In this document: positions 1-64,000 of the stretch, piece after piece
Layout of the letters: the number at the start of each line of letters is the position of its first letter
Position numbering within the stretch: the first letter of the stretch is position 1
Origin: an uncultured Clostridia bacterium
GTDB taxonomy: Bacteria; Bacillota; Clostridia; Oscillospirales; Ruminococcaceae
Direction of reading: 5' to 3'
Assembly: GCA_944386285.1 (NCBI GenBank)
Contig: CALXAM010000043.1
Coordinates: 1-64,000, forward strand
DNA: 64,000 nt
Made by a program: the position numbers and the translations under genes
The notes under the pieces: generated by a model
The model's database searches: none
What the model was told of the DNA's origin: nothing
The model's input: only the letters and a program-made list of their open reading frames with translations

Positions 1-71
1 TTGCTCCACTTCCGATGTGGTGTCCCTTTCTTTCCCATTCCTATTCCTCCTTTTTCTCTTATTTTACTACG

Positions 72-112
72 AAAAAAGTAGACACCCACACTTTTGTGAG
101 TGTCTACTTTCA
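72..112 (-). terminator. Rho-independent terminator after the sulfatase gene
   Basis: An 11-bp inverted repeat (arms AAAGTAGACAC and GTGTCTACTTT) is followed on the minus strand by a run of six T. It lies about 50 bases beyond the sulfatase stop codon. Bases 1-71 show no gene or other signal that I can support. Confidence 0.85.
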
Positions 113-163
113 TTTTACAGGTGCAGATTCGATATCGAATCAATCCTTTTTTATTTCATTACA

Positions 164-1633
164 TTATCCGTTTGGATACATTTTACGCAGCAACGGAATG
201 CCATATTCCCGTTTCGTACCAGACAGTCGTTTGATATACGCTTCGAGCTGACCGCGGCAATGTTCCGGGCCACCCTCTTTCATGACGGTCCACATTGGAT
301 CAATTGGGTAATTGGAACGTTTCATCATCTCGTCCACCCAATCAAGAATGATCTTTGCACCTTTCGCACAAAGCTCCGGATGATCTGCTGCTAAATTATG
401 CAGCTGGTGCGGATCTTCTTTCACGTTAAAAAGCATTTCCTTTTCAAACAGATGATAACCGCCATGAATGGTACGAATATACACATAATCGTCAAACCGT
501 GCTGAACGCTGGCATACATGACAGCACTGTGTCAGCACCAACGACTCTTTCGAGCAGTCTGTACCATCAAGAATTGTCTTTGCATAGCTTGTACCGTCAT
601 AGATATAATCAGTGCCAAACAGCGGTGTGTGGAGCAGTTCTTTTATCGTTGGCAGTAAATCGACATTATCATGGAATCCCTCTGCAACAAATCCCTTTTT
701 GCCGCCCGGCCATTTAATAATCATCGGGATATGGCAAGTTGGTTCATCTGCCGTTGCATGTTCTCCATAAAGGCCGAGCTCACCAATGTTTTCACCGTGA
801 TCGGACGTAATGATAATCGCAAGATCATCATTATACAAGCCTTTTTCTTTCAGCAAATCGACAATCATTTTAATGTTATCGTCTGTAAAACGAACGCCAC
901 AGTCATAATTGTCGATAAATTCCTTCATTTCCGCCATCGTATCGATTTTTCCCGGGTGGCGCGGGAACTGTGCATTCTGATCATCGTTCCACATATTGAT
1001 TTCATTTGCACCATGCGGTCCAATGTGCATCAAATGTTCTGCGAAAACCTCGTCAGTAATCCAGTTATCGCACAGCGGAACGTCTTTAAACGGATTGCCG
1101 AATGAAGCCGGTGCACGATACGGTGTATGCGGGTCCCAAAAATGCACATGCATAAACCAGTTGTCTTTCTCACCGTTTCGCTCAATCCAGTCGAGTACAT
1201 GCGGTGTAACCTCTTCTGCAGATTCACCGCCGCGCTTTCCGACATTATACATTTCATTAAAGCCGCTGTTAAACCACCAAGAGGAATGGCGCTCTGCAAA
1301 AGTTGAAAACGATACCGTATGCATCCCGGCACGACGGAACTGCACAAACAATCCGTTTTCCGAATAATCATCCGTAAAATGACGGCTTTCTCCTTGCAGG
1401 CGAAGATCTGCCGCTGTACCGCCATGACCTACAACACCGGTACGAATCCCATACTGACCGGTAATCAGAGATGCGCGCGACGGCAGACAAGGCGCATTCG
1501 GGCAGTAGTAATCTGCAAACCGAACGCCCTCCGCTGCGATTGCGTCAATCGTTGGCGAGGTATCACGGCCATATCCGTAGCATCCCAAATGATCGCTTCG
1601 CAATGTGTCAATGTCAAACATCAAAACTCTCAT
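164..1633 (-). CDS. Sulfatase family hydrolase (Cys-type formylglycine motif)
   Basis: A 489-residue alkaline-phosphatase-superfamily hydrolase, probably cleaving sulfate esters. The signature CLPSRASLITG sits near residues 49-59; its Cys would be oxidised to formylglycine, in anaerobes by a radical SAM maturase (anSME) that is not present in this window. Metal-ligand candidates are the early DID motif (residues 7-9) and SDHGE further on. There is no signal peptide, so a cytoplasmic enzyme is inferred. The ATG at 1633 is preferred over the TTG at 1639 because AGAGGG lies 8 bases upstream. The substrate is unknown, and phosphonate monoester hydrolases share the CxPSR motif. Confidence 0.85.
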   Translation of the reverse strand: MRVLMFDIDTLRSDHLGCYGYGRDTSPTIDAIAAEGVRFADYYCPNAPCLPSRASLITGQYGIRTGVVGHGGTAADLRLQGESRHFTDDYSENGLFVQFRRAGMHTVSFSTFAERHSSWWFNSGFNEMYNVGKRGGESAEEVTPHVLDWIERNGEKDNWFMHVHFWDPHTPYRAPASFGNPFKDVPLCDNWITDEVFAEHLMHIGPHGANEINMWNDDQNAQFPRHPGKIDTMAEMKEFIDNYDCGVRFTDDNIKMIVDLLKEKGLYNDDLAIIITSDHGENIGELGLYGEHATADEPTCHIPMIIKWPGGKKGFVAEGFHDNVDLLPTIKELLHTPLFGTDYIYDGTSYAKTILDGTDCSKESLVLTQCCHVCQRSARFDDYVYIRTIHGGYHLFEKEMLFNVKEDPHQLHNLAADHPELCAKGAKIILDWVDEMMKRSNYPIDPMWTVMKEGGPEHCRGQLEAYIKRLSGTKREYGIPLLRKMYPNG

Positions 1634-1658
1634 TGTCAAAACCCTCTTTTTTCTATTT

Positions 1659-2381
1659 TCAAGCGTTCACGCGGTGCGCACGCTCCGCAAGATACGCTTC
1701 AAAACGAGACTGATCTGCATTGATAATCAATTCTTCCGGAAAATCTACTTCCTTAAGCATCGAGAGTACACGTGGAACTTGTCCGATTCGATATGCAAAA
1801 TGTGCGTCGGAATTGACAACCGCCCGACAACCATGCTTTTTACAAAGCGCCGCAATCGTTTTGCAGTTTTGTGCGCTGGCCGGACGAGAGCTGAACGTTC
1901 CTTCGTTAAACTCAACCAACTTTCCTTCTGCTGCAAACACACGAATCGCCCAGTCATAATCATATGGATAGTCGGCGAGGCCGCTGTGGCCAATCACATC
2001 CACATGACGATTTTTTGCTGCACCAATGTACGCCTGCGTAATTTCCTCAACACCCGCAGGTTTTAACACAGGTGAATGAATCGACGCTACGACAAAAGCA
2101 AGACGGGAAAGCTGCTCATCGGTTACATCTAACGTTCCATCATAATCGCAGATATTTGCCTCTATTCCGCGCAAAAGCTTTACACCAAACAGCTCATCCG
2201 GTAAGATACGCAGGTTTTCAAAATGCCACCAATGCGGCGCATCCGTCATTTTCGGCGCATGGTCGGTCATTCCCAAATACAAAAGACCGATGCTTGCCGC
2301 AAACTGCGCGTTTTCCAGAATGGTAGAATACGCATGGGTAGAAGCTAATGTATGCGTGTGCGTGTCTGCAATCAGTTTCAT
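1659..2381 (-). CDS. PHP-domain phosphatase (YcdX / histidinol-phosphatase-like)
   Basis: A 240-residue PHP-fold metal-dependent phosphoesterase. The N-terminal DTHTHT, then GMTDHAP, and the C-terminal NSDAH give the His/Asp cluster expected to bind three metal ions. The length fits the YcdX-like family (about 240-250 residues) rather than true histidinol phosphatases. It lies 15 bases downstream of hprK and is probably co-transcribed with it. From memory, genes of this type neighbour hprK and rapZ in clostridia. The physiological substrate is unknown, and a histidine-biosynthesis role is not supported because no his genes are nearby. Confidence 0.85.
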   Translation of the reverse strand: MKLIADTHTHTLASTHAYSTILENAQFAASIGLLYLGMTDHAPKMTDAPHWWHFENLRILPDELFGVKLLRGIEANICDYDGTLDVTDEQLSRLAFVVASIHSPVLKPAGVEEITQAYIGAAKNRHVDVIGHSGLADYPYDYDWAIRVFAAEGKLVEFNEGTFSSRPASAQNCKTIAALCKKHGCRAVVNSDAHFAYRIGQVPRVLSMLKEVDFPEELIINADQSRFEAYLAERAHRVNA

Positions 2382-2396
2382 TAAAATCCTCCAGCT

Positions 2397-3356
2397 TTAA
2401 AAAAGGTCCCAATTCTTTACACTTGTTGAATTTTCAACAGGCATTCCGAGATTCTGCATCAATTCTTGCGCCGCATTGTATCCCATCTTCTTCTGACGAT
2501 TATTCATTGCAGCAACCTCAAGAATAATAGCAAGGTTTCTTCCCGGTTTTACCGGAATGGTTAAACACGGTACTTGAATGCCAAGCAGTGTCGCATACTC
2601 GTTTTCCATTCCCATCCGGTCATATGCCTTTTTCGGATCCCACAGCTCAAGTTTTACAATCATATCAATTTTCTCGGTCACTTTAACAGCGCCCATACCG
2701 AACAAACGGCGTGCATTGATAATACCAATACCACGAAGCTCCAAAAAGTGACGAATATTTTCCGGAGAGGTACCAACCAGTGTTCGGTTCGATACACGGC
2801 GGATTTCCACCGCATCATCTGCAATCAAACGATGTCCACGTTTTACAAGTTCAATCGCTGTCTCACTTTTGCCAACGCCGCTTTCACCTAAAATCAGCAT
2901 ACCTTCGCCGTATGCCTCGATCAGTACGCCATGACGTGTAATACGCGGCGCCAGTTCTACATTTAAATAGGAAAGCAATCCGGACAGAAAGCTGGATGTA
3001 TTGTCACTGGTGCGCAGACAAGCGACCCCATTTTCTTGCGCTGCCTCTAAAATTTCCGTAAAAATATCAAGTCCGCGTGTGACAATCAACGCAGGAAATT
3101 TCAGTTTAAAGAAGTTGTCAATCCGTTTTTTCCGTTCTTCTTCCGGAAGCTGTTGTAAATATGCAATTTCACTCAAGCCAAAAATCTGAATACGTTTTTT
3201 ATCAAAATATTCCGTAAATCCCGCTAAGTTTAAACCGGGACGATTCACGTCAGCGCTTGAAATTAAAATACTGCCCTCGCCTTGCGGCATATAGATTACT
3301 TCCAGACCAAACTCTCTCACGATCTTATCAATATCCACCGTAAAAACTGAAGCCAT
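2397..3356 (-). CDS. hprK: HPr kinase/phosphorylase
   Basis: A bifunctional enzyme that phosphorylates or dephosphorylates Ser46 of HPr, linking glycolytic state to carbon catabolite control in low-GC Gram-positives. The protein is 319 residues, the usual length. Visible are the Walker A motif GESGVGKS at residues 157-164, the downstream ADDAVEIR segment and the family signature ELRGIGIINARRLFGMG. The start is supported by AGGAGG ten bases upstream. It is the first gene of an hprK-PHP unit with its own promoter (3397-3425). Confidence 0.96.
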   Translation of the reverse strand: MASVFTVDIDKIVREFGLEVIYMPQGEGSILISSADVNRPGLNLAGFTEYFDKKRIQIFGLSEIAYLQQLPEEERKKRIDNFFKLKFPALIVTRGLDIFTEILEAAQENGVACLRTSDNTSSFLSGLLSYLNVELAPRITRHGVLIEAYGEGMLILGESGVGKSETAIELVKRGHRLIADDAVEIRRVSNRTLVGTSPENIRHFLELRGIGIINARRLFGMGAVKVTEKIDMIVKLELWDPKKAYDRMGMENEYATLLGIQVPCLTIPVKPGRNLAIILEVAAMNNRQKKMGYNAAQELMQNLGMPVENSTSVKNWDLF

Positions 3357-3396
3357 ATCTAATAGACCTCCTTAAAAGTTATACAAGATTAAGTTC

Positions 3397-3425
3397 ATTA
3401 TACACGAAACAAAACAGACATTCAA
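3397..3425 (-). promoter_or_regulatory. Sigma-A promoter of hprK
   Basis: On the minus strand TTGAAT and TATAAT are separated by 17 bases, with TG immediately before the -10. This is the only strong match in the 136-base gap between hprK and the divergent DUF421 gene. Confidence 0.7.
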
Positions 3426-3492
3426 TTGTTTCTTTGAATAAATCTGTGTAAAACATGCACAATAACAGAAGAAGAAAAATGGAGGAACCAGT

Positions 3493-4179
3493 ATGCTTGT
3501 AGTCTTTTTCCGAGCGTTATTTTTATATTTTTTTATTACACTCGGCGTCCGTCTAATGGGAAAACGTCAGCTTGGAGAGCTGCAGCCGGCAGAATTCGTC
3601 ATTGCAATTTTGATTTCAAATATTGCCTCCCTCCCAATTGAAGACACAAGTATTCCAATGATTATCGGAATCATTCCAATTTTTGTCCTTGTCGCATGTG
3701 AAGTCATTGTATCCGGTATTTCTTTAAAATCAAGACGATTTCGTTCCATTATCTCCGGACGGCCTGTTGTCGTCATTCACGATGGTGTCATCGATCAAAA
3801 AAATTTACGCACACTTCGTTTCTCCGTGGATGATCTGCTCGCTTCCCTTCGTCAGCAAAATGTTTTCGATGTTTCCACCGTATGGTATGCAATCGTCGAA
3901 ACAACCGGAAAAGTAAGTGTCATTCAAAAATACGGCGAAAGCCCGGTCACTTCAAAAGAATTAAATCTCACAGGCGAAAACGAAACGCCGCCCACTTTGG
4001 TTGTAAGCGACGGAAAATTCATAGAAGAAACTTCAAAAGAAACCGCTTTGATACAGTCGCAAGCTAAAGAATTTTTAAAACGAAAGCATTTAACCGTTCG
4101 GGACGTTTTTTTGATGACAGGCACGAAAGACGGAACGTTTACTATTGTTAAAAAAACGAAAAAGGGGAAATCTTCATGA
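3493..4179 (+). CDS. DUF421 membrane protein (YetF family)
   Basis: A 228-residue integral membrane protein of the DUF421/YetF family. Hydrophobic segments cover roughly residues 1-22, 34-50 and 57-76. They are followed by the conserved soluble domain with GRPVVVIHDGVI and LRFSVDDLLASLRQ. The GKRQLGELQPAEFVI segment after the first helix is typical of the family. In B. subtilis some members are spore-germination or membrane-stress related, but no biochemical activity is established. ATGGAGG precedes the start by a few bases. It overlaps the next gene by four bases (ATGA), so the two are translationally coupled. Confidence 0.88.
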   Translation: MLVVFFRALFLYFFITLGVRLMGKRQLGELQPAEFVIAILISNIASLPIEDTSIPMIIGIIPIFVLVACEVIVSGISLKSRRFRSIISGRPVVVIHDGVIDQKNLRTLRFSVDDLLASLRQQNVFDVSTVWYAIVETTGKVSVIQKYGESPVTSKELNLTGENETPPTLVVSDGKFIEETSKETALIQSQAKEFLKRKHLTVRDVFLMTGTKDGTFTIVKKTKKGKSS

Positions 4180-4556
4180 AGCGTGTTCCCGTTGCCATCT
4201 CTATTCTGCTGATATTTTCAATCATCGCCGCATTGGGTATTTTTTATGCGAAAACCACTTGTAATACGATGTCTCAATATGCGCTTGACGCGCAGGAAAG
4301 CTGCGAACGAAACGATCAGGCATCTGCTGCACAAACAATAAACAGGATGTCCGCCTATTTTGAAAGCAGACATCCTGTTTTAAGTCTTTATGCACATCAT
4401 GATGAGCTTGAATCCCTTGATACCAATTTAGTGGTTGCGGCTGAACAAGTGCGCGTCGGGAATCTGACTCTTGCTGCCGCAACATTGTCAGAAATTCATT
4501 TCATGGCAAACCACATCTATGAACGGGAACTTCCAAGCTTTCACAATTTATTTTAA
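4176..4556 (+). CDS. DUF4363 family membrane-anchored protein
   Basis: A 126-residue protein with one N-terminal hydrophobic helix (about residues 5-24) and an extracytoplasmic helical domain, matching DUF4363 in size and layout. These proteins are commonly paired with DUF421 genes, as here, where the start overlaps the upstream stop. A partnership with the DUF421 protein is inferred from the pairing. Its 3' end overlaps the convergent nrdR gene by four bases, which leaves no room for a normal terminator between them. Confidence 0.75.
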   Translation: MKRVPVAISILLIFSIIAALGIFYAKTTCNTMSQYALDAQESCERNDQASAAQTINRMSAYFESRHPVLSLYAHHDELESLDTNLVVAAEQVRVGNLTLAAATLSEIHFMANHIYERELPSFHNLF

Positions 4557-5011
4557 TTCGTTCCTTTTTGCATCTCGGCAAGCTCTGCCAAAAAGCTATC
4601 GATATCTTTAAAGTCTTTATAAACAGAAGCAAACCGAATATATGCGACTTCATCAACATCGCGTAACTTTTGGAGTACCAATCGTCCGATTTCAGATGAC
4701 GGAATTTCTTTGACCATTTGATTTGCAAAATGCGCTTCAATCTCAGAAATCAAACGGTCAATCCGCTCGGTTGATACCGGACGTTTGACACACGCACGTT
4801 GAATTTTCCCCCGAAGTTTTTCTCTGTCAAATGGTTCTCTGGATTTATCACGTTTTACCACCATTAACGGAACCATTTCAATTTCTTCGTATGTTGTAAA
4901 ACGTGCGCCGCACTTTAAGCATTCACGCCTTCGCCTGATTTTCGCCCCATCTTCACTTTGGCGTGAATCGATTACACGACTTTCTAAATTTCCGCAAACA
5001 CTGCATTTCAT
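4553..5011 (-). CDS. nrdR: Transcriptional repressor NrdR
   Basis: An ATP/dATP-sensing repressor of ribonucleotide reductase operons. The 152-residue protein starts with the zinc ribbon MKCSVCG (Cys3, Cys6) followed by ECLKCGARFTTYEE, then the ATP-cone region (VVKRDKSREPFDREKL). The ATG at 5011 is chosen because family members begin MKCP/S and a GGGAG site lies just upstream; the open frame extends 22 codons further but has no site there. The likely target is the nrdD operon at 45-47.7 kb, whose promoter carries two NrdR-box-like sequences. Confidence 0.95.
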   Translation of the reverse strand: MKCSVCGNLESRVIDSRQSEDGAKIRRRRECLKCGARFTTYEEIEMVPLMVVKRDKSREPFDREKLRGKIQRACVKRPVSTERIDRLISEIEAHFANQMVKEIPSSEIGRLVLQKLRDVDEVAYIRFASVYKDFKDIDSFLAELAEMQKGTN

Positions 5012-5104
5012 CGCCGAACGCTCCCTCTTCCGTATATCGCCGCAAGCAGCCCCTGCAGATAAACCGTTCTCCTGCATACAGCGTATTTCGGCACCAGTGT
5101 TCTT

Positions 5105-5133
5105 ATTATATCAGATTTCATTCACAGATACAA
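5105..5133 (-). promoter_or_regulatory. Promoter of nrdR
   Basis: On the minus strand TTGTAT and TATAAT are separated by 17 bases, with a TGA extended -10. It overlaps the last codons of the preceding gene (5118-5384), so nrdR can be transcribed independently. Confidence 0.65.
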
Positions 5134-5384
5134 GCAAAAACCAATGTCTGCTCCGAAACAATATCTTCTATCACATCACCAACGTGAACTGGTTCTACCT
5201 CCCCTTCTTTTAAAGTGATTAAGATCGATTCCACAAATGCCCGGTCATCAGAAATTGCCTCTTCATGAAAAATTATTTGACCCGTCAATCGATCTGTGAT
5301 TTTGATACCATACTGAATAATGTCATTCTCACCCGTCTGCGTACACGTCAATTCTCCCTCTGAGTGTCCCCAATGCTGCATCAT
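5118..5384 (-). CDS. Small DUF6514-like protein
   Basis: A small acidic protein of about 88 residues resembling the clostridial DUF6514 group, with a central YGIKITDR segment and two C-terminal Cys (VFACICE). It has no transmembrane segment or catalytic motif. The start is one of two adjacent ATG codons (5384 or 5381) behind GGAGGAG; the open frame runs upstream to 5447 without a ribosome site. A promoter (5436-5463) and Spo0A-box-like repeats upstream hint at expression tied to sporulation entry, which is inference. Confidence 0.6.
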   Translation of the reverse strand: MMQHWGHSEGELTCTQTGENDIIQYGIKITDRLTGQIIFHEEAISDDRAFVESILITLKEGEVEPVHVGDVIEDIVSEQTLVFACICE

Positions 5385-5435
5385 TTTCTCCTCCAATAAT
5401 TTGTATACCCTGCACAATCCGAGCAGGTAATTCAC

Positions 5436-5463
5436 ATTATATGCCAATTACTATGTTTGTAAA
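5436..5463 (-). promoter_or_regulatory. Promoter of the DUF6514-like gene
   Basis: On the minus strand TTTACA and TATAAT are separated by 16 bases. The predicted transcript starts about 45 bases upstream of the ATG. Confidence 0.6.
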
Positions 5464-5492
5464 TACACGAAAACAAGAAAAATATGCAGTAA

Positions 5493-5523
5493 TTCGACAA
5501 AAATCGACTTCTCTCCACCGACA
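5493..5523. promoter_or_regulatory. Possible Spo0A boxes
   Basis: TTCGACA at 5493-5499 is the reverse complement of the consensus 0A box TGTCGAA. Two weaker repeats, ATCGACT (5503-5509) and ACCGACA (5517-5523), follow at short spacing. They lie about 30-60 bases upstream of the -35 at 5458-5463, a position suited to regulation by Spo0A. Seven-base matches in AT-rich DNA are weak evidence on their own. Confidence 0.35.
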
Positions 5524-5531
5524 AAATAAGA

Positions 5532-5567
5532 AAAACGCCTTCAGTTTGTTGAAAACTCCAGCGTTTT
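5532..5567 (-). terminator. Terminator after the TIM-barrel gene
   Basis: The arms AAAACGC and GCGTTTT are followed on the minus strand by TTTTTCTT. The loop holds a second short complementary pair (GGAGTTTTC / CAAACTGAAG region). It lies about 40 bases past the stop of the gene at 5606-6379. Confidence 0.65.
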
Positions 5568-5605
5568 ATTGATGATATACAAAAATATACATTTATGTTT
5601 GTGTA

Positions 5606-6379
5606 CTATAACAGTTTTAAATTTTTATAACTTAAAAAGATTTCTTCCTCACTTTTTAACAAATCACGGTATAATTCAACAATTATTCCACCATCATAAT
5701 TGGCTTCCCGCAACGCATCTACGGTCTTTTTGACATAAGAAGAGCCTTCTTGAATGGCACAGCAATCGCATTCCGGTACACTGTCACTGATATGCACATG
5801 GCAAATCTGCTTCGCAAACCGGCGGATAAATAAAACAGGATCGACGCCTGATCGAAGTGCTTGCTTATTGTCAAATACGAACCGAACATCCCCGTCAAGA
5901 TACCGGCACATTTCTGCAAGAAATGAAACAGACCGGCTTTTGCAGCGTTCTACATTTTCCTGTGCAACCGTAATGCCGAATGTTTTTCCGAGATCTCTTA
6001 ATACAGCAAACCGTTCATAATATTCCCGATCATCCAAAGGTCCTTGTTTCCGATCGCCATGAAACACAAAAATGCTTGCATTTAAATGATTCATCATATC
6101 AAAATACCGTTTATGATATTCAATTCCATCTTGAAAACGGCGCGGATAATTGGTAAACAGCATAAACGGTTCAAATGCACACGTATATGGATGTACGGAA
6201 AGAATACGCATTCCGGTATCATCCGCTGCCTGCTTCATTTTTTTCGCATAAGACTCAGAAAGTTCGCTCGCAGTATTTAAAAAGATTTCACAGCATGGAA
6301 TCTGATGGTTTGCAAGCACCTGCACGCTTTGTTCCGTTTCCTGCGGATAAAAACAAGCAGTCGAAATTCCATATAGCAC
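5606..6379 (-). CDS. TIM-barrel sugar-phosphate isomerase/epimerase-like protein
   Basis: A 257-residue protein of the xylose-isomerase-like TIM-barrel superfamily (AP endonuclease 2 fold). Supporting motifs are LSVHPYT, IFVFHGDR, ITVAQENVER, FVFDNKQA, ICHVHISD and IIVELYRD, which place His/Glu/Asp metal ligands at strand ends as in sugar epimerases. The GTG at 6379 is selected because GGAG stands eight bases before it; the open frame continues 53 codons further upstream without a ribosome site. The -10 TATACT with TGC extension lies at 6408-6413. The substrate cannot be assigned. Confidence 0.75.
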   Translation of the reverse strand: MLYGISTACFYPQETEQSVQVLANHQIPCCEIFLNTASELSESYAKKMKQAADDTGMRILSVHPYTCAFEPFMLFTNYPRRFQDGIEYHKRYFDMMNHLNASIFVFHGDRKQGPLDDREYYERFAVLRDLGKTFGITVAQENVERCKSRSVSFLAEMCRYLDGDVRFVFDNKQALRSGVDPVLFIRRFAKQICHVHISDSVPECDCCAIQEGSSYVKKTVDALREANYDGGIIVELYRDLLKSEEEIFLSYKNLKLL

Positions 6380-6461
6380 ACGCTCATCTCCTTTTTCTTC
6401 TTTTAACAGTATAGCACAATTCGGAATGCAAAAAAAGAGAAAAATAGAGGGAGAAATCGGC

Positions 6462-6490
6462 TTGTCAAGTGTAAAAAAGTATGTTACCAT
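6462..6490 (+). promoter_or_regulatory. Promoter of the DegV gene
   Basis: TTGTCA and TACCAT are spaced by 17 bases, about 38 bases before the DegV ATG. It diverges from the promoter of the TIM-barrel gene (-10 at 6408-6413). Confidence 0.5.
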
Positions 6491-6528
6491 ACGAGTAAGA
6501 TGATTGTGATGAATGGAGCGTGTTTTGT

Positions 6529-7380
6529 ATGGCAGCAATTAAAATTACCGGCGACAGCACGATTGACCTTTCAAAAGAATTGCTCGAGCGGTATCAAGTT
6601 GACATCATTCCCTTGTATGTAACGTTTGGCGAAGAGGCAAAAAAAGACGGCGTTACGGTAACGCCCGAAGATATTTACGCTTATTTTGCACAGACAAAAA
6701 CGGTTCCGAAAACAGCGGCTGCTTCTGTGCAGGATTATATTGATTTTTTCACCGAACAACGCAAACATCACGATGCAGTGATCCATTTTAATATCAGTTC
6801 GGAGTTCTCAAGCACTTATCAAAATGCCTGCATCGCCGCAGCAGAAGTGGGCGGCGTCTATCCGGTCGATTCGAGAAACTTATCAACCGGTTCCGCACTC
6901 TTAGTGCTCGACGCGTGCGACATGGCTGCACAGGGCAAATCGGTGGAAGAAATTTTGGAAGCAATCAAGAAAGAAACCGATTTAGTGGAAGCAAGCTTTA
7001 TCATCAATACGCTTACTTATTTGTACAAAGGCGGCCGCTGCTCTGGTGTTGCAGCATTGGGTGCAAATCTGTTAAAGCTTCGCCCTTCCATTTTAGTACA
7101 AGGCGGAAAAATGAATGTCGGCAAAAAATACCGCGGCGCATATATCAGCTGTATGGAAAACTACATTAAAGACCGTTTATTGAACCGGACAGATATTCGC
7201 ACGGATCGTGTATTCCTTACACATACAAAATGCGACGATGCTTGTCTTGAAGCAGCGCGCCGCACATTAAATGAATGTATGCCGTTTGCAGAAGTGCTCG
7301 AAACAACTGCCGGATGCACCGTTACCACGCACTGCGGCGAAAGTACGCTGGGTGTGCTGTTTGTGCGCAAGCCCGAATAA
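6529..7380 (+). CDS. DegV family fatty-acid-binding protein
   Basis: A 283-residue DegV (EDD-fold) protein. Family members bind a fatty acid and act as FakB-type carriers that present it to the kinase FakA for exogenous fatty acid use. Motifs seen are ITGDSTIDL at the N terminus, PLYVTFGEEAKKDG, FNISSEFSSTYQN (lipid-headgroup loop) and LTYLYKGGRCSG. The ATG at 6529 is preferred over the GTG at 6520, since GGAG lies ten bases upstream of the ATG and only one base from the GTG. No fakA gene is in the window. Confidence 0.88.
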   Translation: MAAIKITGDSTIDLSKELLERYQVDIIPLYVTFGEEAKKDGVTVTPEDIYAYFAQTKTVPKTAAASVQDYIDFFTEQRKHHDAVIHFNISSEFSSTYQNACIAAAEVGGVYPVDSRNLSTGSALLVLDACDMAAQGKSVEEILEAIKKETDLVEASFIINTLTYLYKGGRCSGVAALGANLLKLRPSILVQGGKMNVGKKYRGAYISCMENYIKDRLLNRTDIRTDRVFLTHTKCDDACLEAARRTLNECMPFAEVLETTAGCTVTTHCGESTLGVLFVRKPE

Positions 7381-7383
7381 TGG

Positions 7384-7412
7384 TTGACTTTTCTTCATTT
7401 TTTGGATATACT
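7384..7412 (+). promoter_or_regulatory. Sigma-A promoter of the metG T-box leader
   Basis: TTGACT and TATACT are separated by exactly 17 bases, starting four bases after the DegV stop codon. The transcript is expected to start near 7419. Confidence 0.85.
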
Positions 7413-7418
7413 ATAGTT

Positions 7419-7676
7419 TATATATGAACAAACGCAACGAAAAGAAGAGTACGCACAGCGGATGCCAAAAAGAGAGCCCGGATAGGTGAAAGCGGGCGGC
7501 AGACAACCTGCGGAACATGGTCTTGGAGCGGCGTCGGTGAGTTTTTTAAATAAACCGGCGACGGAACGCACGCCGTTATATTGTGCACAATGAGGCACGG
7601 GTTTCCGTGTGAATTTAAAGTGGTACCACGAAGCATAAGCGCTCTCGTCTTTAAACAAAAAGACGGAGCGCTTTTA
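7419..7676 (+). promoter_or_regulatory. T-box riboswitch (methionine)
   Basis: A roughly 260-base structured leader that senses uncharged tRNA-Met and controls metG. Stem I features include GAAGAGTACG (S-turn, about 7440-7449) and the distal loop around 7472-7498. The sequence GGAACATGG holds an ATG specifier at 7517-7519. The T-box with core TGGTACC lies at 7621-7627 and would pair with the tRNA acceptor end. It is followed by a terminator (arms about 7638-7652 and 7658-7672, then TTTT). This leader fills the only gene-free stretch longer than 300 bases in the window. Confidence 0.93.
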
Positions 7677-7697
7677 TTGTTGCAGGAGGTTTTTATC

Positions 7698-9641
7698 ATG
7701 GCAGAAAAATTTTATATTACAACGGCTATTGCGTACACATCGCAAAAGCCGCACATCGGCAACACCTATGAAGCGGTGCTGACCGACGCAATCGCACGTT
7801 ATCACCGCTTAAAAGGCGATGACACCTACTTTTTAACCGGTACCGATGAGCATGGCCAGAAAATCGAAGACTGCGCAAAAGCGGCAAATATCACACCGCA
7901 GGCGTATGTCGACAATGTGGCTGGTCAGATTCGCTCCATCTGGGACAAAATGAACACTTCCTATGACCAGTTCATCCGTACAACCAACCCAAACCACGAA
8001 CGCGTTGTGCAGAAAATTTTCAAAAAGCTCTATGAGCAGGGCGACATCTACAAAGGAAAATATGAAGGTTGGTACTGCAAACCGTGTGAGTCCTTCTTTA
8101 CACAGACACAGCTTGTAGACGGCAAATGTCCGGACTGCGGCCGCCCGGTCGAAAAAATGTCGGAGGAAGCATACTTTTTCCGCATGAGCAAATATCAAGA
8201 CCGCCTGATGCAGTATATCGAAGACCATCCGGACTTCATTCAGCCGGAATCCCGCAAACGTGAAATGGTCAACAACTTCTTAAAACCGGGACTTCAGGAT
8301 CTGTGTGTTTCCCGTACCTCGTTCTCATGGGGTGTTCCGGTTGACTTTGATCCAAAACACGTCGTCTATGTCTGGATCGACGCACTGTCGAACTATATCA
8401 CCGCACTCGGTTATGATCCGGACGGCTCGAGCGAGCAGTTTAACCATTATTGGCCGGCAGATGTTCATGTCATCGGTAAGGACATTCTCCGTTTCCACAC
8501 AATCTATTGGCCGATCATGCTGATGGCGCTCGATCTTCCGCTGCCGAAAAAAGTGTTCGGTCATCCGTGGATGCTGTTCGGCAAAGATAAAATGAGTAAA
8601 TCACGCGGCAACGTCATCTATGCGGACGAGCTTGCTGATCAGTTCAGTGTCGATGCAGTCCGCTACTATATGCTGAGCGAAATGCCATACGGCCAGGACG
8701 GCGCCATCACTTATGAAACCGTAATCGCACGTTATAACGCTGACCTTGCAAATACACTCGGCAACCTCGTCAACCGCACCATTTCGATGTGCCACAAATA
8801 CTTCGACGGCGCACTTGCACCAGCTTGCCCGCAGGGTGAAATCGATGAAGATCTCGTGTCCTACTGCAAAAACACTTTTGCAAGCTACTGTGCAAACATG
8901 GACAGCCTGCATCTGGCAGACGCATTGTCAAACGCAATGGATTTAGCGCGCCGTGCAAACAAATACATTGACGAAACCACACCGTGGACACTCGCAAAAG
9001 ATGAGGCAAACAAAGACCGCCTGATGAACGTCATGGCAATGCTTGTGGAAACGATTCGTTACATCGGCGTCATGCTCCGTCCGTTTATGCCGGAAACTGC
9101 CGACAAAATCTTTGCACAGCTCAACACAGAAGCCGTCTCCTTTGAAAGCCTCTCTACATTTGGTGCAAACGGCATCGTGAACGTCGGTACCGCTTCCCCG
9201 CTGTTTGCCCGCATCGACGAAAAGAAAAAACTTGAGGAGCTTGAAGCATTTGTTGCAGCTCGTGCGGCAAAAGCACAGAAAGAGGCTGAGAAAGCAGAAG
9301 AAAAACCGGAAGGCGTTGCACTCATCGGCATTGACGACTTTGCAAAAGTCGAACTGCGCGTTGTACAGATTCTCTCCTGCGAAAAGGTGAAAAAATCGGA
9401 TAAGCTGTACCGCATCATGGTCAACGACGGCGAGAAAGAGCGTCAGATCGTCAGCGGAATTGCCGCATGGTACAAAGAGGAAGATTTGATCGGCAAAAAG
9501 GTCATTCTCGTTGCAAACCTGAAACCGGCAAAACTGCGCGGTGTCGAGAGCAACGGCATGCTGCTCGCTGCCGATCAGGGCGATCGTGCTGTTGTGCTGT
9601 TCGTCGACGATGCAGTTGACTGCGGCGCACACATCCACTGA
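7698..9641 (+). CDS. metG: Methionyl-tRNA synthetase
   Basis: Charges tRNA-Met with methionine for initiation and elongation. The 647-residue protein has the HIGN signature at residues 19-22, a CxxC...CxxC zinc knuckle (CKPCESF ... CPDCG) near residues 130-150, and KMSKS at 298-302. An anticodon-binding helical domain follows. After a charged linker comes a C-terminal tRNA-binding OB domain (IGIDDFAKVELRV onward, about residues 545-647). The ATG at 7698 follows GGAGG by eight bases; the open frame upstream belongs to the T-box. It is cotranscribed with tatD. Confidence 0.97.
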   Translation: MAEKFYITTAIAYTSQKPHIGNTYEAVLTDAIARYHRLKGDDTYFLTGTDEHGQKIEDCAKAANITPQAYVDNVAGQIRSIWDKMNTSYDQFIRTTNPNHERVVQKIFKKLYEQGDIYKGKYEGWYCKPCESFFTQTQLVDGKCPDCGRPVEKMSEEAYFFRMSKYQDRLMQYIEDHPDFIQPESRKREMVNNFLKPGLQDLCVSRTSFSWGVPVDFDPKHVVYVWIDALSNYITALGYDPDGSSEQFNHYWPADVHVIGKDILRFHTIYWPIMLMALDLPLPKKVFGHPWMLFGKDKMSKSRGNVIYADELADQFSVDAVRYYMLSEMPYGQDGAITYETVIARYNADLANTLGNLVNRTISMCHKYFDGALAPACPQGEIDEDLVSYCKNTFASYCANMDSLHLADALSNAMDLARRANKYIDETTPWTLAKDEANKDRLMNVMAMLVETIRYIGVMLRPFMPETADKIFAQLNTEAVSFESLSTFGANGIVNVGTASPLFARIDEKKKLEELEAFVAARAAKAQKEAEKAEEKPEGVALIGIDDFAKVELRVVQILSCEKVKKSDKLYRIMVNDGEKERQIVSGIAAWYKEEDLIGKKVILVANLKPAKLRGVESNGMLLAADQGDRAVVLFVDDAVDCGAHIH

Positions 9642-9654
9642 TTAGGAGGACACA

Positions 9655-10425
9655 ATGGTTTCGGGTATTTTTGATTCCCATGCACATTATGACGATGAAC
9701 GGTTCCGCGATGATCTGCCCGATGTGCTCTCGCATCTCACGCAAAACGGTGTGTGTGCAGTGCTCAATGTCGGATGCGATGAGCAGAGCAGTTTATCAAC
9801 CGTTTCGCTCGCAAAACAGATTCCATGGTTTTATGCAGCAGTTGGCATCCATCCGCACGCGGCGGACGAACTGAGCGAACACTGGATGGATACGCTGATG
9901 CCGCTGTTTTCCGAAGAAAAAGTGGTGGCACTCGGCGAAATCGGGCTTGACTATCACTGGGATACACCCGATAGAGAAAGTCAGCGCGTCTTGTTTGAAG
10001 CACAGCTTCAGCTGGCACAGCAAGTAAATCTACCGGTGATTATTCACTCGCGGGACGCCTGCGCCGACACGATGGCGCTTCTGCACAAATACAATCCGCG
10101 CGGCGTTGTCCACTGCTTTTCGGGTTCTGCCGAAACGGCAAAGGAAGTCGTGAACATGGGGATGTATGTGGGATTTACCGGTGTTGTGACGTTCCCGAAC
10201 GCACGCAAAACGCTCGAGGCGGTGCGCACCGTTCCTATGGAGCGGCTGCTTTTGGAAACGGACTGCCCGTATATGGCGCCGGTACCATTTCGCGGAAAGC
10301 GAACGACATCCGATATGATTCAGTATACCGCACAGGCAATCGCGGAACAAAAAGGACTTTCTTCACAGGAAGTCATTGATATTGCACGCGAAAACACCTG
10401 CCGGTTGTTTGGGATTTCACTGTAA
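9655..10425 (+). CDS. TatD family metal-dependent DNase
   Basis: A 256-residue TatD/YcfH-type hydrolase, in B. subtilis and E. coli linked to DNA repair or 3'-5' exonuclease activity. Metal-site motifs are IFDSHAHYD (residues 5-13), LGEIGLDYHWD, VIIHSRDA, VVHCFSG and LLETDCPYM. It starts 13 bases after metG behind AGGAGG, a common clostridial arrangement, and is under the same T-box control unless an internal promoter exists. A shared terminator follows at 10436. Confidence 0.92.
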   Translation: MVSGIFDSHAHYDDERFRDDLPDVLSHLTQNGVCAVLNVGCDEQSSLSTVSLAKQIPWFYAAVGIHPHAADELSEHWMDTLMPLFSEEKVVALGEIGLDYHWDTPDRESQRVLFEAQLQLAQQVNLPVIIHSRDACADTMALLHKYNPRGVVHCFSGSAETAKEVVNMGMYVGFTGVVTFPNARKTLEAVRTVPMERLLLETDCPYMAPVPFRGKRTTSDMIQYTAQAIAEQKGLSSQEVIDIARENTCRLFGISL

Positions 10426-10435
10426 TAATATGAGT

Positions 10436-10469
10436 AAAAAAGAGGCTGTCATCAGACAGCCTCTTTTTT
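10436..10469. terminator. Bidirectional terminator, copy 1
   Basis: Arms GAGGCTGTC and GACAGCCTC with an ATCA loop are flanked by six A and six T. It serves metG-tatD on the plus strand and the XRE gene on the minus strand, whose stop codon lies in the T-run. The 32-base core is identical to the terminator at 12393-12424. Confidence 0.92.
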
Positions 10470-10737
10470 ATTTTGACAGCTCTTTTTTACAAGTGACTTT
10501 GTCTCTCTCCGCTTCCTGTTCAATATGTTTCACCAATTCATGCGGTGGTATTTCAAAAGCGTTGGCAATCCGCCATATCGTTTCAAAATTCGGCTGTTTT
10601 GTTCCTGTTTCAATCATCGCTAAATGACTTCGTGCAATTCCAACAAGGCCACTAAAAACTTCTTGTGACAACTTCTTTTTCTTTCGCAAGCGCCGTACAA
10701 CAACACCGACTGAACGCTTATTAAATTCTATCATCAT
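10468..10737 (-). CDS. XRE family helix-turn-helix regulator
   Basis: An 89-residue single-domain Cro/C1-type DNA-binding protein. The HTH covers about residues 12-66 (RRLRKKKKLSQEVFSGL, then HLAMIETGTKQPNFETI), followed by a short charged tail ending CKKELSK. The ATG at 10737 follows AAGGA by seven bases; the frame continues upstream to 10800 without a ribosome site. It is divergent from the DUF4234/SHOCT membrane gene, and the intervening repeats at 10781-10831 are the likely operator. A role as local repressor is inferred from this layout. Confidence 0.88.
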   Translation of the reverse strand: MMIEFNKRSVGVVVRRLRKKKKLSQEVFSGLVGIARSHLAMIETGTKQPNFETIWRIANAFEIPPHELVKHIEQEAERDKVTCKKELSK

Positions 10738-10780
10738 AGACACATCCTTTGATATAAGGTAACAAACAATCACCTTTTTA

Positions 10781-10831
10781 TTGTCTGCGATAATAGACAA
10801 AACATAAATTGTATGCTATAATAGACAAAAA
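10781..10831. promoter_or_regulatory. Operator repeats and extended -10 promoter between XRE and membrane gene
   Basis: A palindrome TTGTCT-N8-AGACAA occupies 10781-10800. The half-site ATAATAGACAAAA recurs at 10789-10801 and 10819-10831 (shared core ATAATAGACAAAA). The second copy overlaps the plus-strand extended -10 TGCTATAAT (10814-10822) that should drive the membrane gene. A repressor bound here would block that promoter. Confidence 0.55.
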
Positions 10832-10885
10832 TCAGCCGGCATATCTTTTCTTTTATTCAAAAATCAATTTATTGGAGGTAAAACT

Positions 10886-10906
10886 ATGAAAATATTTTTC
10901 TTGTAG
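10886..10906 (+). other. Possible six-codon leader ORF
   Basis: ATG at 10886 opens a six-codon frame (MKIFFL, then TAG) with an excellent GGAGG seven bases upstream. It lies in the 5' leader of the membrane gene at 10976. It could be a leader peptide, or the remnant of a slightly longer ORF: removing one T from the T5 run would open the frame to a TAATG overlap with the next gene. It is too short for any coding statistic. Confidence 0.2.
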
Positions 10907-10975
10907 GTCTTTACTCTTTCATGAAGTAAACAAAACAATAATAGCAAGCATCATTTATTGTGAGGAGGAAATGTA

Positions 10976-12340
10976 ATGGAAAAACAGAAAAAATCATTAT
11001 TTTTAATTTCAGGCATTCTATTCATTATTACTTGCATCAATCAATTATGGAGAATTTCTATCCATTCGCGTGCAGATTTTCTGGATGCCTTAATGTTACT
11101 TTCTATTGGCTTCATAACTGTTGTACTGTTCATGAAACGCAAAGACAAGTTATTAGGCATTGCACTCGGCATAAACGCAATCACAGCCTTTATATATCAT
11201 TTGTCTTCTTTAAGTGGCTATTTTATTAGATACGGAAACTTTCATTTGTTTAATTTTTTTACAGAGGATCTCTTTTCATTAAGTTCCTTTTTAGCTCTTT
11301 TTTTAAAGATTTTAATTCCTGCCTTATTGTGCATTCTTATCTTTTTTGAAAAGAAACTATCCTCAGTAAAAAATACGATTGCGCTTGTATGTGCATATTT
11401 GCCTGTTGTTTTAATTTTTGCAACGGTCATAAGGAACTCCTATTATTTAAAAGAAGAATACTACAGCTGGCATGGCTATGTTTTTTTAGGAGAATCCGGA
11501 TATCTCGCTTTATTCTTTCGGTTTATCAGTATCGCAGTAACAGCATTCGCCTTTATCTGCATTTCTTCACTCTTTACAAATAATATTCAAAATGAAAAGT
11601 CTGATAAACAAAATAGAATTGGCACAATCGGTTTTATTGCCTTGCCAACAGGAACACTACTAGGATTTTTGATTGCTTTTATATCCAATCTTATCTATGG
11701 AGGAGTTCAATTTTTTGACGGATTCTTTTTAATAAGCATTTTATGGATAATTGTCATTGCTCTGGTTCTTGCAGGTATATGTCTTTCACCTCTTGCAATT
11801 CTATACGCAACAAAACCATATATCACAAATGAGAATGAAGTCGCTACAAACTATATTCCCACAGACGGTTATATTAGTCTGAGCAAACATATCGTTTTAT
11901 GCTTATTCACATTTGGCTTTTGGAATTGGTTTTGGACATACCGAACAACTGCTTTCCTAAACAGAACGCCAAACGCAGAACAATATCAGCCTACCTCAGC
12001 ACTCTTGTTATGCATGTTTGTTCCTTTTTATTCAATTTATTGGTATTATAAGAATGGAGAACGCGTCGATACGCTATCGCAATTAAAAAATCTGAATCAA
12101 TCGAATACCGCAACAATGTGTTTGATTTTAAGTATTTTTATTCCAATTGTTGCGTGCATTCTGATGCAGGACAGAATTAACAATCTGTGCTCTACAAAAG
12201 TATCTGCGGACAAAATTCCTGCTCCCCAGCAGGAAGAAAAGCAATTAGAAAATATCAAACGGCTAAAAGAACTGCTTGATGCTGATATCATCACACAAGA
12301 AGAATTTGAAGCAAAGAAAAAACAATTGTTAGGCTTATAG
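10976..12340 (+). CDS. Multipass membrane protein with DUF4234 and SHOCT domains
   Basis: A 454-residue protein. Eight or so hydrophobic segments fill residues 8-285. A DUF4234-type segment follows (SLSKHIVLCLFTFGFWNWFW ... PFYSIYWYYKNGERVD, about residues 300-365). The C-terminal 32 residues (LKELLDADIITQEEFEAKKK) form a SHOCT motif. SHOCT and DUF4234 recur in membrane-associated proteins of unknown function. GAGGAGG precedes the start. The base composition is AT-richer than its neighbours (many ATA, TTT and AAA codons), consistent with accessory origin. The XRE gene and operator beside it suggest regulated expression. Confidence 0.75.
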   Translation: MEKQKKSLFLISGILFIITCINQLWRISIHSRADFLDALMLLSIGFITVVLFMKRKDKLLGIALGINAITAFIYHLSSLSGYFIRYGNFHLFNFFTEDLFSLSSFLALFLKILIPALLCILIFFEKKLSSVKNTIALVCAYLPVVLIFATVIRNSYYLKEEYYSWHGYVFLGESGYLALFFRFISIAVTAFAFICISSLFTNNIQNEKSDKQNRIGTIGFIALPTGTLLGFLIAFISNLIYGGVQFFDGFFLISILWIIVIALVLAGICLSPLAILYATKPYITNENEVATNYIPTDGYISLSKHIVLCLFTFGFWNWFWTYRTTAFLNRTPNAEQYQPTSALLLCMFVPFYSIYWYYKNGERVDTLSQLKNLNQSNTATMCLILSIFIPIVACILMQDRINNLCSTKVSADKIPAPQQEEKQLENIKRLKELLDADIITQEEFEAKKKQLLGL

Positions 12341-12392
12341 TTATAAAAATATTTAGTCGTTATCAGATTATTTGATAACTTCATTGTTTCAT

Positions 12393-12424
12393 AAAAAGAG
12401 GCTGTCATCAGACAGCCTCTTTTT
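12393..12424. terminator. Bidirectional terminator, copy 2
   Basis: The same 32-base core as the terminator at 10436 (arms GAGGCTGTC / GACAGCCTC, A5 and T5 flanks). It lies between the convergent genes ending at 12340 and 12423, and the latter's stop codon is in the T-run. Confidence 0.9.
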
Positions 12425-12779
12425 ATGCTATTTGAGGTGGTTCCTTTTCTTTTATAATTTTTACGATATTATAAATTTGATACGGAATATAAAGTGCTAA
12501 GCCGGCATAGAAAATACAGGCGAACGTAACGGGCCAAAGAATGGCAGAGACAATTTTAAACGGAAGCGATCTCTTTTTGAAAAATATCACAGCGAGAATG
12601 ACAGACGAAAAAATCATACTAAATCCAATTCCGCCCAATAATCCCCAGTAACAAAATGAAGCCAATTTATTTTCAAACATCAGCAATCCAATACTTCCGA
12701 TCGCACCATAAATGAAAAATGCGGAAATCAGCACACACAGTGTGGTAATCAGATATGCGATTCGATTTTTCCTCGACAT
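12423..12779 (-). CDS. Small four-helix membrane protein, unknown function
   Basis: A 118-residue hydrophobic protein with four predicted transmembrane segments (about residues 8-30, 41-63, 66-76 and 80-103) and a charged C terminus (VKIIKEKEPPQIA). I do not recognise the family. GAGGG lies six bases before the ATG. It stands alone between two terminators, next to the XRE/SHOCT island, and may be part of it. Confidence 0.65.
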   Translation of the reverse strand: MSRKNRIAYLITTLCVLISAFFIYGAIGSIGLLMFENKLASFCYWGLLGGIGFSMIFSSVILAVIFFKKRSLPFKIVSAILWPVTFACIFYAGLALYIPYQIYNIVKIIKEKEPPQIA

Positions 12780-12859
12780 CTTGATCCCTCTTTTATGATT
12801 TTTTCATCTTAAGCATAACAGATTTTTCTGTCTATGACAATCTATTTTTCAAAGAAACA

Positions 12860-12904
12860 AAAATCCCGCTCCGTTTCCAAAAGGAAACCTGAGCGGGATT
12901 TTTC
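12860..12904 (-). terminator. Terminator of the rubrerythrin operon
   Basis: The arms AAATCCCGCTC and GAGCGGGATTT enclose an inner stem GTTTCC/GGAAAC with an AAAA loop. T-rich sequence follows on both strands. It lies nine bases beyond the stop of the 12913-13239 gene. Confidence 0.9.
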
Positions 12905-12912
12905 AGATCAGT

Positions 12913-13239
12913 TTATTCAGATAAGAATGTAATGGATGCGTCTTTTTTGAGTGCCAATCCGCATTCCGCTTCCACACATTTTGCGATTCCCGCAAGCACC
13001 GGACAAGAGCAGTGCCCCGGAAAATGCTCGGAGGCGTATTCGTACAGCGGACCGGTTCCCGGCTTGCCTAAGCAGAGCGCATACGCATCAAATGTGTTTC
13101 CGATTGTCTCCATCATCTGTTTGACAGCTGTACAGCCGGACGTCACAGTGAGTGTCACATCCTGCATGTCTTCATCAGCCACTGCCGTCACCATCGTGGG
13201 CAGTCCGCACACACCCGGATCAATCTTGACCTTGGTCAT
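12913..13239 (-). CDS. Small Cys-rich protein (DUF6951-like)
   Basis: A 108-residue soluble protein with seven Cys (residues 11, 36, 56, 77, 79, 88 and 93), including a CSC pair. It opens with a PGVCG motif like the clostridial DUF6951 group. The Cys pattern suggests metal or Fe-S binding or a redox role. Its ATG overlaps the rubrerythrin stop (TAATG) with no ribosome site of its own, so its translation depends on that gene. A function with rubrerythrin in oxidative stress is inferred from this coupling. Confidence 0.65.
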   Translation of the reverse strand: MTKVKIDPGVCGLPTMVTAVADEDMQDVTLTVTSGCTAVKQMMETIGNTFDAYALCLGKPGTGPLYEYASEHFPGHCSCPVLAGIAKCVEAECGLALKKDASITFLSE

Positions 13240-13784
13240 TATTTGCCGAAGTAACGAGCGAGCAGACCTGCAAATGCTTTGCCGTGACGAGCTTCGTCGC
13301 GAGCCATCTCGTGAACAGTGTCATGGATTGCATCGAGATTTGCAGCTTTTGCGCGTTTTGCAAGATCAAATTTGCCTGCGGTTGCGCCGTTTTCAGCTTC
13401 TACGCGCATCTCAAGGTTTTTCTTTGTAGAATCGGTAACAACTTCGCCTAAAAGCTCTGCAAATTTTGCAGCGTGCTCAGCCTCTTCATAAGCTGCTTTC
13501 TCCCAGTACAGACCGATTTCCGGATAACCCTCTCTGTGTGCAACTCTTGCCATTGCGAGATACATACCAACCTCGGTGCACTCGCCCTGGAAGTTTGCGC
13601 GCAGATCAGCGATGATGTCTTCGCTGACGCCCTGTGCAACGCCTACAACGTGCTCAGCTGCCCAAGTCATTTCGCCAGCCTGCTCTGTGAATTTCGAAGC
13701 CGGTGCTTTGCACTGCGGACATGCTGCCGGTGGCTCGTCGCCTTCATGAACGTATCCGCAAACCTGACATACCCATTTTTTCAT
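13239..13784 (-). CDS. Reverse rubrerythrin (rubredoxin domain first)
   Basis: An NADH-dependent peroxidase-type oxygen and peroxide detoxification protein of anaerobes. The 181-residue protein begins with a rubredoxin-like CQVCGY ... CPQC iron site (about residues 5-26). The four-helix di-iron domain follows with glutamate/His motifs [27 protein letters not shown] and [13 protein letters not shown]. The iron domain comes first, the reverse of classical rubrerythrin. The ATG at 13784 follows GGAGG by eight bases. Transcription comes from the symmetric promoter at 13843-13881. Confidence 0.92.
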
Positions 13785-13842
13785 AATTATTTCCTCCATC
13801 ATTTTCATGTATTATTTGTTTGTTTTTCGGTTCTGTTTTGAC

Positions 13843-13881
13843 CTTGACTTAATTATACCTCGTTAGTATAATTAAGTCAAG
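13843..13881. promoter_or_regulatory. Mirror-symmetric overlapping promoter/operator
   Basis: A perfect inverted repeat: CTTGACTTAATTATAC at 13843-13858 and its exact reverse complement at 13866-13881, with a 7-base centre. Each strand therefore carries TTGACT-N17-TATAAT (plus strand 13844-13849 and 13867-13872; minus strand the mirror image). The minus-strand promoter is preceded by an A-tract (complement of T7 at 13884-13890) resembling an UP element and drives rubrerythrin. On the plus strand the T-run also makes it look like a terminator, but nothing upstream needs one. Confidence 0.75.
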
Positions 13882-13898
13882 TCTTTTTTTCAGAAAAT

Positions 13899-13928
13899 TT
13901 GTAAACAGATTATGTTTTGTGCTACAAT
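13899..13928 (+). promoter_or_regulatory. Second promoter for the B12 radical SAM gene
   Basis: TTGTAA and TACAAT are separated by 18 bases, with a TGC extended -10, about 29 bases before the ATG at 13957. Confidence 0.55.
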
Positions 13929-13956
13929 AGGTCTATCAAGAAAAAAGGAGACGCTC

Positions 13957-15681
13957 ATGAACATTCTGCTTGTTGGAATCAACACCAAATATATTCACAC
14001 CAATCTTGCGATTCGCATTCTTAAATACTATGCTACACCCCGGTGCAATAGTCAAATCGAAACGGCTGAATATACGATCAATCAATATACGGATGATATT
14101 CTGCGTGATATTTATTTAAAAAAGCCGGACATGATCGGTTTTTCGTGCTACCTGTGGAACATCACATTTGTTCAGATTTTAATGGATGCCATCAAAAAAG
14201 TCCTCCCGAACTGTATTCTATTTGTTGGCGGACCGGAAACAAGTTTTGACAGCGCGGACGTTCTTGCGCGCACTAAGGCTGATTTTGTCATCCGCGGTGA
14301 GGGTGAAATTCCTTTTACGCAAACAGTCCTTGCACTCGAACAATCGCAAACACTCGAAGCAGTTCGTGGGATTACATGGCGCAAACTGACGGGTGAAATC
14401 ATCGAAAACCCCGATCCTACTGCACCGATTGATATGGCGGATGTGCCGTTTGTCTATACGAAAGAAGAACTGCCTGCCCACCAGATTGTCTATTATGAAG
14501 CAACACGCGGCTGTCCGTTTTCATGCCAATACTGCCTCTCCGGGCATAACAGCCGCGTGCGCTTTCGCCCGCTCACACAGGTCTATCAAGATCTCTCGTT
14601 CTTCCTCTCCGAGAACGTACCGCAGGTCAAATTTGTCGACCGAACATTTAACTGCAATCGCGAATATGCCATGGCAATCTGGACATATCTGCGCGAGCAC
14701 GACAACGGTGTCACCAACTTTCATTTCGAAATGGCCGCTGAACTGATTGACGAAGAGATGATCCGCTGGCTTTCAGATGTGCGTCCGGGACTGTTTCAGT
14801 TTGAAATCGGCGTACAATCAACAAATCCTGAAACACTCAAAGCAGTAAAGCGTATCACGCTTCCTGATAAGCTCACACCGGTTATCACCGCATTAAAACA
14901 GCCGCAAAATATTCATCTACACCTTGATTTGATCGCAGGGCTACCGTTTGAGGGATATGATCGCTTCAAAGAGTCGTTCAACTACGTCTACAGCCTTTCT
15001 CCCGACCAGCTTCAGCTTGGATTTTTAAAACTGTTAAAGGGCTCGGGACTCTATCAAGATCGTGAAAAATATGGTCTTGTCTGCCGCAGTGACGCGCCAT
15101 ATGAAATTCTGTGTACGCCGTGGATTTCGTTTGATGAACTGCTGCGACTCAAACGAATTGCGGAGATGGTAGAACTTTATTACAATACAAGACGGTATCG
15201 TCAATCGCTTCAAGCACTGCTATCGCAGTTTGCAACACCCTTTGATTGTTTTGAAGCACTCGCCGATTTTTATGAGACAAACGGCTATCATTTTGCTCCT
15301 CATACAAAGCTTGAAAACTATACAATTCTATTTCGCTTTTATGAATCGATCGCACCCGAACGTGCCGAATGGTTCAGCTGGCTTCTTCGGTTCGATCTGT
15401 ACGCACACGAAAAAGCAAAAAAACTCCCCCCATTTATGGACGAGGGAAAAAAGGCAGAATACCACAGCCGAATCTATGCGTTTTTCGACGATCCACAGGC
15501 TCGTGCAGTTTATCTCCCGGAATATGAAGAAATGGACACACGACAGCTCATTCGCAGTGCACACATTGAAGTATTTCCATTCAACCCCTTTACTCATACG
15601 TTGGGAGACACTGCGATCCTATTTAATTATCGACGCCTGACATTTGATCATAATGCTTCTGCTGCGATTATTTCTCTTTAA
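13957..15681 (+). CDS. B12-binding radical SAM protein with DUF4080 C terminus
   Basis: A 574-residue protein. An N-terminal cobalamin-binding Rossmann domain (MNILLVGINTKYIH, then IGFSCYLWN and ILFVGGPETS) spans about residues 1-150. A radical SAM core follows with CPFSCQYC near residues 188-195, the [4Fe-4S] cluster motif. The C-terminal third resembles DUF4080. Such proteins do methylations or other radical chemistry on unknown substrates. The ATG at 13957 follows AAGGAG by six bases; the frame starts 15 codons earlier. It is divergent from the rubrerythrin operon. Confidence 0.88.
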   Translation: MNILLVGINTKYIHTNLAIRILKYYATPRCNSQIETAEYTINQYTDDILRDIYLKKPDMIGFSCYLWNITFVQILMDAIKKVLPNCILFVGGPETSFDSADVLARTKADFVIRGEGEIPFTQTVLALEQSQTLEAVRGITWRKLTGEIIENPDPTAPIDMADVPFVYTKEELPAHQIVYYEATRGCPFSCQYCLSGHNSRVRFRPLTQVYQDLSFFLSENVPQVKFVDRTFNCNREYAMAIWTYLREHDNGVTNFHFEMAAELIDEEMIRWLSDVRPGLFQFEIGVQSTNPETLKAVKRITLPDKLTPVITALKQPQNIHLHLDLIAGLPFEGYDRFKESFNYVYSLSPDQLQLGFLKLLKGSGLYQDREKYGLVCRSDAPYEILCTPWISFDELLRLKRIAEMVELYYNTRRYRQSLQALLSQFATPFDCFEALADFYETNGYHFAPHTKLENYTILFRFYESIAPERAEWFSWLLRFDLYAHEKAKKLPPFMDEGKKAEYHSRIYAFFDDPQARAVYLPEYEEMDTRQLIRSAHIEVFPFNPFTHTLGDTAILFNYRRLTFDHNASAAIISL

Positions 15682-15769
15682 AAATCATTTTTTATTGAAT
15701 AGAATGAACGAGGCATAATGGACGATTGTTACCGATTGCGCAGCAATTTTCACGTACGGAGGTGAATTC

Positions 15770-16081
15770 ATGTACACAGTTACAATTTGCGGAAGCATGC
15801 GCTTCTCGAACGAGATGAAAGAAATTGCATTTACACTCGAAAGCAAATATGGTTATAACGTTTTACAATGCACCTATAATGAACAAAATACAGAAATCAC
15901 ATCAGAAATGCAACAAAATCTAAAAACAGCGCATCTTGAAAAAATCAACATGAGCGATGCGATTTATGTCGTAGATATTAACCACTATATTGGCTGTTCA
16001 GTCAAACAAGAAATTGAATATGCTGAAAAAAAGAATAAAACAATCATTTTTCATAGTAAGAAAATGGATTTACAAGTATGA
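15770..16081 (+). CDS. Small Rossmann-like protein (2'-deoxyribosyltransferase/SLOG-like)
   Basis: A 103-residue soluble protein. The N-terminal VTICGSMRF, mid-region AHLEKINMSDAIYVVDIN, YIGCSVKQEIEYA and final KTIIFHS follow the pattern of nucleoside 2-deoxyribosyltransferase and small SLOG-type nucleotide-binding proteins. The catalytic Glu of deoxyribosyltransferases may correspond to the EIEYA glutamate. The length is below the usual 140-150 residues, so it may only bind a nucleotide. GGAGGTG lies six bases before the ATG. It stands alone with its own terminator. Confidence 0.6.
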   Translation: MYTVTICGSMRFSNEMKEIAFTLESKYGYNVLQCTYNEQNTEITSEMQQNLKTAHLEKINMSDAIYVVDINHYIGCSVKQEIEYAEKKNKTIIFHSKKMDLQV

Positions 16082-16110
16082 CCGGAATGAAATGAAATCT
16101 CTGCAAGATA

Positions 16111-16146
16111 CAAAAAAGAGAGGCTTTTAAAAAGTCTCTCTTTTTA
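16111..16146. terminator. Bidirectional terminator
   Basis: Arms AAAAAGAGAG and CTCTCTTTTT with an AT-rich loop. It serves the small Rossmann-like gene and the convergent transporter gene. Confidence 0.8.
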
Positions 16147-16153
16147 TTTTTTC

Positions 16154-17392
16154 TTATTGCGCAATCGGTTCTTTTGCGGATTTTCTAAATAGGAAAAATC
16201 CCAGCACAAACATCACACACAACAGAGCAATTCCAAATTTCGAATTGCCGGTAATCTGTGTTGAAATGCCAATCATCGCAATTCCGAAAAAGGAAGCGCC
16301 TTTTCCGAAAATATCGAAAAAGCCAAAGTATTCACTCGACTTTTCTTTTGGAATAATCTTCGAAAAATACGACCGGGAAAGCGCCTGAATCGCACCTTGA
16401 AAAACTGCAACACATACAGCTAAAAACCAAAACTCCCACGCCTTGTCAAGCTGAAGTGCAAATAAACCAATAAATAAATAGCCAAGAATACAAAAACCGA
16501 TTAACTTCTCACAGGAAAACCGTTTTGTAATTTTTCCAAACAGAATTGCAAACGGAAATGCCACCACTTGCGTCAAAAGCAGCGCCAGCAAAAGCTGTGT
16601 ATCGTCAATCCCGACGTCTTTACCATACACTGTCGCCATATCAATGATCGTATAGACACCGTCGATATAAAAGAAAAACGCCAACAAGAAAAACAGCGTC
16701 TTTTTCTGACTGCGAATATCTAAGAAAAACGCACCAATTCGACGAAAGCTCTCACGCACCGGTTGTTTTGGCCGCACTACACTATGGACTTGATGATAAC
16801 TGCGTAATAGCGGTAATGTACACAGCAGCCACCATACAGCGGTGATCAAAAGGGAAAGCATTGTCGCCGTGAGCGTTCCAATCCCTGTTTGCTCTGCTGT
16901 CAGGATAAGGACAAGACAACCGATAAACGGTACACAGCTTCCAAGATACCCCCAGGCATATCCATGAGAAGAAACCGCATCGACACGATCATCCGTCGTA
17001 ATATCCGGCAGCATTGAGTCATAAAAGATAAGACTTCCGGAAAATCCAGTTTTCGCAATGACAAATATCACTAAAAACAAAAGCCACGGAAGCGGCAGTC
17101 CAAGTGCCGCACATCCCAATACGCCAAGCATCATAAACATCGTGAAAATTGGCTTTTTAAATCCACTGGTATCCGCAAGTGTTCCAAATACCGGCCCCAA
17201 AAACATCAAAATCACTGTACAAATTGATGTTGCATAACTCCAAAACGCAGTAGAATCTGCAGCGGAAACCCCTGCGGATTCCGCAATATTCTTAAAATAA
17301 ATTGGAAGAATGGAAGAAACCAAAAGCACAAAAGCCGAGTTTCCCACATCATATAAAATCCAACGTTTTTCCAATGATGACATTTTACTCAT
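16154..17392 (-). CDS. MFS transporter, UMF1/Atg22-like
   Basis: A 412-residue protein with twelve predicted membrane helices. The opening EKRWILYDVGNSAFVLLVSS matches the UMF1 (Atg22-like) group of the major facilitator superfamily. A central cytoplasmic loop (about residues 195-235) separates the two halves. The substrate is unknown; yeast Atg22 exports amino acids from vacuoles. The start lies three bases after the upstream gene's stop, with GGGGTG inside that gene's last codons, so expression is coupled. Confidence 0.83.
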   Translation of the reverse strand: MSKMSSLEKRWILYDVGNSAFVLLVSSILPIYFKNIAESAGVSAADSTAFWSYATSICTVILMFLGPVFGTLADTSGFKKPIFTMFMMLGVLGCAALGLPLPWLLFLVIFVIAKTGFSGSLIFYDSMLPDITTDDRVDAVSSHGYAWGYLGSCVPFIGCLVLILTAEQTGIGTLTATMLSLLITAVWWLLCTLPLLRSYHQVHSVVRPKQPVRESFRRIGAFFLDIRSQKKTLFFLLAFFFYIDGVYTIIDMATVYGKDVGIDDTQLLLALLLTQVVAFPFAILFGKITKRFSCEKLIGFCILGYLFIGLFALQLDKAWEFWFLAVCVAVFQGAIQALSRSYFSKIIPKEKSSEYFGFFDIFGKGASFFGIAMIGISTQITGNSKFGIALLCVMFVLGFFLFRKSAKEPIAQ

Positions 17393-17395
17393 TTG

Positions 17396-18205
17396 TTATT
17401 TCACCCCATAATCACGCGATTCATAATTGCATAAAAAGAGATTCGGAAGCGGCGCGTGATAATCGACTGTTTGAATATATGCTTCGCATATTTTTGCCGC
17501 CTCCAAAACAGACGTTTCAAACACTCTTTCCAAATGCACTGTAGACAATCGGCATTTTCTTGAATCGCGATCAGAAAGAATCATGTCACGAATAAAATGC
17601 ATCTTTGGATGCAACGAAAGAATTCCTTGCAGACTTTTCACTTTCCCTTTAGAGGATGGAACAAGCCATCCACTCAGCCGATGCATGGAAGAAAGTGCAT
17701 CGACAATTTGATCTGCGGAAACCATATCAAATAATGGTGCAATGCGCATTGCGAGCTGTCTGGATGCGACAATATGCGCCGCACTGTTCGTTTTGTGAAT
17801 GTCTAACCCATCTTTTCGCATAAAGTGTTTATCGAGTTCTGCTTCAATTTTTGCATGCGAAACATGATGAATCCGTTCATATTCATCAATATATCCATGA
17901 CAAGCACTGTCCAATACAAAATGGCACAAAAACCCCAGTAAGTAGCACAACGTGGTATCCTGATCTGCACATCGAACAACCTCCGCTCCCTTTTCAAAAA
18001 AAGCGGCTGCTGGTTCATCATGCAGACGAGTTCCATACGTACGCAAGCTATGTCCAGAAAACGGGCGATGATAAAAAAATAAATCCGGCCCATGTAATCC
18101 TGTATAAAAAGCTTGTAGATCATGAGAAACAATGTCGTTTAACGATTCAGGAAATACTTGAAGTACACATTTCCCAAATCGATAATGTGTATAGTTTGCG
18201 GGCAT
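17396..18205 (-). CDS. Zinc-dependent phospholipase C-like protein
   Basis: A 269-residue protein with the Zn_dep_PLPC fold signature. THYRFGK is near the N terminus, followed by GLHGPDLFFYH, LLGFLCHFVLDSACHGYIDE and ELDKHF, which together supply the His/Asp zinc ligands. No signal peptide is visible, unlike secreted phospholipases, so the substrate is probably intracellular or the role non-toxic. AAGGGG lies upstream of the ATG at 18205. It forms a two-gene operon with the UMF1 transporter. Confidence 0.8.
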   Translation of the reverse strand: MPANYTHYRFGKCVLQVFPESLNDIVSHDLQAFYTGLHGPDLFFYHRPFSGHSLRTYGTRLHDEPAAAFFEKGAEVVRCADQDTTLCYLLGFLCHFVLDSACHGYIDEYERIHHVSHAKIEAELDKHFMRKDGLDIHKTNSAAHIVASRQLAMRIAPLFDMVSADQIVDALSSMHRLSGWLVPSSKGKVKSLQGILSLHPKMHFIRDMILSDRDSRKCRLSTVHLERVFETSVLEAAKICEAYIQTVDYHAPLPNLFLCNYESRDYGVK

Positions 18206-18325
18206 TTCTCGGCCCCTTTCTTTTATGTTATATGAAAATCACGTTCATATGAATTAAGTGTAACATAAAGAAGACGGAATTGTCTACATTTTTCTGTTAT
18301 ATGTCGATTCAATCTATGTTAAATC

Positions 18326-18357
18326 AAAAAAAGCGTATCCGAAATCTCGGATACGCT
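18326..18357 (-). terminator. Terminator of the rpsB-tsf operon
   Basis: A perfect 11-bp stem (AGCGTATCCGA / TCGGATACGCT) with a four-base loop and seven T on the minus strand, 18 bases past the tsf stop. Confidence 0.93.
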
Positions 18358-18374
18358 CTCTTGATCGGTATAAA

Positions 18375-19283
18375 TTATTTTACCATTTTTGCGATTTCTT
18401 CTGCAAAGTTCTCTTCGCGTTTTTCGAGGCCTTCGCCTTTTTCAAAACGAACAAATTTTACGATCTCGATAGAACCGCCCAATGCTTTTGCAGTATCTGC
18501 AGTATAAGCAGCAACCGTTTTTTCAGAATCTTTTACGAACTGCTGATCAACCAAGCAAACATCTTTGAAGAATTTTTTGATTCTGCCTGCAACCATTTTT
18601 TCTGCAATGTTTGCCGGTTTGCCTTCGTTCATTGCCTGAACAGTGAGAATTTCTTTCTCTTTTGCAACAACGTCAGCCGGAACTTCATTTTCATTCAAAT
18701 ACTGCGGTGCAACTGCAGCAATCTGCATAGCGATATCTTTTGCATATGCATCAAACTCTGCTTTATCAGCAAGATCTGTGTTAAACTGAACCATAACACC
18801 GATTCTGCCGCCGCCGTGAACGTAAGCAACCAAGTCGCCTTCCATTCTCTCAAAACGACGGATTTTCATGTTCTCGCCGATGGTGAGGATTTTCTCTCTC
18901 AGCTCTTCTTCAACAGTCATCTCGCTGTTTGCACATTTGCAAGCCATGAGTGCGTCCATATCAGCCGGATTTTCGTTGATAATTGTCAGAGCAACATCGT
19001 TTACAAAGTTTACGAATTTCTCGTTTTTCGCAACGAAGTCGGTCTCTGCATTGACTTCAAGCACAACACCTACTTTTTTAGCGTCGTCTTTTACAGAAAC
19101 AACCAAACCTTCAGCAGCGATTCTGCCAGATTTTTTTGCAGCAGCTGCAAGGCCTTTCTCTCTCAAAAACTCAATTGCTTTGTCCATATCGCCGTTCGAC
19201 TCGGTCAGTGCTTTTTTGCAGTCCATCATGCCACAGCCGGTTCTCTCACGCAAATTTTTAACATCAGCAGCGGTAAAAGCCAT
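18375..19283 (-). CDS. tsf: Elongation factor Ts
   Basis: Guanine-nucleotide exchange factor for EF-Tu. The 302-residue protein has the N-terminal UBA-like domain (VKNLRERTGCGMMDCKKAL), the conserved VLEVNAETDFVAKN and VAYVHGGGRIGVMVQ, and the C-terminal coiled segment. It lies 75 bases behind rpsB, the universal pairing. pyrH and frr, which often follow in Bacillota, are absent because a terminator comes next. Confidence 0.97.
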   Translation of the reverse strand: MAFTAADVKNLRERTGCGMMDCKKALTESNGDMDKAIEFLREKGLAAAAKKSGRIAAEGLVVSVKDDAKKVGVVLEVNAETDFVAKNEKFVNFVNDVALTIINENPADMDALMACKCANSEMTVEEELREKILTIGENMKIRRFERMEGDLVAYVHGGGRIGVMVQFNTDLADKAEFDAYAKDIAMQIAAVAPQYLNENEVPADVVAKEKEILTVQAMNEGKPANIAEKMVAGRIKKFFKDVCLVDQQFVKDSEKTVAAYTADTAKALGGSIEIVKFVRFEKGEGLEKREENFAEEIAKMVK

Positions 19284-19358
19284 TGTGAATTCCTCCTAAA
19301 ATCAATTCGTTTTTCCAAAAGAATGCCCGTGCATTGGCCCGGGCAAACTTAACATTCA

Positions 19359-20099
19359 TTATTCAGCTTCGATTGTTTCGACTTCTTCAGCCTCTTCGGA
19401 AGCTTCTGCAGTCTCAGCGCCCTGTCTTGCTTCCAAAACAGCGTCAGCCATTGTGCCTGCAATCAATTTTACTGCACGAATTGCATCGTCGTTGCCCGGA
19501 ATGACATAGTCGATTTCATCCGGATCACAGTTGGTGTCAACGATTGCAACGATCGGAATACCGAGGTTTTTCGCTTCAGCAACAGCGATTCTTTCTTTTC
19601 TCGGGTCAACGATGAACAGTGCACCCGGCAGTTTGTTCATATTTTTAATACCGCCCAAGAATTTCTCGAGTTTCTCGATTTCGAGCATCAATTTGGTCAC
19701 TTCTTTTTTCGGGAGAAGATCAAATGTGCCGTCTTCCTGCATTTTCTTGAGCTGGTCAAGTCTTGCGATTCTGCGACGGATGGTTTTAAAGTTTGTCATC
19801 ATACCGCCGAGCCAACGAGCATTTACATAGTGCATGCCGCAACGCTCTGCTTCTTCTTTCACGGAATCGCCAGCCTGTTTTTTAGTGCCAACGAAGAGAA
19901 TGTCGCCGCCTGCTGCAACGGTGTCTCTAACAAAGCTGTATGCTTCCTCGAGTTTTTTCACTGTTTTCTGCAGGTCGATGATGTAGATGCCATTGCGCTC
20001 GGTAAAGATGTAACGAGCCATTTTCGGGTTCCATCTTCTTGTCTGGTGGCCAAAGTGAACACCTGCTTCAAGAAGCTGTTTCATTGATACTACTGCCAT
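19359..20099 (-). CDS. rpsB: 30S ribosomal protein S2
   Basis: A 246-residue S2 protein: [20 protein letters not shown] at the N terminus, then [11 protein letters not shown] and [15 protein letters not shown], all diagnostic. The C-terminal tail is acidic ([19 protein letters not shown]), a common clostridial feature. It is first in an operon with tsf and has a strong promoter (20216-20244) and a structured leader. Confidence 0.98.
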
Positions 20100-20136
20100 G
20101 GTAGTAACCTCCTTAGTTTTTGGTTAAAATTGCCTC

Positions 20137-20196
20137 CGTCTGCCTTTCGATGCAGCGACTATGTGACATAGCACCGTGCCGCATTTATCGCAGACG
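20137..20196 (-). promoter_or_regulatory. Structured rpsB leader
   Basis: In the minus-strand transcript CGTCTGC (20196-20190) can pair with GCAGACG (20143-20137). The pairing encloses an inner CTATG/CATAG hairpin and ends shortly before the ribosome-binding site. It may be an S2 autoregulatory leader. I cannot match it to a named family. Confidence 0.4.
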
Positions 20197-20215
20197 TGCG
20201 TATTTTGCGTTTGAT

Positions 20216-20244
20216 AGTATATCACATCTGAAGACAAAATGCAA
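20216..20244 (-). promoter_or_regulatory. Promoter of rpsB-tsf
   Basis: On the minus strand TTGCAT and TATACT are separated by 17 bases. It lies immediately after the lgt stop codon (20251), with no terminator visible in between. Confidence 0.8.
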
Positions 20245-20250
20245 GCATTT

Positions 20251-21348
20251 TTAATCATCCAACTTATTTTTTTCGTCTTCTTCTGATTCTGTGTGCGATT
20301 CTTCCGCTAACACTTGTGTATCCGTTTCCTCAGCATGTTCTGATTCTTTTGTTTGAAGATCAGTTTCCGTGTCTTTTGGCTCTTTCTTTTTCCGACCAAA
20401 AAAGCCCTCGGATTCTTTCGCGGCGATTGCCTGCCCTTCCGGTGTGAGCACAAACAACTTCAGATAATTCTCATCGTGACTATTTCTCATTTTTGAGCGA
20501 ACTACTAAAATTGTAATGACAGATGCAATGACTAAAACAGCAGCCAACAGCTGCGATACACGCAGCGAACCAATCATCAAGCTGTCAGTACGCAGCCCCT
20601 CGACCACAAATCGCTCCGCACCGTAAAATGCAAGATACATTAAAAAGACTTCACCGTCAAATTTTCTGCGTTTTAAATACCATGCGAGTAAAAAGAATCC
20701 AATAATACACCAAATGGATTCATACAAAAAGCATGGATGCACCGGCATATTCGGATCAACCGTAACACCAATAGATGCCAGTTCACTTTGCTTTTGTGTC
20801 AAATACTGAACAATATCCGGACTGGTCATGCCCCATGGAAGCGTTGTATTGCTGCCAAACGCCTCAACATTAAAGAAGTTTCCCCAACGGCCGATTCCCT
20901 GACCCAGCAAGAAACCAACGCCTACAACGTCAAGCAATGCACGAATACAAATCTTTTTGCGTTTCGCAATCAACAACCCTACAAGCAATGCGCCGATTAA
21001 ACCACCGTAAATCGCCAGTCCACCTTCCCACGTTTTAAAAATGCGGGCGAATGAGTTAAAAAACGCATCCAGACTTGAAAAATCAAGACCATAGCTGTCC
21101 CAGCTGAAAATAACAAAATAGAGTCGAGCTCCCACAATACCGCCAATAATTCCGCCTAAAATACAGTCAATCGCCTTATCCGAATCAATACCAACCGTCT
21201 TAAATGTTCTAAACGCATAAAAAAGTGCAAGCAGAAGACCAACTGCAATCAAAAGTCCATAGTATGCAATGGTAAACGGTCCGATCTGAAAAGAATTATG
21301 AAATGAAAACTCAAGTCCGAGTCCAGGAAATTCAACAATTTTCTCCAT
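20251..21348 (-). CDS. lgt: Prolipoprotein diacylglyceryl transferase
   Basis: A membrane enzyme that transfers diacylglyceryl from phosphatidylglycerol to the lipobox Cys of prolipoproteins. Seven membrane helices are visible with the family motifs YGLLIAVG, GGIVGARLYFV, TWEGGLAIYGG and GRWGNFFNVEAFG (catalytic Arg/Asn region). At 365 residues it is about 80 longer than usual. The excess is a cytoplasmic, highly acidic tail (E/D/T-rich, residues about 310-365). It ends an operon with two M16 peptidases. Confidence 0.94.
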   Translation of the reverse strand: MEKIVEFPGLGLEFSFHNSFQIGPFTIAYYGLLIAVGLLLALFYAFRTFKTVGIDSDKAIDCILGGIIGGIVGARLYFVIFSWDSYGLDFSSLDAFFNSFARIFKTWEGGLAIYGGLIGALLVGLLIAKRKKICIRALLDVVGVGFLLGQGIGRWGNFFNVEAFGSNTTLPWGMTSPDIVQYLTQKQSELASIGVTVDPNMPVHPCFLYESIWCIIGFFLLAWYLKRRKFDGEVFLMYLAFYGAERFVVEGLRTDSLMIGSLRVSQLLAAVLVIASVITILVVRSKMRNSHDENYLKLFVLTPEGQAIAAKESEGFFGRKKKEPKDTETDLQTKESEHAEETDTQVLAEESHTESEEDEKNKLDD

Positions 21349-21365
21349 AGCTGTCTCCTTTTTGT

Positions 21366-22652
21366 TTATTCATGTGAAACGGGAAGAACCATCGAAATCG
21401 ACATTCGTTCTTTTTCGAACGAATGTGCAAGGATATCCTCCAACGTATTCTTTTTCATTGATGACAAAATTGAAAGTGTATCATATAAACTCCGATTGGA
21501 AAAATGTGCGCTTAACAACGCACCTGCGACTTGATCTACTTCACTGAACATCATCACAGCCTGCCCATAAAGCGCCCGGCGCGCACGTTCAAACGCTTCC
21601 CCATCAATACCGGATGTTCGCATATTATAAACCTCCGATAGAATCCGGTCTGCGATTTCCTGCGCATGCGCCGATTCACCGGAAAAAATACTCGAAAGAA
21701 ATCCGCGGCCAATAAATACATATTTGTCAAATGACGTATTGATCAGCTTTTCTTCATACATTTTCTGATACAGTGTACTGCTCTTTCCGACAAGCAGCTC
21801 GTGCAAAATGGTATAAGCAAGCTGTGTCGGAAGCTCCTCCTCTGAAGAAACCGGATGTTCTTTAAATCCAATATGAAACAACGGAGAAGATACAGAAAGC
21901 ACCTGCTCACTATACGGTCTGACAATGGAATCCGGCTCATGAATCGGCGGCTTTTCAACCGGGCTCGCATGAAGATCTGTACGCAGCACCTCGTCAAGCT
22001 TTTTACAGATTTTTTCTTCATCAAAATTGCCGGCAATCACAAGCGCCATATTTGCGGGATTATAATACGTGTTATAACATTCATACAAAATCTCTGGTGT
22101 GATCGATGCAATTGACTGATCCGTTCCCGCAATATCAATTTTAACCGGATGATTGTGATATAAATTCCCGATCAAATTAAAAAATACACGCCAGTTTGGA
22201 TCATCCTCATACATTCGGATTTCCTGCCCAATGATTCCAAGCTCTTTTTGTATCGTCTCTTTTGTAAAATAAGGTGTCTGCACAAATTTTACAAGTGCTT
22301 CCACAGCAGCTTCTACCTCATTGGAAGCACTGAACAAATACGCTGTGCTCTCAAACGATGTGTACGCATTGGACACCGCACCAATCTTTGCAAAATGACG
22401 GGAAACATCACCGTCCTCATCTTCGAACAACTTGTGTTCCAAGAAATGAGCAGTACCGTCCGGAATTCGTACTTTTTCACTGTTTGCACGTACAAGCCAT
22501 TCATCGGCAGAACCGTAATAGGTGCCAAACAACGCATAAACACTTGAAAACTGCGTCATTGGATATAAAAGGATACGAAGCCCTGACGCATGTGTATAAA
22601 CCGAATACGATTCATCAAGCAATGCTGAAAACACGGTTTGTTTTTCTGTCAT
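21366..22652 (-). CDS. M16 family zinc peptidase (YmfH-like)
   Basis: A 428-residue insulinase/processing-peptidase type protein. The inverted zinc motif appears as HFLEH near residues 67-71, with a downstream Glu in KELGIIGQEI, so this is the catalytic partner. The size matches YmfH of B. subtilis, which pairs with YmfF. It overlaps the upstream M16 gene by four bases (ATGA) and probably forms a heterodimer with its product. The substrate is unknown. Confidence 0.88.
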   Translation of the reverse strand: MTEKQTVFSALLDESYSVYTHASGLRILLYPMTQFSSVYALFGTYYGSADEWLVRANSEKVRIPDGTAHFLEHKLFEDEDGDVSRHFAKIGAVSNAYTSFESTAYLFSASNEVEAAVEALVKFVQTPYFTKETIQKELGIIGQEIRMYEDDPNWRVFFNLIGNLYHNHPVKIDIAGTDQSIASITPEILYECYNTYYNPANMALVIAGNFDEEKICKKLDEVLRTDLHASPVEKPPIHEPDSIVRPYSEQVLSVSSPLFHIGFKEHPVSSEEELPTQLAYTILHELLVGKSSTLYQKMYEEKLINTSFDKYVFIGRGFLSSIFSGESAHAQEIADRILSEVYNMRTSGIDGEAFERARRALYGQAVMMFSEVDQVAGALLSAHFSNRSLYDTLSILSSMKKNTLEDILAHSFEKERMSISMVLPVSHE

Positions 22653-23926
22653 TCTTCACCCTCCTCCCCATGCAGAATATAGACAAGAGAAAAGGAAAGC
22701 GACTGTGCTGCTTTTACGATTTCTTCTTTTTTCACTTTCATAATTTGCGCAAACTGTTCCTCCGGTGTCAAATTTGTTGAAAGCAAAAGCTGTCCAAAGA
22801 AAAAGTTTTCCGCGGAAACATCCGATTCATACACGCATCGATATGCGTTTGCAAGACTTTCCACCGCATACGTGATATCCTCATCTGTAAAGTCACCGGC
22901 CTGCAGTGCTTTTACCTGCAATAAAATCGATTCTTTCGCCTGTTCACACTTGTCTGCTTCAACGCCACAATCAATCGCCATGATTCCTTTATAAGAATCA
23001 TATCTGGCTGCACAATAATAACAAAGGCTTTCCTTTTCCCGAACATTTAAAAACAACTTAGACATCGGTGTACCGCCTAAAATAGAAACCGCTACACGCA
23101 TTGCCGCAAGCTGTTCATCGTTTCCGCAAACAGGACTTTGAAATAACAAAACCATCTTTGCCTGCGCAACATCAAGCGTTTCCGATACAGAAGAACAAGA
23201 CGTTTTCAATAAGGGCGAAACACATGAAACTTCTACCGGATCGCGTGTAATCTGTGCAAATGCGCTTTCAAACATTTGCTTGACCGGCATTGCATCCCCA
23301 CATCCCACAAAGAAAATGTGTATCGGGCATGTTTTCACAAGCGACTCATATTGTACCAGTAATTCATTCCCCGAAAGAGAAGCGACCTGTTCTTTTTCTC
23401 CGTAAACGGGAATGCCATGTGACTGCCCGTTACACAAGGCACGAAGTGCACGCGAAACAGCATATGCCCGTTTTTCATTGAGCAGCGCTTCAATTGCCTC
23501 AATCAAGGATTTCTTTTCTGTTTCCACATAACGTGGATTCAACATTTTTTCTTCGATCACAGGATGCAGCAGGATGCCGCATAAAACCTCTGCCATCTCC
23601 TGACTTACCGCATCATGACCAAACGAAAAACGGTCATCAATACCCGTAATAGCGGTTGTGAGCACTTGACAGTCACCGCGCTTTTGCACACCTGATTCAA
23701 TATAAGCACCATACAGATGTTCTAATTCTTTAGCAAGCGACTGATAATCCGGATATTCTCGGCTGCTGCGGCGCAGAACTTTAGAAATCAGTGCATTCTT
23801 TGCAGCTGTCTTTTTGCAAAGTGGTGACAAAAAATGCACGGAAATACGATTGGTTTTAAAACGATGGTCCTGAATTGCATGAAACCACACAGCATTTCCA
23901 ATTTGATCTGTAGATAAAGGATTCAA
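22649..23926 (-). CDS. M16 family peptidase homologue (YmfF-like)
   Basis: A 425-residue protein with the M16 fold, but the HxxEH zinc motif is missing: the corresponding region reads ALISKVLRRSSREYPDYQ. It is therefore the non-catalytic partner of the following gene, as in YmfF/YmfH pairs. A -10 TATAAT at 23955-23960 lies upstream, with a weak -35. GGAGTGAGAG precedes the start. It heads the operon with the active M16 protein and lgt. Confidence 0.83.
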   Translation of the reverse strand: MNPLSTDQIGNAVWFHAIQDHRFKTNRISVHFLSPLCKKTAAKNALISKVLRRSSREYPDYQSLAKELEHLYGAYIESGVQKRGDCQVLTTAITGIDDRFSFGHDAVSQEMAEVLCGILLHPVIEEKMLNPRYVETEKKSLIEAIEALLNEKRAYAVSRALRALCNGQSHGIPVYGEKEQVASLSGNELLVQYESLVKTCPIHIFFVGCGDAMPVKQMFESAFAQITRDPVEVSCVSPLLKTSCSSVSETLDVAQAKMVLLFQSPVCGNDEQLAAMRVAVSILGGTPMSKLFLNVREKESLCYYCAARYDSYKGIMAIDCGVEADKCEQAKESILLQVKALQAGDFTDEDITYAVESLANAYRCVYESDVSAENFFFGQLLLSTNLTPEEQFAQIMKVKKEEIVKAAQSLSFSLVYILHGEEGEE

Positions 23927-23984
23927 TCTGCTCTCACTCCTTTTATGCCGTTATATTATACCACGAAATCCCCCTATCGTAAAC

Positions 23985-24020
23985 AAAAAGGCAAAGCTTT
24001 TTTAAAGCTTTGCCTTTCTT
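23985..24020 (-). terminator. Terminator of pfkA
   Basis: Arms AAAGGCAAAGCTT and AAGCTTTGCCTTT with a short T/A loop. T-rich sequence follows on the minus strand, 14 bases after the pfkA stop. Confidence 0.9.
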
Positions 24021-24033
24021 TTCCAAAACAAAC

Positions 24034-24999
24034 TTAGAATGAAACCTCGTTTGCAATTCGATACAATTCCATATCAAATGTCTTTTTCATCTTCAATGCT
24101 TCTTGAATATCATAATCAACAACTTCAGAGTCTTTAATGCCAATCACACGATTGCCAATTCCTTGCTCCAACAGTTCTACCGCACGATATCCCATACGGG
24201 TTGCAACAACACGATCGCGAACCGACGGATTACCACCACGCTGAACATGACCAAGCACTGTACCGCGTGTCTCAATACCGGTTGCTTCTTCAATTTGACG
24301 AGAAATCTCATCGACCTTACCGATACCTTCCGCAACAAGAATGATAAAATGGTGTTTACCTAATTCACCAGCTGCACGAATCTTCTTCACAACATCATTC
24401 ACATCATACTCTACTTCCGGAACAATAATGTAAGAAGCGCCGCAAGCAATACCGGTATTCAGCGCAATATGACCTGCATGACGACCCATAACCTCAACGA
24501 CGCTGCAACGATCATGAGATTGTGCGGTATCACGAATTTTATCAATCATTTCAACTGCGGTATTCATCGCGGTATCATAACCGATGGTGTAATCCGTGCA
24601 GGAGATATCGTTATCGATTGTACCCGGAATACCAACACACGGAACGCCTAATCTTGAAAGATCTGCTGCACCGCGGAACGAACCGTCGCCGCCAATGACA
24701 ACGATGCCGTCAATTCCCGAAGCCTTGCAGACATCAACCGCTTTCTTTACACCAGCCTCTTCTTTAAATTCCAAGCATCTTGCTGTATAAAGAATGGTAC
24801 CGCCGCGATGGATGATGTCAGAAACAGAGCGCATGTTCATTTCAAACATCTCGCCGTGGATCAGTCCGTTGTATCCTCTCTGGATACCAAGCACACGAAA
24901 TCCTTTTTTCAAAGCAGTTCTGACAACGGAGCGCACCGCTGCATTCATGCCAGGCGCGTCACCGCCGCTTGTCAATACGCCAATTGTCTTCTGTCCCAT
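24034..24999 (-). CDS. pfkA: ATP-dependent 6-phosphofructokinase
   Basis: Commits fructose-6-phosphate to glycolysis. At 321 residues it has the standard bacterial length. Motifs: LTSGGDAPGMNAAVRS (ATP site, about residues 9-24), VIGGDGSFRGA (residues near 101-111; the Gly-Asp-Gly favours ATP over PPi), PGTIDNDI with the catalytic Asp, and IGYDTA. AGGAGG precedes the ATG. It follows dnaE, a frequent clostridial order, but also has a promoter of its own (25055-25083). Confidence 0.97.
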   Translation of the reverse strand: MGQKTIGVLTSGGDAPGMNAAVRSVVRTALKKGFRVLGIQRGYNGLIHGEMFEMNMRSVSDIIHRGGTILYTARCLEFKEEAGVKKAVDVCKASGIDGIVVIGGDGSFRGAADLSRLGVPCVGIPGTIDNDISCTDYTIGYDTAMNTAVEMIDKIRDTAQSHDRCSVVEVMGRHAGHIALNTGIACGASYIIVPEVEYDVNDVVKKIRAAGELGKHHFIILVAEGIGKVDEISRQIEEATGIETRGTVLGHVQRGGNPSVRDRVVATRMGYRAVELLEQGIGNRVIGIKDSEVVDYDIQEALKMKKTFDMELYRIANEVSF

Positions 25000-25054
25000 T
25001 ACTTTTCCTCCTAAGCTATCTATATGAACATGATCTTAGACAAAATATATCTTC

Positions 25055-25083
25055 ATTTTATCGTCTTGAAATCGAAAAGTCAA
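25055..25083 (-). promoter_or_regulatory. Promoter of pfkA
   Basis: On the minus strand TTGACT and TAAAAT are separated by 17 bases, in the 103-base gap after dnaE. Confidence 0.7.
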
Positions 25084-25102
25084 CTGCTTCTGCGGGTTTT
25101 TG

Positions 25103-28100
25103 TCATCTAACGACAATATTATTATCACCAAACAGTTTTTTTAGTCGAATTAACAGAGAATCTGCCAACAAAACACCTGCATTTTTCAATGTGACGCTCT
25201 TTTGATCTTTGGAAAAATAAATACATACTGGCACTGGTCCAGGAAACTCATGGAGGAGCTCCGTCATTTTTAAAACGGCAGGATCACTCCGAGAACCTGC
25301 TTTTATATATAGTTTACCATTAAAAGAAGTGTCCGTCAAATCATTTCTTTTCTTTTCCCTTTCCTTTTTCAAAGAAACGGATAGATAGTCAATCACCTTT
25401 TCACAGATAAGCTTTGGCTTTTCGTCTTCTTTTAAAGATATTGTGCCCTCAATCAGTACAATACAATCAGGTGACACCAACATTTTATACTGCTCAAAAA
25501 TATTTGGAAATAAAATTGCTTCCATCGAGCCTGTTTTATCTTCAATATTCAAAAAAGCCATGGTAGATTTACTTTTGGTGGTCATCTGTTTTTTGCTCTG
25601 AACGATACACAAAACGGTCACTCGCTGCCCATCCTGAACGGATGACTCTTCTGAAATGATTTCTTTGATCGGCAGTGCGCGTGGAAACGGCGGCACTTCG
25701 TCGAGCGGATGGCCGGACAAATACATTCCTGTCGCTTCCATCTCCATTGCAAGCTTTTCTTTCACAGAATAATCGCTCAGTCTTTGCTCAGGTACCGGTT
25801 TTTCTTCCGGCTGTTCTGAAAACAGCATCATTTGTCCTTCCAAATTTCTGCGTGCACTTTCCTGCACACGATCCATCATTTCCTCATAAGAAACCATCAT
25901 TTCTTTGCGGTTTTCGGAAAAGCCGTCAAACGCGCCGCACTTAATGAGTCCTTCTACTGCACGCTTATTCACATCTTTTCCCTGCATCCGTTTTAAGAAA
26001 TCATAAAGAGAGGAAAATGCACCGCCTTGATTTCTCTCGGTGATAATTTGTTCAATCGCACCGCGTCCGAGATTTTTGACCGCCAGCAATCCAAAGTTCA
26101 GCGCATCGCCGTTTACTGTAAACGACATCTCGCTGTTGTTAATCGATGGGGGCAGCACGCGAATTCCCTGCTCGTTACAGGCTTCCATATACTGAATGAT
26201 CTTATCCGTATTATTTAATACACTCGTAAGCAGCGACGCCATATATGCCTGTTTATAATGACATTTTAGATAAGCGGTCTGATATGCAACATAGGCATAA
26301 GCTGCCGCATGCGATTTGTTGAACGCGTAAGCCGCAAAGGATGACATCTCATCAAAAATTTCATTTGCAATCTTTTCGTCCACGCCGTTTGCCACTGCGC
26401 CCGGACATTCAACAGTCCCATCCTCGTTTTTCTTCCCGTAAATAAAATACTGCCGCTCTTTTGCCATGACATCCGCTTTCTTTTTTGCCATCGCACGGCG
26501 CACAAGATCTGCACGACCGTATGAATAACCTGCCAAACTGCGGCAGATCTGCATCACCTGCTCTTGGTAGACAATACATCCATACGTCACATCAAGAATC
26601 GGTTTTAACAGCGGATGCTTATACGTCACACGGTCCGGATGATGGCGGTTTTCAATATACCGTGGAATCGACTCCATCGGTCCCGGACGATACAATGAGA
26701 TCACTGCGATAATATCCTCGATCGATTCCGGGCGCAATTCACGAAGCACCCGTTTCATTCCCGCAGACTCAAACTGGAACACGCCTTCTGTATCTGCCTG
26801 TGAAAACATCGCAAACACTTTTTTATCGTCAATCGGAATGTTTGCGACACGAAACGCCGGTTCTGTTTTTCGAATTTCCTTTTCACAGTGATCGATTACC
26901 GTCAGGTTGCGAAGCCCTAAAAAGTCCATCTTTAAAAGGCCCAATTCCTCTAATGTGGTCATCGTAAACTGCGTGACAATCGAGTCCTCATTCTTTTGCA
27001 GCGGGACATAATCACTCGCTTCATCACGTGTAATCACAACACCTGCCGCATGTGTGGACGCATGGCGAGGCATCCCCTCAAGCTTTTTCGCAAGTGTAAT
27101 AAGCTCTGTATTTTGCGTGCTTTCCGCACAAATGGTACGAAACTCTTTTGATTCCTCAAGCGCACGCGAAAGCGTCATATTGATTGAGCCGGGGACTGCC
27201 TTTGCAATCCGATCAACCGCTTGATACGGCATGCCGAGCGCACGTCCCACATCTCGAATCGCACCCTTTGCCGCCATTGTTCCAAACGTAATAATCTGCG
27301 CGACATGATCGCTCCCATATCGCCGCACCACATAATCGATGACCTGCTGACGTTTTTCCACACAGAAATCGATATCAAAATCCGGCATACTGACACGTTC
27401 CGGATTTAAAAAGCGTTCAAACAAAAGGCCGTACCGCATCGGATCAATGCCTGTAATTCCAATCGCATAGGCCGCAAGGCTGCCGGCGCCCGAACCACGT
27501 CCGGGGCCTACCGGGATATCATGTTCTTTTGCGTAGCGAATAAAATCCCATACAATCAAAAAATAATCGACATACCCCATCTTCGTAATGACGGAAAGCT
27601 CATATTCAAGCCGGTCTGTCAGCGCCTTTGTTACATTCCCGCCATATCGTTTCCGCAGTCCGCGATAGCAAAGATTTTTAAAATATTCCGTATTGTCCGA
27701 AACACCTTCGATTGTAAAGCGCGGCAGTTTAGTTTGACCGAATACAATCTCCACATTGCACTTCTCTGCGATACGCACCGTATTCTCGATCGCTTCAGGC
27801 ACATCCGAAAACAGCGATGCCATTTCATCGCCGTTTTTTACATAAAACTCTTCCGTGGGAAATTCCATCGCATTTCCCTCGCCTAAAACGGTATTGGTTT
27901 GAATACACATCAATACTGCCTGCGTCTTGGCATCCTCTTTCTCAAGATAATGACAGTCGTTTGTCGCTGCCATCGGAATAGAAAGCTCACGTGCAAGACG
28001 TTTTAATAACGGCAGGATTCGACGCTGTTCATCAATGCCGTGATCCTGCAATTCGATATAATAATCTTCACCAAAGAGTCCTTTATAAAAAAGCGCTGCT

Positions 28101-28570
28101 TCTTTAGCACGGTCATAGTCATTTGCCGAAAGCGCACGCGGGATTTCTCCGGCCAGACATGCGGACAGACAGATCAAACCCTCATGGTATTGCGTAAGCA
28201 ATGCACGGTCCACACGCGGACGGTTATAGAACCCGTCAATATATCCATAAGACACAAGTTTCATCAAATTATGATAGCCCGTTTCATTTTTACATAACAA
28301 TAAAAGATGATACGGGCTGCTGTCCACTTTATGCACCTTATCAAACCGGGTGCGCGGCGCAACATAGACCTCACAGCCTAAAATCGGTTTGATTCCCGCC
28401 TTTTTGCAGGCTTTATAAAATGCGATGACACCGTACATATTGCCATGATCGGTAATCGCCGCGGCTGTTTGTCCAATCGATGAAAGGCGCTCAACCAAGC
28501 GATCGATCACACAGGCACCATCAAGCAAGCTATATTCCGTATGCAGATGCAAATGAACAAAATCACGCAT
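25103..28570 (-). CDS. dnaE: DNA polymerase III alpha subunit (DnaE)
   Basis: A 1155-residue replicative polymerase of the DnaE type. The N-terminal PHP domain starts FVHLHLHTEYSLLDG and continues ITDHGNMYG. The polymerase core shows GPGRGSGAGSLAAYA and the catalytic PDFDIDF triad, then YGRADLVRRAMAKKK. A tandem HhH and an OB domain (VTVLCIVQSKKQ) follow at the C terminus. AAGGAG stands eight bases before the ATG. It is cotranscribed with murB-rapZ-whiA. A PolC-type enzyme, expected elsewhere in Bacillota, is not in the window. Confidence 0.96.
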   Translation of the reverse strand: MRDFVHLHLHTEYSLLDGACVIDRLVERLSSIGQTAAAITDHGNMYGVIAFYKACKKAGIKPILGCEVYVAPRTRFDKVHKVDSSPYHLLLLCKNETGYHNLMKLVSYGYIDGFYNRPRVDRALLTQYHEGLICLSACLAGEIPRALSANDYDRAKEAALFYKGLFGEDYYIELQDHGIDEQRRILPLLKRLARELSIPMAATNDCHYLEKEDAKTQAVLMCIQTNTVLGEGNAMEFPTEEFYVKNGDEMASLFSDVPEAIENTVRIAEKCNVEIVFGQTKLPRFTIEGVSDNTEYFKNLCYRGLRKRYGGNVTKALTDRLEYELSVITKMGYVDYFLIVWDFIRYAKEHDIPVGPGRGSGAGSLAAYAIGITGIDPMRYGLLFERFLNPERVSMPDFDIDFCVEKRQQVIDYVVRRYGSDHVAQIITFGTMAAKGAIRDVGRALGMPYQAVDRIAKAVPGSINMTLSRALEESKEFRTICAESTQNTELITLAKKLEGMPRHASTHAAGVVITRDEASDYVPLQKNEDSIVTQFTMTTLEELGLLKMDFLGLRNLTVIDHCEKEIRKTEPAFRVANIPIDDKKVFAMFSQADTEGVFQFESAGMKRVLRELRPESIEDIIAVISLYRPGPMESIPRYIENRHHPDRVTYKHPLLKPILDVTYGCIVYQEQVMQICRSLAGYSYGRADLVRRAMAKKKADVMAKERQYFIYGKKNEDGTVECPGAVANGVDEKIANEIFDEMSSFAAYAFNKSHAAAYAYVAYQTAYLKCHYKQAYMASLLTSVLNNTDKIIQYMEACNEQGIRVLPPSINNSEMSFTVNGDALNFGLLAVKNLGRGAIEQIITERNQGGAFSSLYDFLKRMQGKDVNKRAVEGLIKCGAFDGFSENRKEMMVSYEEMMDRVQESARRNLEGQMMLFSEQPEEKPVPEQRLSDYSVKEKLAMEMEATGMYLSGHPLDEVPPFPRALPIKEIISEESSVQDGQRVTVLCIVQSKKQMTTKSKSTMAFLNIEDKTGSMEAILFPNIFEQYKMLVSPDCIVLIEGTISLKEDEKPKLICEKVIDYLSVSLKKEREKKRNDLTDTSFNGKLYIKAGSRSDPAVLKMTELLHEFPGPVPVCIYFSKDQKSVTLKNAGVLLADSLLIRLKKLFGDNNIVVR

Positions 28571-28588
28571 CGGCTATACTCCTTTCTC

Positions 28589-29509
28589 TTATTCTTCAAA
28601 CGATTCGCGCAGCTCATCCGCGATCTTTGAGAGCCGTGAAAGCCGGTGGTTCATACCGCTCCGACTGACTGTTCTGCCCGAAAGACAGCAAAGTTCTGAA
28701 AGGGTTGCATCTGGATTTGCGAGCCGCAGAAGTGCCGCTTCCTGAAGCGGAATCGGTAAACTGTCGAATCCCACGGTATCTTTAATATATTTAATCTTCT
28801 GCACCTGCGCGAATGCAGCATTCACTGTTTTCTCAATGTTAGCGGTTTCACAATTCGTCACACGATTGACCTGATTACGCATTTCTTTTTCAATTTTCAA
28901 ATTCATCAGTGACATTGTGCTGTGAACCGCACCAATGCGTGTCAATGTATCCTCAATCTGCGCGCTTTCCTTGGCATAAACAATCATTTGTCCTGCACGG
29001 GATGTCACTTTAAAATGCAGATTGTTTTCTAAAAGCAATGCGCAAAGCGCCTGTGCGAGCGCCTCGTTCGGCGCGCGAAACTCCAAGTGATACTCCTTTT
29101 GCGGATCGCTCATCGAACCGCATGCAAGATAAACACCCCGCAAAAAAGCCTCCATACAGCATGGATTTGGGAAAAAGCGGCGATTCAATGTTCCTTTGTC
29201 CCATGCAATGTCATGTAATTCGAATTGGTCAATTAAGCGGGATACATCACGTGAATCCTCAACGGTTACCATATAAAACGGACGTTTTCCGGATTCAGGT
29301 TCATGAATTGTCAAAATCGCACCAGTCATCTCAATAACACGGGTCGCAAACAACTCAGCCGCATCGTCACTTTCGGTCGAAAATAAAATTTTATTTCCCT
29401 GTACACACTTTCCATACAAAAGCATCCCGTAAAGTGTCGCACCCAAACAGAACGAGCAGCCGTTTTTCGCGGCTGCAAGTTCTTTTTTCACATCTGCCGA
29501 AAACGACAT
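28589..29509 (-). CDS. whiA: DNA-binding protein WhiA
   Basis: A 306-residue homologue of the sporulation and cell-division regulator WhiA. The N-terminal part resembles a LAGLIDADG-type fold (CSFCLGATLYGMLL, ACGSMSDPQKEYHLEF). The C-terminal HTH (LSELCCLSGRTVSRSGMNHR) begins about residue 255. In B. subtilis WhiA affects chromosome segregation and division. It sits 18 bases upstream of dnaE and 18 bases after rapZ. The yvcK gene usually found between rapZ and whiA is absent. Confidence 0.95.
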   Translation of the reverse strand: MSFSADVKKELAAAKNGCSFCLGATLYGMLLYGKCVQGNKILFSTESDDAAELFATRVIEMTGAILTIHEPESGKRPFYMVTVEDSRDVSRLIDQFELHDIAWDKGTLNRRFFPNPCCMEAFLRGVYLACGSMSDPQKEYHLEFRAPNEALAQALCALLLENNLHFKVTSRAGQMIVYAKESAQIEDTLTRIGAVHSTMSLMNLKIEKEMRNQVNRVTNCETANIEKTVNAAFAQVQKIKYIKDTVGFDSLPIPLQEAALLRLANPDATLSELCCLSGRTVSRSGMNHRLSRLSKIADELRESFEE

Positions 29510-29526
29510 TGCCTTCTTCCTCCCGT

Positions 29527-30387
29527 TTATGTTTTGGAAATATCACGGTGGTTGACCGAAACACTCAATCCCTGATCAGAAAAATGTTTATATAATTTTT
29601 CCGCAAATGTAACTGAACGATGCTTGCCGCCTGTACATCCAAATGCAATCGTCAATTGACTCTTTCCTTCTTTCATATAAAGCGGAATTAAATAGTCCAT
29701 TAAGTCGATCAGTTTTTGCAAGAGCAATACGGACTGCGGCCACGCCATCACATATTCGTTCACATCCGCATCCAAACCTGTTTTATATTTCAATGAATCA
29801 ATATAAAACGGATTTGGCAGACACCGTACATCGAATACAAGATCCGCCTCCGCCGGCGAACCATATTTAAAGCCAAACGACATACAGTTGATACGCATAG
29901 AAGCGGACGGATTTTCTAAAAACAGCGTATTGATCCGCTCGCGGAATTGTGCCAACGCCATATTGGACGTATCGATGATGTAATCAGCACGCGCCCGAAA
30001 CGGGATCAGCAATGCACGCTCTGCTGCAATCGCACGCTCTAAGGATGCATCATTTGAATCAATGAGCGGATGACGACGGCGTGTCTCCTTAAATCGGCGC
30101 AGCAGGATCTCATCGCTGCAATCAAGAAATAACAGTTTATAATCAATTTTTAGCTGATGCATCAAATCAAGTTCCGACTGAAAGTCGTTAAACAGCGTAC
30201 CGCCGCGTACATCAGACACAACAGCAACTTTTGTCATTTTGCCGCCGGACTGCAATGCAATTTCAGCAAAACGAGAAATGAGTTTCGGCGGCATATTATC
30301 CACACAGAAAAATCCAATATCCTCAAGCGCATCAACTGCACGTGATTTTCCTGCACCTGAAAGTCCTGTCACAATCAAAAAATCCAT
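29527..30387 (-). CDS. rapZ: RapZ/YvcJ nucleotide-binding adapter
   Basis: A 286-residue P-loop ATPase/GTPase. VTGLSGAGKSRAVDALED (Walker A, about residues 6-23) is followed by FLDCSDEILLRRFKETRRRHPL and the C-terminal AFGCTGGKHRSV and SVNHRD. In enterobacteria RapZ guides RNase E to a small RNA; in B. subtilis YvcJ affects competence. The ATG at 30387 is chosen because GGGAGG lies nine bases upstream; the TTG start at 30414 would have none. It is 23 bases after murB in the same operon. Confidence 0.95.
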   Translation of the reverse strand: MDFLIVTGLSGAGKSRAVDALEDIGFFCVDNMPPKLISRFAEIALQSGGKMTKVAVVSDVRGGTLFNDFQSELDLMHQLKIDYKLLFLDCSDEILLRRFKETRRRHPLIDSNDASLERAIAAERALLIPFRARADYIIDTSNMALAQFRERINTLFLENPSASMRINCMSFGFKYGSPAEADLVFDVRCLPNPFYIDSLKYKTGLDADVNEYVMAWPQSVLLLQKLIDLMDYLIPLYMKEGKSQLTIAFGCTGGKHRSVTFAEKLYKHFSDQGLSVSVNHRDISKT

Positions 30388-30410
30388 CTGTCGTTCCTCC
30401 CACTCTGCTG

Positions 30411-31310
30411 TCAAAATCCAAGATGAATGACTTCACATTCCAACGAAAATCCAGTTTGTTCTTTCACAACACACTGCACATGATGGATCAGTGCTTCCAT
30501 ATCGGCTGCCGTCGCATGATTGGCGTTAATTAAAAAGCCGCTGTGTTTTTCGCTGACCTGCGCACCGCCGATTGTGTATCCCTTTAATCCACACTGTTCA
30601 ATTAAGGCGGAAGCATACCCTCCTTTTGGCCGTTTAAAGGTACTTCCTGCACTCGGCTTATCAAGTGGTTGTTTTGAAGTTCTTCTGCCGATATAATCAT
30701 CCATTCGCGCCTGAATTGCTTCCTTGTCATCGGGATGCAGTGCAAATGATGCTTCTAAAATAATACGTTTTGTGCCTGTAAAACAGCTGTGACGATAAGA
30801 CAAATCAAGGTCCTTTGCGGAAAATGTACGCAATGTACCGTCCTCTTCTAAAAAGGTGCAGCTTTCGATGGCGTCTTTGATCTCTCCGCCGTATGCACCG
30901 GCATTCATGTAAACCGCACCGCCCAGAGAACCGGGAATGCCCCATGCAAACTCAAGTCCTGAAAGCGCATGAGATGCAGCGAATGCACAGAGTTTTGACA
31001 GTGAAACACCTGCACTACATCTTACAATATGATTCTCAAGTGAAATATCACGGAGTGACTGTGTAAAAATTAAAACACCCTCATACCCCTTGTCGCTTGC
31101 CAAAATATTCGAACCGTTTCCAAGAACAAAATACGGTGCATCGGCCTCACACAGCCATTTCATAACAAATTGAAGCTGGTGCACAGTTTCCGGAAAAACG
31201 CCCAGTGGACAAGGTCCTCCAATTTGAAATGTTGTATAATCACGCAAATGAATGTTTTCTTTATATGGAATTGCTTCTTTGTTTAAAATTTCTACCAATT
31301 TGTCGAACAT
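30411..31310 (-). CDS. murB: UDP-N-acetylenolpyruvoylglucosamine reductase
   Basis: The FAD/NADPH enzyme that completes UDP-MurNAc for peptidoglycan. The 299-residue protein is of the shorter, type II Gram-positive form. Motifs: YTTFQIGGPCPLG, VLGNGSNILASD (FAD binding, residues about 57-68), GLEFAWGIPGSLGGAVYMNAGAYGG in two conserved halves, and the catalytic Ser/Glu region KPSAGSTFKRP. It is first in the murB-rapZ-whiA-dnaE operon, with a promoter at 31349-31377. Confidence 0.96.
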   Translation of the reverse strand: MFDKLVEILNKEAIPYKENIHLRDYTTFQIGGPCPLGVFPETVHQLQFVMKWLCEADAPYFVLGNGSNILASDKGYEGVLIFTQSLRDISLENHIVRCSAGVSLSKLCAFAASHALSGLEFAWGIPGSLGGAVYMNAGAYGGEIKDAIESCTFLEEDGTLRTFSAKDLDLSYRHSCFTGTKRIILEASFALHPDDKEAIQARMDDYIGRRTSKQPLDKPSAGSTFKRPKGGYASALIEQCGLKGYTIGGAQVSEKHSGFLINANHATAADMEALIHHVQCVVKEQTGFSLECEVIHLGF

Positions 31311-31348
31311 AATTTGCTCCTTATTCGATCAACAGATTATTTTCTTTC

Positions 31349-31377
31349 ATTATACTTTATGCAAGCAAAAAGCGCAA
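31349..31377 (-). promoter_or_regulatory. Promoter of the murB operon
   Basis: On the minus strand TTGCGC and TATAAT are separated by 17 bases. Confidence 0.65.
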
Positions 31378-31398
31378 ATACAATTCATTAAAAAGATT

Positions 31399-31426
31399 TT
31401 GAATGTTTCACGATTTTTGCTATACT
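31399..31426 (+). promoter_or_regulatory. Promoter of the YhcC-like radical SAM gene
   Basis: TTGAAT and TATACT are separated by 16 bases, with a TGC extended -10. It lies 30 bases before the ATG at 31457. Confidence 0.65.
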
Positions 31427-31456
31427 AAAGAAAGAATCCATTTCGGAGGAATGTTC

Positions 31457-32388
31457 ATGCGCATCATCTATCCGCACAATAAGCACTATCTCACATTTGA
31501 CACCGCAATGAAACAACGCTTTGGTCACAAAATGATCAAACTCTGCCTAAACGCCGGTTTCACCTGTCCAAACCGTGACGGAACAGCCGGCACCGGTGGA
31601 TGTATCTACTGTACTGCATCAGGAAGCGGTGACTTTGCAGGAACTCCTACACAATCCATTACTGAGCAGCTCCGCACAGAAGCCAAACGAATGCAAAACA
31701 AGTGGCCGGACGAACATTATATTGCCTATTTTCAAGCGAACACAAACACTTACACAACACCGGAACATCTATTATCTCTTTGCCGTGAAGCAGCTGCGTT
31801 TCCGGGCGTTGAGGCAATCTCGATCGCAACACGTCCGGACTGTCTGCCACCTGAAATGATCAACTGTCTTCAAACGATTTCAGAACAAATTCCACTTTTT
31901 TTAGAATTAGGTCTGCAAACTGTGTTTGACAAAACCGCAGAGAGAATTCACCGAGGGTATCCTTTCGAAACGTTTTTAAGCGGATATGCTGCACTTTGTG
32001 CAAAACAGATTCCCGTGACCATCCATCTGATTAACGGTCTGCCGGGCGAATCCCCACGCAAATGCTTACCTCAGCGAAGACAGTCGCCTCACTTCGTCCG
32101 TTTGGTGTCAAACTGCACATGCTTCATGTCATGGAAAATACACCGCTCGCCGTACAATATCATGCAAATCCGTTTCCACTGTTATCAAAAGAAGAATATG
32201 TTGCGCTCGTCTGTCAGCAAATCGCTGGATTCCATCCGGATACAGTGATTGAACGCTTAACCGGTGACGGTGACCGCCGTCATCTGATCGCACCACGGTG
32301 GACAACTGATAAGCGCGGCGTTTTAGGCGCTATTGATTGTTTTTTTCGTGACCATGATTTATTTGAAGGTGACTGCTTCTCTGTATAA
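31457..32388 (+). pseudogene. Frameshifted YhcC-like (TIGR01212) radical SAM protein
   Basis: The first frame (31457 to about 32060) encodes a typical YhcC/TIGR01212 N terminus with CPNRDGTAGTGGCIYC binding the cluster, then IATRPDCLP, LELGLQTVFDKT and HLINGLPGES. After CGC AAA at about 32060 the family sequence continues only in another frame (MLTSAKTVASLRPFGVKLH ... RLTGDGDRRHLIAP), ending at 32388. One extra A in the AAA run would restore one chain of about 310 residues, the family length. In the present sequence the first frame runs on to a wrong stop at 32248. The start follows GGAGG by seven bases. Both halves look conserved, so a recent mutation or an assembly error is likely. Confidence 0.88.
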
Positions 32389-32443
32389 TTTCGCATATTG
32401 TTCCCATACTACATTTAGAATTTGTAAAAAGGCGGGAACCATC

Positions 32444-32626
32444 ATGCCAAATGAATTAAGACAAACCGCTGCAATGGAAGATCTTCTTCGATTCGAGCAG
32501 TTCATGGCCATCCTGTATCGACGTCATAGTGCAGAATGCCGCGATCAACAAACGAAAATTGCACTGGAACGTCTTTCCGCTTCCCATCAAAACCAATATG
32601 ACACGCTGTTAAAACAATTAAACTAA
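32444..32626 (+). CDS. Small helical protein, spore-coat (CotF)-like
   Basis: A 60-residue protein predicted as two helices, with the pattern LLRFEQFMAILYRRHSAECR followed by a second helix ending HQNQYDTLLKQLN. The pattern resembles the ferritin-like CotF family of small spore coat proteins of Clostridia. The ATG at 32444 follows the weak site AAGGCGGG. It is 13 bases from a second small protein of similar size, and such tandem pairs are typical of coat genes. The assignment is by pattern memory only. Confidence 0.5.
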   Translation: MPNELRQTAAMEDLLRFEQFMAILYRRHSAECRDQQTKIALERLSASHQNQYDTLLKQLN

Positions 32627-32639
32627 CGAGGTGAATGAG

Positions 32640-32843
32640 GTGCCGGTTTCTTATATACAAACAGAAGAATCTTTTTTATTTGAAGAGATGCTTCGGCTTG
32701 AATACGCACTCATGACACAATATATTCAGCTGTGTCATGTGGTGGGTGATGCGGAATTTTTAAAAACGATGTTGGATCAGACAATTACCTCTTACTTTGA
32801 AGTGAAAAAGGAAATTGAAAATCGAAGTCCCGTAAAAAATTAA
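32640..32843 (+). CDS. Small helical protein, second of the coat-like pair
   Basis: A 67-residue helical protein with EESFLFEEMLRLEYALMTQY and a second helix LDQTITSYFEVKKEIENR. It has no membrane segment. The GTG at 32640 follows GAGGTGA by five bases; another GTG at 32631 lies inside that site and is less likely. It probably forms a unit with the preceding gene and ends at a clear terminator. Confidence 0.5.
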   Translation: MPVSYIQTEESFLFEEMLRLEYALMTQYIQLCHVVGDAEFLKTMLDQTITSYFEVKKEIENRSPVKN

Positions 32844-32849
32844 AAAGAA

Positions 32850-32878
32850 AAAGAACCGGAAATCCGGTTCTTTTTTTG
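32850..32878. terminator. Bidirectional terminator
   Basis: Arms AGAACCGGA and TCCGGTTCT with an AA loop and a T7 run on the plus strand. It separates the coat-like genes from the convergent histidine kinase gene. Confidence 0.92.
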
Positions 32879-32892
32879 TACGCATTCTCTAT

Positions 32893-33996
32893 TTAATAAA
32901 AAAGATTGATCTGACATAAGTCGGCAAATAGAATATATAAATCCGAAAACTTATCGGCTGCATATTTCGCAGTGTCACTGTGCACGACACCTAAAGAAGG
33001 ACCGTCATACAACGGAAGCGTCAAAGAAACGGATGTCCCTTGATTCACTGTACTGGTAATCGCAACAGAACCGTTATGCAGTGCCATAATCTCCCGTACA
33101 ATCGGAAGACCAAGCCCCATTCCCATCCGTTCCTCAGGAACTGCCGTGCGATGACTTGTATAAAATGGTTCAAACACACGATCAAGCTCTTCCTGTGCGA
33201 TTCCATCGCCTTCATCCCGTACCGTAATCACCGCACGTCCCTTTATCGTACGAAGAGAAATGGTGATTTTTGAATCTTGCGGAGAGAAGCACGCGGCATT
33301 TGACACAAGATGAAACACTGCTAAAGATAAAAGACGTGAATCGAATGCCACTGCAACCGCATGTTCCTCTGTTTCAAATACAATCTCATATTCGGTTTTT
33401 CGGAAAAACGATCGAAGCGCCGCACAAATATCGGATAAAAACGATTCCAGAAACTGCGGCGTTAACGTACAGGACATCCGCTTGTTGACCAGCAAATAAT
33501 AATCGTTTGCCGGCATGATACCACGTAAAATCGCATAGCATTCTCTTGCAGCAGCATTTAAATAGGCACGTTCTCTTGCATAGGTCTCCCCTTGCATTCC
33601 GCAGGAAAGCACAGAAAGAATATTTAAAATATTCGATACAGGTGAGCGATATCGGTCACTGATCTGTGCGATCAAATCACCTGAGTCTTTTTTAGTTGTT
33701 TCATCATTTGAAAATATTCCTAAAAACACGCCTGACGTTTGGGTTGGCAGCAGCAGGAGTGTCGTATTTTTTAGAAAAAGCTCGAATTTTGTCGAAAAAA
33801 AGGGCGCATTTTGACACAGTGTCGATTCTGCACGTACGAACTCTTCACCTAACGCAGGAAACAAATCATATAATGTTTGTCCTACTTTCACCGGTGCATT
33901 TCCATTTTTGATAACACATAGATGCGAATCACACAAAAATGCCGCTATTTTTTCCGAATCCAAAATCCAGTCTATGAAATCGCAGGAAGCTTCCAT
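32893..33996 (-). CDS. Histidine-kinase-like protein lacking the usual phospho-His
   Basis: A 367-residue soluble protein. The C-terminal HATPase_c domain is intact: N box LVSNAACFS, G1 DEGDGI, the F box region VFEPFYTSH and G2 MGMGLGLPIV. A dimerisation helix lies ahead (about residues 105-125, ISDRYRSPVSNILNILS), where kinases normally have HELRTPL; here the His is replaced and no other His stands in that helix. The N terminus (residues 1-95) may be a PAS-like sensor. No response regulator is adjacent. The ATG at 33996 follows GAGGTG; an in-frame ATG at 34008 is possible. Confidence 0.75.
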   Translation of the reverse strand: MEASCDFIDWILDSEKIAAFLCDSHLCVIKNGNAPVKVGQTLYDLFPALGEEFVRAESTLCQNAPFFSTKFELFLKNTTLLLLPTQTSGVFLGIFSNDETTKKDSGDLIAQISDRYRSPVSNILNILSVLSCGMQGETYARERAYLNAAARECYAILRGIMPANDYYLLVNKRMSCTLTPQFLESFLSDICAALRSFFRKTEYEIVFETEEHAVAVAFDSRLLSLAVFHLVSNAACFSPQDSKITISLRTIKGRAVITVRDEGDGIAQEELDRVFEPFYTSHRTAVPEERMGMGLGLPIVREIMALHNGSVAITSTVNQGTSVSLTLPLYDGPSLGVVHSDTAKYAADKFSDLYILFADLCQINLFY

Positions 33997-34043
33997 ATTG
34001 CACCTCATATTAGACTTTATTTTGTACGGATTGATATAAATTT

Positions 34044-34072
34044 ATTATATCGTATTTCAAAAGGTTTGTAAA
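34044..34072 (-). promoter_or_regulatory. Promoter of the kinase-like gene
   Basis: On the minus strand TTTACA and TATAAT are separated by 17 bases. It is divergent from the gap promoter. Confidence 0.6.
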
Positions 34073-34163
34073 TTCTTTTTCCTTTTAACCCTATTCTGTG
34101 TCCAAATTTTCGAATTATTCCGTGCAATGGATAAAAAAATATTGTTAAATCGATCACAGAGGC

Positions 34164-34192
34164 TTGCCTTTATCGCCAAAATGGTATAGAAT
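34164..34192 (+). promoter_or_regulatory. Promoter of gap
   Basis: TTGCCT and TAGAAT are separated by 17 bases, 35 bases before the ATG. No CggR-type operator is obvious. Confidence 0.6.
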
Positions 34193-34227
34193 AAACGTGT
34201 AATACAATTACAGGAGGTTTTATCATT

Positions 34228-35241
34228 ATGGCTGTTAAAGTTGCTATTAACGGTTTTGGACGCATTGGTCGTCTCGCATTCAGACAGATGTTCGGCGCTG
34301 AGGGTTACGAGGTTGTTGCTATCAACGATCTGACCAACCCGAAAATGCTCGCTCACCTGCTGAAATACGACTCTGCTCAGGGCAGATACGCTCTGGCAGA
34401 CAAAGTCGAAGCAAAAGAGGACGCAATCGTCGTTGACGGTAAAGAGATCAAAATTTACGCAAAACCCAACGCTGCAGAGCTGCCGTGGGGCGAAATCGGT
34501 GTTGACGTTGTGCTTGAGTGCACTGGCTTCTATACGAAGAAAGACAAAGCACAGGCTCACATCGACGCAGGTGCAAAAAAAGTTGTTATCTCTGCACCGG
34601 CTGGTAATGATCTGCCGACCATCGTTTACAGCGTAAACGAGAAAACCCTGAAACCGGAAGACACCATCATTTCGGCTGCTTCCTGCACCACCAACTGCCT
34701 CGCTCCGATGGCTGACACCCTCAACAAACTCGCTCCGATCGAAAAAGGCTTCATGACCACAATCCACGCTTTCACAGGCGATCAGATGGTTCTCGACGGC
34801 CCGCACAGAAAAGGCGATCTGAGAAGAGCTCGCGCTGCTGCTGTCAACATCGTTCCGAACTCCACCGGCGCTGCAAAAGCAATCGGTCTGGTTATTCCGG
34901 AACTGGCTGGCAAACTGGACGGCGCTGCACAGCGTGTTCCGGTTCCGACAGGTTCTTTGACTGAGCTGACCGCTGTTGTCAACAAAGCTGTTACAGCTGA
35001 CGAAGTTAACGCTGCAATGAAAGCTGCATCTTCTGCTTCCTTTGGTTACACAGAAGAAGAACTCGTTTCTTCCGACATCATCGGCATCACCTACGGTTCT
35101 CTGTTCGACGCAACTCAGACCAAAGTTACTCCGCTTGGCGAAGACAAAACTCTGGTTAAAGTTGTTTCCTGGTACGACAACGAGAACTCCTACACAAGCC
35201 AGATGGTCAGAACAATCAAATACTTTGCTGAATTGGCATAG
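34228..35241 (+). CDS. gap: Glyceraldehyde-3-phosphate dehydrogenase
   Basis: The glycolytic NAD-dependent oxidation of glyceraldehyde-3-phosphate. The 337-residue protein shows the Rossmann start [26 protein letters not shown] with catalytic Cys153 and the paired downstream His, and WYDNENSY at the C terminus. The ribosome site AGGAGG is strong. Codon use is visibly biased (GCT, GTT and CTG preferred), as expected for a highly expressed gene, and differs from its neighbours. It is monocistronic, with its own terminator. Confidence 0.98.
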
Positions 35242-35258
35242 GATTTGCATTGTAAAAA

Positions 35259-35287
35259 ATAACAGCCGCAAGGCTGTTATTTTTTTA
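35259..35287 (+). terminator. Terminator of gap
   Basis: A perfect 10-bp stem (AATAACAGCC / GGCTGTTATT) with GCAA loop and a following T-run. Confidence 0.95.
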
Positions 35288-35291
35288 TCTG

Positions 35292-35325
35292 AAAAAAGCG
35301 CAGGGATTTTTCCCTGCGCTTTTTA
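35292..35325 (-). terminator. Terminator of the long leftward operon
   Basis: Arms AAAGCGCAGGGA and CCCTGCGCTTT with T-runs on both sides. It overlaps the stop codon of the acetyltransferase gene on the minus strand. Confidence 0.9.
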
Positions 35326-35844
35326 TATATCTTTTTCCATTGAAACGATCGTATAAACAACCCCATCTGTTGTTTGTTTAGATGTGCGAATCGATGAAAA
35401 ACCGGATTTTTTCCAAAATGCCATTCCACTCTCGTTCGTTTCATAACAGCCAAGCTCTAACCGCGAAAGTCCGCACGTACTTGCTGCTTGTTCAATCATT
35501 GAAAGAAGCATGGTTCCCACTCCGTATCCGTGCCGACTGCCTGACACAATCAAAAATCCGAGATATCCAGTCATTTCATCCGGATATTTCTCCACAAAAT
35601 CAATGACCGCAAGATCTCCGTGCTCATCTGATACGAGTACATATGTCTTGTCTGCAAGTGTTTTTCCCGGCGGCAGCATAGTAATATCCGCTTTACATTC
35701 GTCCGCATCGACCGGATGCGACTGTACACATAAAAAATAGTCCGGATTGGATTCAAACAAAGTAATCACGCGAGGAAGATTATTCATCGTAATTCGTTCG
35801 ACGTGCATTGGCGCACATAACGCACAGAATGTTTCGTAAAACAT
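35323..35844 (-). CDS. GNAT family N-acetyltransferase
   Basis: A 173-residue GNAT-fold enzyme that would acetylate an amine using acetyl-CoA. The acetyl-CoA loop reads SRHGYGVGTMLLSMIEQAA (R/Q-x-x-G-x-G/A pattern) at about residues 103-121, followed by LGCYETNESGMAFWKKSGF, the typical motif B. The ATG at 35844 has a G-rich site ten bases upstream; a GTG at 35850 is an alternative. It is last in the leftward run after radA. The substrate is unknown. Confidence 0.83.
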   Translation of the reverse strand: MFYETFCALCAPMHVERITMNNLPRVITLFESNPDYFLCVQSHPVDADECKADITMLPPGKTLADKTYVLVSDEHGDLAVIDFVEKYPDEMTGYLGFLIVSGSRHGYGVGTMLLSMIEQAASTCGLSRLELGCYETNESGMAFWKKSGFSSIRTSKQTTDGVVYTIVSMEKDI

Positions 35845-35859
35845 GGGCACATTTCCCCC

Positions 35860-37239
35860 TTACGATAGCACGGCAAATGCCTCTTTGATATGTGAAACCG
35901 GCAGCAGTTCAAGATTTAATCCCCGAAGCTGTGCAAGCTGTGACACGGCAGATTTTGGTACGATTGCCCGGCAAAATCCAAGCCGCTGCGCTTCCTTCAC
36001 TCGTTCTGCCAAATTGTGAACACTGCGAATTTCACCGCCCAAACCAATTTCACCGAACGCGATCAAATCGTCGTCGACTGCACGATCACGCAAACTGGAC
36101 ACAAGTGCGAGTGCCACCGGCAAATCGGCCGCCGGATCATCAAGCCGCAGACCACCGACGACGTTAATATACACATCAAGCGTGCCAAAGAAAAAGCCCG
36201 CACGTTTTTCAAGTACTGCCAAAAGCAAATTCATACGGTTATAGTCAAAGCCATTCGCTGTTCGGCGCGGTGTACCAAATCCTGTTTTTGTAACAAGCGC
36301 CTGTACTTCGGCAAGAATCGGACGGCTGCCCTCAAGAATGCAGGCCACGCAACTGCCCGAAACACCTTGTGGTCGTCCGGAAATTAGTGTAAGCGATGGA
36401 TTGGGTACTTCACGAAGCCCCTCATCTCCCATATCAAACATCCCGATCTCATTTGTAGAGCCATAACGGTTTTTCACTGCACGCAGAATTCGATATGAAA
36501 TATTGCGCTCCCCTTCAAAATAGAGCACGCAGTCCACAATATGTTCAAGCACTTTCGGTCCGGCAATGGCACCATCTTTATTGACATGACCGACAATCAA
36601 AATCGGAATATTTTCTGATTTTGCCACACGCAAAAACGCATTGGTGCTTTCACGCACTTGTGTAATGCTTCCGGGTGATGATGTTACAGACGGAATGCAC
36701 ATCGTTTGAATCGAGTCAATCATTACAAGATCCGGCTTCTTTGCCAAAATCGTATTGATAATCGTTTCCACATCCGTAGAAGCGAGCACCAAAAGCCCTT
36801 CTGCTGTTACATGAAGCCGATTTGCACGCAATTTTAACTGACGAGCCGATTCCTCACCGGATACGTATAAAATGGTCAATTCCCTTCCCAGATGCTCACA
36901 GATCTGAAGCAGCAACGTTGATTTTCCGATACCGGGATCGCCACCCAAAAGCACAAGCGATCCTTTGACAATCCCACCGCCCAACACACGGTCAAGTTCT
37001 CCGATTCCGGTATAAAATCGGATCTCATCTCTCTCATCAATTTCAGAAAGTGAGCGAATATCCTGTGCGTGTGCACCTTGCGGACGAATTTGAATTTTTG
37101 AGGATACTGCTGGCGCAGGTGCGCTCTTTACAACTTCCTCAAAGCAGTTCCAGTTTCCGCACTCCGGACATCTGCCAAGCCATTTCACCGTTTCATATCC
37201 GCATTGATTGCATACAAACTGTGTCCTTGATTTTGCCAA
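35860..37239 (-). CDS. radA: DNA repair protein RadA (Sms)
   Basis: A branch-migration helicase of homologous recombination. The 459-residue protein starts with a CxxC zinc finger (CNQCGYETVKWLGRCPECG, Cys10, 13, 24 and 27). A RecA-like ATPase follows with GGDPGIGKSTLL, the RadA-specific KNRYGS motif, and a C-terminal Lon-protease-like domain (DDPAADLPVALALVSSL). It lies 13 bases after cwlD. Such radA-cwlD neighbourhoods are common in Bacillota. Confidence 0.96.
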   Translation of the reverse strand: MAKSRTQFVCNQCGYETVKWLGRCPECGNWNCFEEVVKSAPAPAVSSKIQIRPQGAHAQDIRSLSEIDERDEIRFYTGIGELDRVLGGGIVKGSLVLLGGDPGIGKSTLLLQICEHLGRELTILYVSGEESARQLKLRANRLHVTAEGLLVLASTDVETIINTILAKKPDLVMIDSIQTMCIPSVTSSPGSITQVRESTNAFLRVAKSENIPILIVGHVNKDGAIAGPKVLEHIVDCVLYFEGERNISYRILRAVKNRYGSTNEIGMFDMGDEGLREVPNPSLTLISGRPQGVSGSCVACILEGSRPILAEVQALVTKTGFGTPRRTANGFDYNRMNLLLAVLEKRAGFFFGTLDVYINVVGGLRLDDPAADLPVALALVSSLRDRAVDDDLIAFGEIGLGGEIRSVHNLAERVKEAQRLGFCRAIVPKSAVSQLAQLRGLNLELLPVSHIKEAFAVLS

Positions 37240-37252
37240 CGTTATCCCTCTT

Positions 37253-37963
37253 TCATTTTCCTTTTGCGTAATAAGTAAGTATTCCCTGATATAGTGTCAG
37301 CGCCACCGCTTTTCGATAAGCGGGATCTTGAAGATTTTTGCTTTCTTCTGGATTTGACAAAAAGCCGCATTCTGCTAACACAATCGTGTTTTGCGCCTCA
37401 TAAATAATATAAACGCTGCTTGTCGCAGTTTTGACTTCACGCTCGTTTTCGGGTTGAAGTGTTTGCCGAAATGATGCCTGCAAACATTCAGCAAGCACAC
37501 GGCTCTCTTCATTTTTAGGTCCGGCAAACATTTGTGCTCCGTGATATTTTGATTCACCAAAATGATTCTGATGAACCGAAATAACGGTTGCGTTTGGATG
37601 TTCCTGTATAATCGACAGCCGCTTTTTTAAATCAGATGTTTTTTTCTCTGCAACCGTATGACAATTTTCATCATGCAGGGAACAATCGGTATCTCTTGTA
37701 AGCGTTACGGAAAACCCGCTCGCACTCAGCAGATCCCGAAGCGTCAGTACAATATCTAAGTTGATGTCCTTCTCCGCCGTCCCATCCGCAGAAACGGCGC
37801 CCGGATCAAGTCCACCATGTCCGGCATCCAAAACAATCTCTTTTTTCTCCGCAGAAAAAACATTGACTTGTGCCACCGCATGAACAAGTGCGGCAGCACA
37901 AAACAGTCCCACACAAACAATTGCCAATACACCGCGTCGGATTCGCACGACTCGTGTGATCAT
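37253..37963 (-). CDS. cwlD: N-acetylmuramoyl-L-alanine amidase, CwlD-like
   Basis: A zinc amidase (Amidase_3) of 236 residues, needed in spore formers to make muramic-delta-lactam in the spore cortex. The N-terminal hydrophobic segment (VLAIVCVGLFCAAALVHA, about residues 11-28) exports it. The catalytic domain has VLDAGHGGLDPGA with the first zinc His, EKDINLD with the Glu, ISVHQNHF with the second His, and LAECGFLSNPEE. The ATG at 37963 is preferred, with AGGAGG 11 bases upstream lying in a hairpin. CwlD rather than another amidase is inferred from size and the sporulation context. Confidence 0.85.
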   Translation of the reverse strand: MITRVVRIRRGVLAIVCVGLFCAAALVHAVAQVNVFSAEKKEIVLDAGHGGLDPGAVSADGTAEKDINLDIVLTLRDLLSASGFSVTLTRDTDCSLHDENCHTVAEKKTSDLKKRLSIIQEHPNATVISVHQNHFGESKYHGAQMFAGPKNEESRVLAECLQASFRQTLQPENEREVKTATSSVYIIYEAQNTIVLAECGFLSNPEESKNLQDPAYRKAVALTLYQGILTYYAKGK

Positions 37964-37970
37964 AAAAGAA

Positions 37971-38034
37971 AACGCCTCCTTCCGCCGATGCACTTCATAT
38001 GATTCGCATCGCTATCTATATGGAAGCAGGCGTT
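37971..38034 (-). promoter_or_regulatory. Hairpin that buries the cwlD ribosome-binding site
   Basis: On the minus strand AACGCCTGCTTCC can pair with GGAAGGAGGCGTT at 12 of 13 positions, and an inner CGATGC/GCATCG stem closes the loop. The 3' arm contains the AGGAGG of cwlD and is followed by TTTTCTTTT. It could act as a terminator of the upstream gene and as a translation control of cwlD. Confidence 0.5.
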
Positions 38035-38037
38035 TTT

Positions 38038-38619
38038 TTATTCGTGTTTATCTGATTTTTCCTTCCGATAAACCAATTTCTGCTTAATTGAAATATCATA
38101 TGTTCCCATCACATAACCAAATTCACCGATTAACACAGGAATCAATGAGCAGAGTGCAATCAAAAAGATCTGCCAATACGAAAACTCCGGTAAATAAATC
38201 GATGGATTGATCAAATTGATAATGGGCCAAATTTCTGCATTTATTATTTTGTACGGCATAATAAAATTAAAGAAAAGGCCGAATTTTGAAAGGATAAACG
38301 CCAGCGAAATCACAATAACCGGAATCATCCCGGCAACACCGTAAACCAACCCTTTCCAGCGATACAGCACTGTATGTCCAAAATTTGCAGCATTCAAATC
38401 GCGGTGGCCGGCATTCCACATAGTTCCGTAAACAGGATAGCTGTAGACAAACAAAATCACCGGAATCAATACATAAATTCCGTTTCCCTGAAACAACGAT
38501 GATAATCCAAAACAAAAAATAAACGCAATAATGATTCCTCCAATATGACTGAGAAAAAATGCTGATGCGGTTTTTATAAACAGTTTTCTTGCCGACTGTT
38601 TTTCTTCATTCTGCTTCAT
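38038..38619 (-). CDS. Integral membrane protein, unknown function
   Basis: A 193-residue protein with a charged N terminus (MKQNEEKQSARKLF) and about five transmembrane segments (residues 17-35, 43-60, 84-105, 112-125 and 145-170), ending in a basic/charged tail. I do not recognise the family. The ATG at 38619 follows AAAGGA by about ten bases and lies inside the 3' end of the upstream methyltransferase gene (14-base overlap), so the two are coupled. The open frame extends to 38772 but has no ribosome site there. Confidence 0.65.
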   Translation of the reverse strand: MKQNEEKQSARKLFIKTASAFFLSHIGGIIIAFIFCFGLSSLFQGNGIYVLIPVILFVYSYPVYGTMWNAGHRDLNAANFGHTVLYRWKGLVYGVAGMIPVIVISLAFILSKFGLFFNFIMPYKIINAEIWPIINLINPSIYLPEFSYWQIFLIALCSLIPVLIGEFGYVMGTYDISIKQKLVYRKEKSDKHE

Positions 38620-39763
38620 ATGTTTCAATCCTTTCCTGTTGTTTTCGGTTTCTCTGATATAAATATAACTGACATTTAAGCATACCGTTATAAAGTTTGC
38701 GGCGCTTGTCTGCTTTCTTTCCGTACAGCGTTTCAAACTGTTCATCCGGCGTAATAATTGCTTTTGCTGCATCGGAAGAAGAAAACGCTTTTCCCATCAC
38801 GCGATAAAGTTCCCGTGCCTCTTCCTGTTCAAGCATGCGCTCACCATATGGCGGATTTGCCGCAATTAAGGTGATATCATCTCGTAAAGCAAGCGAGCGA
38901 ATATCCTTTTGTCCAATCAGCATTCTTGAAAAGACACCCGCCTTTTTGGCATTTTCTTTTGCAAGCGCTACACTTTCAGGATCAATATCGGACCCGTAAG
39001 CGAAGAATGTAATATCCCGCCGCACCTGATCGATTCCCCGCTGCCGCTCCTGCCGCCACACCGATTCATCAAACATTCCAAAATTCTGTGCGGCAAACTT
39101 GCGTTTTAATCCCGGTGGAACATTCAGCGCTTTCATTGCAGCTTCAATCAAGATGGTTCCCGAACCACAAAACGGATCACACAGTACCGTATCGGGATAC
39201 ACTCGAATCAAGTCAAGCATTCCTGCCGCTAAAGTTTCTTTGATCGGCGCTGCATTTGCATTCACACGATATCCGCGTTTATGGAGTCCTGCGCCAGAGG
39301 TATCAAGCATCACTGAAACCTCGTCATGATAAATAGAAAACTGAATTTGATGCAGCGCACCTGTTTCCGGAAACCAATCCATTTTATAATGATGCCGGAG
39401 CCGCTCCACCATTGCCTTCTTAATAATCGCCTGACAATCCGGTACACTCATCAGCTTGGATTCAAGCGCCCATCCTTTTACAGGAAATGCATCACGTGAA
39501 CCAATATACTCCTCAATCGGAAGTGCACGCACATGGTCAAACAGCTCTGAAAATGTCTGCGCACGAAAGGTTCCGATCTCTATGAGAACGCGTTCGGCAG
39601 TACGCAGCCCAATGTTGGCACGTGCCATCATGTTCGCGTCGCCCGTAAACGCCACTTTTCCATTGTACGCTTTTACGTTGTCTGCACCCATCCGCCGCAG
39701 TTCCCCTGAAAGAACACTTTCAAGACCGAATAAGCACGGACAAACAAACTGATAGGTTGTCAT
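38606..39763 (-). CDS. THUMP-domain class I SAM RNA methyltransferase (YpsC/RlmL-like)
   Basis: A 385-residue rRNA guanine-N2 methyltransferase of the RlmL N-terminal (YpsC) type. A ferredoxin-like plus THUMP region covers residues 1-160. The methyltransferase domain has LCDPFCGSGTILIEAAM (SAM site) and the catalytic ANPPYGERM. The target is probably 23S rRNA G2445 by homology. It overlaps the amidohydrolase gene by four bases (ATGA). Confidence 0.92.
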   Translation of the reverse strand: MTTYQFVCPCLFGLESVLSGELRRMGADNVKAYNGKVAFTGDANMMARANIGLRTAERVLIEIGTFRAQTFSELFDHVRALPIEEYIGSRDAFPVKGWALESKLMSVPDCQAIIKKAMVERLRHHYKMDWFPETGALHQIQFSIYHDEVSVMLDTSGAGLHKRGYRVNANAAPIKETLAAGMLDLIRVYPDTVLCDPFCGSGTILIEAAMKALNVPPGLKRKFAAQNFGMFDESVWRQERQRGIDQVRRDITFFAYGSDIDPESVALAKENAKKAGVFSRMLIGQKDIRSLALRDDITLIAANPPYGERMLEQEEARELYRVMGKAFSSSDAAKAIITPDEQFETLYGKKADKRRKLYNGMLKCQLYLYQRNRKQQERIETYEAE

Positions 39764-40938
39764 GCGTTTCCTCCATTCCGATGATCTCTTACTATTGTTC
39801 CGTTAATGAAAACCATCTCCGGCGACGCATCCACAGATAACGGATCAGCAGAAAACACGCAAAAATCTGCATCTTTTCCGGCTTTTAAAGAACCGACACG
39901 ATGATCAATTCCCACAATCTGAGCCGCACGGATTGTAATGCTTTCCAATGCCGCCTTACTGGAAAGTCCTTCTTTCCGGCAAATTGCAGCAGATAACGGC
40001 AGATATTGAATCGGAATGACCGGATGGTCTGTACATATCGCCGCTTGGATTCCATGTGACTCCAAAATCCCTGCATTTTTAGGAGTTAATCCTTTTAATT
40101 CTGGCTTCGATCGATCGCAAATAATGGGACCTGTAATGATTTTTGCATCCCGCTCTGCCAGCAAATCTGCAATTTTATATCCTTCTGTCGCGTGAACAAT
40201 GACTGCATCCAGCGAAAACTCTTTGGCAATCCGCAGCGCCGTCATGATATCATCCGCACGATGGGCATGCATAAACGCCTTTAATTCTCCTTTTAATACC
40301 GGAATCAGCGCTTCGCACTTCTCATCAAATTCTGGCTCATCCAATTCATCATCTTCCTCGGCACGGCGAATATCTTCAATATAATTGCGTGCCTTTTGCA
40401 GCTGCTTGCGAATCAGTGCAGCAGTTGCCATTCGTGTCATCGGAGACATATTCTTCGCATTATATGAAACTTTCGGATTTTCACCAAATGCAAATTTCAT
40501 CCCAACCGGATCAGCAAACGCCATATCTTCCATACAGCGTCCAGCCGTTTTCATTGCAAGCCACTGTCCACCGATCGGATTTGCAGAACCAGGACCAGTG
40601 AGTACCGTTGTCACACCGGCGTCAACGGCTTCCCCAAAGCAGTCATCCAAAAAGTTCACTGCATCAACTGCACGCATTTGCGGTGTAAGAGGATGTGTTT
40701 CTTCGTTTACATCTTCTCCTTCAAAGCCAAGACCGTCTTCACAAATTCCAATATGGCAGTGCGCATCAATAAATCCCGGATACACGCTTTTTCCCTGTAA
40801 ATCAATCGCATCTTCTTCAATTGACGCCAGTTCTGTCATTGGCCCAACGGCCTTGATGACTGTACCCTCAGTGATAATGTAGCCATCTTGATAAACGTCG
40901 CCTTCCATTGTATAAATCATGCCATGAATGAGCTGCAT
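39760..40938 (-). CDS. Amidohydrolase (imidazolonepropionase-like)
   Basis: A 392-residue metal-dependent hydrolase of the amidohydrolase superfamily. PGFIDAHCHIG supplies the HxH metal pair, VIVHATEGYK a further His, and ICTDHPVIP the C-terminal Asp, followed by LKAGKDADFCVF of the composite beta domain. The reaction is unassigned; relatives are annotated imidazolonepropionase-like without evidence. It lies 21 bases downstream of the LD-carboxypeptidase gene. Confidence 0.85.
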   Translation of the reverse strand: MQLIHGMIYTMEGDVYQDGYIITEGTVIKAVGPMTELASIEEDAIDLQGKSVYPGFIDAHCHIGICEDGLGFEGEDVNEETHPLTPQMRAVDAVNFLDDCFGEAVDAGVTTVLTGPGSANPIGGQWLAMKTAGRCMEDMAFADPVGMKFAFGENPKVSYNAKNMSPMTRMATAALIRKQLQKARNYIEDIRRAEEDDELDEPEFDEKCEALIPVLKGELKAFMHAHRADDIMTALRIAKEFSLDAVIVHATEGYKIADLLAERDAKIITGPIICDRSKPELKGLTPKNAGILESHGIQAAICTDHPVIPIQYLPLSAAICRKEGLSSKAALESITIRAAQIVGIDHRVGSLKAGKDADFCVFSADPLSVDASPEMVFINGTIVRDHRNGGNA

Positions 40939-40959
40939 GTTGTTTCCTCCGTCTGTTTT

Positions 40960-41880
40960 TTAATGTAATGGTATTATATCATAATCTGAATGATGTGCAA
41001 ACTGTAACCGCACAGCTTTTTCCCCATCTGCACAAAGCGATACGAACATACCGATTGGCAGCGCATAGGAATCACTTCCATGTCCAACTGTCTGTGTTTT
41101 TGCAATCGTCAAAGATGAATCTCTTACAACAGAACGCAAAAGACGTTGTGGTGCATCTTTGCCACATATCCGCTCTAATTCTGTAAACGTACCAAGCAGT
41201 ACACCACTCACTTTCGAAAATACACCCATACACAAAAGTTGATCAAAATATGCACGAATGCGGTTTTCATCTCCGCTTCTGGACTCCAAAAGAAGTACAG
41301 CATCTTCGTACGCTGGGAAATATGGTGTCCCTGCAAGTTTTAAAAGGCAGCGAATATTTCCGCCGATCAATACACCTGTCATTTTCTCTCCCTGCACAAA
41401 CGACCATTCGGGTGAAAAAAGCATGTTACTTGCTTCATGCAAAAAAGAGGAAAATCGTTTTATCTGGACATCAGCATCTTTGCCGATCAAATTCTTTACA
41501 GAGTAAAGCACTGACGGCACACCCGTCATCTGATAAACTGCATTGAGAAGTGCAGTCACGTCACTGTATCCAAAAATCAGTTTGGGATACGCAGAAAAAG
41601 CCCCAAAGTCAAGATACGGCAGGATTCCATTTGTAAGATCACCGCCTGACACGTCAAAGATCACAGAAACCGATGGATCACGCATCATTTGTAAAAGTGC
41701 ATCTGCCTTTTTCTTCATTGAATTCTCACAACGAAAATCAGAAGAAAACAACGCAGTACTTCGCACACAAGAAAGTCCCATAGAGGCAAAAACCTGACAG
41801 AGCTTCTCAATTTGAGGTACAAAAGAATCCGGTAACGGATCAGAACAACAAACGATTCCCGCTTTCTTCCACTGGTTCAT
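40960..41880 (-). CDS. S66 family LD-carboxypeptidase
   Basis: A serine peptidase that removes the terminal D-Ala from murein tetrapeptides (LdcA family). In the 306-residue protein the nucleophile lies in LIFGYSDVTALLNA (Ser near residue 107), the Glu in LLESRSGDENRIRAY and the His in VGHGSDSYALPIG. That set completes the Ser-Glu-His triad. No signal peptide is evident, fitting cytosolic muropeptide recycling or antibiotic immunity of the MccF type. Neither cluster type is present, so recycling is favoured. Confidence 0.85.
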   Translation of the reverse strand: MNQWKKAGIVCCSDPLPDSFVPQIEKLCQVFASMGLSCVRSTALFSSDFRCENSMKKKADALLQMMRDPSVSVIFDVSGGDLTNGILPYLDFGAFSAYPKLIFGYSDVTALLNAVYQMTGVPSVLYSVKNLIGKDADVQIKRFSSFLHEASNMLFSPEWSFVQGEKMTGVLIGGNIRCLLKLAGTPYFPAYEDAVLLLESRSGDENRIRAYFDQLLCMGVFSKVSGVLLGTFTELERICGKDAPQRLLRSVVRDSSLTIAKTQTVGHGSDSYALPIGMFVSLCADGEKAVRLQFAHHSDYDIIPLH

Positions 41881-41914
41881 CGTATGCTCCCTCCATTCAC
41901 CGGATTTTCTCCTA

Positions 41915-42793
41915 TCATTTTACTTCTGTATTCTTTTTTCCAAACAGCCGCTCTTTTAATTTCTCACTGGAAAAGACAAAAGAAATCAATACACCAACTA
42001 CACAAACAAGAATGCCGATAATCAATTCCCATCCTCCGCGATATGCATCTGCGATAGAAATTTTATTAAAGATTGTCGGGATTGATCCAATCACAAACCC
42101 AAGAATTGCAAAATAAGTTGCCTGTGGAAATTTTACAATCAGCCAGTTAATAATTTTAGAACCAAACAAAATTCCAAGCACTACTCCGATTGCAACCGAA
42201 AGAAGCATTAAAATATTCAGTTCTGCAATCGCAGTAATAACGGCATTATATGTTCCCAAAAGCAGCATGACAAAGCTTCCGCTCAGTCCCGGAATAATCA
42301 TGCTGATTGCTGCAATCGCACTGAAAACAAGCAGCTTAACAAACAAAAATACATCAAGTGAACGGACAATGACGCTCTCACCTTCCGGTGACAGGAAAAT
42401 CATCGAAATCATCATTGCAAGCGTTACAAAAAAAGGAATCAGATTGCGAATTTTAAATCCGCCTTCCACTGATTTTCCAAAAATCATCGGAATGCTGCCC
42501 ACAATGACACCGACAAAAAACAGATTGGTTGCCATATAATAATTATCTAACAGCCAAGTTAAACCTTTACTTAGCAGCAAAATCGCTGCGCACGCGCCAA
42601 GTCCAATCGGAAGAAGAAAAAGAATACTCTTTTTAAATTCTTTACGGATATTACTGATTGAAGCAATTAAACGGTCAAACACGCCAAAAACAACTGCCAT
42701 CGTTCCGCCACTGACACCCGGAATGATGTTTGCCAAACCAATAATCATACCAATCAAAAAAACTGAATATTCTCCATAAATCCTCCTGCACAT
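41915..42793 (-). CDS. DUF368 membrane protein (PopT-type undecaprenyl-phosphate transporter)
   Basis: A polytopic membrane protein of the DUF368 family, whose members (PopT) recycle undecaprenyl phosphate across the membrane. GLANIIPGVSGGTMAVVFG and a second GLSGSFVMLLLGTYN repeat mark the inverted halves. The frame given starts at an ATG with no ribosome site. The natural start is the ATG at 42777 just after AGGAGG, encoding MENIQFF. It is out of frame because a T7 run holds one T too few to join it to LIGMIIGLANIIPG. See the finding on homopolymers. Confidence 0.85.
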   Translation of the reverse strand: MCRRIYGEYSVFLIGMIIGLANIIPGVSGGTMAVVFGVFDRLIASISNIRKEFKKSILFLLPIGLGACAAILLLSKGLTWLLDNYYMATNLFFVGVIVGSIPMIFGKSVEGGFKIRNLIPFFVTLAMMISMIFLSPEGESVIVRSLDVFLFVKLLVFSAIAAISMIIPGLSGSFVMLLLGTYNAVITAIAELNILMLLSVAIGVVLGILFGSKIINWLIVKFPQATYFAILGFVIGSIPTIFNKISIADAYRGGWELIIGILVCVVGVLISFVFSSEKLKERLFGKKNTEVK

Positions 42794-42801
42794 TTATATT
42801 C

Positions 42802-44427
42802 TTATGATTCTGCCGTACTCGTTTTCATAAAATGGACAACACCCGTCTGTTTTAAATAGACAATACCACTTGTCTCTCGTTTTGTTACAAACGTTTTTGA
42901 CTGCCAAACCATTGGCAAAAACACATAATCCGAAAGAAGCATTTTTTCCGCTTGCTGACACAATGAAAGCGCCTCACTTGATTGGTCGGCTTGATTTGCC
43001 TCACTCAAAAGCGCATCAAATGCTGTATTTTGATAGCCGCTTATATTAGAAGACGAGGTTGATGAGTAATACGACAAATACGAAGTGGCATTGTTGTCCC
43101 CGGAAGTCAGACACACAACCGCTAAGTCATAATTTCCGCTTTTGAGCTTCTCATTATACTCAGTCTCCGGTAGTGTTTCGATACTTAAAAACAAAGATAA
43201 ATCTCGCTGTAAAATCTGCGAAATATCAGAAAAATAAGATGCAATATCTACTTCATGAGATTCGCATACTAGCAGCTTTGCTCCGGAAATCCCATCTTTA
43301 GCAAGTTCCTGCAATCCTTTTTGATAAGCCGTATATGCAGCTGCCGAATCAATTGTATCATTTAATACAAGCGGTTCATACGACTGTCCAAAGATCATTG
43401 CATCTTCAGGAATCATCGTATTCGTAGAATACAAATACGATGGAAGCTTCTGTGCATATACCGACCGGTCAAAACACAGTGAAACCGCCTTACGAATCTG
43501 CGCATTTGCAAATGGACCGGATGATACATTAAACTGAATCCCCCATACCGTATCTTTCATATGGGAAATAGAATATTCTGATTCTGAAAGTGTTTGTGCC
43601 TCTTCTCCAGAAAGGAATGCCGCACTAATTACATCATCATCCAACCGTTCAATATCAGGAGCATCATCTTTTTGTGGAATGCGCAGTCGAACTGTATCGG
43701 CATAGATATCTTCCGTTGTATGATACGTTGTGTTCTTATCCAGTCGAATGGACGACGACTCATCCCAAGAACCAATTCGATACATTCCATTCGAACGGAT
43801 GGTTGTACGGCTCAGTCCATATCGACCGTTTGTTGATTCAAAAAACTCACGATTACATGGCATCGCATATGTCGATGCAAGCAAATTCGGAAAATAGTCA
43901 ATTGGTGTTTCCAACTCAATTACAAGTGTTTTTTCATCTACCGCCGAAACACCGATCGACTCTGGCGACAATTTCCCCTCATGAATTTCCTGCGCATTTT
44001 TTATGCAATAAAAACGCTCTGCCGCAGGTGATTTTGTCTGCGGATCTAATAAACGTGTAAATGCAAACACAAAATCATCCGCTGTGACCGGTACCGTTTT
44101 TTCATTTTTATCTTCATCCAGATATGTCCAAACGGCATTTTCTTTGATCGTAAAAGTATATCGTTTTTGATCTGCGGAAATTTCAGGTTCTTTTTCCGCA
44201 ACCCCTAATACAGGCGTCCCCGTTTCATCAAAACGGTAAAGGCCTTCCATTGTTGCATATAAAACAGTAAACGCAGATGCAGTCGATGCTGTCTGCGGAT
44301 CAATATTGCTGGGATTCTCCTGTAAACCATACGAAAGCACAATCGGTTCAGAGGTATCATTACACGAACACAAACAAAATGTCAAACAGATTGCCAGAAG
44401 GAACGCAAAAACGCGCTTCACCGACAT
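42802..44427 (-). CDS. Oligopeptide-type ABC transporter substrate-binding lipoprotein
   Basis: A 541-residue extracellular solute-binding protein of family 5 (OppA-like). The signal peptide RVFAFLLAICLTFCLCSC ends in the lipobox L-C-S-C, so it is a lipoprotein. The mature part shows the family motifs LSYGLQENPSNIDPQT and FTIKENAVWTY, then GIQFNVSSGPFANAQIRKAVS split by helices. AAGGGGAGG precedes the ATG at 44427 and a GTG at 44421. It is an orphan: no permease or ATPase genes are nearby, so it must share a transporter. Confidence 0.9.
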   Translation of the reverse strand: MSVKRVFAFLLAICLTFCLCSCNDTSEPIVLSYGLQENPSNIDPQTASTASAFTVLYATMEGLYRFDETGTPVLGVAEKEPEISADQKRYTFTIKENAVWTYLDEDKNEKTVPVTADDFVFAFTRLLDPQTKSPAAERFYCIKNAQEIHEGKLSPESIGVSAVDEKTLVIELETPIDYFPNLLASTYAMPCNREFFESTNGRYGLSRTTIRSNGMYRIGSWDESSSIRLDKNTTYHTTEDIYADTVRLRIPQKDDAPDIERLDDDVISAAFLSGEEAQTLSESEYSISHMKDTVWGIQFNVSSGPFANAQIRKAVSLCFDRSVYAQKLPSYLYSTNTMIPEDAMIFGQSYEPLVLNDTIDSAAAYTAYQKGLQELAKDGISGAKLLVCESHEVDIASYFSDISQILQRDLSLFLSIETLPETEYNEKLKSGNYDLAVVCLTSGDNNATSYLSYYSSTSSSNISGYQNTAFDALLSEANQADQSSEALSLCQQAEKMLLSDYVFLPMVWQSKTFVTKRETSGIVYLKQTGVVHFMKTSTAES

Positions 44428-44542
44428 CTCCTCCCCTTTTTCATAAGATACCATTATTTATGATATCATCCCATTACATAAATAGCAATGAATTTTTCGT
44501 AAATGATCAAAGAGAATCCGTGTTTTCCTTTGTTTTTGCGTA

Positions 44543-45052
44543 TTACAATGTGTAGAGTACCGGTTTATTCTGTTCAAGTGACGCTTGCACATCGATCAAC
44601 CGTTGATTTTCACTGCCACGGAATGGAAGTGTCAAATTCCGCTGTTCCATCAAAAAGCGTCCGTCCACTAAAACATCACAGTACGACAATAACTCTCTTG
44701 CAAACAGAATGGTTCCACTAACTAGTTCTTCAAACGTATAGCCAGAATAAACCCATACATTCTTACCCAGCGCTTTCACTTCACTCGCCAATACAGAAAG
44801 CGCTTCTGCTTGACAAAAAGGCTCGCCACCTGAAAGTGTTACACCACATTGAAGCGGATCTTCTTTAAATTTTTGGATCAAACGTTCTACTGTGTCCTCA
44901 TATCCGCCAGAAAAATCGTGTGTCTGCGGATTATGACATCCCGGGCAATGATGCGGGCATCCCTGTACGAATACTGTCATACGGATTCCCTTTCCATCTA
45001 CGATCGAATCACCGATCACACCGCTTAAACGAAGGCTGTGTTTTGTTTCCAT
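44543..45052 (-). CDS. nrdG: Anaerobic ribonucleotide reductase activase
   Basis: The radical SAM activase that generates the glycyl radical on NrdD or, here, on its separate radical domain. The 169-residue protein has the cluster motif CPHHCPGC (CxxxCxxC) near residues 31-38 and the downstream LSGGEPF SAM-binding motif. The site AAGGAG precedes the start. A strong hairpin (45073-45109) between it and the radical-domain gene suggests lower or separately tuned expression. Confidence 0.95.
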   Translation of the reverse strand: METKHSLRLSGVIGDSIVDGKGIRMTVFVQGCPHHCPGCHNPQTHDFSGGYEDTVERLIQKFKEDPLQCGVTLSGGEPFCQAEALSVLASEVKALGKNVWVYSGYTFEELVSGTILFARELLSYCDVLVDGRFLMEQRNLTLPFRGSENQRLIDVQASLEQNKPVLYTL

Positions 45053-45072
45053 AGGTTTCCTTTTCTCCTTTC

Positions 45073-45109
45073 AAAACAAAATCCCTCCGATTGGGAGGGA
45101 TTTTGTTTT
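45073..45109 (-). terminator. Terminator or attenuator between nrdD operon and nrdG
   Basis: A 16-bp stem (AAAACAAAATCCCTCC and its complement) with a four-base loop. TTTTGTTTTG follows on the minus strand. It begins directly at the stop codon of the small radical-domain gene and ends just before the nrdG ribosome site. Confidence 0.85.
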
Positions 45110-45267
45110 TAGATGCTGTGTTTTACGCGGTCTCTTTCTTCTGCGCGTTTTCCGTTATTAAAACGATCCAATGTACCTACCAGATAGCCAGTAATTCTAC
45201 GGATTCGTTCAAAGCCAACACCATTTCCTACTTCTTTGCATACAGTTTTATTCTCATTTGCCTGCAT
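45109..45267 (-). CDS. Stand-alone glycyl-radical domain of anaerobic ribonucleotide reductase
   Basis: A 52-residue protein. It carries the C-terminal NrdD motif RRITGYLVG (radical Gly in the GYL unit), then DRFNNGKRAEE and the final RVKH. These align with the end of single-chain NrdD proteins (RRTCGYLG ... RVKH in Lactococcus, from memory). The nrdD gene upstream lacks this segment. The ATG at 45267 follows AAGGAG by nine bases. It is in the same reading frame as nrdD, separated by one TAA and ten sense codons. It probably docks in the NrdD barrel and is activated by NrdG. Confidence 0.85.
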   Translation of the reverse strand: MQANENKTVCKEVGNGVGFERIRRITGYLVGTLDRFNNGKRAEERDRVKHSI

Positions 45268-45297
45268 AATAACTCTCTCCTTACTTAGCGATATGTT

Positions 45298-47577
45298 TTA
45301 TTCACAACCGCAGAAATGCGGCATGTTCGGATATTGTCTGCGAAGTTCACGCAGCTTCTCAACGCTGACGCCTTCGCCTTCACGTCTGCCGCAGCGCGGG
45401 CAGACATCATTGATCACACCGGTATATCCGCAGACCGGATCACGGTCTACCGGATGGTTTACAGAGCCATAGCCGATACCGATTTCCTTCATATAACGAA
45501 TAATCTGTTCAAATGCCTCCAGATTATTCAGCGGATCACCATCAAGTTCCACATAACTAATGTGGCCGCCGTTTGTCAGCGCATGATACGGTGCTTCTTT
45601 TCTGAGTTTCTCAAACGCACTGATCGGATAATATACCGGAATATGGAACGAGTTTGTATAATAATCACGGTCTGTTACACCTGGGATCTCACCATACCGT
45701 TTCCGGTCAATCCGAACGAAACGACCGGAAAGACCTTCTGCCGGTGTTGCAATCACGGAGAAATTGAGTTTTGTTTCTTCCGCTTTTTTGTCCATGAAAT
45801 CACGCATAAAGCCGATAATTTTAAGGCCCAGTTCCTGTGCGCGCTCGCTTTGACCATGATGCTCGCCAATCAGTGCGACAAGCGTTTCTGCCAGTCCGAT
45901 AAAGCCAACTGTCAACGTACCGTGTTTCAGCACTTCACCTATTGTATCGTCAATTCCGAGCTTATCAGAATCAAGCCAAATGCCTTGCCCCATTAAGAAC
46001 GGGAAGTTCCGCACACGTTTCTGACTTTGAATACGTAAACGATGCAAAAGCTGATCTGCAACAATTTCAAGCTTCTGATGAAGCATTTCAAAGAAGCGAT
46101 CAATATCTCCGTGTGCCTCAATACCAAGCCGCGGCAGGTTGATCGAAGTAAAACTTAAATTACCTCTTCCGCAAGTTACTTCGCGTGACGGATCATATAC
46201 ATTGGCCATAACACGCGTACGGCATCCCATATATGCAACCTCGGAATTGTAATCGCCCGGTTTATAATATTGCTTGTTAAACGGTGCATCCAAAAACGAG
46301 AAATTCGGGAACAATCTTTTTGCGGAAACACGCATAGAAAGTTTAAATAAATCGTAGTTTGGATCTTCCGGATTATAGTTTACGCCTTCCTTCACCTTAA
46401 AAATATGAATCGGGAAAATCGGCGTTTCACCATTGCCAAGGCCTTTTTCCGTTGCAAACAACAAGTTTTTCATTACCATACGGCCTTCCGGCGAAATATC
46501 CGTGCCGTAATTCAATGAACTAAACGGAATTTGCGCACCTGCACGGGAATGCATGGTATTTAAGTTGTGCACAAGTGCCTCCATCGCTTGGAATGTTGCT
46601 CGATCCGTCTCTTCATACGCCTGCGATGCAGCAAATTTCTGTACCCGATCGGCAAGTACTTCATCTTTTGCCAACGCCAAAACATATGGTGCTTCTGCCT
46701 CTTGATAACCATTGTCATTTGCAAGTACCGGAACAAGCCCCGTTTTTTCTTCTACCTGTGCAAGAATATGTTTTGCTTCGTCTTGCGCATTTTCTACATC
46801 GCACAGAAGCATCAGCGCCTTTGAAAGGTTTGCACGATACAGTTTTTTATACGTTTTGGCTACACCCGGCGCCATACCAAAATCAAAGTTTGGAATACTC
46901 TGGCCACCATGCTGATCATTCTGGTTCGATTGAATTGCAATACAAGCAAGCGCTGCATAACTGCGGATATCCTGCGGTTCTCTCAAATAACCGTGTCCTG
47001 TGCAAAATCCATCCTGGAACAATTTTAAAATATCAATCTGGCAGCAAGTTGTTGTCAGCGTATAGAAATCCATGTCATGGATATGAATATCACCAACGGA
47101 ATGCGCCTGTGCATGAACGGGATCCAATACATACAATTCATAGAACCGCTTTGCACCTTCCGAACCATAACGAAGCATAGTTCCCATTGCTGTATCACCG
47201 TCAATATTTGCATTCTCACGTTTGATATCCACTTCACAAGCAGATTTAAAGGTCAGATCCTCGTATACCTTCATGAGCTTGGTGTTCATATCACGTGCTC
47301 TGGTACGTTCCGCGCGATACAAGATGTAGCGTTTCGCTGTCTGTGAGTGACCTGTTTCAATCAAAATCTTCTCAACCGCATCCTGCACCTGCTCAACATC
47401 CGGATTGGTTGTTTTTAAAACATTTTCAATATAATCGCACACGCGATAGGCAAGTGTCAACGACTCTTCATAGTTGCTGCCGCCCACAGCCTGTGCTGCC
47501 TTGAAAATTGCATTTGCGATCTTTTCATATGTAAACGGGACGGTACGTCCATCACGTTTTGTTATTGTTGTAATCAT
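45298..47577 (-). CDS. nrdD: Anaerobic ribonucleoside-triphosphate reductase, large part
   Basis: The class III reductase making dNTPs without oxygen, 759 residues. The N-terminal ATP-cone (TKRDGRTVPFTYEKI, residues about 4-90) gives allosteric control. The barrel domain includes HIHDMDFY, QNDQHGGQSIPNFD and the active-site Cys region YMGCRTRVM, with VTCGRGNLSFTSINLPRL. The C terminus has the zinc site CGYTGVINDVCPRCG and ends in FCGCE with no glycyl-radical motif. The ATG at 47577 follows AAGGA by nine bases. Transcription starts at 47657-47685 under NrdR boxes. Confidence 0.95.
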   Translation of the reverse strand: MITTITKRDGRTVPFTYEKIANAIFKAAQAVGGSNYEESLTLAYRVCDYIENVLKTTNPDVEQVQDAVEKILIETGHSQTAKRYILYRAERTRARDMNTKLMKVYEDLTFKSACEVDIKRENANIDGDTAMGTMLRYGSEGAKRFYELYVLDPVHAQAHSVGDIHIHDMDFYTLTTTCCQIDILKLFQDGFCTGHGYLREPQDIRSYAALACIAIQSNQNDQHGGQSIPNFDFGMAPGVAKTYKKLYRANLSKALMLLCDVENAQDEAKHILAQVEEKTGLVPVLANDNGYQEAEAPYVLALAKDEVLADRVQKFAASQAYEETDRATFQAMEALVHNLNTMHSRAGAQIPFSSLNYGTDISPEGRMVMKNLLFATEKGLGNGETPIFPIHIFKVKEGVNYNPEDPNYDLFKLSMRVSAKRLFPNFSFLDAPFNKQYYKPGDYNSEVAYMGCRTRVMANVYDPSREVTCGRGNLSFTSINLPRLGIEAHGDIDRFFEMLHQKLEIVADQLLHRLRIQSQKRVRNFPFLMGQGIWLDSDKLGIDDTIGEVLKHGTLTVGFIGLAETLVALIGEHHGQSERAQELGLKIIGFMRDFMDKKAEETKLNFSVIATPAEGLSGRFVRIDRKRYGEIPGVTDRDYYTNSFHIPVYYPISAFEKLRKEAPYHALTNGGHISYVELDGDPLNNLEAFEQIIRYMKEIGIGYGSVNHPVDRDPVCGYTGVINDVCPRCGRREGEGVSVEKLRELRRQYPNMPHFCGCE

Positions 47578-47620
47578 CTGTTCCCATCCTTTTTCTCTCT
47601 TATTGAACCTATGTGGCAAA

Positions 47621-47668
47621 CCACAATATCTTGTATTCCATTGCGAACTGATATTCATTATATAGTGT
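47621..47668 (-). promoter_or_regulatory. Tandem NrdR boxes upstream of nrdD
   Basis: Two 16-base sites on the minus strand, ACACTATATAATGAAT (47668-47653) and ATACAAGATATTGTGG (47636-47621). Each agrees with the consensus ACACWATATATWGTGT at about 13 of 16 positions. A 16-base gap puts the centres 32 bp apart, three helical turns. The first overlaps the -10, as expected for repression. Confidence 0.8.
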
Positions 47669-47685
47669 CATGTATCATTTGTCAA
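47657..47685 (-). promoter_or_regulatory. Consensus sigma-A promoter of nrdD
   Basis: On the minus strand a perfect TTGACA and TATAAT are separated by 17 bases. Confidence 0.9.
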
Positions 47686-47703
47686 CCAGTAAAATGCACA
47701 AAG

Positions 47704-47745
47704 AAACACCGGGAATTTCTTCCACGCAAGAAAAACCCGGTGAAC
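47704..47745 (-). terminator. Likely terminator of the kinase-like gene
   Basis: Arms CACCGGG and CCCGGTG with an inner TTTCTT/AAGAAA pairing. Only a modest T stretch follows on the minus strand. Confidence 0.55.
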
Positions 47746-47763
47746 AAGCGGTTTGTGTGAATT

Positions 47764-49488
47764 TTATTTTGCAGCATAAATTGTTACAGTTGAGGTTTTT
47801 GAACGATCAATGACAGTTCCAACACTAGGATCAACGGAAACAACCTCTCCTGTTTTGTAATCAGGATCCGAAACGTTTTTCACTGTTACCGAAAGACCTT
47901 TACTTTCAAGATAATCTCGATAAGAACTTGCAGAAATCGGATTTCCGTTGTTATCTGTCAGCGGAGGTAACTCTACATATTGTGGTCCTTTACTGACAGT
48001 CAGTTCGATTTGGGTTCCAATCGGAACAGTAGAACCTGCATCAACACTTTGTTCAATAATCATACCAATGTCTGCGTTATCGTCAAATACTTCCTCTTTC
48101 TTCTTAAAGTTGAAGCTATCTGTATACACTTTTGCTGAAACAATATCGTCGTAGAACTTCCCGACAAAATTATCCACAGTAACATTTGCAACCGTTTGAC
48201 TCGACTCTGTTTCTTCTTTACTCTGCACAGATGTTTCCTCCGAATCGGATGACAAATCAGACGATTCTATAGAGGATTCTACCGAAACATCCGAAGATGG
48301 ATTCACATAAATCTCACGTGTATTTCCACCAAGCACTAAAATATATGCGGCAAAGAACAAAATCAGCATAATGGGAAGCGAAACAAGCAACACAATCAAC
48401 CAAACCGGCAATTTGTGCTTTTCGTTCCATTCTTTCTTCTCTGATTTCTTTTCTTTTGATTTCTTTTCAGAATTTTTTTTCGCCGGCTTTTCCTCCTCAT
48501 CATCTTCAAGATGAATCGGCTTAAATGTTACCGGGATCTCATACAGCATATCACGCAGCGTCCGGACAGAACGAATCCGATTCTCATACTGCAGCGCAAG
48601 TCCCTGCATAATGACATCTGAAACCTCCGGCATAACCGACGGCTTTTGCAAGGAAAGCGGTAAAAGCCTGTCTTCTTGTGTACGCCAATCTGCTCTTTGC
48701 GGCGTTACTCCAGACAGCACCCGATATAAAACGGCACTCAAAGCGTAAACATCGGTCCATACACCATGACCTTTGCACTTCTCATATTGCTCCGGCGCAG
48801 CATAGCCGTCAAATAATTCTGGTTTTACTTCCGAATTGATCGCACGCACCGCAGCTGTACAAATGCCCTTTAAGCGCAGCGTCATATTCGCCGTTACCAG
48901 AATGGTATCCGTACTGATTCCACGGTGGACAATCCCGCGCTCATTCAGCAAAATCACGGTATCAAACAGCGGTTTAAACATTTTGCGCACCTGCTGCCAC
49001 GAAAAATCGCCCACATGATCTGCCAAGTATGAAGTCAGTGTAATGCTATCTACGTCTTCATACACTGTATAAATCGTCGCATTGTCGGTAAATACATCAA
49101 ATGCACGCAAAAGGCTCGTTTCCTGCATACGCAGCGCAATCAGCTGACGAGAAAGCTCCACAAAATCGGTCATCAGCGCCTTATACTGCACTTCACAACC
49201 TTGATTTACGCGAATCGTCGTCTCATTTTCTGCTCTGTGCGCAAGTGTAGAAGGGAAAAATTCCCGCAAACGCACACGACGCTGAACCGCCGTATCATAT
49301 GCAATATAACTGACACCCTCACCATTACGGTCAAGTGCAATTCCAATCTGATATCGCTTCCCTACAACCGTTCCCGGCGCAAGCAGCGTAGGTGTTATGT
49401 TTTCAGGGGCAGTATTATCATGCCCACAAAATGGACATACATCTGTTTCAATCACACGCATACAACGAAAACACCGGTTTTCCATCAT
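47764..49488 (-). CDS. Zinc-ribbon, membrane-anchored PASTA pseudokinase
   Basis: A 574-residue protein. An N-terminal zinc ribbon (CFRCMRVIETDVCPFCG, residues about 4-20) is followed by a protein-kinase fold (residues 40-310). A Lys/Glu-rich linker, one membrane helix (WLIVLLVSLPIMLILFFAAY) and two extracellular PASTA domains come next. The kinase signature is degenerate: the VAIK Lys is Arg (VRLREFFP), HRD reads HRG (GIVHRGIS) and DFG reads KGI, while APE survives (YAAPEQY). It is probably a catalytically dead wall-sensing receptor. The ATG at 49488 follows GGAGGAG. Confidence 0.85.
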   Translation of the reverse strand: MMENRCFRCMRVIETDVCPFCGHDNTAPENITPTLLAPGTVVGKRYQIGIALDRNGEGVSYIAYDTAVQRRVRLREFFPSTLAHRAENETTIRVNQGCEVQYKALMTDFVELSRQLIALRMQETSLLRAFDVFTDNATIYTVYEDVDSITLTSYLADHVGDFSWQQVRKMFKPLFDTVILLNERGIVHRGISTDTILVTANMTLRLKGICTAAVRAINSEVKPELFDGYAAPEQYEKCKGHGVWTDVYALSAVLYRVLSGVTPQRADWRTQEDRLLPLSLQKPSVMPEVSDVIMQGLALQYENRIRSVRTLRDMLYEIPVTFKPIHLEDDEEEKPAKKNSEKKSKEKKSEKKEWNEKHKLPVWLIVLLVSLPIMLILFFAAYILVLGGNTREIYVNPSSDVSVESSIESSDLSSDSEETSVQSKEETESSQTVANVTVDNFVGKFYDDIVSAKVYTDSFNFKKKEEVFDDNADIGMIIEQSVDAGSTVPIGTQIELTVSKGPQYVELPPLTDNNGNPISASSYRDYLESKGLSVTVKNVSDPDYKTGEVVSVDPSVGTVIDRSKTSTVTIYAAK

Positions 49489-49572
49489 TGTGATCTCCTC
49501 CATATGGTCAGAATCCAAACTTTTGCTTTCTTTAAGAGTACCAGTAATCAGCCAGTTTGTCAATAAACGAGC

Positions 49573-51666
49573 TCAAATGTTGTGTTCTATCAACAAATTT
49601 CTTTTTCTACATGTCATAATACTCAACCGTTTGATCCCACTTTCAAATTGCACCAATAAAATTCCATTGTTTTCATCCAGTACAATTCCTTTTCCGAACG
49701 CTTTATGTATGATTTCGTCACCGGTTCCAAACGGACAGTCCTCCTCATGGACGGTTGCCGTTTTCTTAGAAACCTTTGGCATAAGTGCCTGCAAAAAAGG
49801 ACTTGCCGCTGCAGGCGCACCATTTAGGCGTGTGCTTGAAAACGCAATAAGTTTGCTTTTGGCACGAGTGACCGCAACATAAAACAGTCGAACTTCATCT
49901 TCATATTCACTTTCATCGCCGTCACGCTTCATCGAAACTGCATGATAGGAAGGCAGGACATCAGAGAGAATATCCAGCAATATCACAGTATCAAACTCCA
50001 TCCCTTTACAGGAATGAATCGTAGAAAGCAGGACATCGCCGTTAGCATTTTGCGAATTTCCCTGCTGCATAAAATCACGCAAAGCCGACAGACGCGGTGA
50101 AAGCTCAAAAATACTTCTTAAACGGCTTGCAATCATACGCAGCGCACTTAATTTCTGATATGTGCTTACCTGCACAAATCCATGCAGACGTTTTTCGATA
50201 AACCGATCATATCCAAGCTTTGAACGAATCGTATCAATCGCTTCTCCGCATCGCATCAATGGCATTTTCGAAAGCACCGACTGATATCTTGAAAGCATTC
50301 GCCTTCTTCCATCAGAAACAGAAGAAAGCGATAAGATACAATCAAAAATCGTATCATACTGTGCACTGTTTTGCTTGACATAATCGAACATGAGTTTTGA
50401 ACAGCCAAGCTTATAGTAGATCTGCGAAAACGCCTCAACGTCCGATGGGTCAACAGCCAAACGAAAAAAAGCTAAGACATCCCGCACGACGGTCGAAGTA
50501 AAAAAAGAAGCCCCATATTCCCGGCATTGATAAGAAATTCCTTCCCGCAAAAACAAATCCACAAGCGGGATGGAAGATTCATTATTCTTATAAAGAACCG
50601 CCACCGTTTCTTGCGGTTCTTTTTCCCGAATGATCGACAAAATCCGTTCATACTGTACATCATAATCGGGTAACATCATTACCGTAACGGAATTGGTTCT
50701 GGCATTGGTACAAGTCATATGCTTTTCATACCGCGAACCATTGCGTGAAATAAATGCATCCGCAAGCGCCACGATGTCACTGTTCGAACGATGATTTTCT
50801 TCCATTTTTAAAATAACAGCATCCGGATAAACTGTTTGAAACGCTAACAGTTCTTTTGGACTTGCACCACGAAACGAATAAATACTCTGATCCTCATCAC
50901 CGACCAAAAACAATTTCGCGCCGCCGCTTGCCAGCAGTCGAATAATTTCATGCTGCAAAAGTGAAGTGTCCTGTGCTTCATCCACACAAATGACCCGATA
51001 CTTTTTTAAAAACCAATGATAGACTGACGGAAAACGCCGCAGAATATCATAACACAGCACCAGCATATCATCAAAATCCATCCAGCCGTTTTCACGAAAA
51101 ACGGACTGCACTTCATGATAAATTTTTGCAAACACTTCTTGTTCTACCGGCGCATTTTGTACAGATTCGGGAGCGATCATTCTGTTTTTCACACAGCCGA
51201 TTAACCGTTCAATATCGCTCACCATCTCTTCGTCCGGAAACGATCCGGTGCAGCGGCGAATACATTCGCGCAACACCTGATATTTCTGTCCCGAGGACAG
51301 ATCACCGGCACCAATCAAAACAGGCATCGTCCGATGATACTGCGAAGCATATCGGCGCAGCACGCGGAAACAGAAGCTGTGGATCGTTGAAAAAGACAGC
51401 GCATCATTCTCGCCAAACAGCATAGAAAACCTTGCCTTCATATCCCGCGCAGTTTCCCTGCTGAACGTTAACGTTAAAATCTCATCGGGATGCACGTTCT
51501 TTTCAAACAAAAGATGTGCAATGTGCGCCGTCATCACTGTCGTTTTCCCTGATCCGGGAACAGCTAAAAGCAATACATGGGATGCATCCGTGCAGACAGC
51601 TGTCTTTTGCTGATCGTTTAAATCAATACCATGCGTTTGTGCAAGATGCGAAATGACAGAACTCAT
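49573..51666 (-). CDS. UvrD/PcrA-like superfamily I helicase
   Basis: A 697-residue 3'-5' helicase. AVPGSGKTT (Walker A, near residues 34-42), TLTFSRETARDMKAR, VDEAQDTSLLQHE (Walker B), GDEDQSIYSFRGA and STIHSCKGMEFDTVIL mark motifs I to V. The final FYVAVTRAKSKL is motif VI. The last 50 residues (GDEIIHKAFGKGIVLD ... GIKRL) form the PcrA-type C-terminal RNA-polymerase-binding fold. It overlaps the U32 gene by four bases, an unusual partner. The protein is a little shorter than PcrA (about 740). Confidence 0.9.
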   Translation of the reverse strand: MSSVISHLAQTHGIDLNDQQKTAVCTDASHVLLLAVPGSGKTTVMTAHIAHLLFEKNVHPDEILTLTFSRETARDMKARFSMLFGENDALSFSTIHSFCFRVLRRYASQYHRTMPVLIGAGDLSSGQKYQVLRECIRRCTGSFPDEEMVSDIERLIGCVKNRMIAPESVQNAPVEQEVFAKIYHEVQSVFRENGWMDFDDMLVLCYDILRRFPSVYHWFLKKYRVICVDEAQDTSLLQHEIIRLLASGGAKLFLVGDEDQSIYSFRGASPKELLAFQTVYPDAVILKMEENHRSNSDIVALADAFISRNGSRYEKHMTCTNARTNSVTVMMLPDYDVQYERILSIIREKEPQETVAVLYKNNESSIPLVDLFLREGISYQCREYGASFFTSTVVRDVLAFFRLAVDPSDVEAFSQIYYKLGCSKLMFDYVKQNSAQYDTIFDCILSLSSVSDGRRRMLSRYQSVLSKMPLMRCGEAIDTIRSKLGYDRFIEKRLHGFVQVSTYQKLSALRMIASRLRSIFELSPRLSALRDFMQQGNSQNANGDVLLSTIHSCKGMEFDTVILLDILSDVLPSYHAVSMKRDGDESEYEDEVRLFYVAVTRAKSKLIAFSSTRLNGAPAAASPFLQALMPKVSKKTATVHEEDCPFGTGDEIIHKAFGKGIVLDENNGILLVQFESGIKRLSIMTCRKRNLLIEHNI

Positions 51667-52880
51667 TTTGCTTTCCGCACAACCGATCCAACGACAAACG
51701 GACGATCAAATTGTACAGACAGCGACATTTCCGGATGGCATGCCGCATCGATCTCTTCACCTGCATCATTTTTCATATCAGACACAACAAATGCCACTGG
51801 TTCTTTTCCAGGTTCAAGCACTTCCACAGTATCTCCAGCACAGAATTTATTTTTCTGTGTGAGCATCAATCTTCCGTTTTCATATCCTGAAACAAGTGCC
51901 ACGATATCATATTCCCGAATATACCCGCCGTTTTGATAATACTGCTCCGGTGTTCCAAAATAAAATCCAGTACTATACTGCCGATGACTTACTTTTGTCA
52001 CTTCCTCTGAAAGCCATGGACGCAGTGAAAAATGGGCAGGATCACGCAAATAATCATCTACTGCGATCCGATACGCATTTGTAATAACCGAAACATAATA
52101 AGAGGATTTTGCCCGTCCCTCAATCTTAAAACTGGTAATACCTGCTTTTACAAGCGCATCGATATATTCGATCATGCAAAGATCTTTCGCATTCAAAATA
52201 TAACTGCCCTTTTCATCTTCAAACACAGGGAAATAAAGTCCCGGCCGTTTTTCTTCCATCAAATGATAGCCCCAACGGCATGGCTGTGCGCATTCTCCGT
52301 GATTCGCATCGCGTCCGGTCAAATAATTGGAAATCACACATCTTCCTGAAAACGACATGCACATCGCACCATGAACAAACACCTCAATCTCAAGTTCCGG
52401 TGGTGTCCGGCGGCGGATTTCCGCAATCTCTGCCAATGAAAGTTCCCGTGCAAGCACTACGCGTTTTGCGCCCATTTCATACAGCACATTTGCCGTTTCA
52501 TAATTTACAATACCATTTTGTGTTGAAATATGAATCTCCATTTGGGGAATGACTCGTTTTACAATCGAAAGAGTTCCCAAATCAGAAACAATGACCGCAT
52601 CTACGCCCGCCTCTGCCACACGGCAGAGATAGGGAGGAAGATCATCCAGTTCCTCATTACGTGGTAACACATTCACCGTTAAATATACTCGTACATTTCG
52701 TTCATGACAATATTCTACTGCGCGGAACAATTCTTCCTCATTAAAATTTGCCTGCGACGCGCGCATACCAAATTGCTTTCCTGCCAAATAAACCGCATCT
52801 GCGCCGTATAAAACCGCAGCTTTTAAACGTTCAAAATCACCTGCAGGAGACAATACTTCCGGAACTTTTGTCGGAATCAT
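51663..52880 (-). CDS. U32 family peptidase-like protein (TrhP/RlhA type)
   Basis: A 405-residue U32 protein. Relatives install tRNA (TrhP) or rRNA (RlhA) hydroxylation rather than cleave peptides. PEVLSPAGDFERLKAAVLYGAD opens the barrel. The U32 signature EVFVHGAMCMSFSGRC, with GECAQPCRWGY, supplies the Cys residues for an Fe-S cluster. A C-terminal beta domain follows. The ATG at 52880 follows AAGGAGG by eight bases. The ATGA overlap with the helicase places both in one transcript. Confidence 0.88.
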   Translation of the reverse strand: MIPTKVPEVLSPAGDFERLKAAVLYGADAVYLAGKQFGMRASQANFNEEELFRAVEYCHERNVRVYLTVNVLPRNEELDDLPPYLCRVAEAGVDAVIVSDLGTLSIVKRVIPQMEIHISTQNGIVNYETANVLYEMGAKRVVLARELSLAEIAEIRRRTPPELEIEVFVHGAMCMSFSGRCVISNYLTGRDANHGECAQPCRWGYHLMEEKRPGLYFPVFEDEKGSYILNAKDLCMIEYIDALVKAGITSFKIEGRAKSSYYVSVITNAYRIAVDDYLRDPAHFSLRPWLSEEVTKVSHRQYSTGFYFGTPEQYYQNGGYIREYDIVALVSGYENGRLMLTQKNKFCAGDTVEVLEPGKEPVAFVVSDMKNDAGEEIDAACHPEMSLSVQFDRPFVVGSVVRKAK

Positions 52881-52903
52881 CTCTTTTTCCTCCTTCATAA
52901 AAC

Positions 52904-52930
52904 AAATCATCCGCAAATGCGGATGATTTG
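52904..52930 (-). terminator. Terminator after mltG
   Basis: A perfect 11-bp stem (AAATCATCCGC / GCGGATGATTT) with a short A/T loop and TTTGTTTTA on the minus strand. Confidence 0.8.
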
Positions 52931-52941
52931 CCTTTTTCGTT

Positions 52942-54246
52942 TTATTTAAGTCCTGCTAATTTCAAATTTTTCTCATGTTCAGCAAGCGTTTTCGCATAAT
53001 AGAACTTTCCAGTGCTCAAATTGGTACAGAAATAATAATACTCTGTTGATTCCGGATTAAGTGCAGCCGTAATCGCCTGAACACCGGGATTACAAATTGG
53101 TCCGGGCGGAAGCCCTTCGGACTGATACGTGTCATATGCTGTGATGATTTCCTCATTCACTTCGTCACCCATTTGTGTACGCAATTCTCTGCCATATACA
53201 CGTGTAGGGTCAGCTTGAAGCCGCGGATAATTCTCTGGATCATTTAAACGGTTATGATAGACAGAGGATACCATCGCCATACTTTCTTCACTGTTGCCCT
53301 CTTGCTGAATAATCGAAGCCAGCGTAATCGTTTCTTCCAAAGAAAGGCCCAATTCCTCCATACGTGCTCTGTTTTCTTCGGTCAATACCTTTGATTCAAA
53401 CGTGGTCATCATCTTTTTGATCACGTTTGCCGGATTGTCGTTTTTATAAAACATATACGTATCGGGGAAAAGATATCCTTCCAATGGATGATATTCCAGC
53501 GAATTTTCTTCAAGCTCAGATACAAACGACAAATCGATGGTAACGACATCGACTGTATCAAGAAATTCTTCCGCAGAACAAACGCCTTTTTCCTCGAGTT
53601 TTTGTGCCATCTGATAAATTGTTGCACCTTCAGGGAACTGTACTTCTACCTCTTCCTGTGAAGAAGCATATTTAAACAGCTCAGACAAAATCGTACTATA
53701 CGACATATTGGAGTTCAGCGTATACACACCTGCATGGAACGATCCTTCCGGTTTTGTCAATTTATAATACACACGAAACAGCATTCCAGAACGAACAACG
53801 CCCGATTCTTCCAGTACCTCTGCAACTTTTTCTGTACCGGCATTTTGCGGAATTTCAATTGTGATCTTCTGATCGCCTTTTCCAAATCCGGACATATCCT
53901 GCACGCCAAACAAAATACCGAGCGCAAGCAAAGCCGCCACCGCAACAATGAGAACACCCATTGTCACACGAATCCATGCACTGTGGCGGCGTTTTGCCCG
54001 AATCTTTTTCGCATCCGCATCAGCCAGCGTATATTCTGGAATTTCCTCGATTTCCTTTCCGGCGTTCAGTTTAAATCCATGCACACGCCGTTCGGCAATC
54101 GTGCTTTTTTCATTCTGCTGTTTTTCCTTTGTTTCTTCTTTATCCATCTGTGATGCCGGTTGTGCAGTCGACACAGACGAATCAGACGTATCGGATACTT
54201 TTTCTTCTTCCGATTGTTCGCCTTTTTGTTTTTCCTCTTCAGTCAT
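52942..54246 (-). CDS. mltG: Endolytic peptidoglycan transglycosylase MltG
   Basis: Cuts nascent glycan strands and so limits their length. The 434-residue protein begins with about 90 cytoplasmic residues rich in E, K, S and Q. One membrane helix follows (VTMGVLIVAVAALLALGIL), then a LysM-like part (ITIEIPQNAGTEKVAEVL), then the catalytic domain. The conserved Glu is in ASIIQQEGNSEE and further motifs are SVYHNRL and LQADPTRVYG. GGAGG lies nine bases before the ATG. It overlaps fthC by eight bases. Confidence 0.93.
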   Translation of the reverse strand: MTEEEKQKGEQSEEEKVSDTSDSSVSTAQPASQMDKEETKEKQQNEKSTIAERRVHGFKLNAGKEIEEIPEYTLADADAKKIRAKRRHSAWIRVTMGVLIVAVAALLALGILFGVQDMSGFGKGDQKITIEIPQNAGTEKVAEVLEESGVVRSGMLFRVYYKLTKPEGSFHAGVYTLNSNMSYSTILSELFKYASSQEEVEVQFPEGATIYQMAQKLEEKGVCSAEEFLDTVDVVTIDLSFVSELEENSLEYHPLEGYLFPDTYMFYKNDNPANVIKKMMTTFESKVLTEENRARMEELGLSLEETITLASIIQQEGNSEESMAMVSSVYHNRLNDPENYPRLQADPTRVYGRELRTQMGDEVNEEIITAYDTYQSEGLPPGPICNPGVQAITAALNPESTEYYYFCTNLSTGKFYYAKTLAEHEKNLKLAGLK

Positions 54247-54850
54247 GCGACTGTTCCTCCTGTTTTTTTACTGTAAGAATATACTTCGGCGTGACAACAA
54301 AATCAGCCGGCACATCATATTTCCCATGCGGCAAACTATTCGTCATACAGTTATTATAACAAATTCCCGCTTTAATTCCTGAAAATCGCTGCAAGAACCG
54401 ATCATAATATCCTTTTCCAAATCCAATCCGGAATCCTTCTGTGTCAAATGCAAATGCCGGAAGAATGCAAAGCGAATCTGAATAATCAGACGCTTTTTCG
54501 CATTGTGTCGGATCTGGCTCCAAAAGGCCGAACATATCTGCGCGCAAATCATCAAGGCTATGGATAATAAAAAACTCCATATGGCCATTATGATCCATAC
54601 ATTTTGGTACGGCAACCGTTTTTTGATCTGCAAACGCTTGCTTCAAAATCGCAATCGTATCTACTTCAATGGCCGTAGATACAAAACAAAATAACGTTTT
54701 TGCCTGCTTATAAAACGGCGCTTCTATAAGCCGACAAAAAATCATGTGATCCCATTCTTGTTTCTGTGTACGATCCATCCGCTCACGAATCCGGCGGTAT
54801 TTTGCACGGAGTTCTCGTTTTAACGGACGAATATCGATTATTTTTCGCAT
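54239..54850 (-). CDS. fthC: 5-formyltetrahydrofolate cyclo-ligase
   Basis: Converts 5-formyl-THF to 5,10-methenyl-THF using ATP, 203 residues. Conserved parts are the N-terminal basic LKRELRAKYRRIRERM, FVSTAIEVDTIAIL, and the C-terminal FDTEGFRIGFGKGYYDRFL, which binds ATP and folate. It overlaps the 3' end of the DJ-1 gene by 13 bases and mltG by eight, so all three are one operon. Folate supply links loosely with ThyX in the same run. Confidence 0.92.
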   Translation of the reverse strand: MRKIIDIRPLKRELRAKYRRIRERMDRTQKQEWDHMIFCRLIEAPFYKQAKTLFCFVSTAIEVDTIAILKQAFADQKTVAVPKCMDHNGHMEFFIIHSLDDLRADMFGLLEPDPTQCEKASDYSDSLCILPAFAFDTEGFRIGFGKGYYDRFLQRFSGIKAGICYNNCMTNSLPHGKYDVPADFVVTPKYILTVKKQEEQSHD

Positions 54851-55380
54851 AACAAGCTGTCCTTAAGCGCTTGTGCCCGCGCATCGCCTAAGAGCAATGC
54901 AGCAAGTGCAAACGCAAATGTATTTGCAACACCAGCGCCGCGTGCTGTAATAAACATCCCATCCACTTCAACTGGTGCACCCGTCACTTCTGCACCAATC
55001 AATTCACTTTCAAATCCTGAAAAACAGGTGGCACGCTTTCCTGCTAAAAGGGAACGATGTCCAAGAATCGACGGCGCCGCACAAATTGCGCCAATCGGTA
55101 TCACATGTTCCACGCAATAAGAAATCATTTCCTGAACCGCCTGTGACTTTTCAAGATTTAAGGTTCCGGGCATCCCGCCAGGCAAAACGATCATCTGTAC
55201 ATCAGACACATTGATTTCCTCGGGCAGACAATCCGCTTTTACAACAATGCCATGCGATCCCTTTACCTCTTTTCCGGTTACTCCCACTGTGCAAACCGGA
55301 AGATCGCAGCGGCGCAGAAAATCAACCGGCGTCAGTGCTTCAATCTCTTCAAATCCATCTGCAAGAAATACATAGATCAT
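54838..55380 (-). CDS. DJ-1/PfpI family protein
   Basis: A 180-residue DJ-1 superfamily member (YajL/ThiJ type). The core includes the N-terminal FLADGFEEIEALTPVDFLRR with the conserved Glu, MIVLPGGMPG, and the nucleophile elbow IGAICAAPSILG with Cys near residue 102. Members act as deglycases, chaperones or redox sensors, and the activity here is unknown. The ATG at 55380 follows AGGAGG by eight bases. Confidence 0.88.
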   Translation of the reverse strand: MIYVFLADGFEEIEALTPVDFLRRCDLPVCTVGVTGKEVKGSHGIVVKADCLPEEINVSDVQMIVLPGGMPGTLNLEKSQAVQEMISYCVEHVIPIGAICAAPSILGHRSLLAGKRATCFSGFESELIGAEVTGAPVEVDGMFITARGAGVANTFAFALAALLLGDARAQALKDSLLCEK

Positions 55381-55428
55381 TTTCGTTCCTCCTAACGGTA
55401 TCAAACCAAACTCCCATAATATTCCCTT

Positions 55429-56280
55429 TTAGTTTAACATCAAATTCATATACGCGTCAATGAAAAACGGGATTTTTTCTGATTTTGACGAAAAAAACGG
55501 CAAAATCATCCCATAGGGAGTCATTTTTCCCGTTAATCCGATCGCCATTATTTGACGAAAGTTTGTCTGTTTCGCCAATGCACCGCACGCGTCGGAAAGT
55601 GCTTGTCCTGTTAAATTTGTTTCTAGAATAATCATCTGCTCCTTTGTCTGTTCCACGCAGAGATATCCCTCTTGTATTCCACCATGTACCATAAAAAAAG
55701 ATGCACCGGTTTTTCTCATCAGTGGAAACCGAATCGGCTGATATTCTTCCGAAAAATCAAATGAAATCATATGCGTGTTTAAAAGTTTTTCCCGCTCATT
55801 TAAAAACTGTTCGGGCAGACACTCCGTAAGCACGACAGACGGATTATCCGTTATCACAATCTTCCGTTCTCCCAAGAAAAAACGTGTTCGATATCCCATC
55901 ATTTTATATAAAGAAAACAGTGATGGAGTTGCAGGAACCAAAACAAGTGCGGTCGCACCTTCTGCTCTTGCTTCTTCTGCAGCAAATGCGTGGAGCTGCC
56001 GCATCAGTCCCTTTCTTCGAAATTCCTTTCTTGTCGCTACTGCATAAACATACCGACAGGGCGCAATCTGTTCATGCACACGCAGCTCCGCAGGAATGAG
56101 AAACATCATAGAAACAAGAACACCTGCCGATGAAAACGCGCCAAATCCCGTCTTCTCAATATGAATTGCCCGCAAAAATGAACGCGTCACTTCTTCACTG
56201 TCCCCAAACGCTTCTATCCAAAGAGAAAGGATATCGTCAACATCTTCATTTCGCAGCCGCCGCATAACAAAGTCACCCAT
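55429..56280 (-). CDS. GNAT acetyltransferase, two-domain
   Basis: A 283-residue protein. The N-terminal GNAT domain has the acetyl-CoA loop TRKEFRRKGLMRQLHAFAAE (residues about 87-106) and ATPSLFSLYKMMGYR. The C-terminal half resembles the Eis/SCP2-like extension seen in Eis-type acetyltransferases, though I cannot confirm this. Its ATG overlaps the stop of the DUF2156 gene (TAATG), so the two are coupled. Confidence 0.78.
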   Translation of the reverse strand: MGDFVMRRLRNEDVDDILSLWIEAFGDSEEVTRSFLRAIHIEKTGFGAFSSAGVLVSMMFLIPAELRVHEQIAPCRYVYAVATRKEFRRKGLMRQLHAFAAEEARAEGATALVLVPATPSLFSLYKMMGYRTRFFLGERKIVITDNPSVVLTECLPEQFLNEREKLLNTHMISFDFSEEYQPIRFPLMRKTGASFFMVHGGIQEGYLCVEQTKEQMIILETNLTGQALSDACGALAKQTNFRQIMAIGLTGKMTPYGMILPFFSSKSEKIPFFIDAYMNLMLN

Positions 56281-57155
56281 TATGCGCTCACCTCATATTT
56301 TGAAACAAGATATAACGGATAATACGAAAGTTTTGCACGCCGCAAGCCTTCAATGCCAACATCATCTTCCCGATTGACAAGACGATAGTTTTGACAGCAT
56401 CGCGCCAAAAACTCACGGTTCATGGCTGCATACGCGCCTGGAATCTTCGTATCTGCCTTTTCAAAATGAATAACAACCATTTCCTCGCTCAACTGCTCGG
56501 CAATCGTATAGGCGCAAACCTCCCCGTTCACTCGCAAAAGTCCGCCGAAAAAGTGTAATGCATCCCAATTTGAAAATGCACGATTTAGTGCTGTTTGCTC
56601 ACTTACAAGCGCCGGATTTTCTTTTTTGTCAACAAGCCATCGCCTCTGCATTTGCAAGCATTCTTCGATATTGTTTACACCGATCGGCTCAAACGACCAA
56701 TCCTGCTCATAGAATCGCGCCAGATGATTGCGTTTTGCATGATATTTCTTGCCGGAAAGATCAGTGAGTGTTTTGACCTCATAAACATAGTCATCATAAT
56801 CGCGACAATGTGAAATCAAAAATTTCCCGGGAAAAGCCGCCTCCAAACGTACTTTATCCCTTTCCTCCAGACTGTGCATCCGCAAAGGAATCCCCAGTTC
56901 TTCGCAATGGAAACACAGCGCATCAATAACCGGTGTTAAATTTCCATTTCCAATCGGAAACAAAAACGACGTACCGGTTTCTGTTTCAAATGATGCCGTA
57001 TAATATCCATCCACCTGACAAATCTGCGTATGATACACATCTTGCCAGACAAATAAATTTCCAAAACAGTATTCACATGACTGATGAGATGCAGATGCAT
57101 TGATTTGCTCGATCCATTCCCGATCAGAAAGCTCTATTTTTCGAAACGTTAACAT
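56280..57155 (-). CDS. DUF2156 protein (lysylphosphatidylglycerol-synthase C-domain-like)
   Basis: A 291-residue soluble protein with the DUF2156 GNAT-like fold found in the catalytic half of MprF. Supporting segments are FGNLFVWQDVYHTQI, GKKYHAKRNHLARF, QRRWLVDKKENPAL, EVCAYTIAEQL and the terminal IEGLRRAKLSYYPLYL. It lacks the membrane flippase half of MprF. It may transfer an aminoacyl or acyl group to a soluble acceptor. It overlaps tmk by seven bases and is coupled to the GNAT gene. Confidence 0.83.
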   Translation of the reverse strand: MLTFRKIELSDREWIEQINASASHQSCEYCFGNLFVWQDVYHTQICQVDGYYTASFETETGTSFLFPIGNGNLTPVIDALCFHCEELGIPLRMHSLEERDKVRLEAAFPGKFLISHCRDYDDYVYEVKTLTDLSGKKYHAKRNHLARFYEQDWSFEPIGVNNIEECLQMQRRWLVDKKENPALVSEQTALNRAFSNWDALHFFGGLLRVNGEVCAYTIAEQLSEEMVVIHFEKADTKIPGAYAAMNREFLARCCQNYRLVNREDDVGIEGLRRAKLSYYPLYLVSKYEVSA

Positions 57156-57820
57156 GAAAGATCTCCAACTATTGTTTCTAAAAGTTCCGCTGTAATCTCT
57201 TCTTCAGGCCGCGGTTCATCCGCATTCGCACAGCAAATAACTGACCAGCCTTCTTTTTGTGCCGCATATGCAGCAGTCTTTTCGCACTGCCGCAGATAGG
57301 CGATATTTTTCTCATGAATATCCTTTTTACTCAAATCTCCGCCATACCGCGACGTAATCAACCGATCGGCAACAGTACGGGGCATGTCTAAAAACAAAAC
57401 ACGATCCGGTCTTGGAAGTCCCAGTTTTTCATATTCAAAATCTGAAAGCCAAGAGAGGTATCCGTCCCATTCTTCTTTTTTAAGTTTAGACATCTGATGA
57501 ATCGCGTTAGAACTCACATAGCGTGTAGCAATCACCACACCGCCTGATTCATAAAATGAGCGCCATACGGTCATATAACTCGCATATCGATCCACCGCAT
57601 AAAAGCTTGCAGCCGCATAGGCGTTCACATCATTTGCATTTTCAGAAAAGACACCGCTTAAATACATTTTAACCAATGCAGAGGATGGTTTTTCATAGTC
57701 CGGAAAAGAAATCAGCATATTTTTAATTCCTTTTTGCGTGAGCGCCGCAGCGACACGCTTTGCCTGTGTTGATTTTCCTGAACCATCCAGTCCATCAATG
57801 ACAATCAGTTTTCCGTTCAT
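57149..57820 (-). CDS. tmk: Thymidylate kinase
   Basis: Phosphorylates dTMP to dTDP. The 223-residue protein has the P-loop VIDGLDGSGKSTQAKR (residues about 7-22), DRYASYM and RVLFLDMPRTVADRL, and a lid region SRYGGDLSKKDIHEKN. It is a little longer than the classic 210 residues. Its ATG overlaps the thyX stop by four bases (ATGA), so dTMP synthesis and phosphorylation are coupled in one transcript. Confidence 0.9.
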   Translation of the reverse strand: MNGKLIVIDGLDGSGKSTQAKRVAAALTQKGIKNMLISFPDYEKPSSALVKMYLSGVFSENANDVNAYAAASFYAVDRYASYMTVWRSFYESGGVVIATRYVSSNAIHQMSKLKKEEWDGYLSWLSDFEYEKLGLPRPDRVLFLDMPRTVADRLITSRYGGDLSKKDIHEKNIAYLRQCEKTAAYAAQKEGWSVICCANADEPRPEEEITAELLETIVGDLSC

Positions 57821-58605
57821 TTCTCGTTTCCCTTCTGTGCTGTCTCATGAAGCTCTTTATAAAATTCGCGCATTTCTTTTGCATGTCCGCAGGTCATATT
57901 TCCTTCCGTACATGCCCCTGCATAACAGGATGGACCTGCTGTTTTAAACAGTGTCGGTGCCACTTCACAGACAAGACGCAGCATTTCGTCTGCCAGCGCT
58001 TTAATCTCCCACTGCGCCCGATTACAGCAGCGATGTTTAAAGAAGTTATATAAACTGCGTGCGTTCATTGTCACAATCATCTGCGTATCACAAGCATTCG
58101 GAAGCACAAATCGTGCATCTTCAATCGCTTTTTTCTCTGCTTTTTTTGCAGCTTCTTTTTCGCTCATACCTTCATTTAAAAACATCTTTGTATGTTTTTC
58201 TTTTAAAATTCGTGTCAGCTCATTATAAGCCGCAAGATCTGCCCGCATCGCCTCTTCATACACGCGCATCGCTTCTTCGTCTTTCGCAATCTCCGGCGGA
58301 GTAATATAAGAAAATCCATCCTTATTCACATACCGCTGGCTCTGCACGCTGAATGAAGCGATCCGGTGCCGTGTAATCTGCGCAAGCAATGCGCGCGAAA
58401 CGCCTTCAATTCCAAATGTAAAGCTTACATGTTCAATCGGACTCTCATGCCCAAATGAAGCGAGCATTTCTACAAACGATGCAGCCTTTTCATCCGTCAA
58501 ACCATCGTATACTTGTCCCACGGTTGTGTTTGCATAGCAGAGCTTTGCCGCACAAGCAATCGTTTTTTCAGGGTTTGGGGTGTGGGAAATCAATGTCACT
58601 TTCAT
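57817..58605 (-). CDS. thyX: FAD-dependent thymidylate synthase
   Basis: Makes dTMP from dUMP with methylene-THF and reduced flavin. The 262-residue protein has the ThyX signature RHRIASFSVQSQRYV (RHRxxS...SxRY), HESPIEHVSFTF ahead of it and LPNACDTQMIVTMNARSLYNF behind. The last 40 residues hold a Cys-rich tail (CYAGACTEGNMTCGHAKEM). It is followed by tmk. A thyA gene is not present here. Confidence 0.95.
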   Translation of the reverse strand: MKVTLISHTPNPEKTIACAAKLCYANTTVGQVYDGLTDEKAASFVEMLASFGHESPIEHVSFTFGIEGVSRALLAQITRHRIASFSVQSQRYVNKDGFSYITPPEIAKDEEAMRVYEEAMRADLAAYNELTRILKEKHTKMFLNEGMSEKEAAKKAEKKAIEDARFVLPNACDTQMIVTMNARSLYNFFKHRCCNRAQWEIKALADEMLRLVCEVAPTLFKTAGPSCYAGACTEGNMTCGHAKEMREFYKELHETAQKGNEK

Positions 58606-58628
58606 ATTGGGTTGTCCTCCTGTTTTCT

Positions 58629-58671
58629 AAAAAACGGCAGCGCGGAGCAAGTACTCCGGCGCCGCTTTTTT
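58629..58671 (-). terminator. Terminator of the Cys-rich gene
   Basis: An imperfect GC-rich stem (GCGGCGCCGGAG / CTCCGCGCTGCCG on the minus strand) with a six-base loop and a T6 run, 19 bases after the stop codon. Confidence 0.8.
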
Positions 58672-58689
58672 ATTTTCCTTTTTGTTTCG

Positions 58690-59487
58690 TCAGTCACAAT
58701 CCGCATCTTCAAGTTTTGGCGGGAAAAACTCATTGACCGGGAATTTGATCTTTTTAAACAGCTCACACGGATCATCAGCCGAGGTCACACACTCTTTATC
58801 CGGCAGACAGAAATCATACACCGGCACCATCATCTGCACATTGCGTTCCAGCTGCACAATCGAGAATAAACCGATACTGATGCAGACTACTTTCGCCGGC
58901 CGTACTTTGTCAAATTCGTCATCAAAGAGTTTCGACACAACATCCGGGCAGGTAAACATTACTTCCTTCGGACAATCCGAGACGTCACAAAGCCGGCATG
59001 CCAAACAGATGGGATCTACCACTGACAAGTTTGCTGTCGGCAAATTCTCATCACAGCAGCAGTGCTTATCATTGTTGACTGTCAAACGGTTCGATGTGAA
59101 CTGATTAACGCTTCCCTCACTGCCATAGAGAATCACCTTCTTTTGGAATACGCTGATGCCTTCCGCTTTTACCGGTTTTGTCATCGGTGAAACAATTGCT
59201 TCCAAGCGCACCAAAAAATAAAACGTCATGTCAACAGAATAAAAACCTTTGTTAAAAGGAACTGGTTCCACATCCATAAGTACGGTATATACCTGCACAT
59301 TTTTACATTTCACCGCAGTTGCGTTGTCAATGATCGACTGGTTAAGCGGTGTAAAATAGACCCGGAGATCTTCTAAGCAGTCCTTGTCGGAACAGCTGTC
59401 ATAAATCCGCCCGGCATTGATACAAACGGCTTCTTTAAATCCGTTTGAACAGCCTGACTGCTGTCCTGCAAATTTTTGATCAGCCAT
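58690..59487 (-). CDS. Cys-rich conserved protein of unknown function
   Basis: A 265-residue soluble protein with 18 Cys, including a CCC triplet and PICLACRLCDVSDC in the middle, and a C-terminal tail EFFPPKLEDADCD. No signal peptide or membrane segment is seen. The region VQVYTVLMDVEPVPFNKGFYSVDMTFYF looks like a beta-rich fold. The ATG at 59487 follows AAGGAGG. It is monocistronic next to the sporulation cluster. I cannot name the family; Cys-rich clostridial coat-type proteins are one option. Confidence 0.7.
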   Translation of the reverse strand: MADQKFAGQQSGCSNGFKEAVCINAGRIYDSCSDKDCLEDLRVYFTPLNQSIIDNATAVKCKNVQVYTVLMDVEPVPFNKGFYSVDMTFYFLVRLEAIVSPMTKPVKAEGISVFQKKVILYGSEGSVNQFTSNRLTVNNDKHCCCDENLPTANLSVVDPICLACRLCDVSDCPKEVMFTCPDVVSKLFDDEFDKVRPAKVVCISIGLFSIVQLERNVQMMVPVYDFCLPDKECVTSADDPCELFKKIKFPVNEFFPPKLEDADCD

Positions 59488-59668
59488 AAAAATCCTCCTT
59501 TTCAAATCGAGCGTATGGCACGCGAAAACACATACGGCGTTTCACACGCGCTTACTCTATTGTATGAAAAAAATGAAAAAGAGTTCCTGTCTTTTTGACC
59601 AATCAAACTCTTTAGAGTATACCACATTTTCATTTCCTTGAAAAGAAGGCAAGATCAACGTGCGTATA

Positions 59669-59700
59669 AAAAACCGTCCTTATACTGAAAAGGACGGTTT
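59669..59700 (-). terminator. Terminator of the yabM-yabR cluster
   Basis: A perfect 11-bp stem (AAACCGTCCTT / AAGGACGGTTT) with an eight-base loop and T6 on the minus strand, directly after the yabR stop. Confidence 0.92.
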
Positions 59701-59705
59701 GATAC

Positions 59706-60203
59706 TTAATCGTAATCGTTATAATTTTTGCGCGGACGGCGTCTGCGTTCCGGTTGTTTCATATCAGAAAATTTTTCATCCGTTGAGGACATGAATTTCG
59801 CCAGCATATCTTCAAACGACGCAGGTCCTTTCGGCTGCTGAGGCGACGGACGCTGATCGTTAGAAAAGCGCCGATTTCCATTATTTTGACGAGAATTGCC
59901 TGAACGATTAAAGTTTCCGGACGGTCTGCCGCCATTTGAACGGTGTTCGCGGTTTTGGTTTTGCGGCTGCGGAAGCGCCTGTTTGATGGAAAGGCTGATT
60001 TTTCCGTCATCGCTTATGTTCAGTATTTTAACTGTAACCTTTTGCTGTTCTTTTAAATGCTCGGAAATATCACTGACGTATGTTCTTGCAACCTCAGAAA
60101 TGTGAACCATTCCAACTGCACCGTCTTCAAGTTCCACAAACGCACCAAATTTTGTGATTCCTGTGACCTTACCCTCAACAATTGTACCTACTTCATGCGG
60201 CAT
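59706..60203 (-). CDS. S1-domain RNA-binding protein (YabR-like)
   Basis: A 165-residue protein. An S1 domain in residues 1-75 (VGTIVEGKVTGITKFGAFVEL, then GMVHISEVARTYV and VKILNISDDGKISLSIKQ) is followed by a low-complexity tail rich in N, R, Q, G and P. Such tails are often seen in RNA-binding proteins. It is last in the cluster, as in B. subtilis yabR. AGGAGG is 14 bases before the ATG, a long spacing. Confidence 0.85.
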   Translation of the reverse strand: MPHEVGTIVEGKVTGITKFGAFVELEDGAVGMVHISEVARTYVSDISEHLKEQQKVTVKILNISDDGKISLSIKQALPQPQNQNREHRSNGGRPSGNFNRSGNSRQNNGNRRFSNDQRPSPQQPKGPASFEDMLAKFMSSTDEKFSDMKQPERRRRPRKNYNDYD

Positions 60204-60227
60204 ATTAACCCAATTATCCTCCTGTGA

Positions 60228-60521
60228 CTATTCTTTCCGGTTCGGATCAACAAACACTTCTTCATCCGGAAATGCCATACCGAGTTTTTCTCGCGCAATC
60301 TTCATAATATATTCGGTATTTTCTCCGGAATTTAAAATATCCGTTATCTCCGATTTGATCAGTTTCTGCTCATCAAGCTGTGCCTGTGCATCTGCAAGCT
60401 GTTGTTTTCGATTCGCAATATCAATCTGAATAGCAGTAACTGATACAGCAACATAAACCGTAAACGCAAGAAACGCAATTCTAAAAATCATACTCTTTTT
60501 GCTTTTCCTTGCTCTTGCCAC
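60228..60521 (-). CDS. divIC: Septum formation initiator DivIC/FtsB family
   Basis: A 97-residue bitopic division protein. A basic N terminus (RARKSKKSM) precedes a membrane helix (RIAFLAFTVYVAVSVTAI), then a coiled-coil (ANRKQQLADAQAQLDEQKL) and EYIMKIAREKLGMAFPDE typical of DivIC. It forms the DivIB-DivIC-FtsL complex at the septum. The GTG at 60521 has AAGGA ten bases upstream. It has an additional promoter inside the yabQ 3' end. Confidence 0.9.
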   Translation of the reverse strand: MARARKSKKSMIFRIAFLAFTVYVAVSVTAIQIDIANRKQQLADAQAQLDEQKLIKSEITDILNSGENTEYIMKIAREKLGMAFPDEEVFVDPNRKE

Positions 60522-60559
60522 GCATCACACATCCTTTTTGAACAAATTTGTACTGTTTC

Positions 60560-60589
60560 ATTATACATCATTCTGTTTTCGTTTTGCAA
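60560..60589 (-). promoter_or_regulatory. Internal promoter of divIC
   Basis: On the minus strand TTGCAA and TATAAT are separated by 18 bases, overlapping the last codons of yabQ. It allows vegetative divIC expression apart from the sporulation genes. Confidence 0.55.
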
Positions 60590-61010
60590 GTAGATGATTG
60601 CTGTTTTTTATGAAAAAAATCAGTTTTTTTATCAAAACCATGCACTTGCGCCCGATAAATCGAAAAAGCCAGACACATGGCCGTAAAATCCATTGGATCA
60701 TCCGTATCATCCAACGCAAAACAGACTCCAAAATTTTTAAAATCAAACGACTGATTGTCAGCTGATAAATAAGAAAGCCTATGGCCTCTCCCGCCAAAAA
60801 AATCCATCGAAAGATTCCATCTGTTTTCGTAACCAGTCCATAAAATGAAGACAAAAACAAAACAAGGGCAAACATGACATCTTCCACAACAACCGCTGCT
60901 GTCGGATGCCGAATCATTCGCCTGCAAAGCCGAAATCCATCAAACACTGCGCCAAGCAATCCACCTGCCGCACAGTACCACAAAAATACGTTTCCAGCAC
61001 CCATACGCAT
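60561..61010 (-). CDS. yabQ: Spore cortex biosynthesis protein YabQ
   Basis: A 149-residue membrane protein. About four helices in residues 8-95 (VFLWYCAAGGLLGAVFDGF and VVVEDVMFALVLFLSSFYGL among them) precede a basic amphipathic C terminus. The family is needed for cortex assembly in B. subtilis spores. The ATG at 61010 overlaps the yabP stop (TAATG), so it is preferred to the TTG at 61031. The order yabP-yabQ-divIC matches Bacillus. Confidence 0.88.
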   Translation of the reverse strand: MRMGAGNVFLWYCAAGGLLGAVFDGFRLCRRMIRHPTAAVVVEDVMFALVLFLSSFYGLVTKTDGIFRWIFLAGEAIGFLIYQLTISRLILKILESVLRWMIRMIQWILRPCVWLFRFIGRKCMVLIKKLIFFIKNSNHLLAKRKQNDV

Positions 61011-61294
61011 TATCGGAAAATACGCGCCCAAAACGATGTGCGCTGCTTGTGTTTTTCCTCGTCCCGATAAATGATCGCTTCAACCATTCCGTCAATCGAC
61101 AGATTCCCCGTTTCTACATCCAGCACACCAATATGAAGGCGGCTTCCCCGTACATCCATACACCCTTGTACGGTATGGAGCAATACGTGTGATTCGTCAA
61201 AGCTTTCAATATCGTTTACGCCGGAAACCGAAAGTTTCCGACGATTCTCAAGCACCACATGATGCGGCGTTTGTTTTGTTGTTTCTCCCTGCAC
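61010..61294 (-). CDS. yabP: Sporulation protein YabP
   Basis: A 94-residue YabP/YqfC family protein, required for sporulation in B. subtilis and made in the mother cell. Its core LENRRKLSVSGVNDIESFDE and LHIGVLDVETGNLSIDG are typical. The GTG at 61294 follows AGGAGG by seven bases. It is coupled to yabQ by a one-base stop/start overlap. Confidence 0.92.
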   Translation of the reverse strand: MQGETTKQTPHHVVLENRRKLSVSGVNDIESFDESHVLLHTVQGCMDVRGSRLHIGVLDVETGNLSIDGMVEAIIYRDEEKHKQRTSFWARIFR

Positions 61295-61355
61295 GCAAAT
61301 CCCTCCTGTAAAACGTCAGATAGCGATATCTAATCGTATGCGTACAGAGGCGCGC

Positions 61356-61601
61356 TTATTCTTCCATTACAACAAAATTCTGCGCGGCACTCTCTTTATT
61401 CGCATGTTCGTTTAAAGCCGTCACTTTTACCTTTGTACTCCGTGTTCCCAGTACAATTTCGATTACATCCCCGATTTTCACCTGATAGGACGCTTTTGCC
61501 ACTACGCCGTTTACTGTAATTTTCCCCGCATCGCAAGCTTCATTTGCGATTGTTCTGCGCTTAATCAAGCGTGTGACTTTCAAATATTTATCAAGACGCA
61601 T
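61356..61601 (-). CDS. rqcP: S4-domain ribosome quality-control factor RqcP (YabO)
   Basis: An 81-residue S4 RNA-binding protein. In Bacillota RqcP works with RqcH on stalled 50S subunits, binding 23S rRNA and P-site tRNA during alanine tailing. The sequence starts MRLDKYLKVTRLIKRRTIAN and continues GKITVNGVVAKASYQVKIGD, as in the family. AGGAGG is eight bases upstream. Its place between hup and yabP matches the Bacillus order. Confidence 0.93.
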   Translation of the reverse strand: MRLDKYLKVTRLIKRRTIANEACDAGKITVNGVVAKASYQVKIGDVIEIVLGTRSTKVKVTALNEHANKESAAQNFVVMEE

Positions 61602-61628
61602 ATCTGCTTCCTCCTACTTTCTAAAAAA

Positions 61629-61661
61629 AACAAAATAGATCGCCCGAAAAACGGACGATCT
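61629..61661 (-). terminator. Terminator after the HU gene
   Basis: Stem AGATCGTCCG / CGGGCGATCT with a T loop, then ATTTTGTTTTTTTT on the minus strand. It uncouples much of the hup transcription from rqcP-yabP. Confidence 0.85.
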
Positions 61662-61682
61662 ATCAGCTTTGTTTGCAAACAA

Positions 61683-61955
61683 TTATTTCACAAAATCTTT
61701 CAGGTGTTTGCCAGCTTTGAATGCCGGAACTTTGCAAGCAGCGATGGTGATCTCTGCGCCGGTAGCCGGGTTCAAACCTTTTCTCTCAGCACGCTCGCGA
61801 ACTTCGAACGTACCAAAACCTACGAGCTGTACTTTGCCGTCGTTTTTCATGCCTTCTGCAATTGCGTCAAGCGTTGCGTTTACAGCTTTCTCTGCATCTT
61901 TTTTGGAAAGCTCTGCTTTCTCTGCAACAGCAGCAATCAGTTCGACTTTGGTCAT
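61683..61955 (-). CDS. hup: HU family nucleoid protein
   Basis: A 90-residue DNA-bending protein. [39 protein letters not shown] and the beta-arm [10 protein letters not shown] match HU proteins. Codon choice (GCA/GCT, AAA) is biased like other abundant proteins. AGGAGG lies before the start. It sits in the cluster where B. subtilis has no hup, but clostridia often do. Confidence 0.95.
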
Positions 61956-62024
61956 GGTTGTACCTCCTATAAATTTAACATGCTAAAAATTTATTATTCA
62001 GAAGGGAAATCCCTTTGAATGACA

Positions 62025-62816
62025 TTATTCTTGTTTTGCTTTCTTCCAAAGCGCGATCAGTTGTTTAAGAGAAGCATCCTTTAACGAAATCTGTTCCTCG
62101 TTAGAAAGCATCTCTACTCTTTGAAATCGCTCAATAAACTTGTTGCATGAGCCGGTCAGCATTTCTTCTGCATCCTTACCACAAAGCCGCGCAACATTAA
62201 CCGCCGAGAACAAAACGTCACCAAGTTCCTCCTCGATGTTGTTTTCGTCCTGTGCTTGAAGCGCCGACTGAAGCTCTGTCACTTCGCTTTTTAAATCATC
62301 GAAAGCCATCGACACGTCAGGATAATCAAACCCTGCTTTTTTCGCACGATTTTGCACCTTTTGACTGCGCATCAATGCCGGCAGTTGTTTGGGTACAGCA
62401 CAAAGCGTTTCAGAAGCTGTTTTCTGTCCTTTTGTTTCCTGCTTAATCCGTGTCCACTGATCCAGCACATCAGAAACATTTGACACATTCGCATCACCAA
62501 ATACATGCGGATGCCGAACAATCAATTTCTTGCAAATTTCATCGACGACATCGTCAAACGAGAACGCACCGGCTTCTTCTTCAATCTGTGTATGAAACAC
62601 TACTTGAAGCAAGACATCTCCGAGTTCTTCCCGAAGCATGGCAGGATTTTGTTCATCAATCGCTTCGATCACTTCATAGGTTTCTTCAATAAAATCCTTA
62701 CGGATCGATGCATGCGTCTGTTCTCTGTCCCACGGGCAGCCATTCTCACTGCGCAGCACACGCATGATCTCACGCAAATCCTCTATCCCATATGTGTCTT
62801 TCTGTTTAAACGTCAT
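62025..62816 (-). CDS. mazG: Nucleoside triphosphate pyrophosphohydrolase
   Basis: Removes non-canonical NTPs. The 263-residue protein equals E. coli MazG in length and has two MazG domains. LRSENGCPWDREQTHASIRK with EETYEVIEAID, and LREELGDVLLQVVFH, come first. The second domain has EEELGDVLFSAVNVARL. The ATG at 62816 follows AGGAG; upstream in-frame starts at 62837 and 62876 are less likely. It corresponds to the C-terminal part of YabN, without the methylase domain. Confidence 0.92.
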   Translation of the reverse strand: MTFKQKDTYGIEDLREIMRVLRSENGCPWDREQTHASIRKDFIEETYEVIEAIDEQNPAMLREELGDVLLQVVFHTQIEEEAGAFSFDDVVDEICKKLIVRHPHVFGDANVSNVSDVLDQWTRIKQETKGQKTASETLCAVPKQLPALMRSQKVQNRAKKAGFDYPDVSMAFDDLKSEVTELQSALQAQDENNIEEELGDVLFSAVNVARLCGKDAEEMLTGSCNKFIERFQRVEMLSNEEQISLKDASLKQLIALWKKAKQE

Positions 62817-62872
62817 TTTTGCTCCTGCTTTCTGCATACCTTTGACTATTCTACAGTATAACCAAAGAGAAT

Positions 62873-64000
62873 TCAAGTATTTTTCGATTTTTCTGCCCGT
62901 TTTCCTTTAAATAAAATTGCTGACGGTTTGATGACGCGTAAAAAAAGCAACGACAGCCCATAAATCAACGCGCCGATTGCAATGCTAACGAATGTAATTA
63001 TACTATTCTCACCTGTGTTTGTCAAAGCTTTCTCAGTAAAAAAAGCGCCAATCCCGCATAAAAAGCCGCCAAACAACGGTTTTTTTACATTTTTCAAATA
63101 TGAATACGTTCCATCCGTTTCTTTTGCAACACACCACAATCCATACAGTACCAATAAAAGATTACATGCCAACGTACCAACAGCGGCACCCATAATATGA
63201 ACCTGCGGCAATCGTACCAACCAAAGATTGCAAATCAGTTTTATCACTGCGCTGATCGCAATCACCAGCAAAAGGTTTTGCTGTTTTCCCGCTGCCTGCA
63301 TGACCGTCTGCGATGCGACAAAGAATGCCATACATAATGAAGAAACTGCAAGAATCGGCAAAACCGTTGTACAAGCTTCCACCATTCCCGGCAGTGTCGG
63401 ATACAAAAGCTTTAATAACGGCTCTGCAAGAAAGCAAAGCCCAAACACAGCCGGCATCGCAACAAGCGCAGTCATAAAAAACAGACTTCGAACCGATTCG
63501 CTCCGCTCTCTTCGGTTCTTTTCCGTATATGCACGTGTAATACACGAGAGCGCACTTTTTGAAAAAACAGCCGTAAATGCGGGAATGAGATGAAATAATG
63601 TCATGCAGCTCATCAATGCGCCGTACAAAAAAGTATGAAGCTGTTCTGATGGTGCAAGATAACGGACAAATTGTGTGATAAGTGTACCACCCGGTACCGA
63701 TTCCGCACGGCAGAGCAATGGCTGAATTGTCAATGTATCAATCATTGCACAAAGCTGCATTAGACCGGCTGCAACAGCCACAGGGGCCGCTATTTTTAAG
63801 AGCATTCCACAAACACTGCGCATTCGAATCGGTGTTTTTCCTATAGGTGTCATGCGCTTTTTTCGATGCATCAATAGATAAATGCAACCTCCTGCGGTAG
63901 AAAGCGAAACACCTATCATAGCCGCAGCAGAAGCATAGGGAAGAATTCTCTGCTCCATCTCTTCAAAAGTAGAATAAATCGTTCCAAACACAGGTTTTCC
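62873..64000 (-). CDS. SpoVB/YabM-like polysaccharide flippase, 5' end cut by the window
   Basis: A polytopic MOP-superfamily (MviN/MATE-like) protein, at least 375 residues, with about ten membrane helices visible. The frame stays open to the last base, so the N-terminal third lies outside. Position upstream of mazG matches yabM/spoVB in Bacillus. Such proteins export precursors for spore cortex or other wall polymers. SpoVB is normally about 520 residues, so roughly 145 residues are missing. Confidence 0.85.
   Translation of the reverse strand, partial: GKPVFGTIYSTFEEMEQRILPYASAAAMIGVSLSTAGGCIYLLMHRKKRMTPIGKTPIRMRSVCGMLLKIAAPVAVAAGLMQLCAMIDTLTIQPLLCRAESVPGGTLITQFVRYLAPSEQLHTFLYGALMSCMTLFHLIPAFTAVFSKSALSCITRAYTEKNRRERSESVRSLFFMTALVAMPAVFGLCFLAEPLLKLLYPTLPGMVEACTTVLPILAVSSLCMAFFVASQTVMQAAGKQQNLLLVIAISAVIKLICNLWLVRLPQVHIMGAAVGTLACNLLLVLYGLWCVAKETDGTYSYLKNVKKPLFGGFLCGIGAFFTEKALTNTGENSIITFVSIAIGALIYGLSLLFLRVIKPSAILFKGKRAEKSKNT

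Follow-up and report, generated by a model that had tools for sequence, protein, structure and literature searches.

The 39-bp palindrome at positions 13843-13881 of the window, the 64,000-nucleotide stretch of an uncultured Clostridia bacterium that was analysed, was interpreted as the operator of an Rrf2-family, probably Fe-S, repressor, lying over a sigma-A-type promoter that would serve the rubrerythrin-DUF6951 unit (probability about 80%). The mirror-image promoter on the other strand would be mainly a consequence of the symmetry of this operator. An Rrf2 operator was preferred to a PerR box because the core was nested in the rubrerythrin promoter, recurred upstream of a regulon of oxygen-defence genes and preceded the Rrf2 gene itself, because that gene encoded conserved Cys and Asp8 residues, and because operator and regulator co-occurred among genomes. 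The features are listed in Table 1.

Table 1. Positions of the palindrome, its component elements, the neighbouring genes and the candidate regulator gene.
Feature	Position	Strand	Basis or remark
DUF6951 protein	12913..13239	-	start overlaps rubrerythrin stop
Reverse rubrerythrin, rubredoxin-like domain first, 181 aa	13239..13784	-	ATG at 13784
Perfect 16-7-16 inverted repeat	13843..13881	.	sequence, repeat search, shuffles
Mirror promoter TTGACT-N17-TATAAT, function doubtful	13844..13872	+	promoter score; not conserved
Conserved operator core AATTATAC-N7-GTATAATT	13851..13873	.	kept at relatives' rubrerythrin promoters and at other oxygen-defence genes
Rubrerythrin promoter TTGACT-N17-TATAAT, overlapped by the operator	13852..13880	-	promoter score; geometry kept 14/14
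A-tract adjoining rubrerythrin -35, UP-element-like (T-run on +)	13882..13889	-	sequence; identical in two nearest species
Candidate own promoter of radical SAM gene, TTGTAA-N18-TACAAT, extended -10 TG	13899..13928	+	kept in two nearest species
B12-binding/radical SAM/DUF4080 protein, 574 aa	13957..15681	+	ATG at 13957
Rrf2-family regulator gene	G000:C2:78289-78678		own genome

Structure of the palindrome and its surroundings

The palindrome reads CTTGACTTAATTATAC-CTCGTTA-GTATAATTAAGTCAAG; its arms (13843-13858 and 13866-13881) were complementary at 16 of 16 positions, and the 7-nt centre was itself without symmetry. On each strand (13844-13872 on the plus strand, 13880-13852 on the minus strand) the promoter element matched TTGACA-17-TATAAT at 11 of 12 positions. 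These results agreed with the original prediction, which had claimed a perfect 16-bp inverted repeat with identical promoter elements on both strands. Besides the palindrome, six perfect inverted repeats in the window had arms of at least 14 nt, and all six resembled the short-loop stems of terminators. Since dinucleotide shuffling of the entire window, repeated 12 times, never produced a perfect inverted repeat whose arms were at least 12 nt long and whose loop was up to 20 nt, the palindrome is not a chance product. Nor are its two promoters independent coincidences, since the perfect half-sites AATTATAC/GTATAATT automatically place TATAAT on each strand and their 8-bp outer extension supplies the mirrored TTGACT.

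Open reading frames and domains confirmed that the palindrome is flanked by a reverse rubrerythrin gene on the left and a B12 radical SAM gene on the right, as had been predicted. The rubrerythrin and DUF6951 genes probably constitute one operon, and a terminator-like repeat at 12859-12903 closes this unit. Near-identical terminator-like repeats (AAAAAGAGGCTGTC/GACAGCCTCTTTTT) at 10435-10470 and 12390-12427 bracket a gene for a DUF4234/SHOCT protein. The sole match in an Rfam scan of the window was a T-box leader at 7428-7655, directly upstream of a methionyl-tRNA synthetase-like gene; none was obtained at the palindrome.

A stem of -19.8 kcal/mol followed by TCTTTTTTT would also suit an intrinsic plus-strand terminator, composed of a hairpin and a T-run, and the original prediction had itself named this function of the T-run as the reading opposed to its own. 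However, no plus-strand gene ends upstream, where the plus strand is antisense to rubrerythrin, and the T-run is the A-tract that precedes the rubrerythrin -35 on the minus strand. Furthermore, in relatives the long stem was lost and the promoter-operator was kept. On gene order and conservation the terminator reading was rejected as extremely improbable.

Conservation of the proposed operator core and of the mirror promoter

The complete palindrome was present as a single copy in its own genome, and the exact 39-bp form was absent among 60 relatives because conservation was limited to the inner operator. When rubrerythrin orthologs were collected from relatives and their upstream regions read for the palindrome, TATAC-N7-GTATA was found within the rubrerythrin promoters of 14 genomes of the host's family (own genome included), with 8-10 matches to the 10 core positions. 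In all 14 operator-bearing genomes the right half of this core was the -10, placed exactly 17 nt from the -35, and in most the -35 was of the TTGAC type; the consensus of the 12 distinct sites was nAAAnTATACTnATATGGTATAnTTAA. From this geometry, a protein bound at the core would lie across both the spacer and the -10, which is the classical position of a repressor. The recurrence of the core in 14 rubrerythrin promoters supported the earlier proposal that a dimeric repressor would recognise symmetric DNA at the promoter of an oxidative-stress gene. At 80 rubrerythrin loci from more distant Clostridia, the operator was not found.

The original prediction had also envisaged a compact switch to which polymerase can bind only one way at a time. 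In such a two-way design, rubrerythrin and the radical SAM gene would be fired alternately from mutually exclusive promoters, with one repressor gating both. The strength of each promoter (11/12, with a 17-nt spacer) and the outer arms, of which 14/16 pairs were kept in the two nearest species (G001 and G007), were consistent with such a design, and bidirectional promoters have been described as ubiquitous among prokaryotes (PMC12825309). However, the match of the mirror -35 to TTGACA reached 5/6 only in this species, compared to 4/6 in G001 and G007, where the mirror elements were weakened to TTGGCT/TATACT, and 2/6 in G004, the next species that keeps the divergent rubrerythrin/radical SAM pair, in which the mirror promoter was gone. 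Over the 14 sites the mean -35 match was 3.2 on the mirror side, compared to 5.1 on the rubrerythrin side and 2.5 at random positions. The radical SAM gene had a candidate promoter of its own, which was preserved in G001 and G007 and ended approximately 28 nt before the start codon. Where this gene was unlinked from rubrerythrin (G003, G006 and G011) the operator was absent, and the gene was rejected as a member of the core regulon. In addition, basal transcription from the bidirectional promoters tested in E. coli was too low for polymerase competition, save where one direction was strongly activated (PMC12825309).

Both -35/-10 pairs of a bidirectional promoter were present, but the second direction was unconserved in relatives. 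Because the mirror -35 was not conserved, the radical SAM gene had a separate conserved candidate promoter and its unlinked copies were without the operator, the mirror promoter is probably a side effect of the perfection of the operator, although it may be functional; at most, the radical SAM gene of this species would gain some regulated transcription from it. A two-way switch by design was not supported and was judged to be unlikely.

Six of the ten intergenic differences from G001 fell within the 39-bp palindrome (p = 0.01), and comparison of the window with G001 and G007 revealed that both arm differences from G001 rendered the copy of this species perfect. The cluster of differences could be due to chance, to drift of the centre or to templated quasi-palindrome correction. 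A further, unlikely proposal is that the operator was extended in this species to a perfect mirror, possibly by such correction, creating a second, mutually exclusive promoter through which the Rrf2 oxygen switch would govern the B12 radical SAM gene as well.

A putative regulon and its candidate regulator

Pattern and profile searches located the operator motif upstream of several further genes. It preceded the rubredoxin-flavodiiron operon adjoining uvrA (own genome, G002, G003, G004, G006 and G007), a flavin reductase-rubredoxin fusion (own genome and G007), the copper P-type ATPase gene copA (own genome, G001 and G007; two sites side by side), the pyruvate formate-lyase gene pflB (weaker in the own genome, two sites in G004) and the Rrf2-family gene behind rpoD (own genome, G001 and G007; a diverged form in G004). 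The original prediction had pointed to other oxidative-stress genes as places to look for the palindrome; it was the inner motif that was found there, before further oxygen-defence genes in the genome and the genus. Operator-like sites were paired before the copper ATPase gene (L131:1501-1545, G000:C60) and before the pyruvate formate-lyase gene (L171, G004). A strong promoter-operator beside uvrA was retained in G005 (L209:1501-1526, G005:C8:33950-33975), a genome in which neither a close rubrerythrin nor a flavodiiron gene was found in these searches (assembly 85% complete); it is possibly a relic site.

The sites at the Rrf2 gene differed from those at rubrerythrin, having a TATAGT half, and gave weak profile scores (E = 0.016-0.28). 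When a profile derived solely from the rubrerythrin sites was run over 98 kb of Rrf2 loci, five hits were obtained. Three of these were at Rrf2 promoters; the other two closely followed the Rrf2 gene, and one of the two lay in the region that precedes rpoB. In some family members, operator-like sites overlapped a promoter-like element just 3' of the Rrf2 gene (L187:2031-2055, L197:2016-2034, L258 and L260). Among 148 family genomes, a stricter pattern, TATACYNNNNNRGTATA, was found 229 times, compared to 127 times for the reversed control (p = 4e-7), and its matches included sites upstream of flavodiiron, thioredoxin, cysteine desulfurase-like and copper ATPase genes. This enrichment holds, yet many individual matches in the scan are clearly chance, and the sites at rpoB, iscS-like and other genes may be of unclear regulatory sense or chance matches. 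In other genera the operator core lay before cysteine desulfurase-like and thioredoxin genes (L264, L275, L272 and L282), which may point to a branch of the regulon concerned with Fe-S repair.

No Rrf2 protein other than the regulator encoded behind rpoD was found in the own genome. This regulator matched the Pfam Rrf2 family (PF02082, E = 5.9e-31) and scored above the cut-off of TIGR00738, and it reached none of the NCBIfam equivalog cut-offs for NsrR (33.8 bits, cut-off 182), IscR (54 bits, cut-off 207.55), RirA and CymR. Three Cys residues and Asp8 were invariant in 30 of 30 aligned orthologs, and the Cys residues mapped to the cluster-binding region of NsrR, IscR and RirA. Asp8 is the fourth cluster ligand of NsrR (PMC13404960), and in RirA exposure to O2 leads to loss of the [4Fe-4S] cluster, which ends binding to the DNA site (PMC6748827). 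Because the three Cys and Asp8 are conserved and the RirA cluster is O2-sensitive, an O2- or NO-labile cluster, predicted here from the protein sequence, is most likely the sensor of the regulator.

With a close Rrf2 ortholog defined by at least 50% identity and the operator counted from 9/10 core matches, the rubrerythrin operator was present in 13 of 18 genomes with such an ortholog, compared to none of the 12 without (Fisher p = 9e-5, a value that ignores shared ancestry); the other 5 of the 18 had no rubrerythrin site. The Rrf2 gene was directly before rubrerythrin in G048, and in G044 it was shortly before the flavodiiron gene in the same orientation. As in Rrf2-type operators, the inner palindrome was found at the target promoters and also at the promoter of the regulator.

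The original prediction had suggested peroxide or metal control, while stating that the site did not match the PerR box well. Of the 80 rubrerythrin promoters from more distant Clostridia, 23 had a PerR-like box, CAGTAATnATTACTG, and the own genome also encodes one Fur-family protein, so that a PerR or other Fur-type operator had to be considered. However, the best matches to the PerR boxes TTATAATnATTATAA and CAGTAATnATTACTG in the intergenic region were 9/14 and 8/14, and 9/14 was reached by 93% of shuffles, in keeping with the poor fit already noted. The gap between half-sites is 7 bp here compared to 1 bp in the PerR box, and the distribution of the operator tracked that of the Rrf2 ortholog. 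Matches to the PerR, Rex and Fur consensus sequences did not exceed those in shuffles and were rejected. Fur-type control is very unlikely, and the predicted signal was corrected to O2 or NO, acting through Rrf2 and an Fe-S cluster, as the most likely. In four operator-less genomes (L016, L021, L025 and L036) a Fur/PerR-type gene, identified by eye, ended directly upstream of rubrerythrin, an arrangement which suggests that the regulators were swapped.

For the Rrf2 operator, we infer the identity of the binding protein, repression, the cluster and its signal from the arrangement described above. In anoxia, a cluster-bearing dimer would bind TATAC-N7-GTATA across the spacer and the -10 and exclude RNA polymerase. 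Damage to the cluster by O2 (or NO) would then cause the dimer to let go of the operator; rubrerythrin would be made, along with rubredoxin, the flavodiiron protein and the flavin reductase-rubredoxin, and synthesis of the repressor itself would also rise.

Relation to known systems

The candidate regulator shares with NsrR, IscR and RirA the Pfam Rrf2 family, a dimer-type palindromic operator, three conserved Cys that follow the winged helix, and redox-sensitive stress-gene targets, and with NsrR also Asp8; it differs from these proteins and CymR in falling below their equivalog cut-offs. Its putative targets are anaerobic O2/NO reductases, whereas those of NsrR, IscR and RirA are flavohaemoglobin or the isc/suf operons, and the operator letters differ.

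A preprint of July 2026 described C0FN14, an Rrf2 regulator of gut Clostridia that has three Cys and Asp8 and whose gene adjoins butyryl-CoA:oxygen oxidoreductase, flavodiiron and rubrerythrin genes (PMC13404960). Close homologs were reported in Acutalibacteraceae, Oscillospiraceae and Lachnospiraceae, a release-on-oxidation mechanism was proposed, an operator or motif was not reported, and persistence in the cirrhotic gut was associated with this class of regulator (PMC13404960). The present regulator shares the three Cys and Asp8, the oxygen-defence setting and the proposed release-on-oxidation logic, a likeness by description that does not imply orthology; it differs in that its gene is behind rpoD in the host's genus and its regulon is dispersed.

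The Rrf2 proteins SifR and HypR have the operator TGTAA-x9-TTACA (PMC9218516), and its two 5-nt halves 9 apart span the same length as nTATA-x9-TATAn here; however, SifR is a quinone sensor with one conserved Cys, and its half-site sequence is unlike the present one. In Clostridioides difficile, the anoxic repression of flavodiiron and reverse rubrerythrin genes is due to OseR, which O2 releases, and a common DNA motif was not found (PMC11481553). OseR has the same kinds of target genes but is of the Spx/YusI type. Symmetric DNA that seats polymerase either way is shared with the bidirectional promoters of E. coli (PMC12825309), but here the symmetry spans the -35, spacer and -10 and would be explained by the operator, and the mirror activity is putative and unconserved.

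A system of this kind is known and was partly anticipated; what is added here is the operator, the regulon in the host's family and an explanation for the mirror promoter. The last carries a caution, in that overlapping mirror promoters may merely reflect the symmetry of an operator. To our knowledge, oxygen sensing outside PerR in strictly anaerobic Clostridia is poorly known. What can now be tested directly is an operator of defined sequence, with TATAC-N7-GTATA as its core, together with a named candidate for the regulator and a limited putative regulon, which comprises rubrerythrin, rubredoxin-flavodiiron, flavin reductase-rubredoxin, the copper ATPase, pyruvate formate-lyase and the regulator itself.
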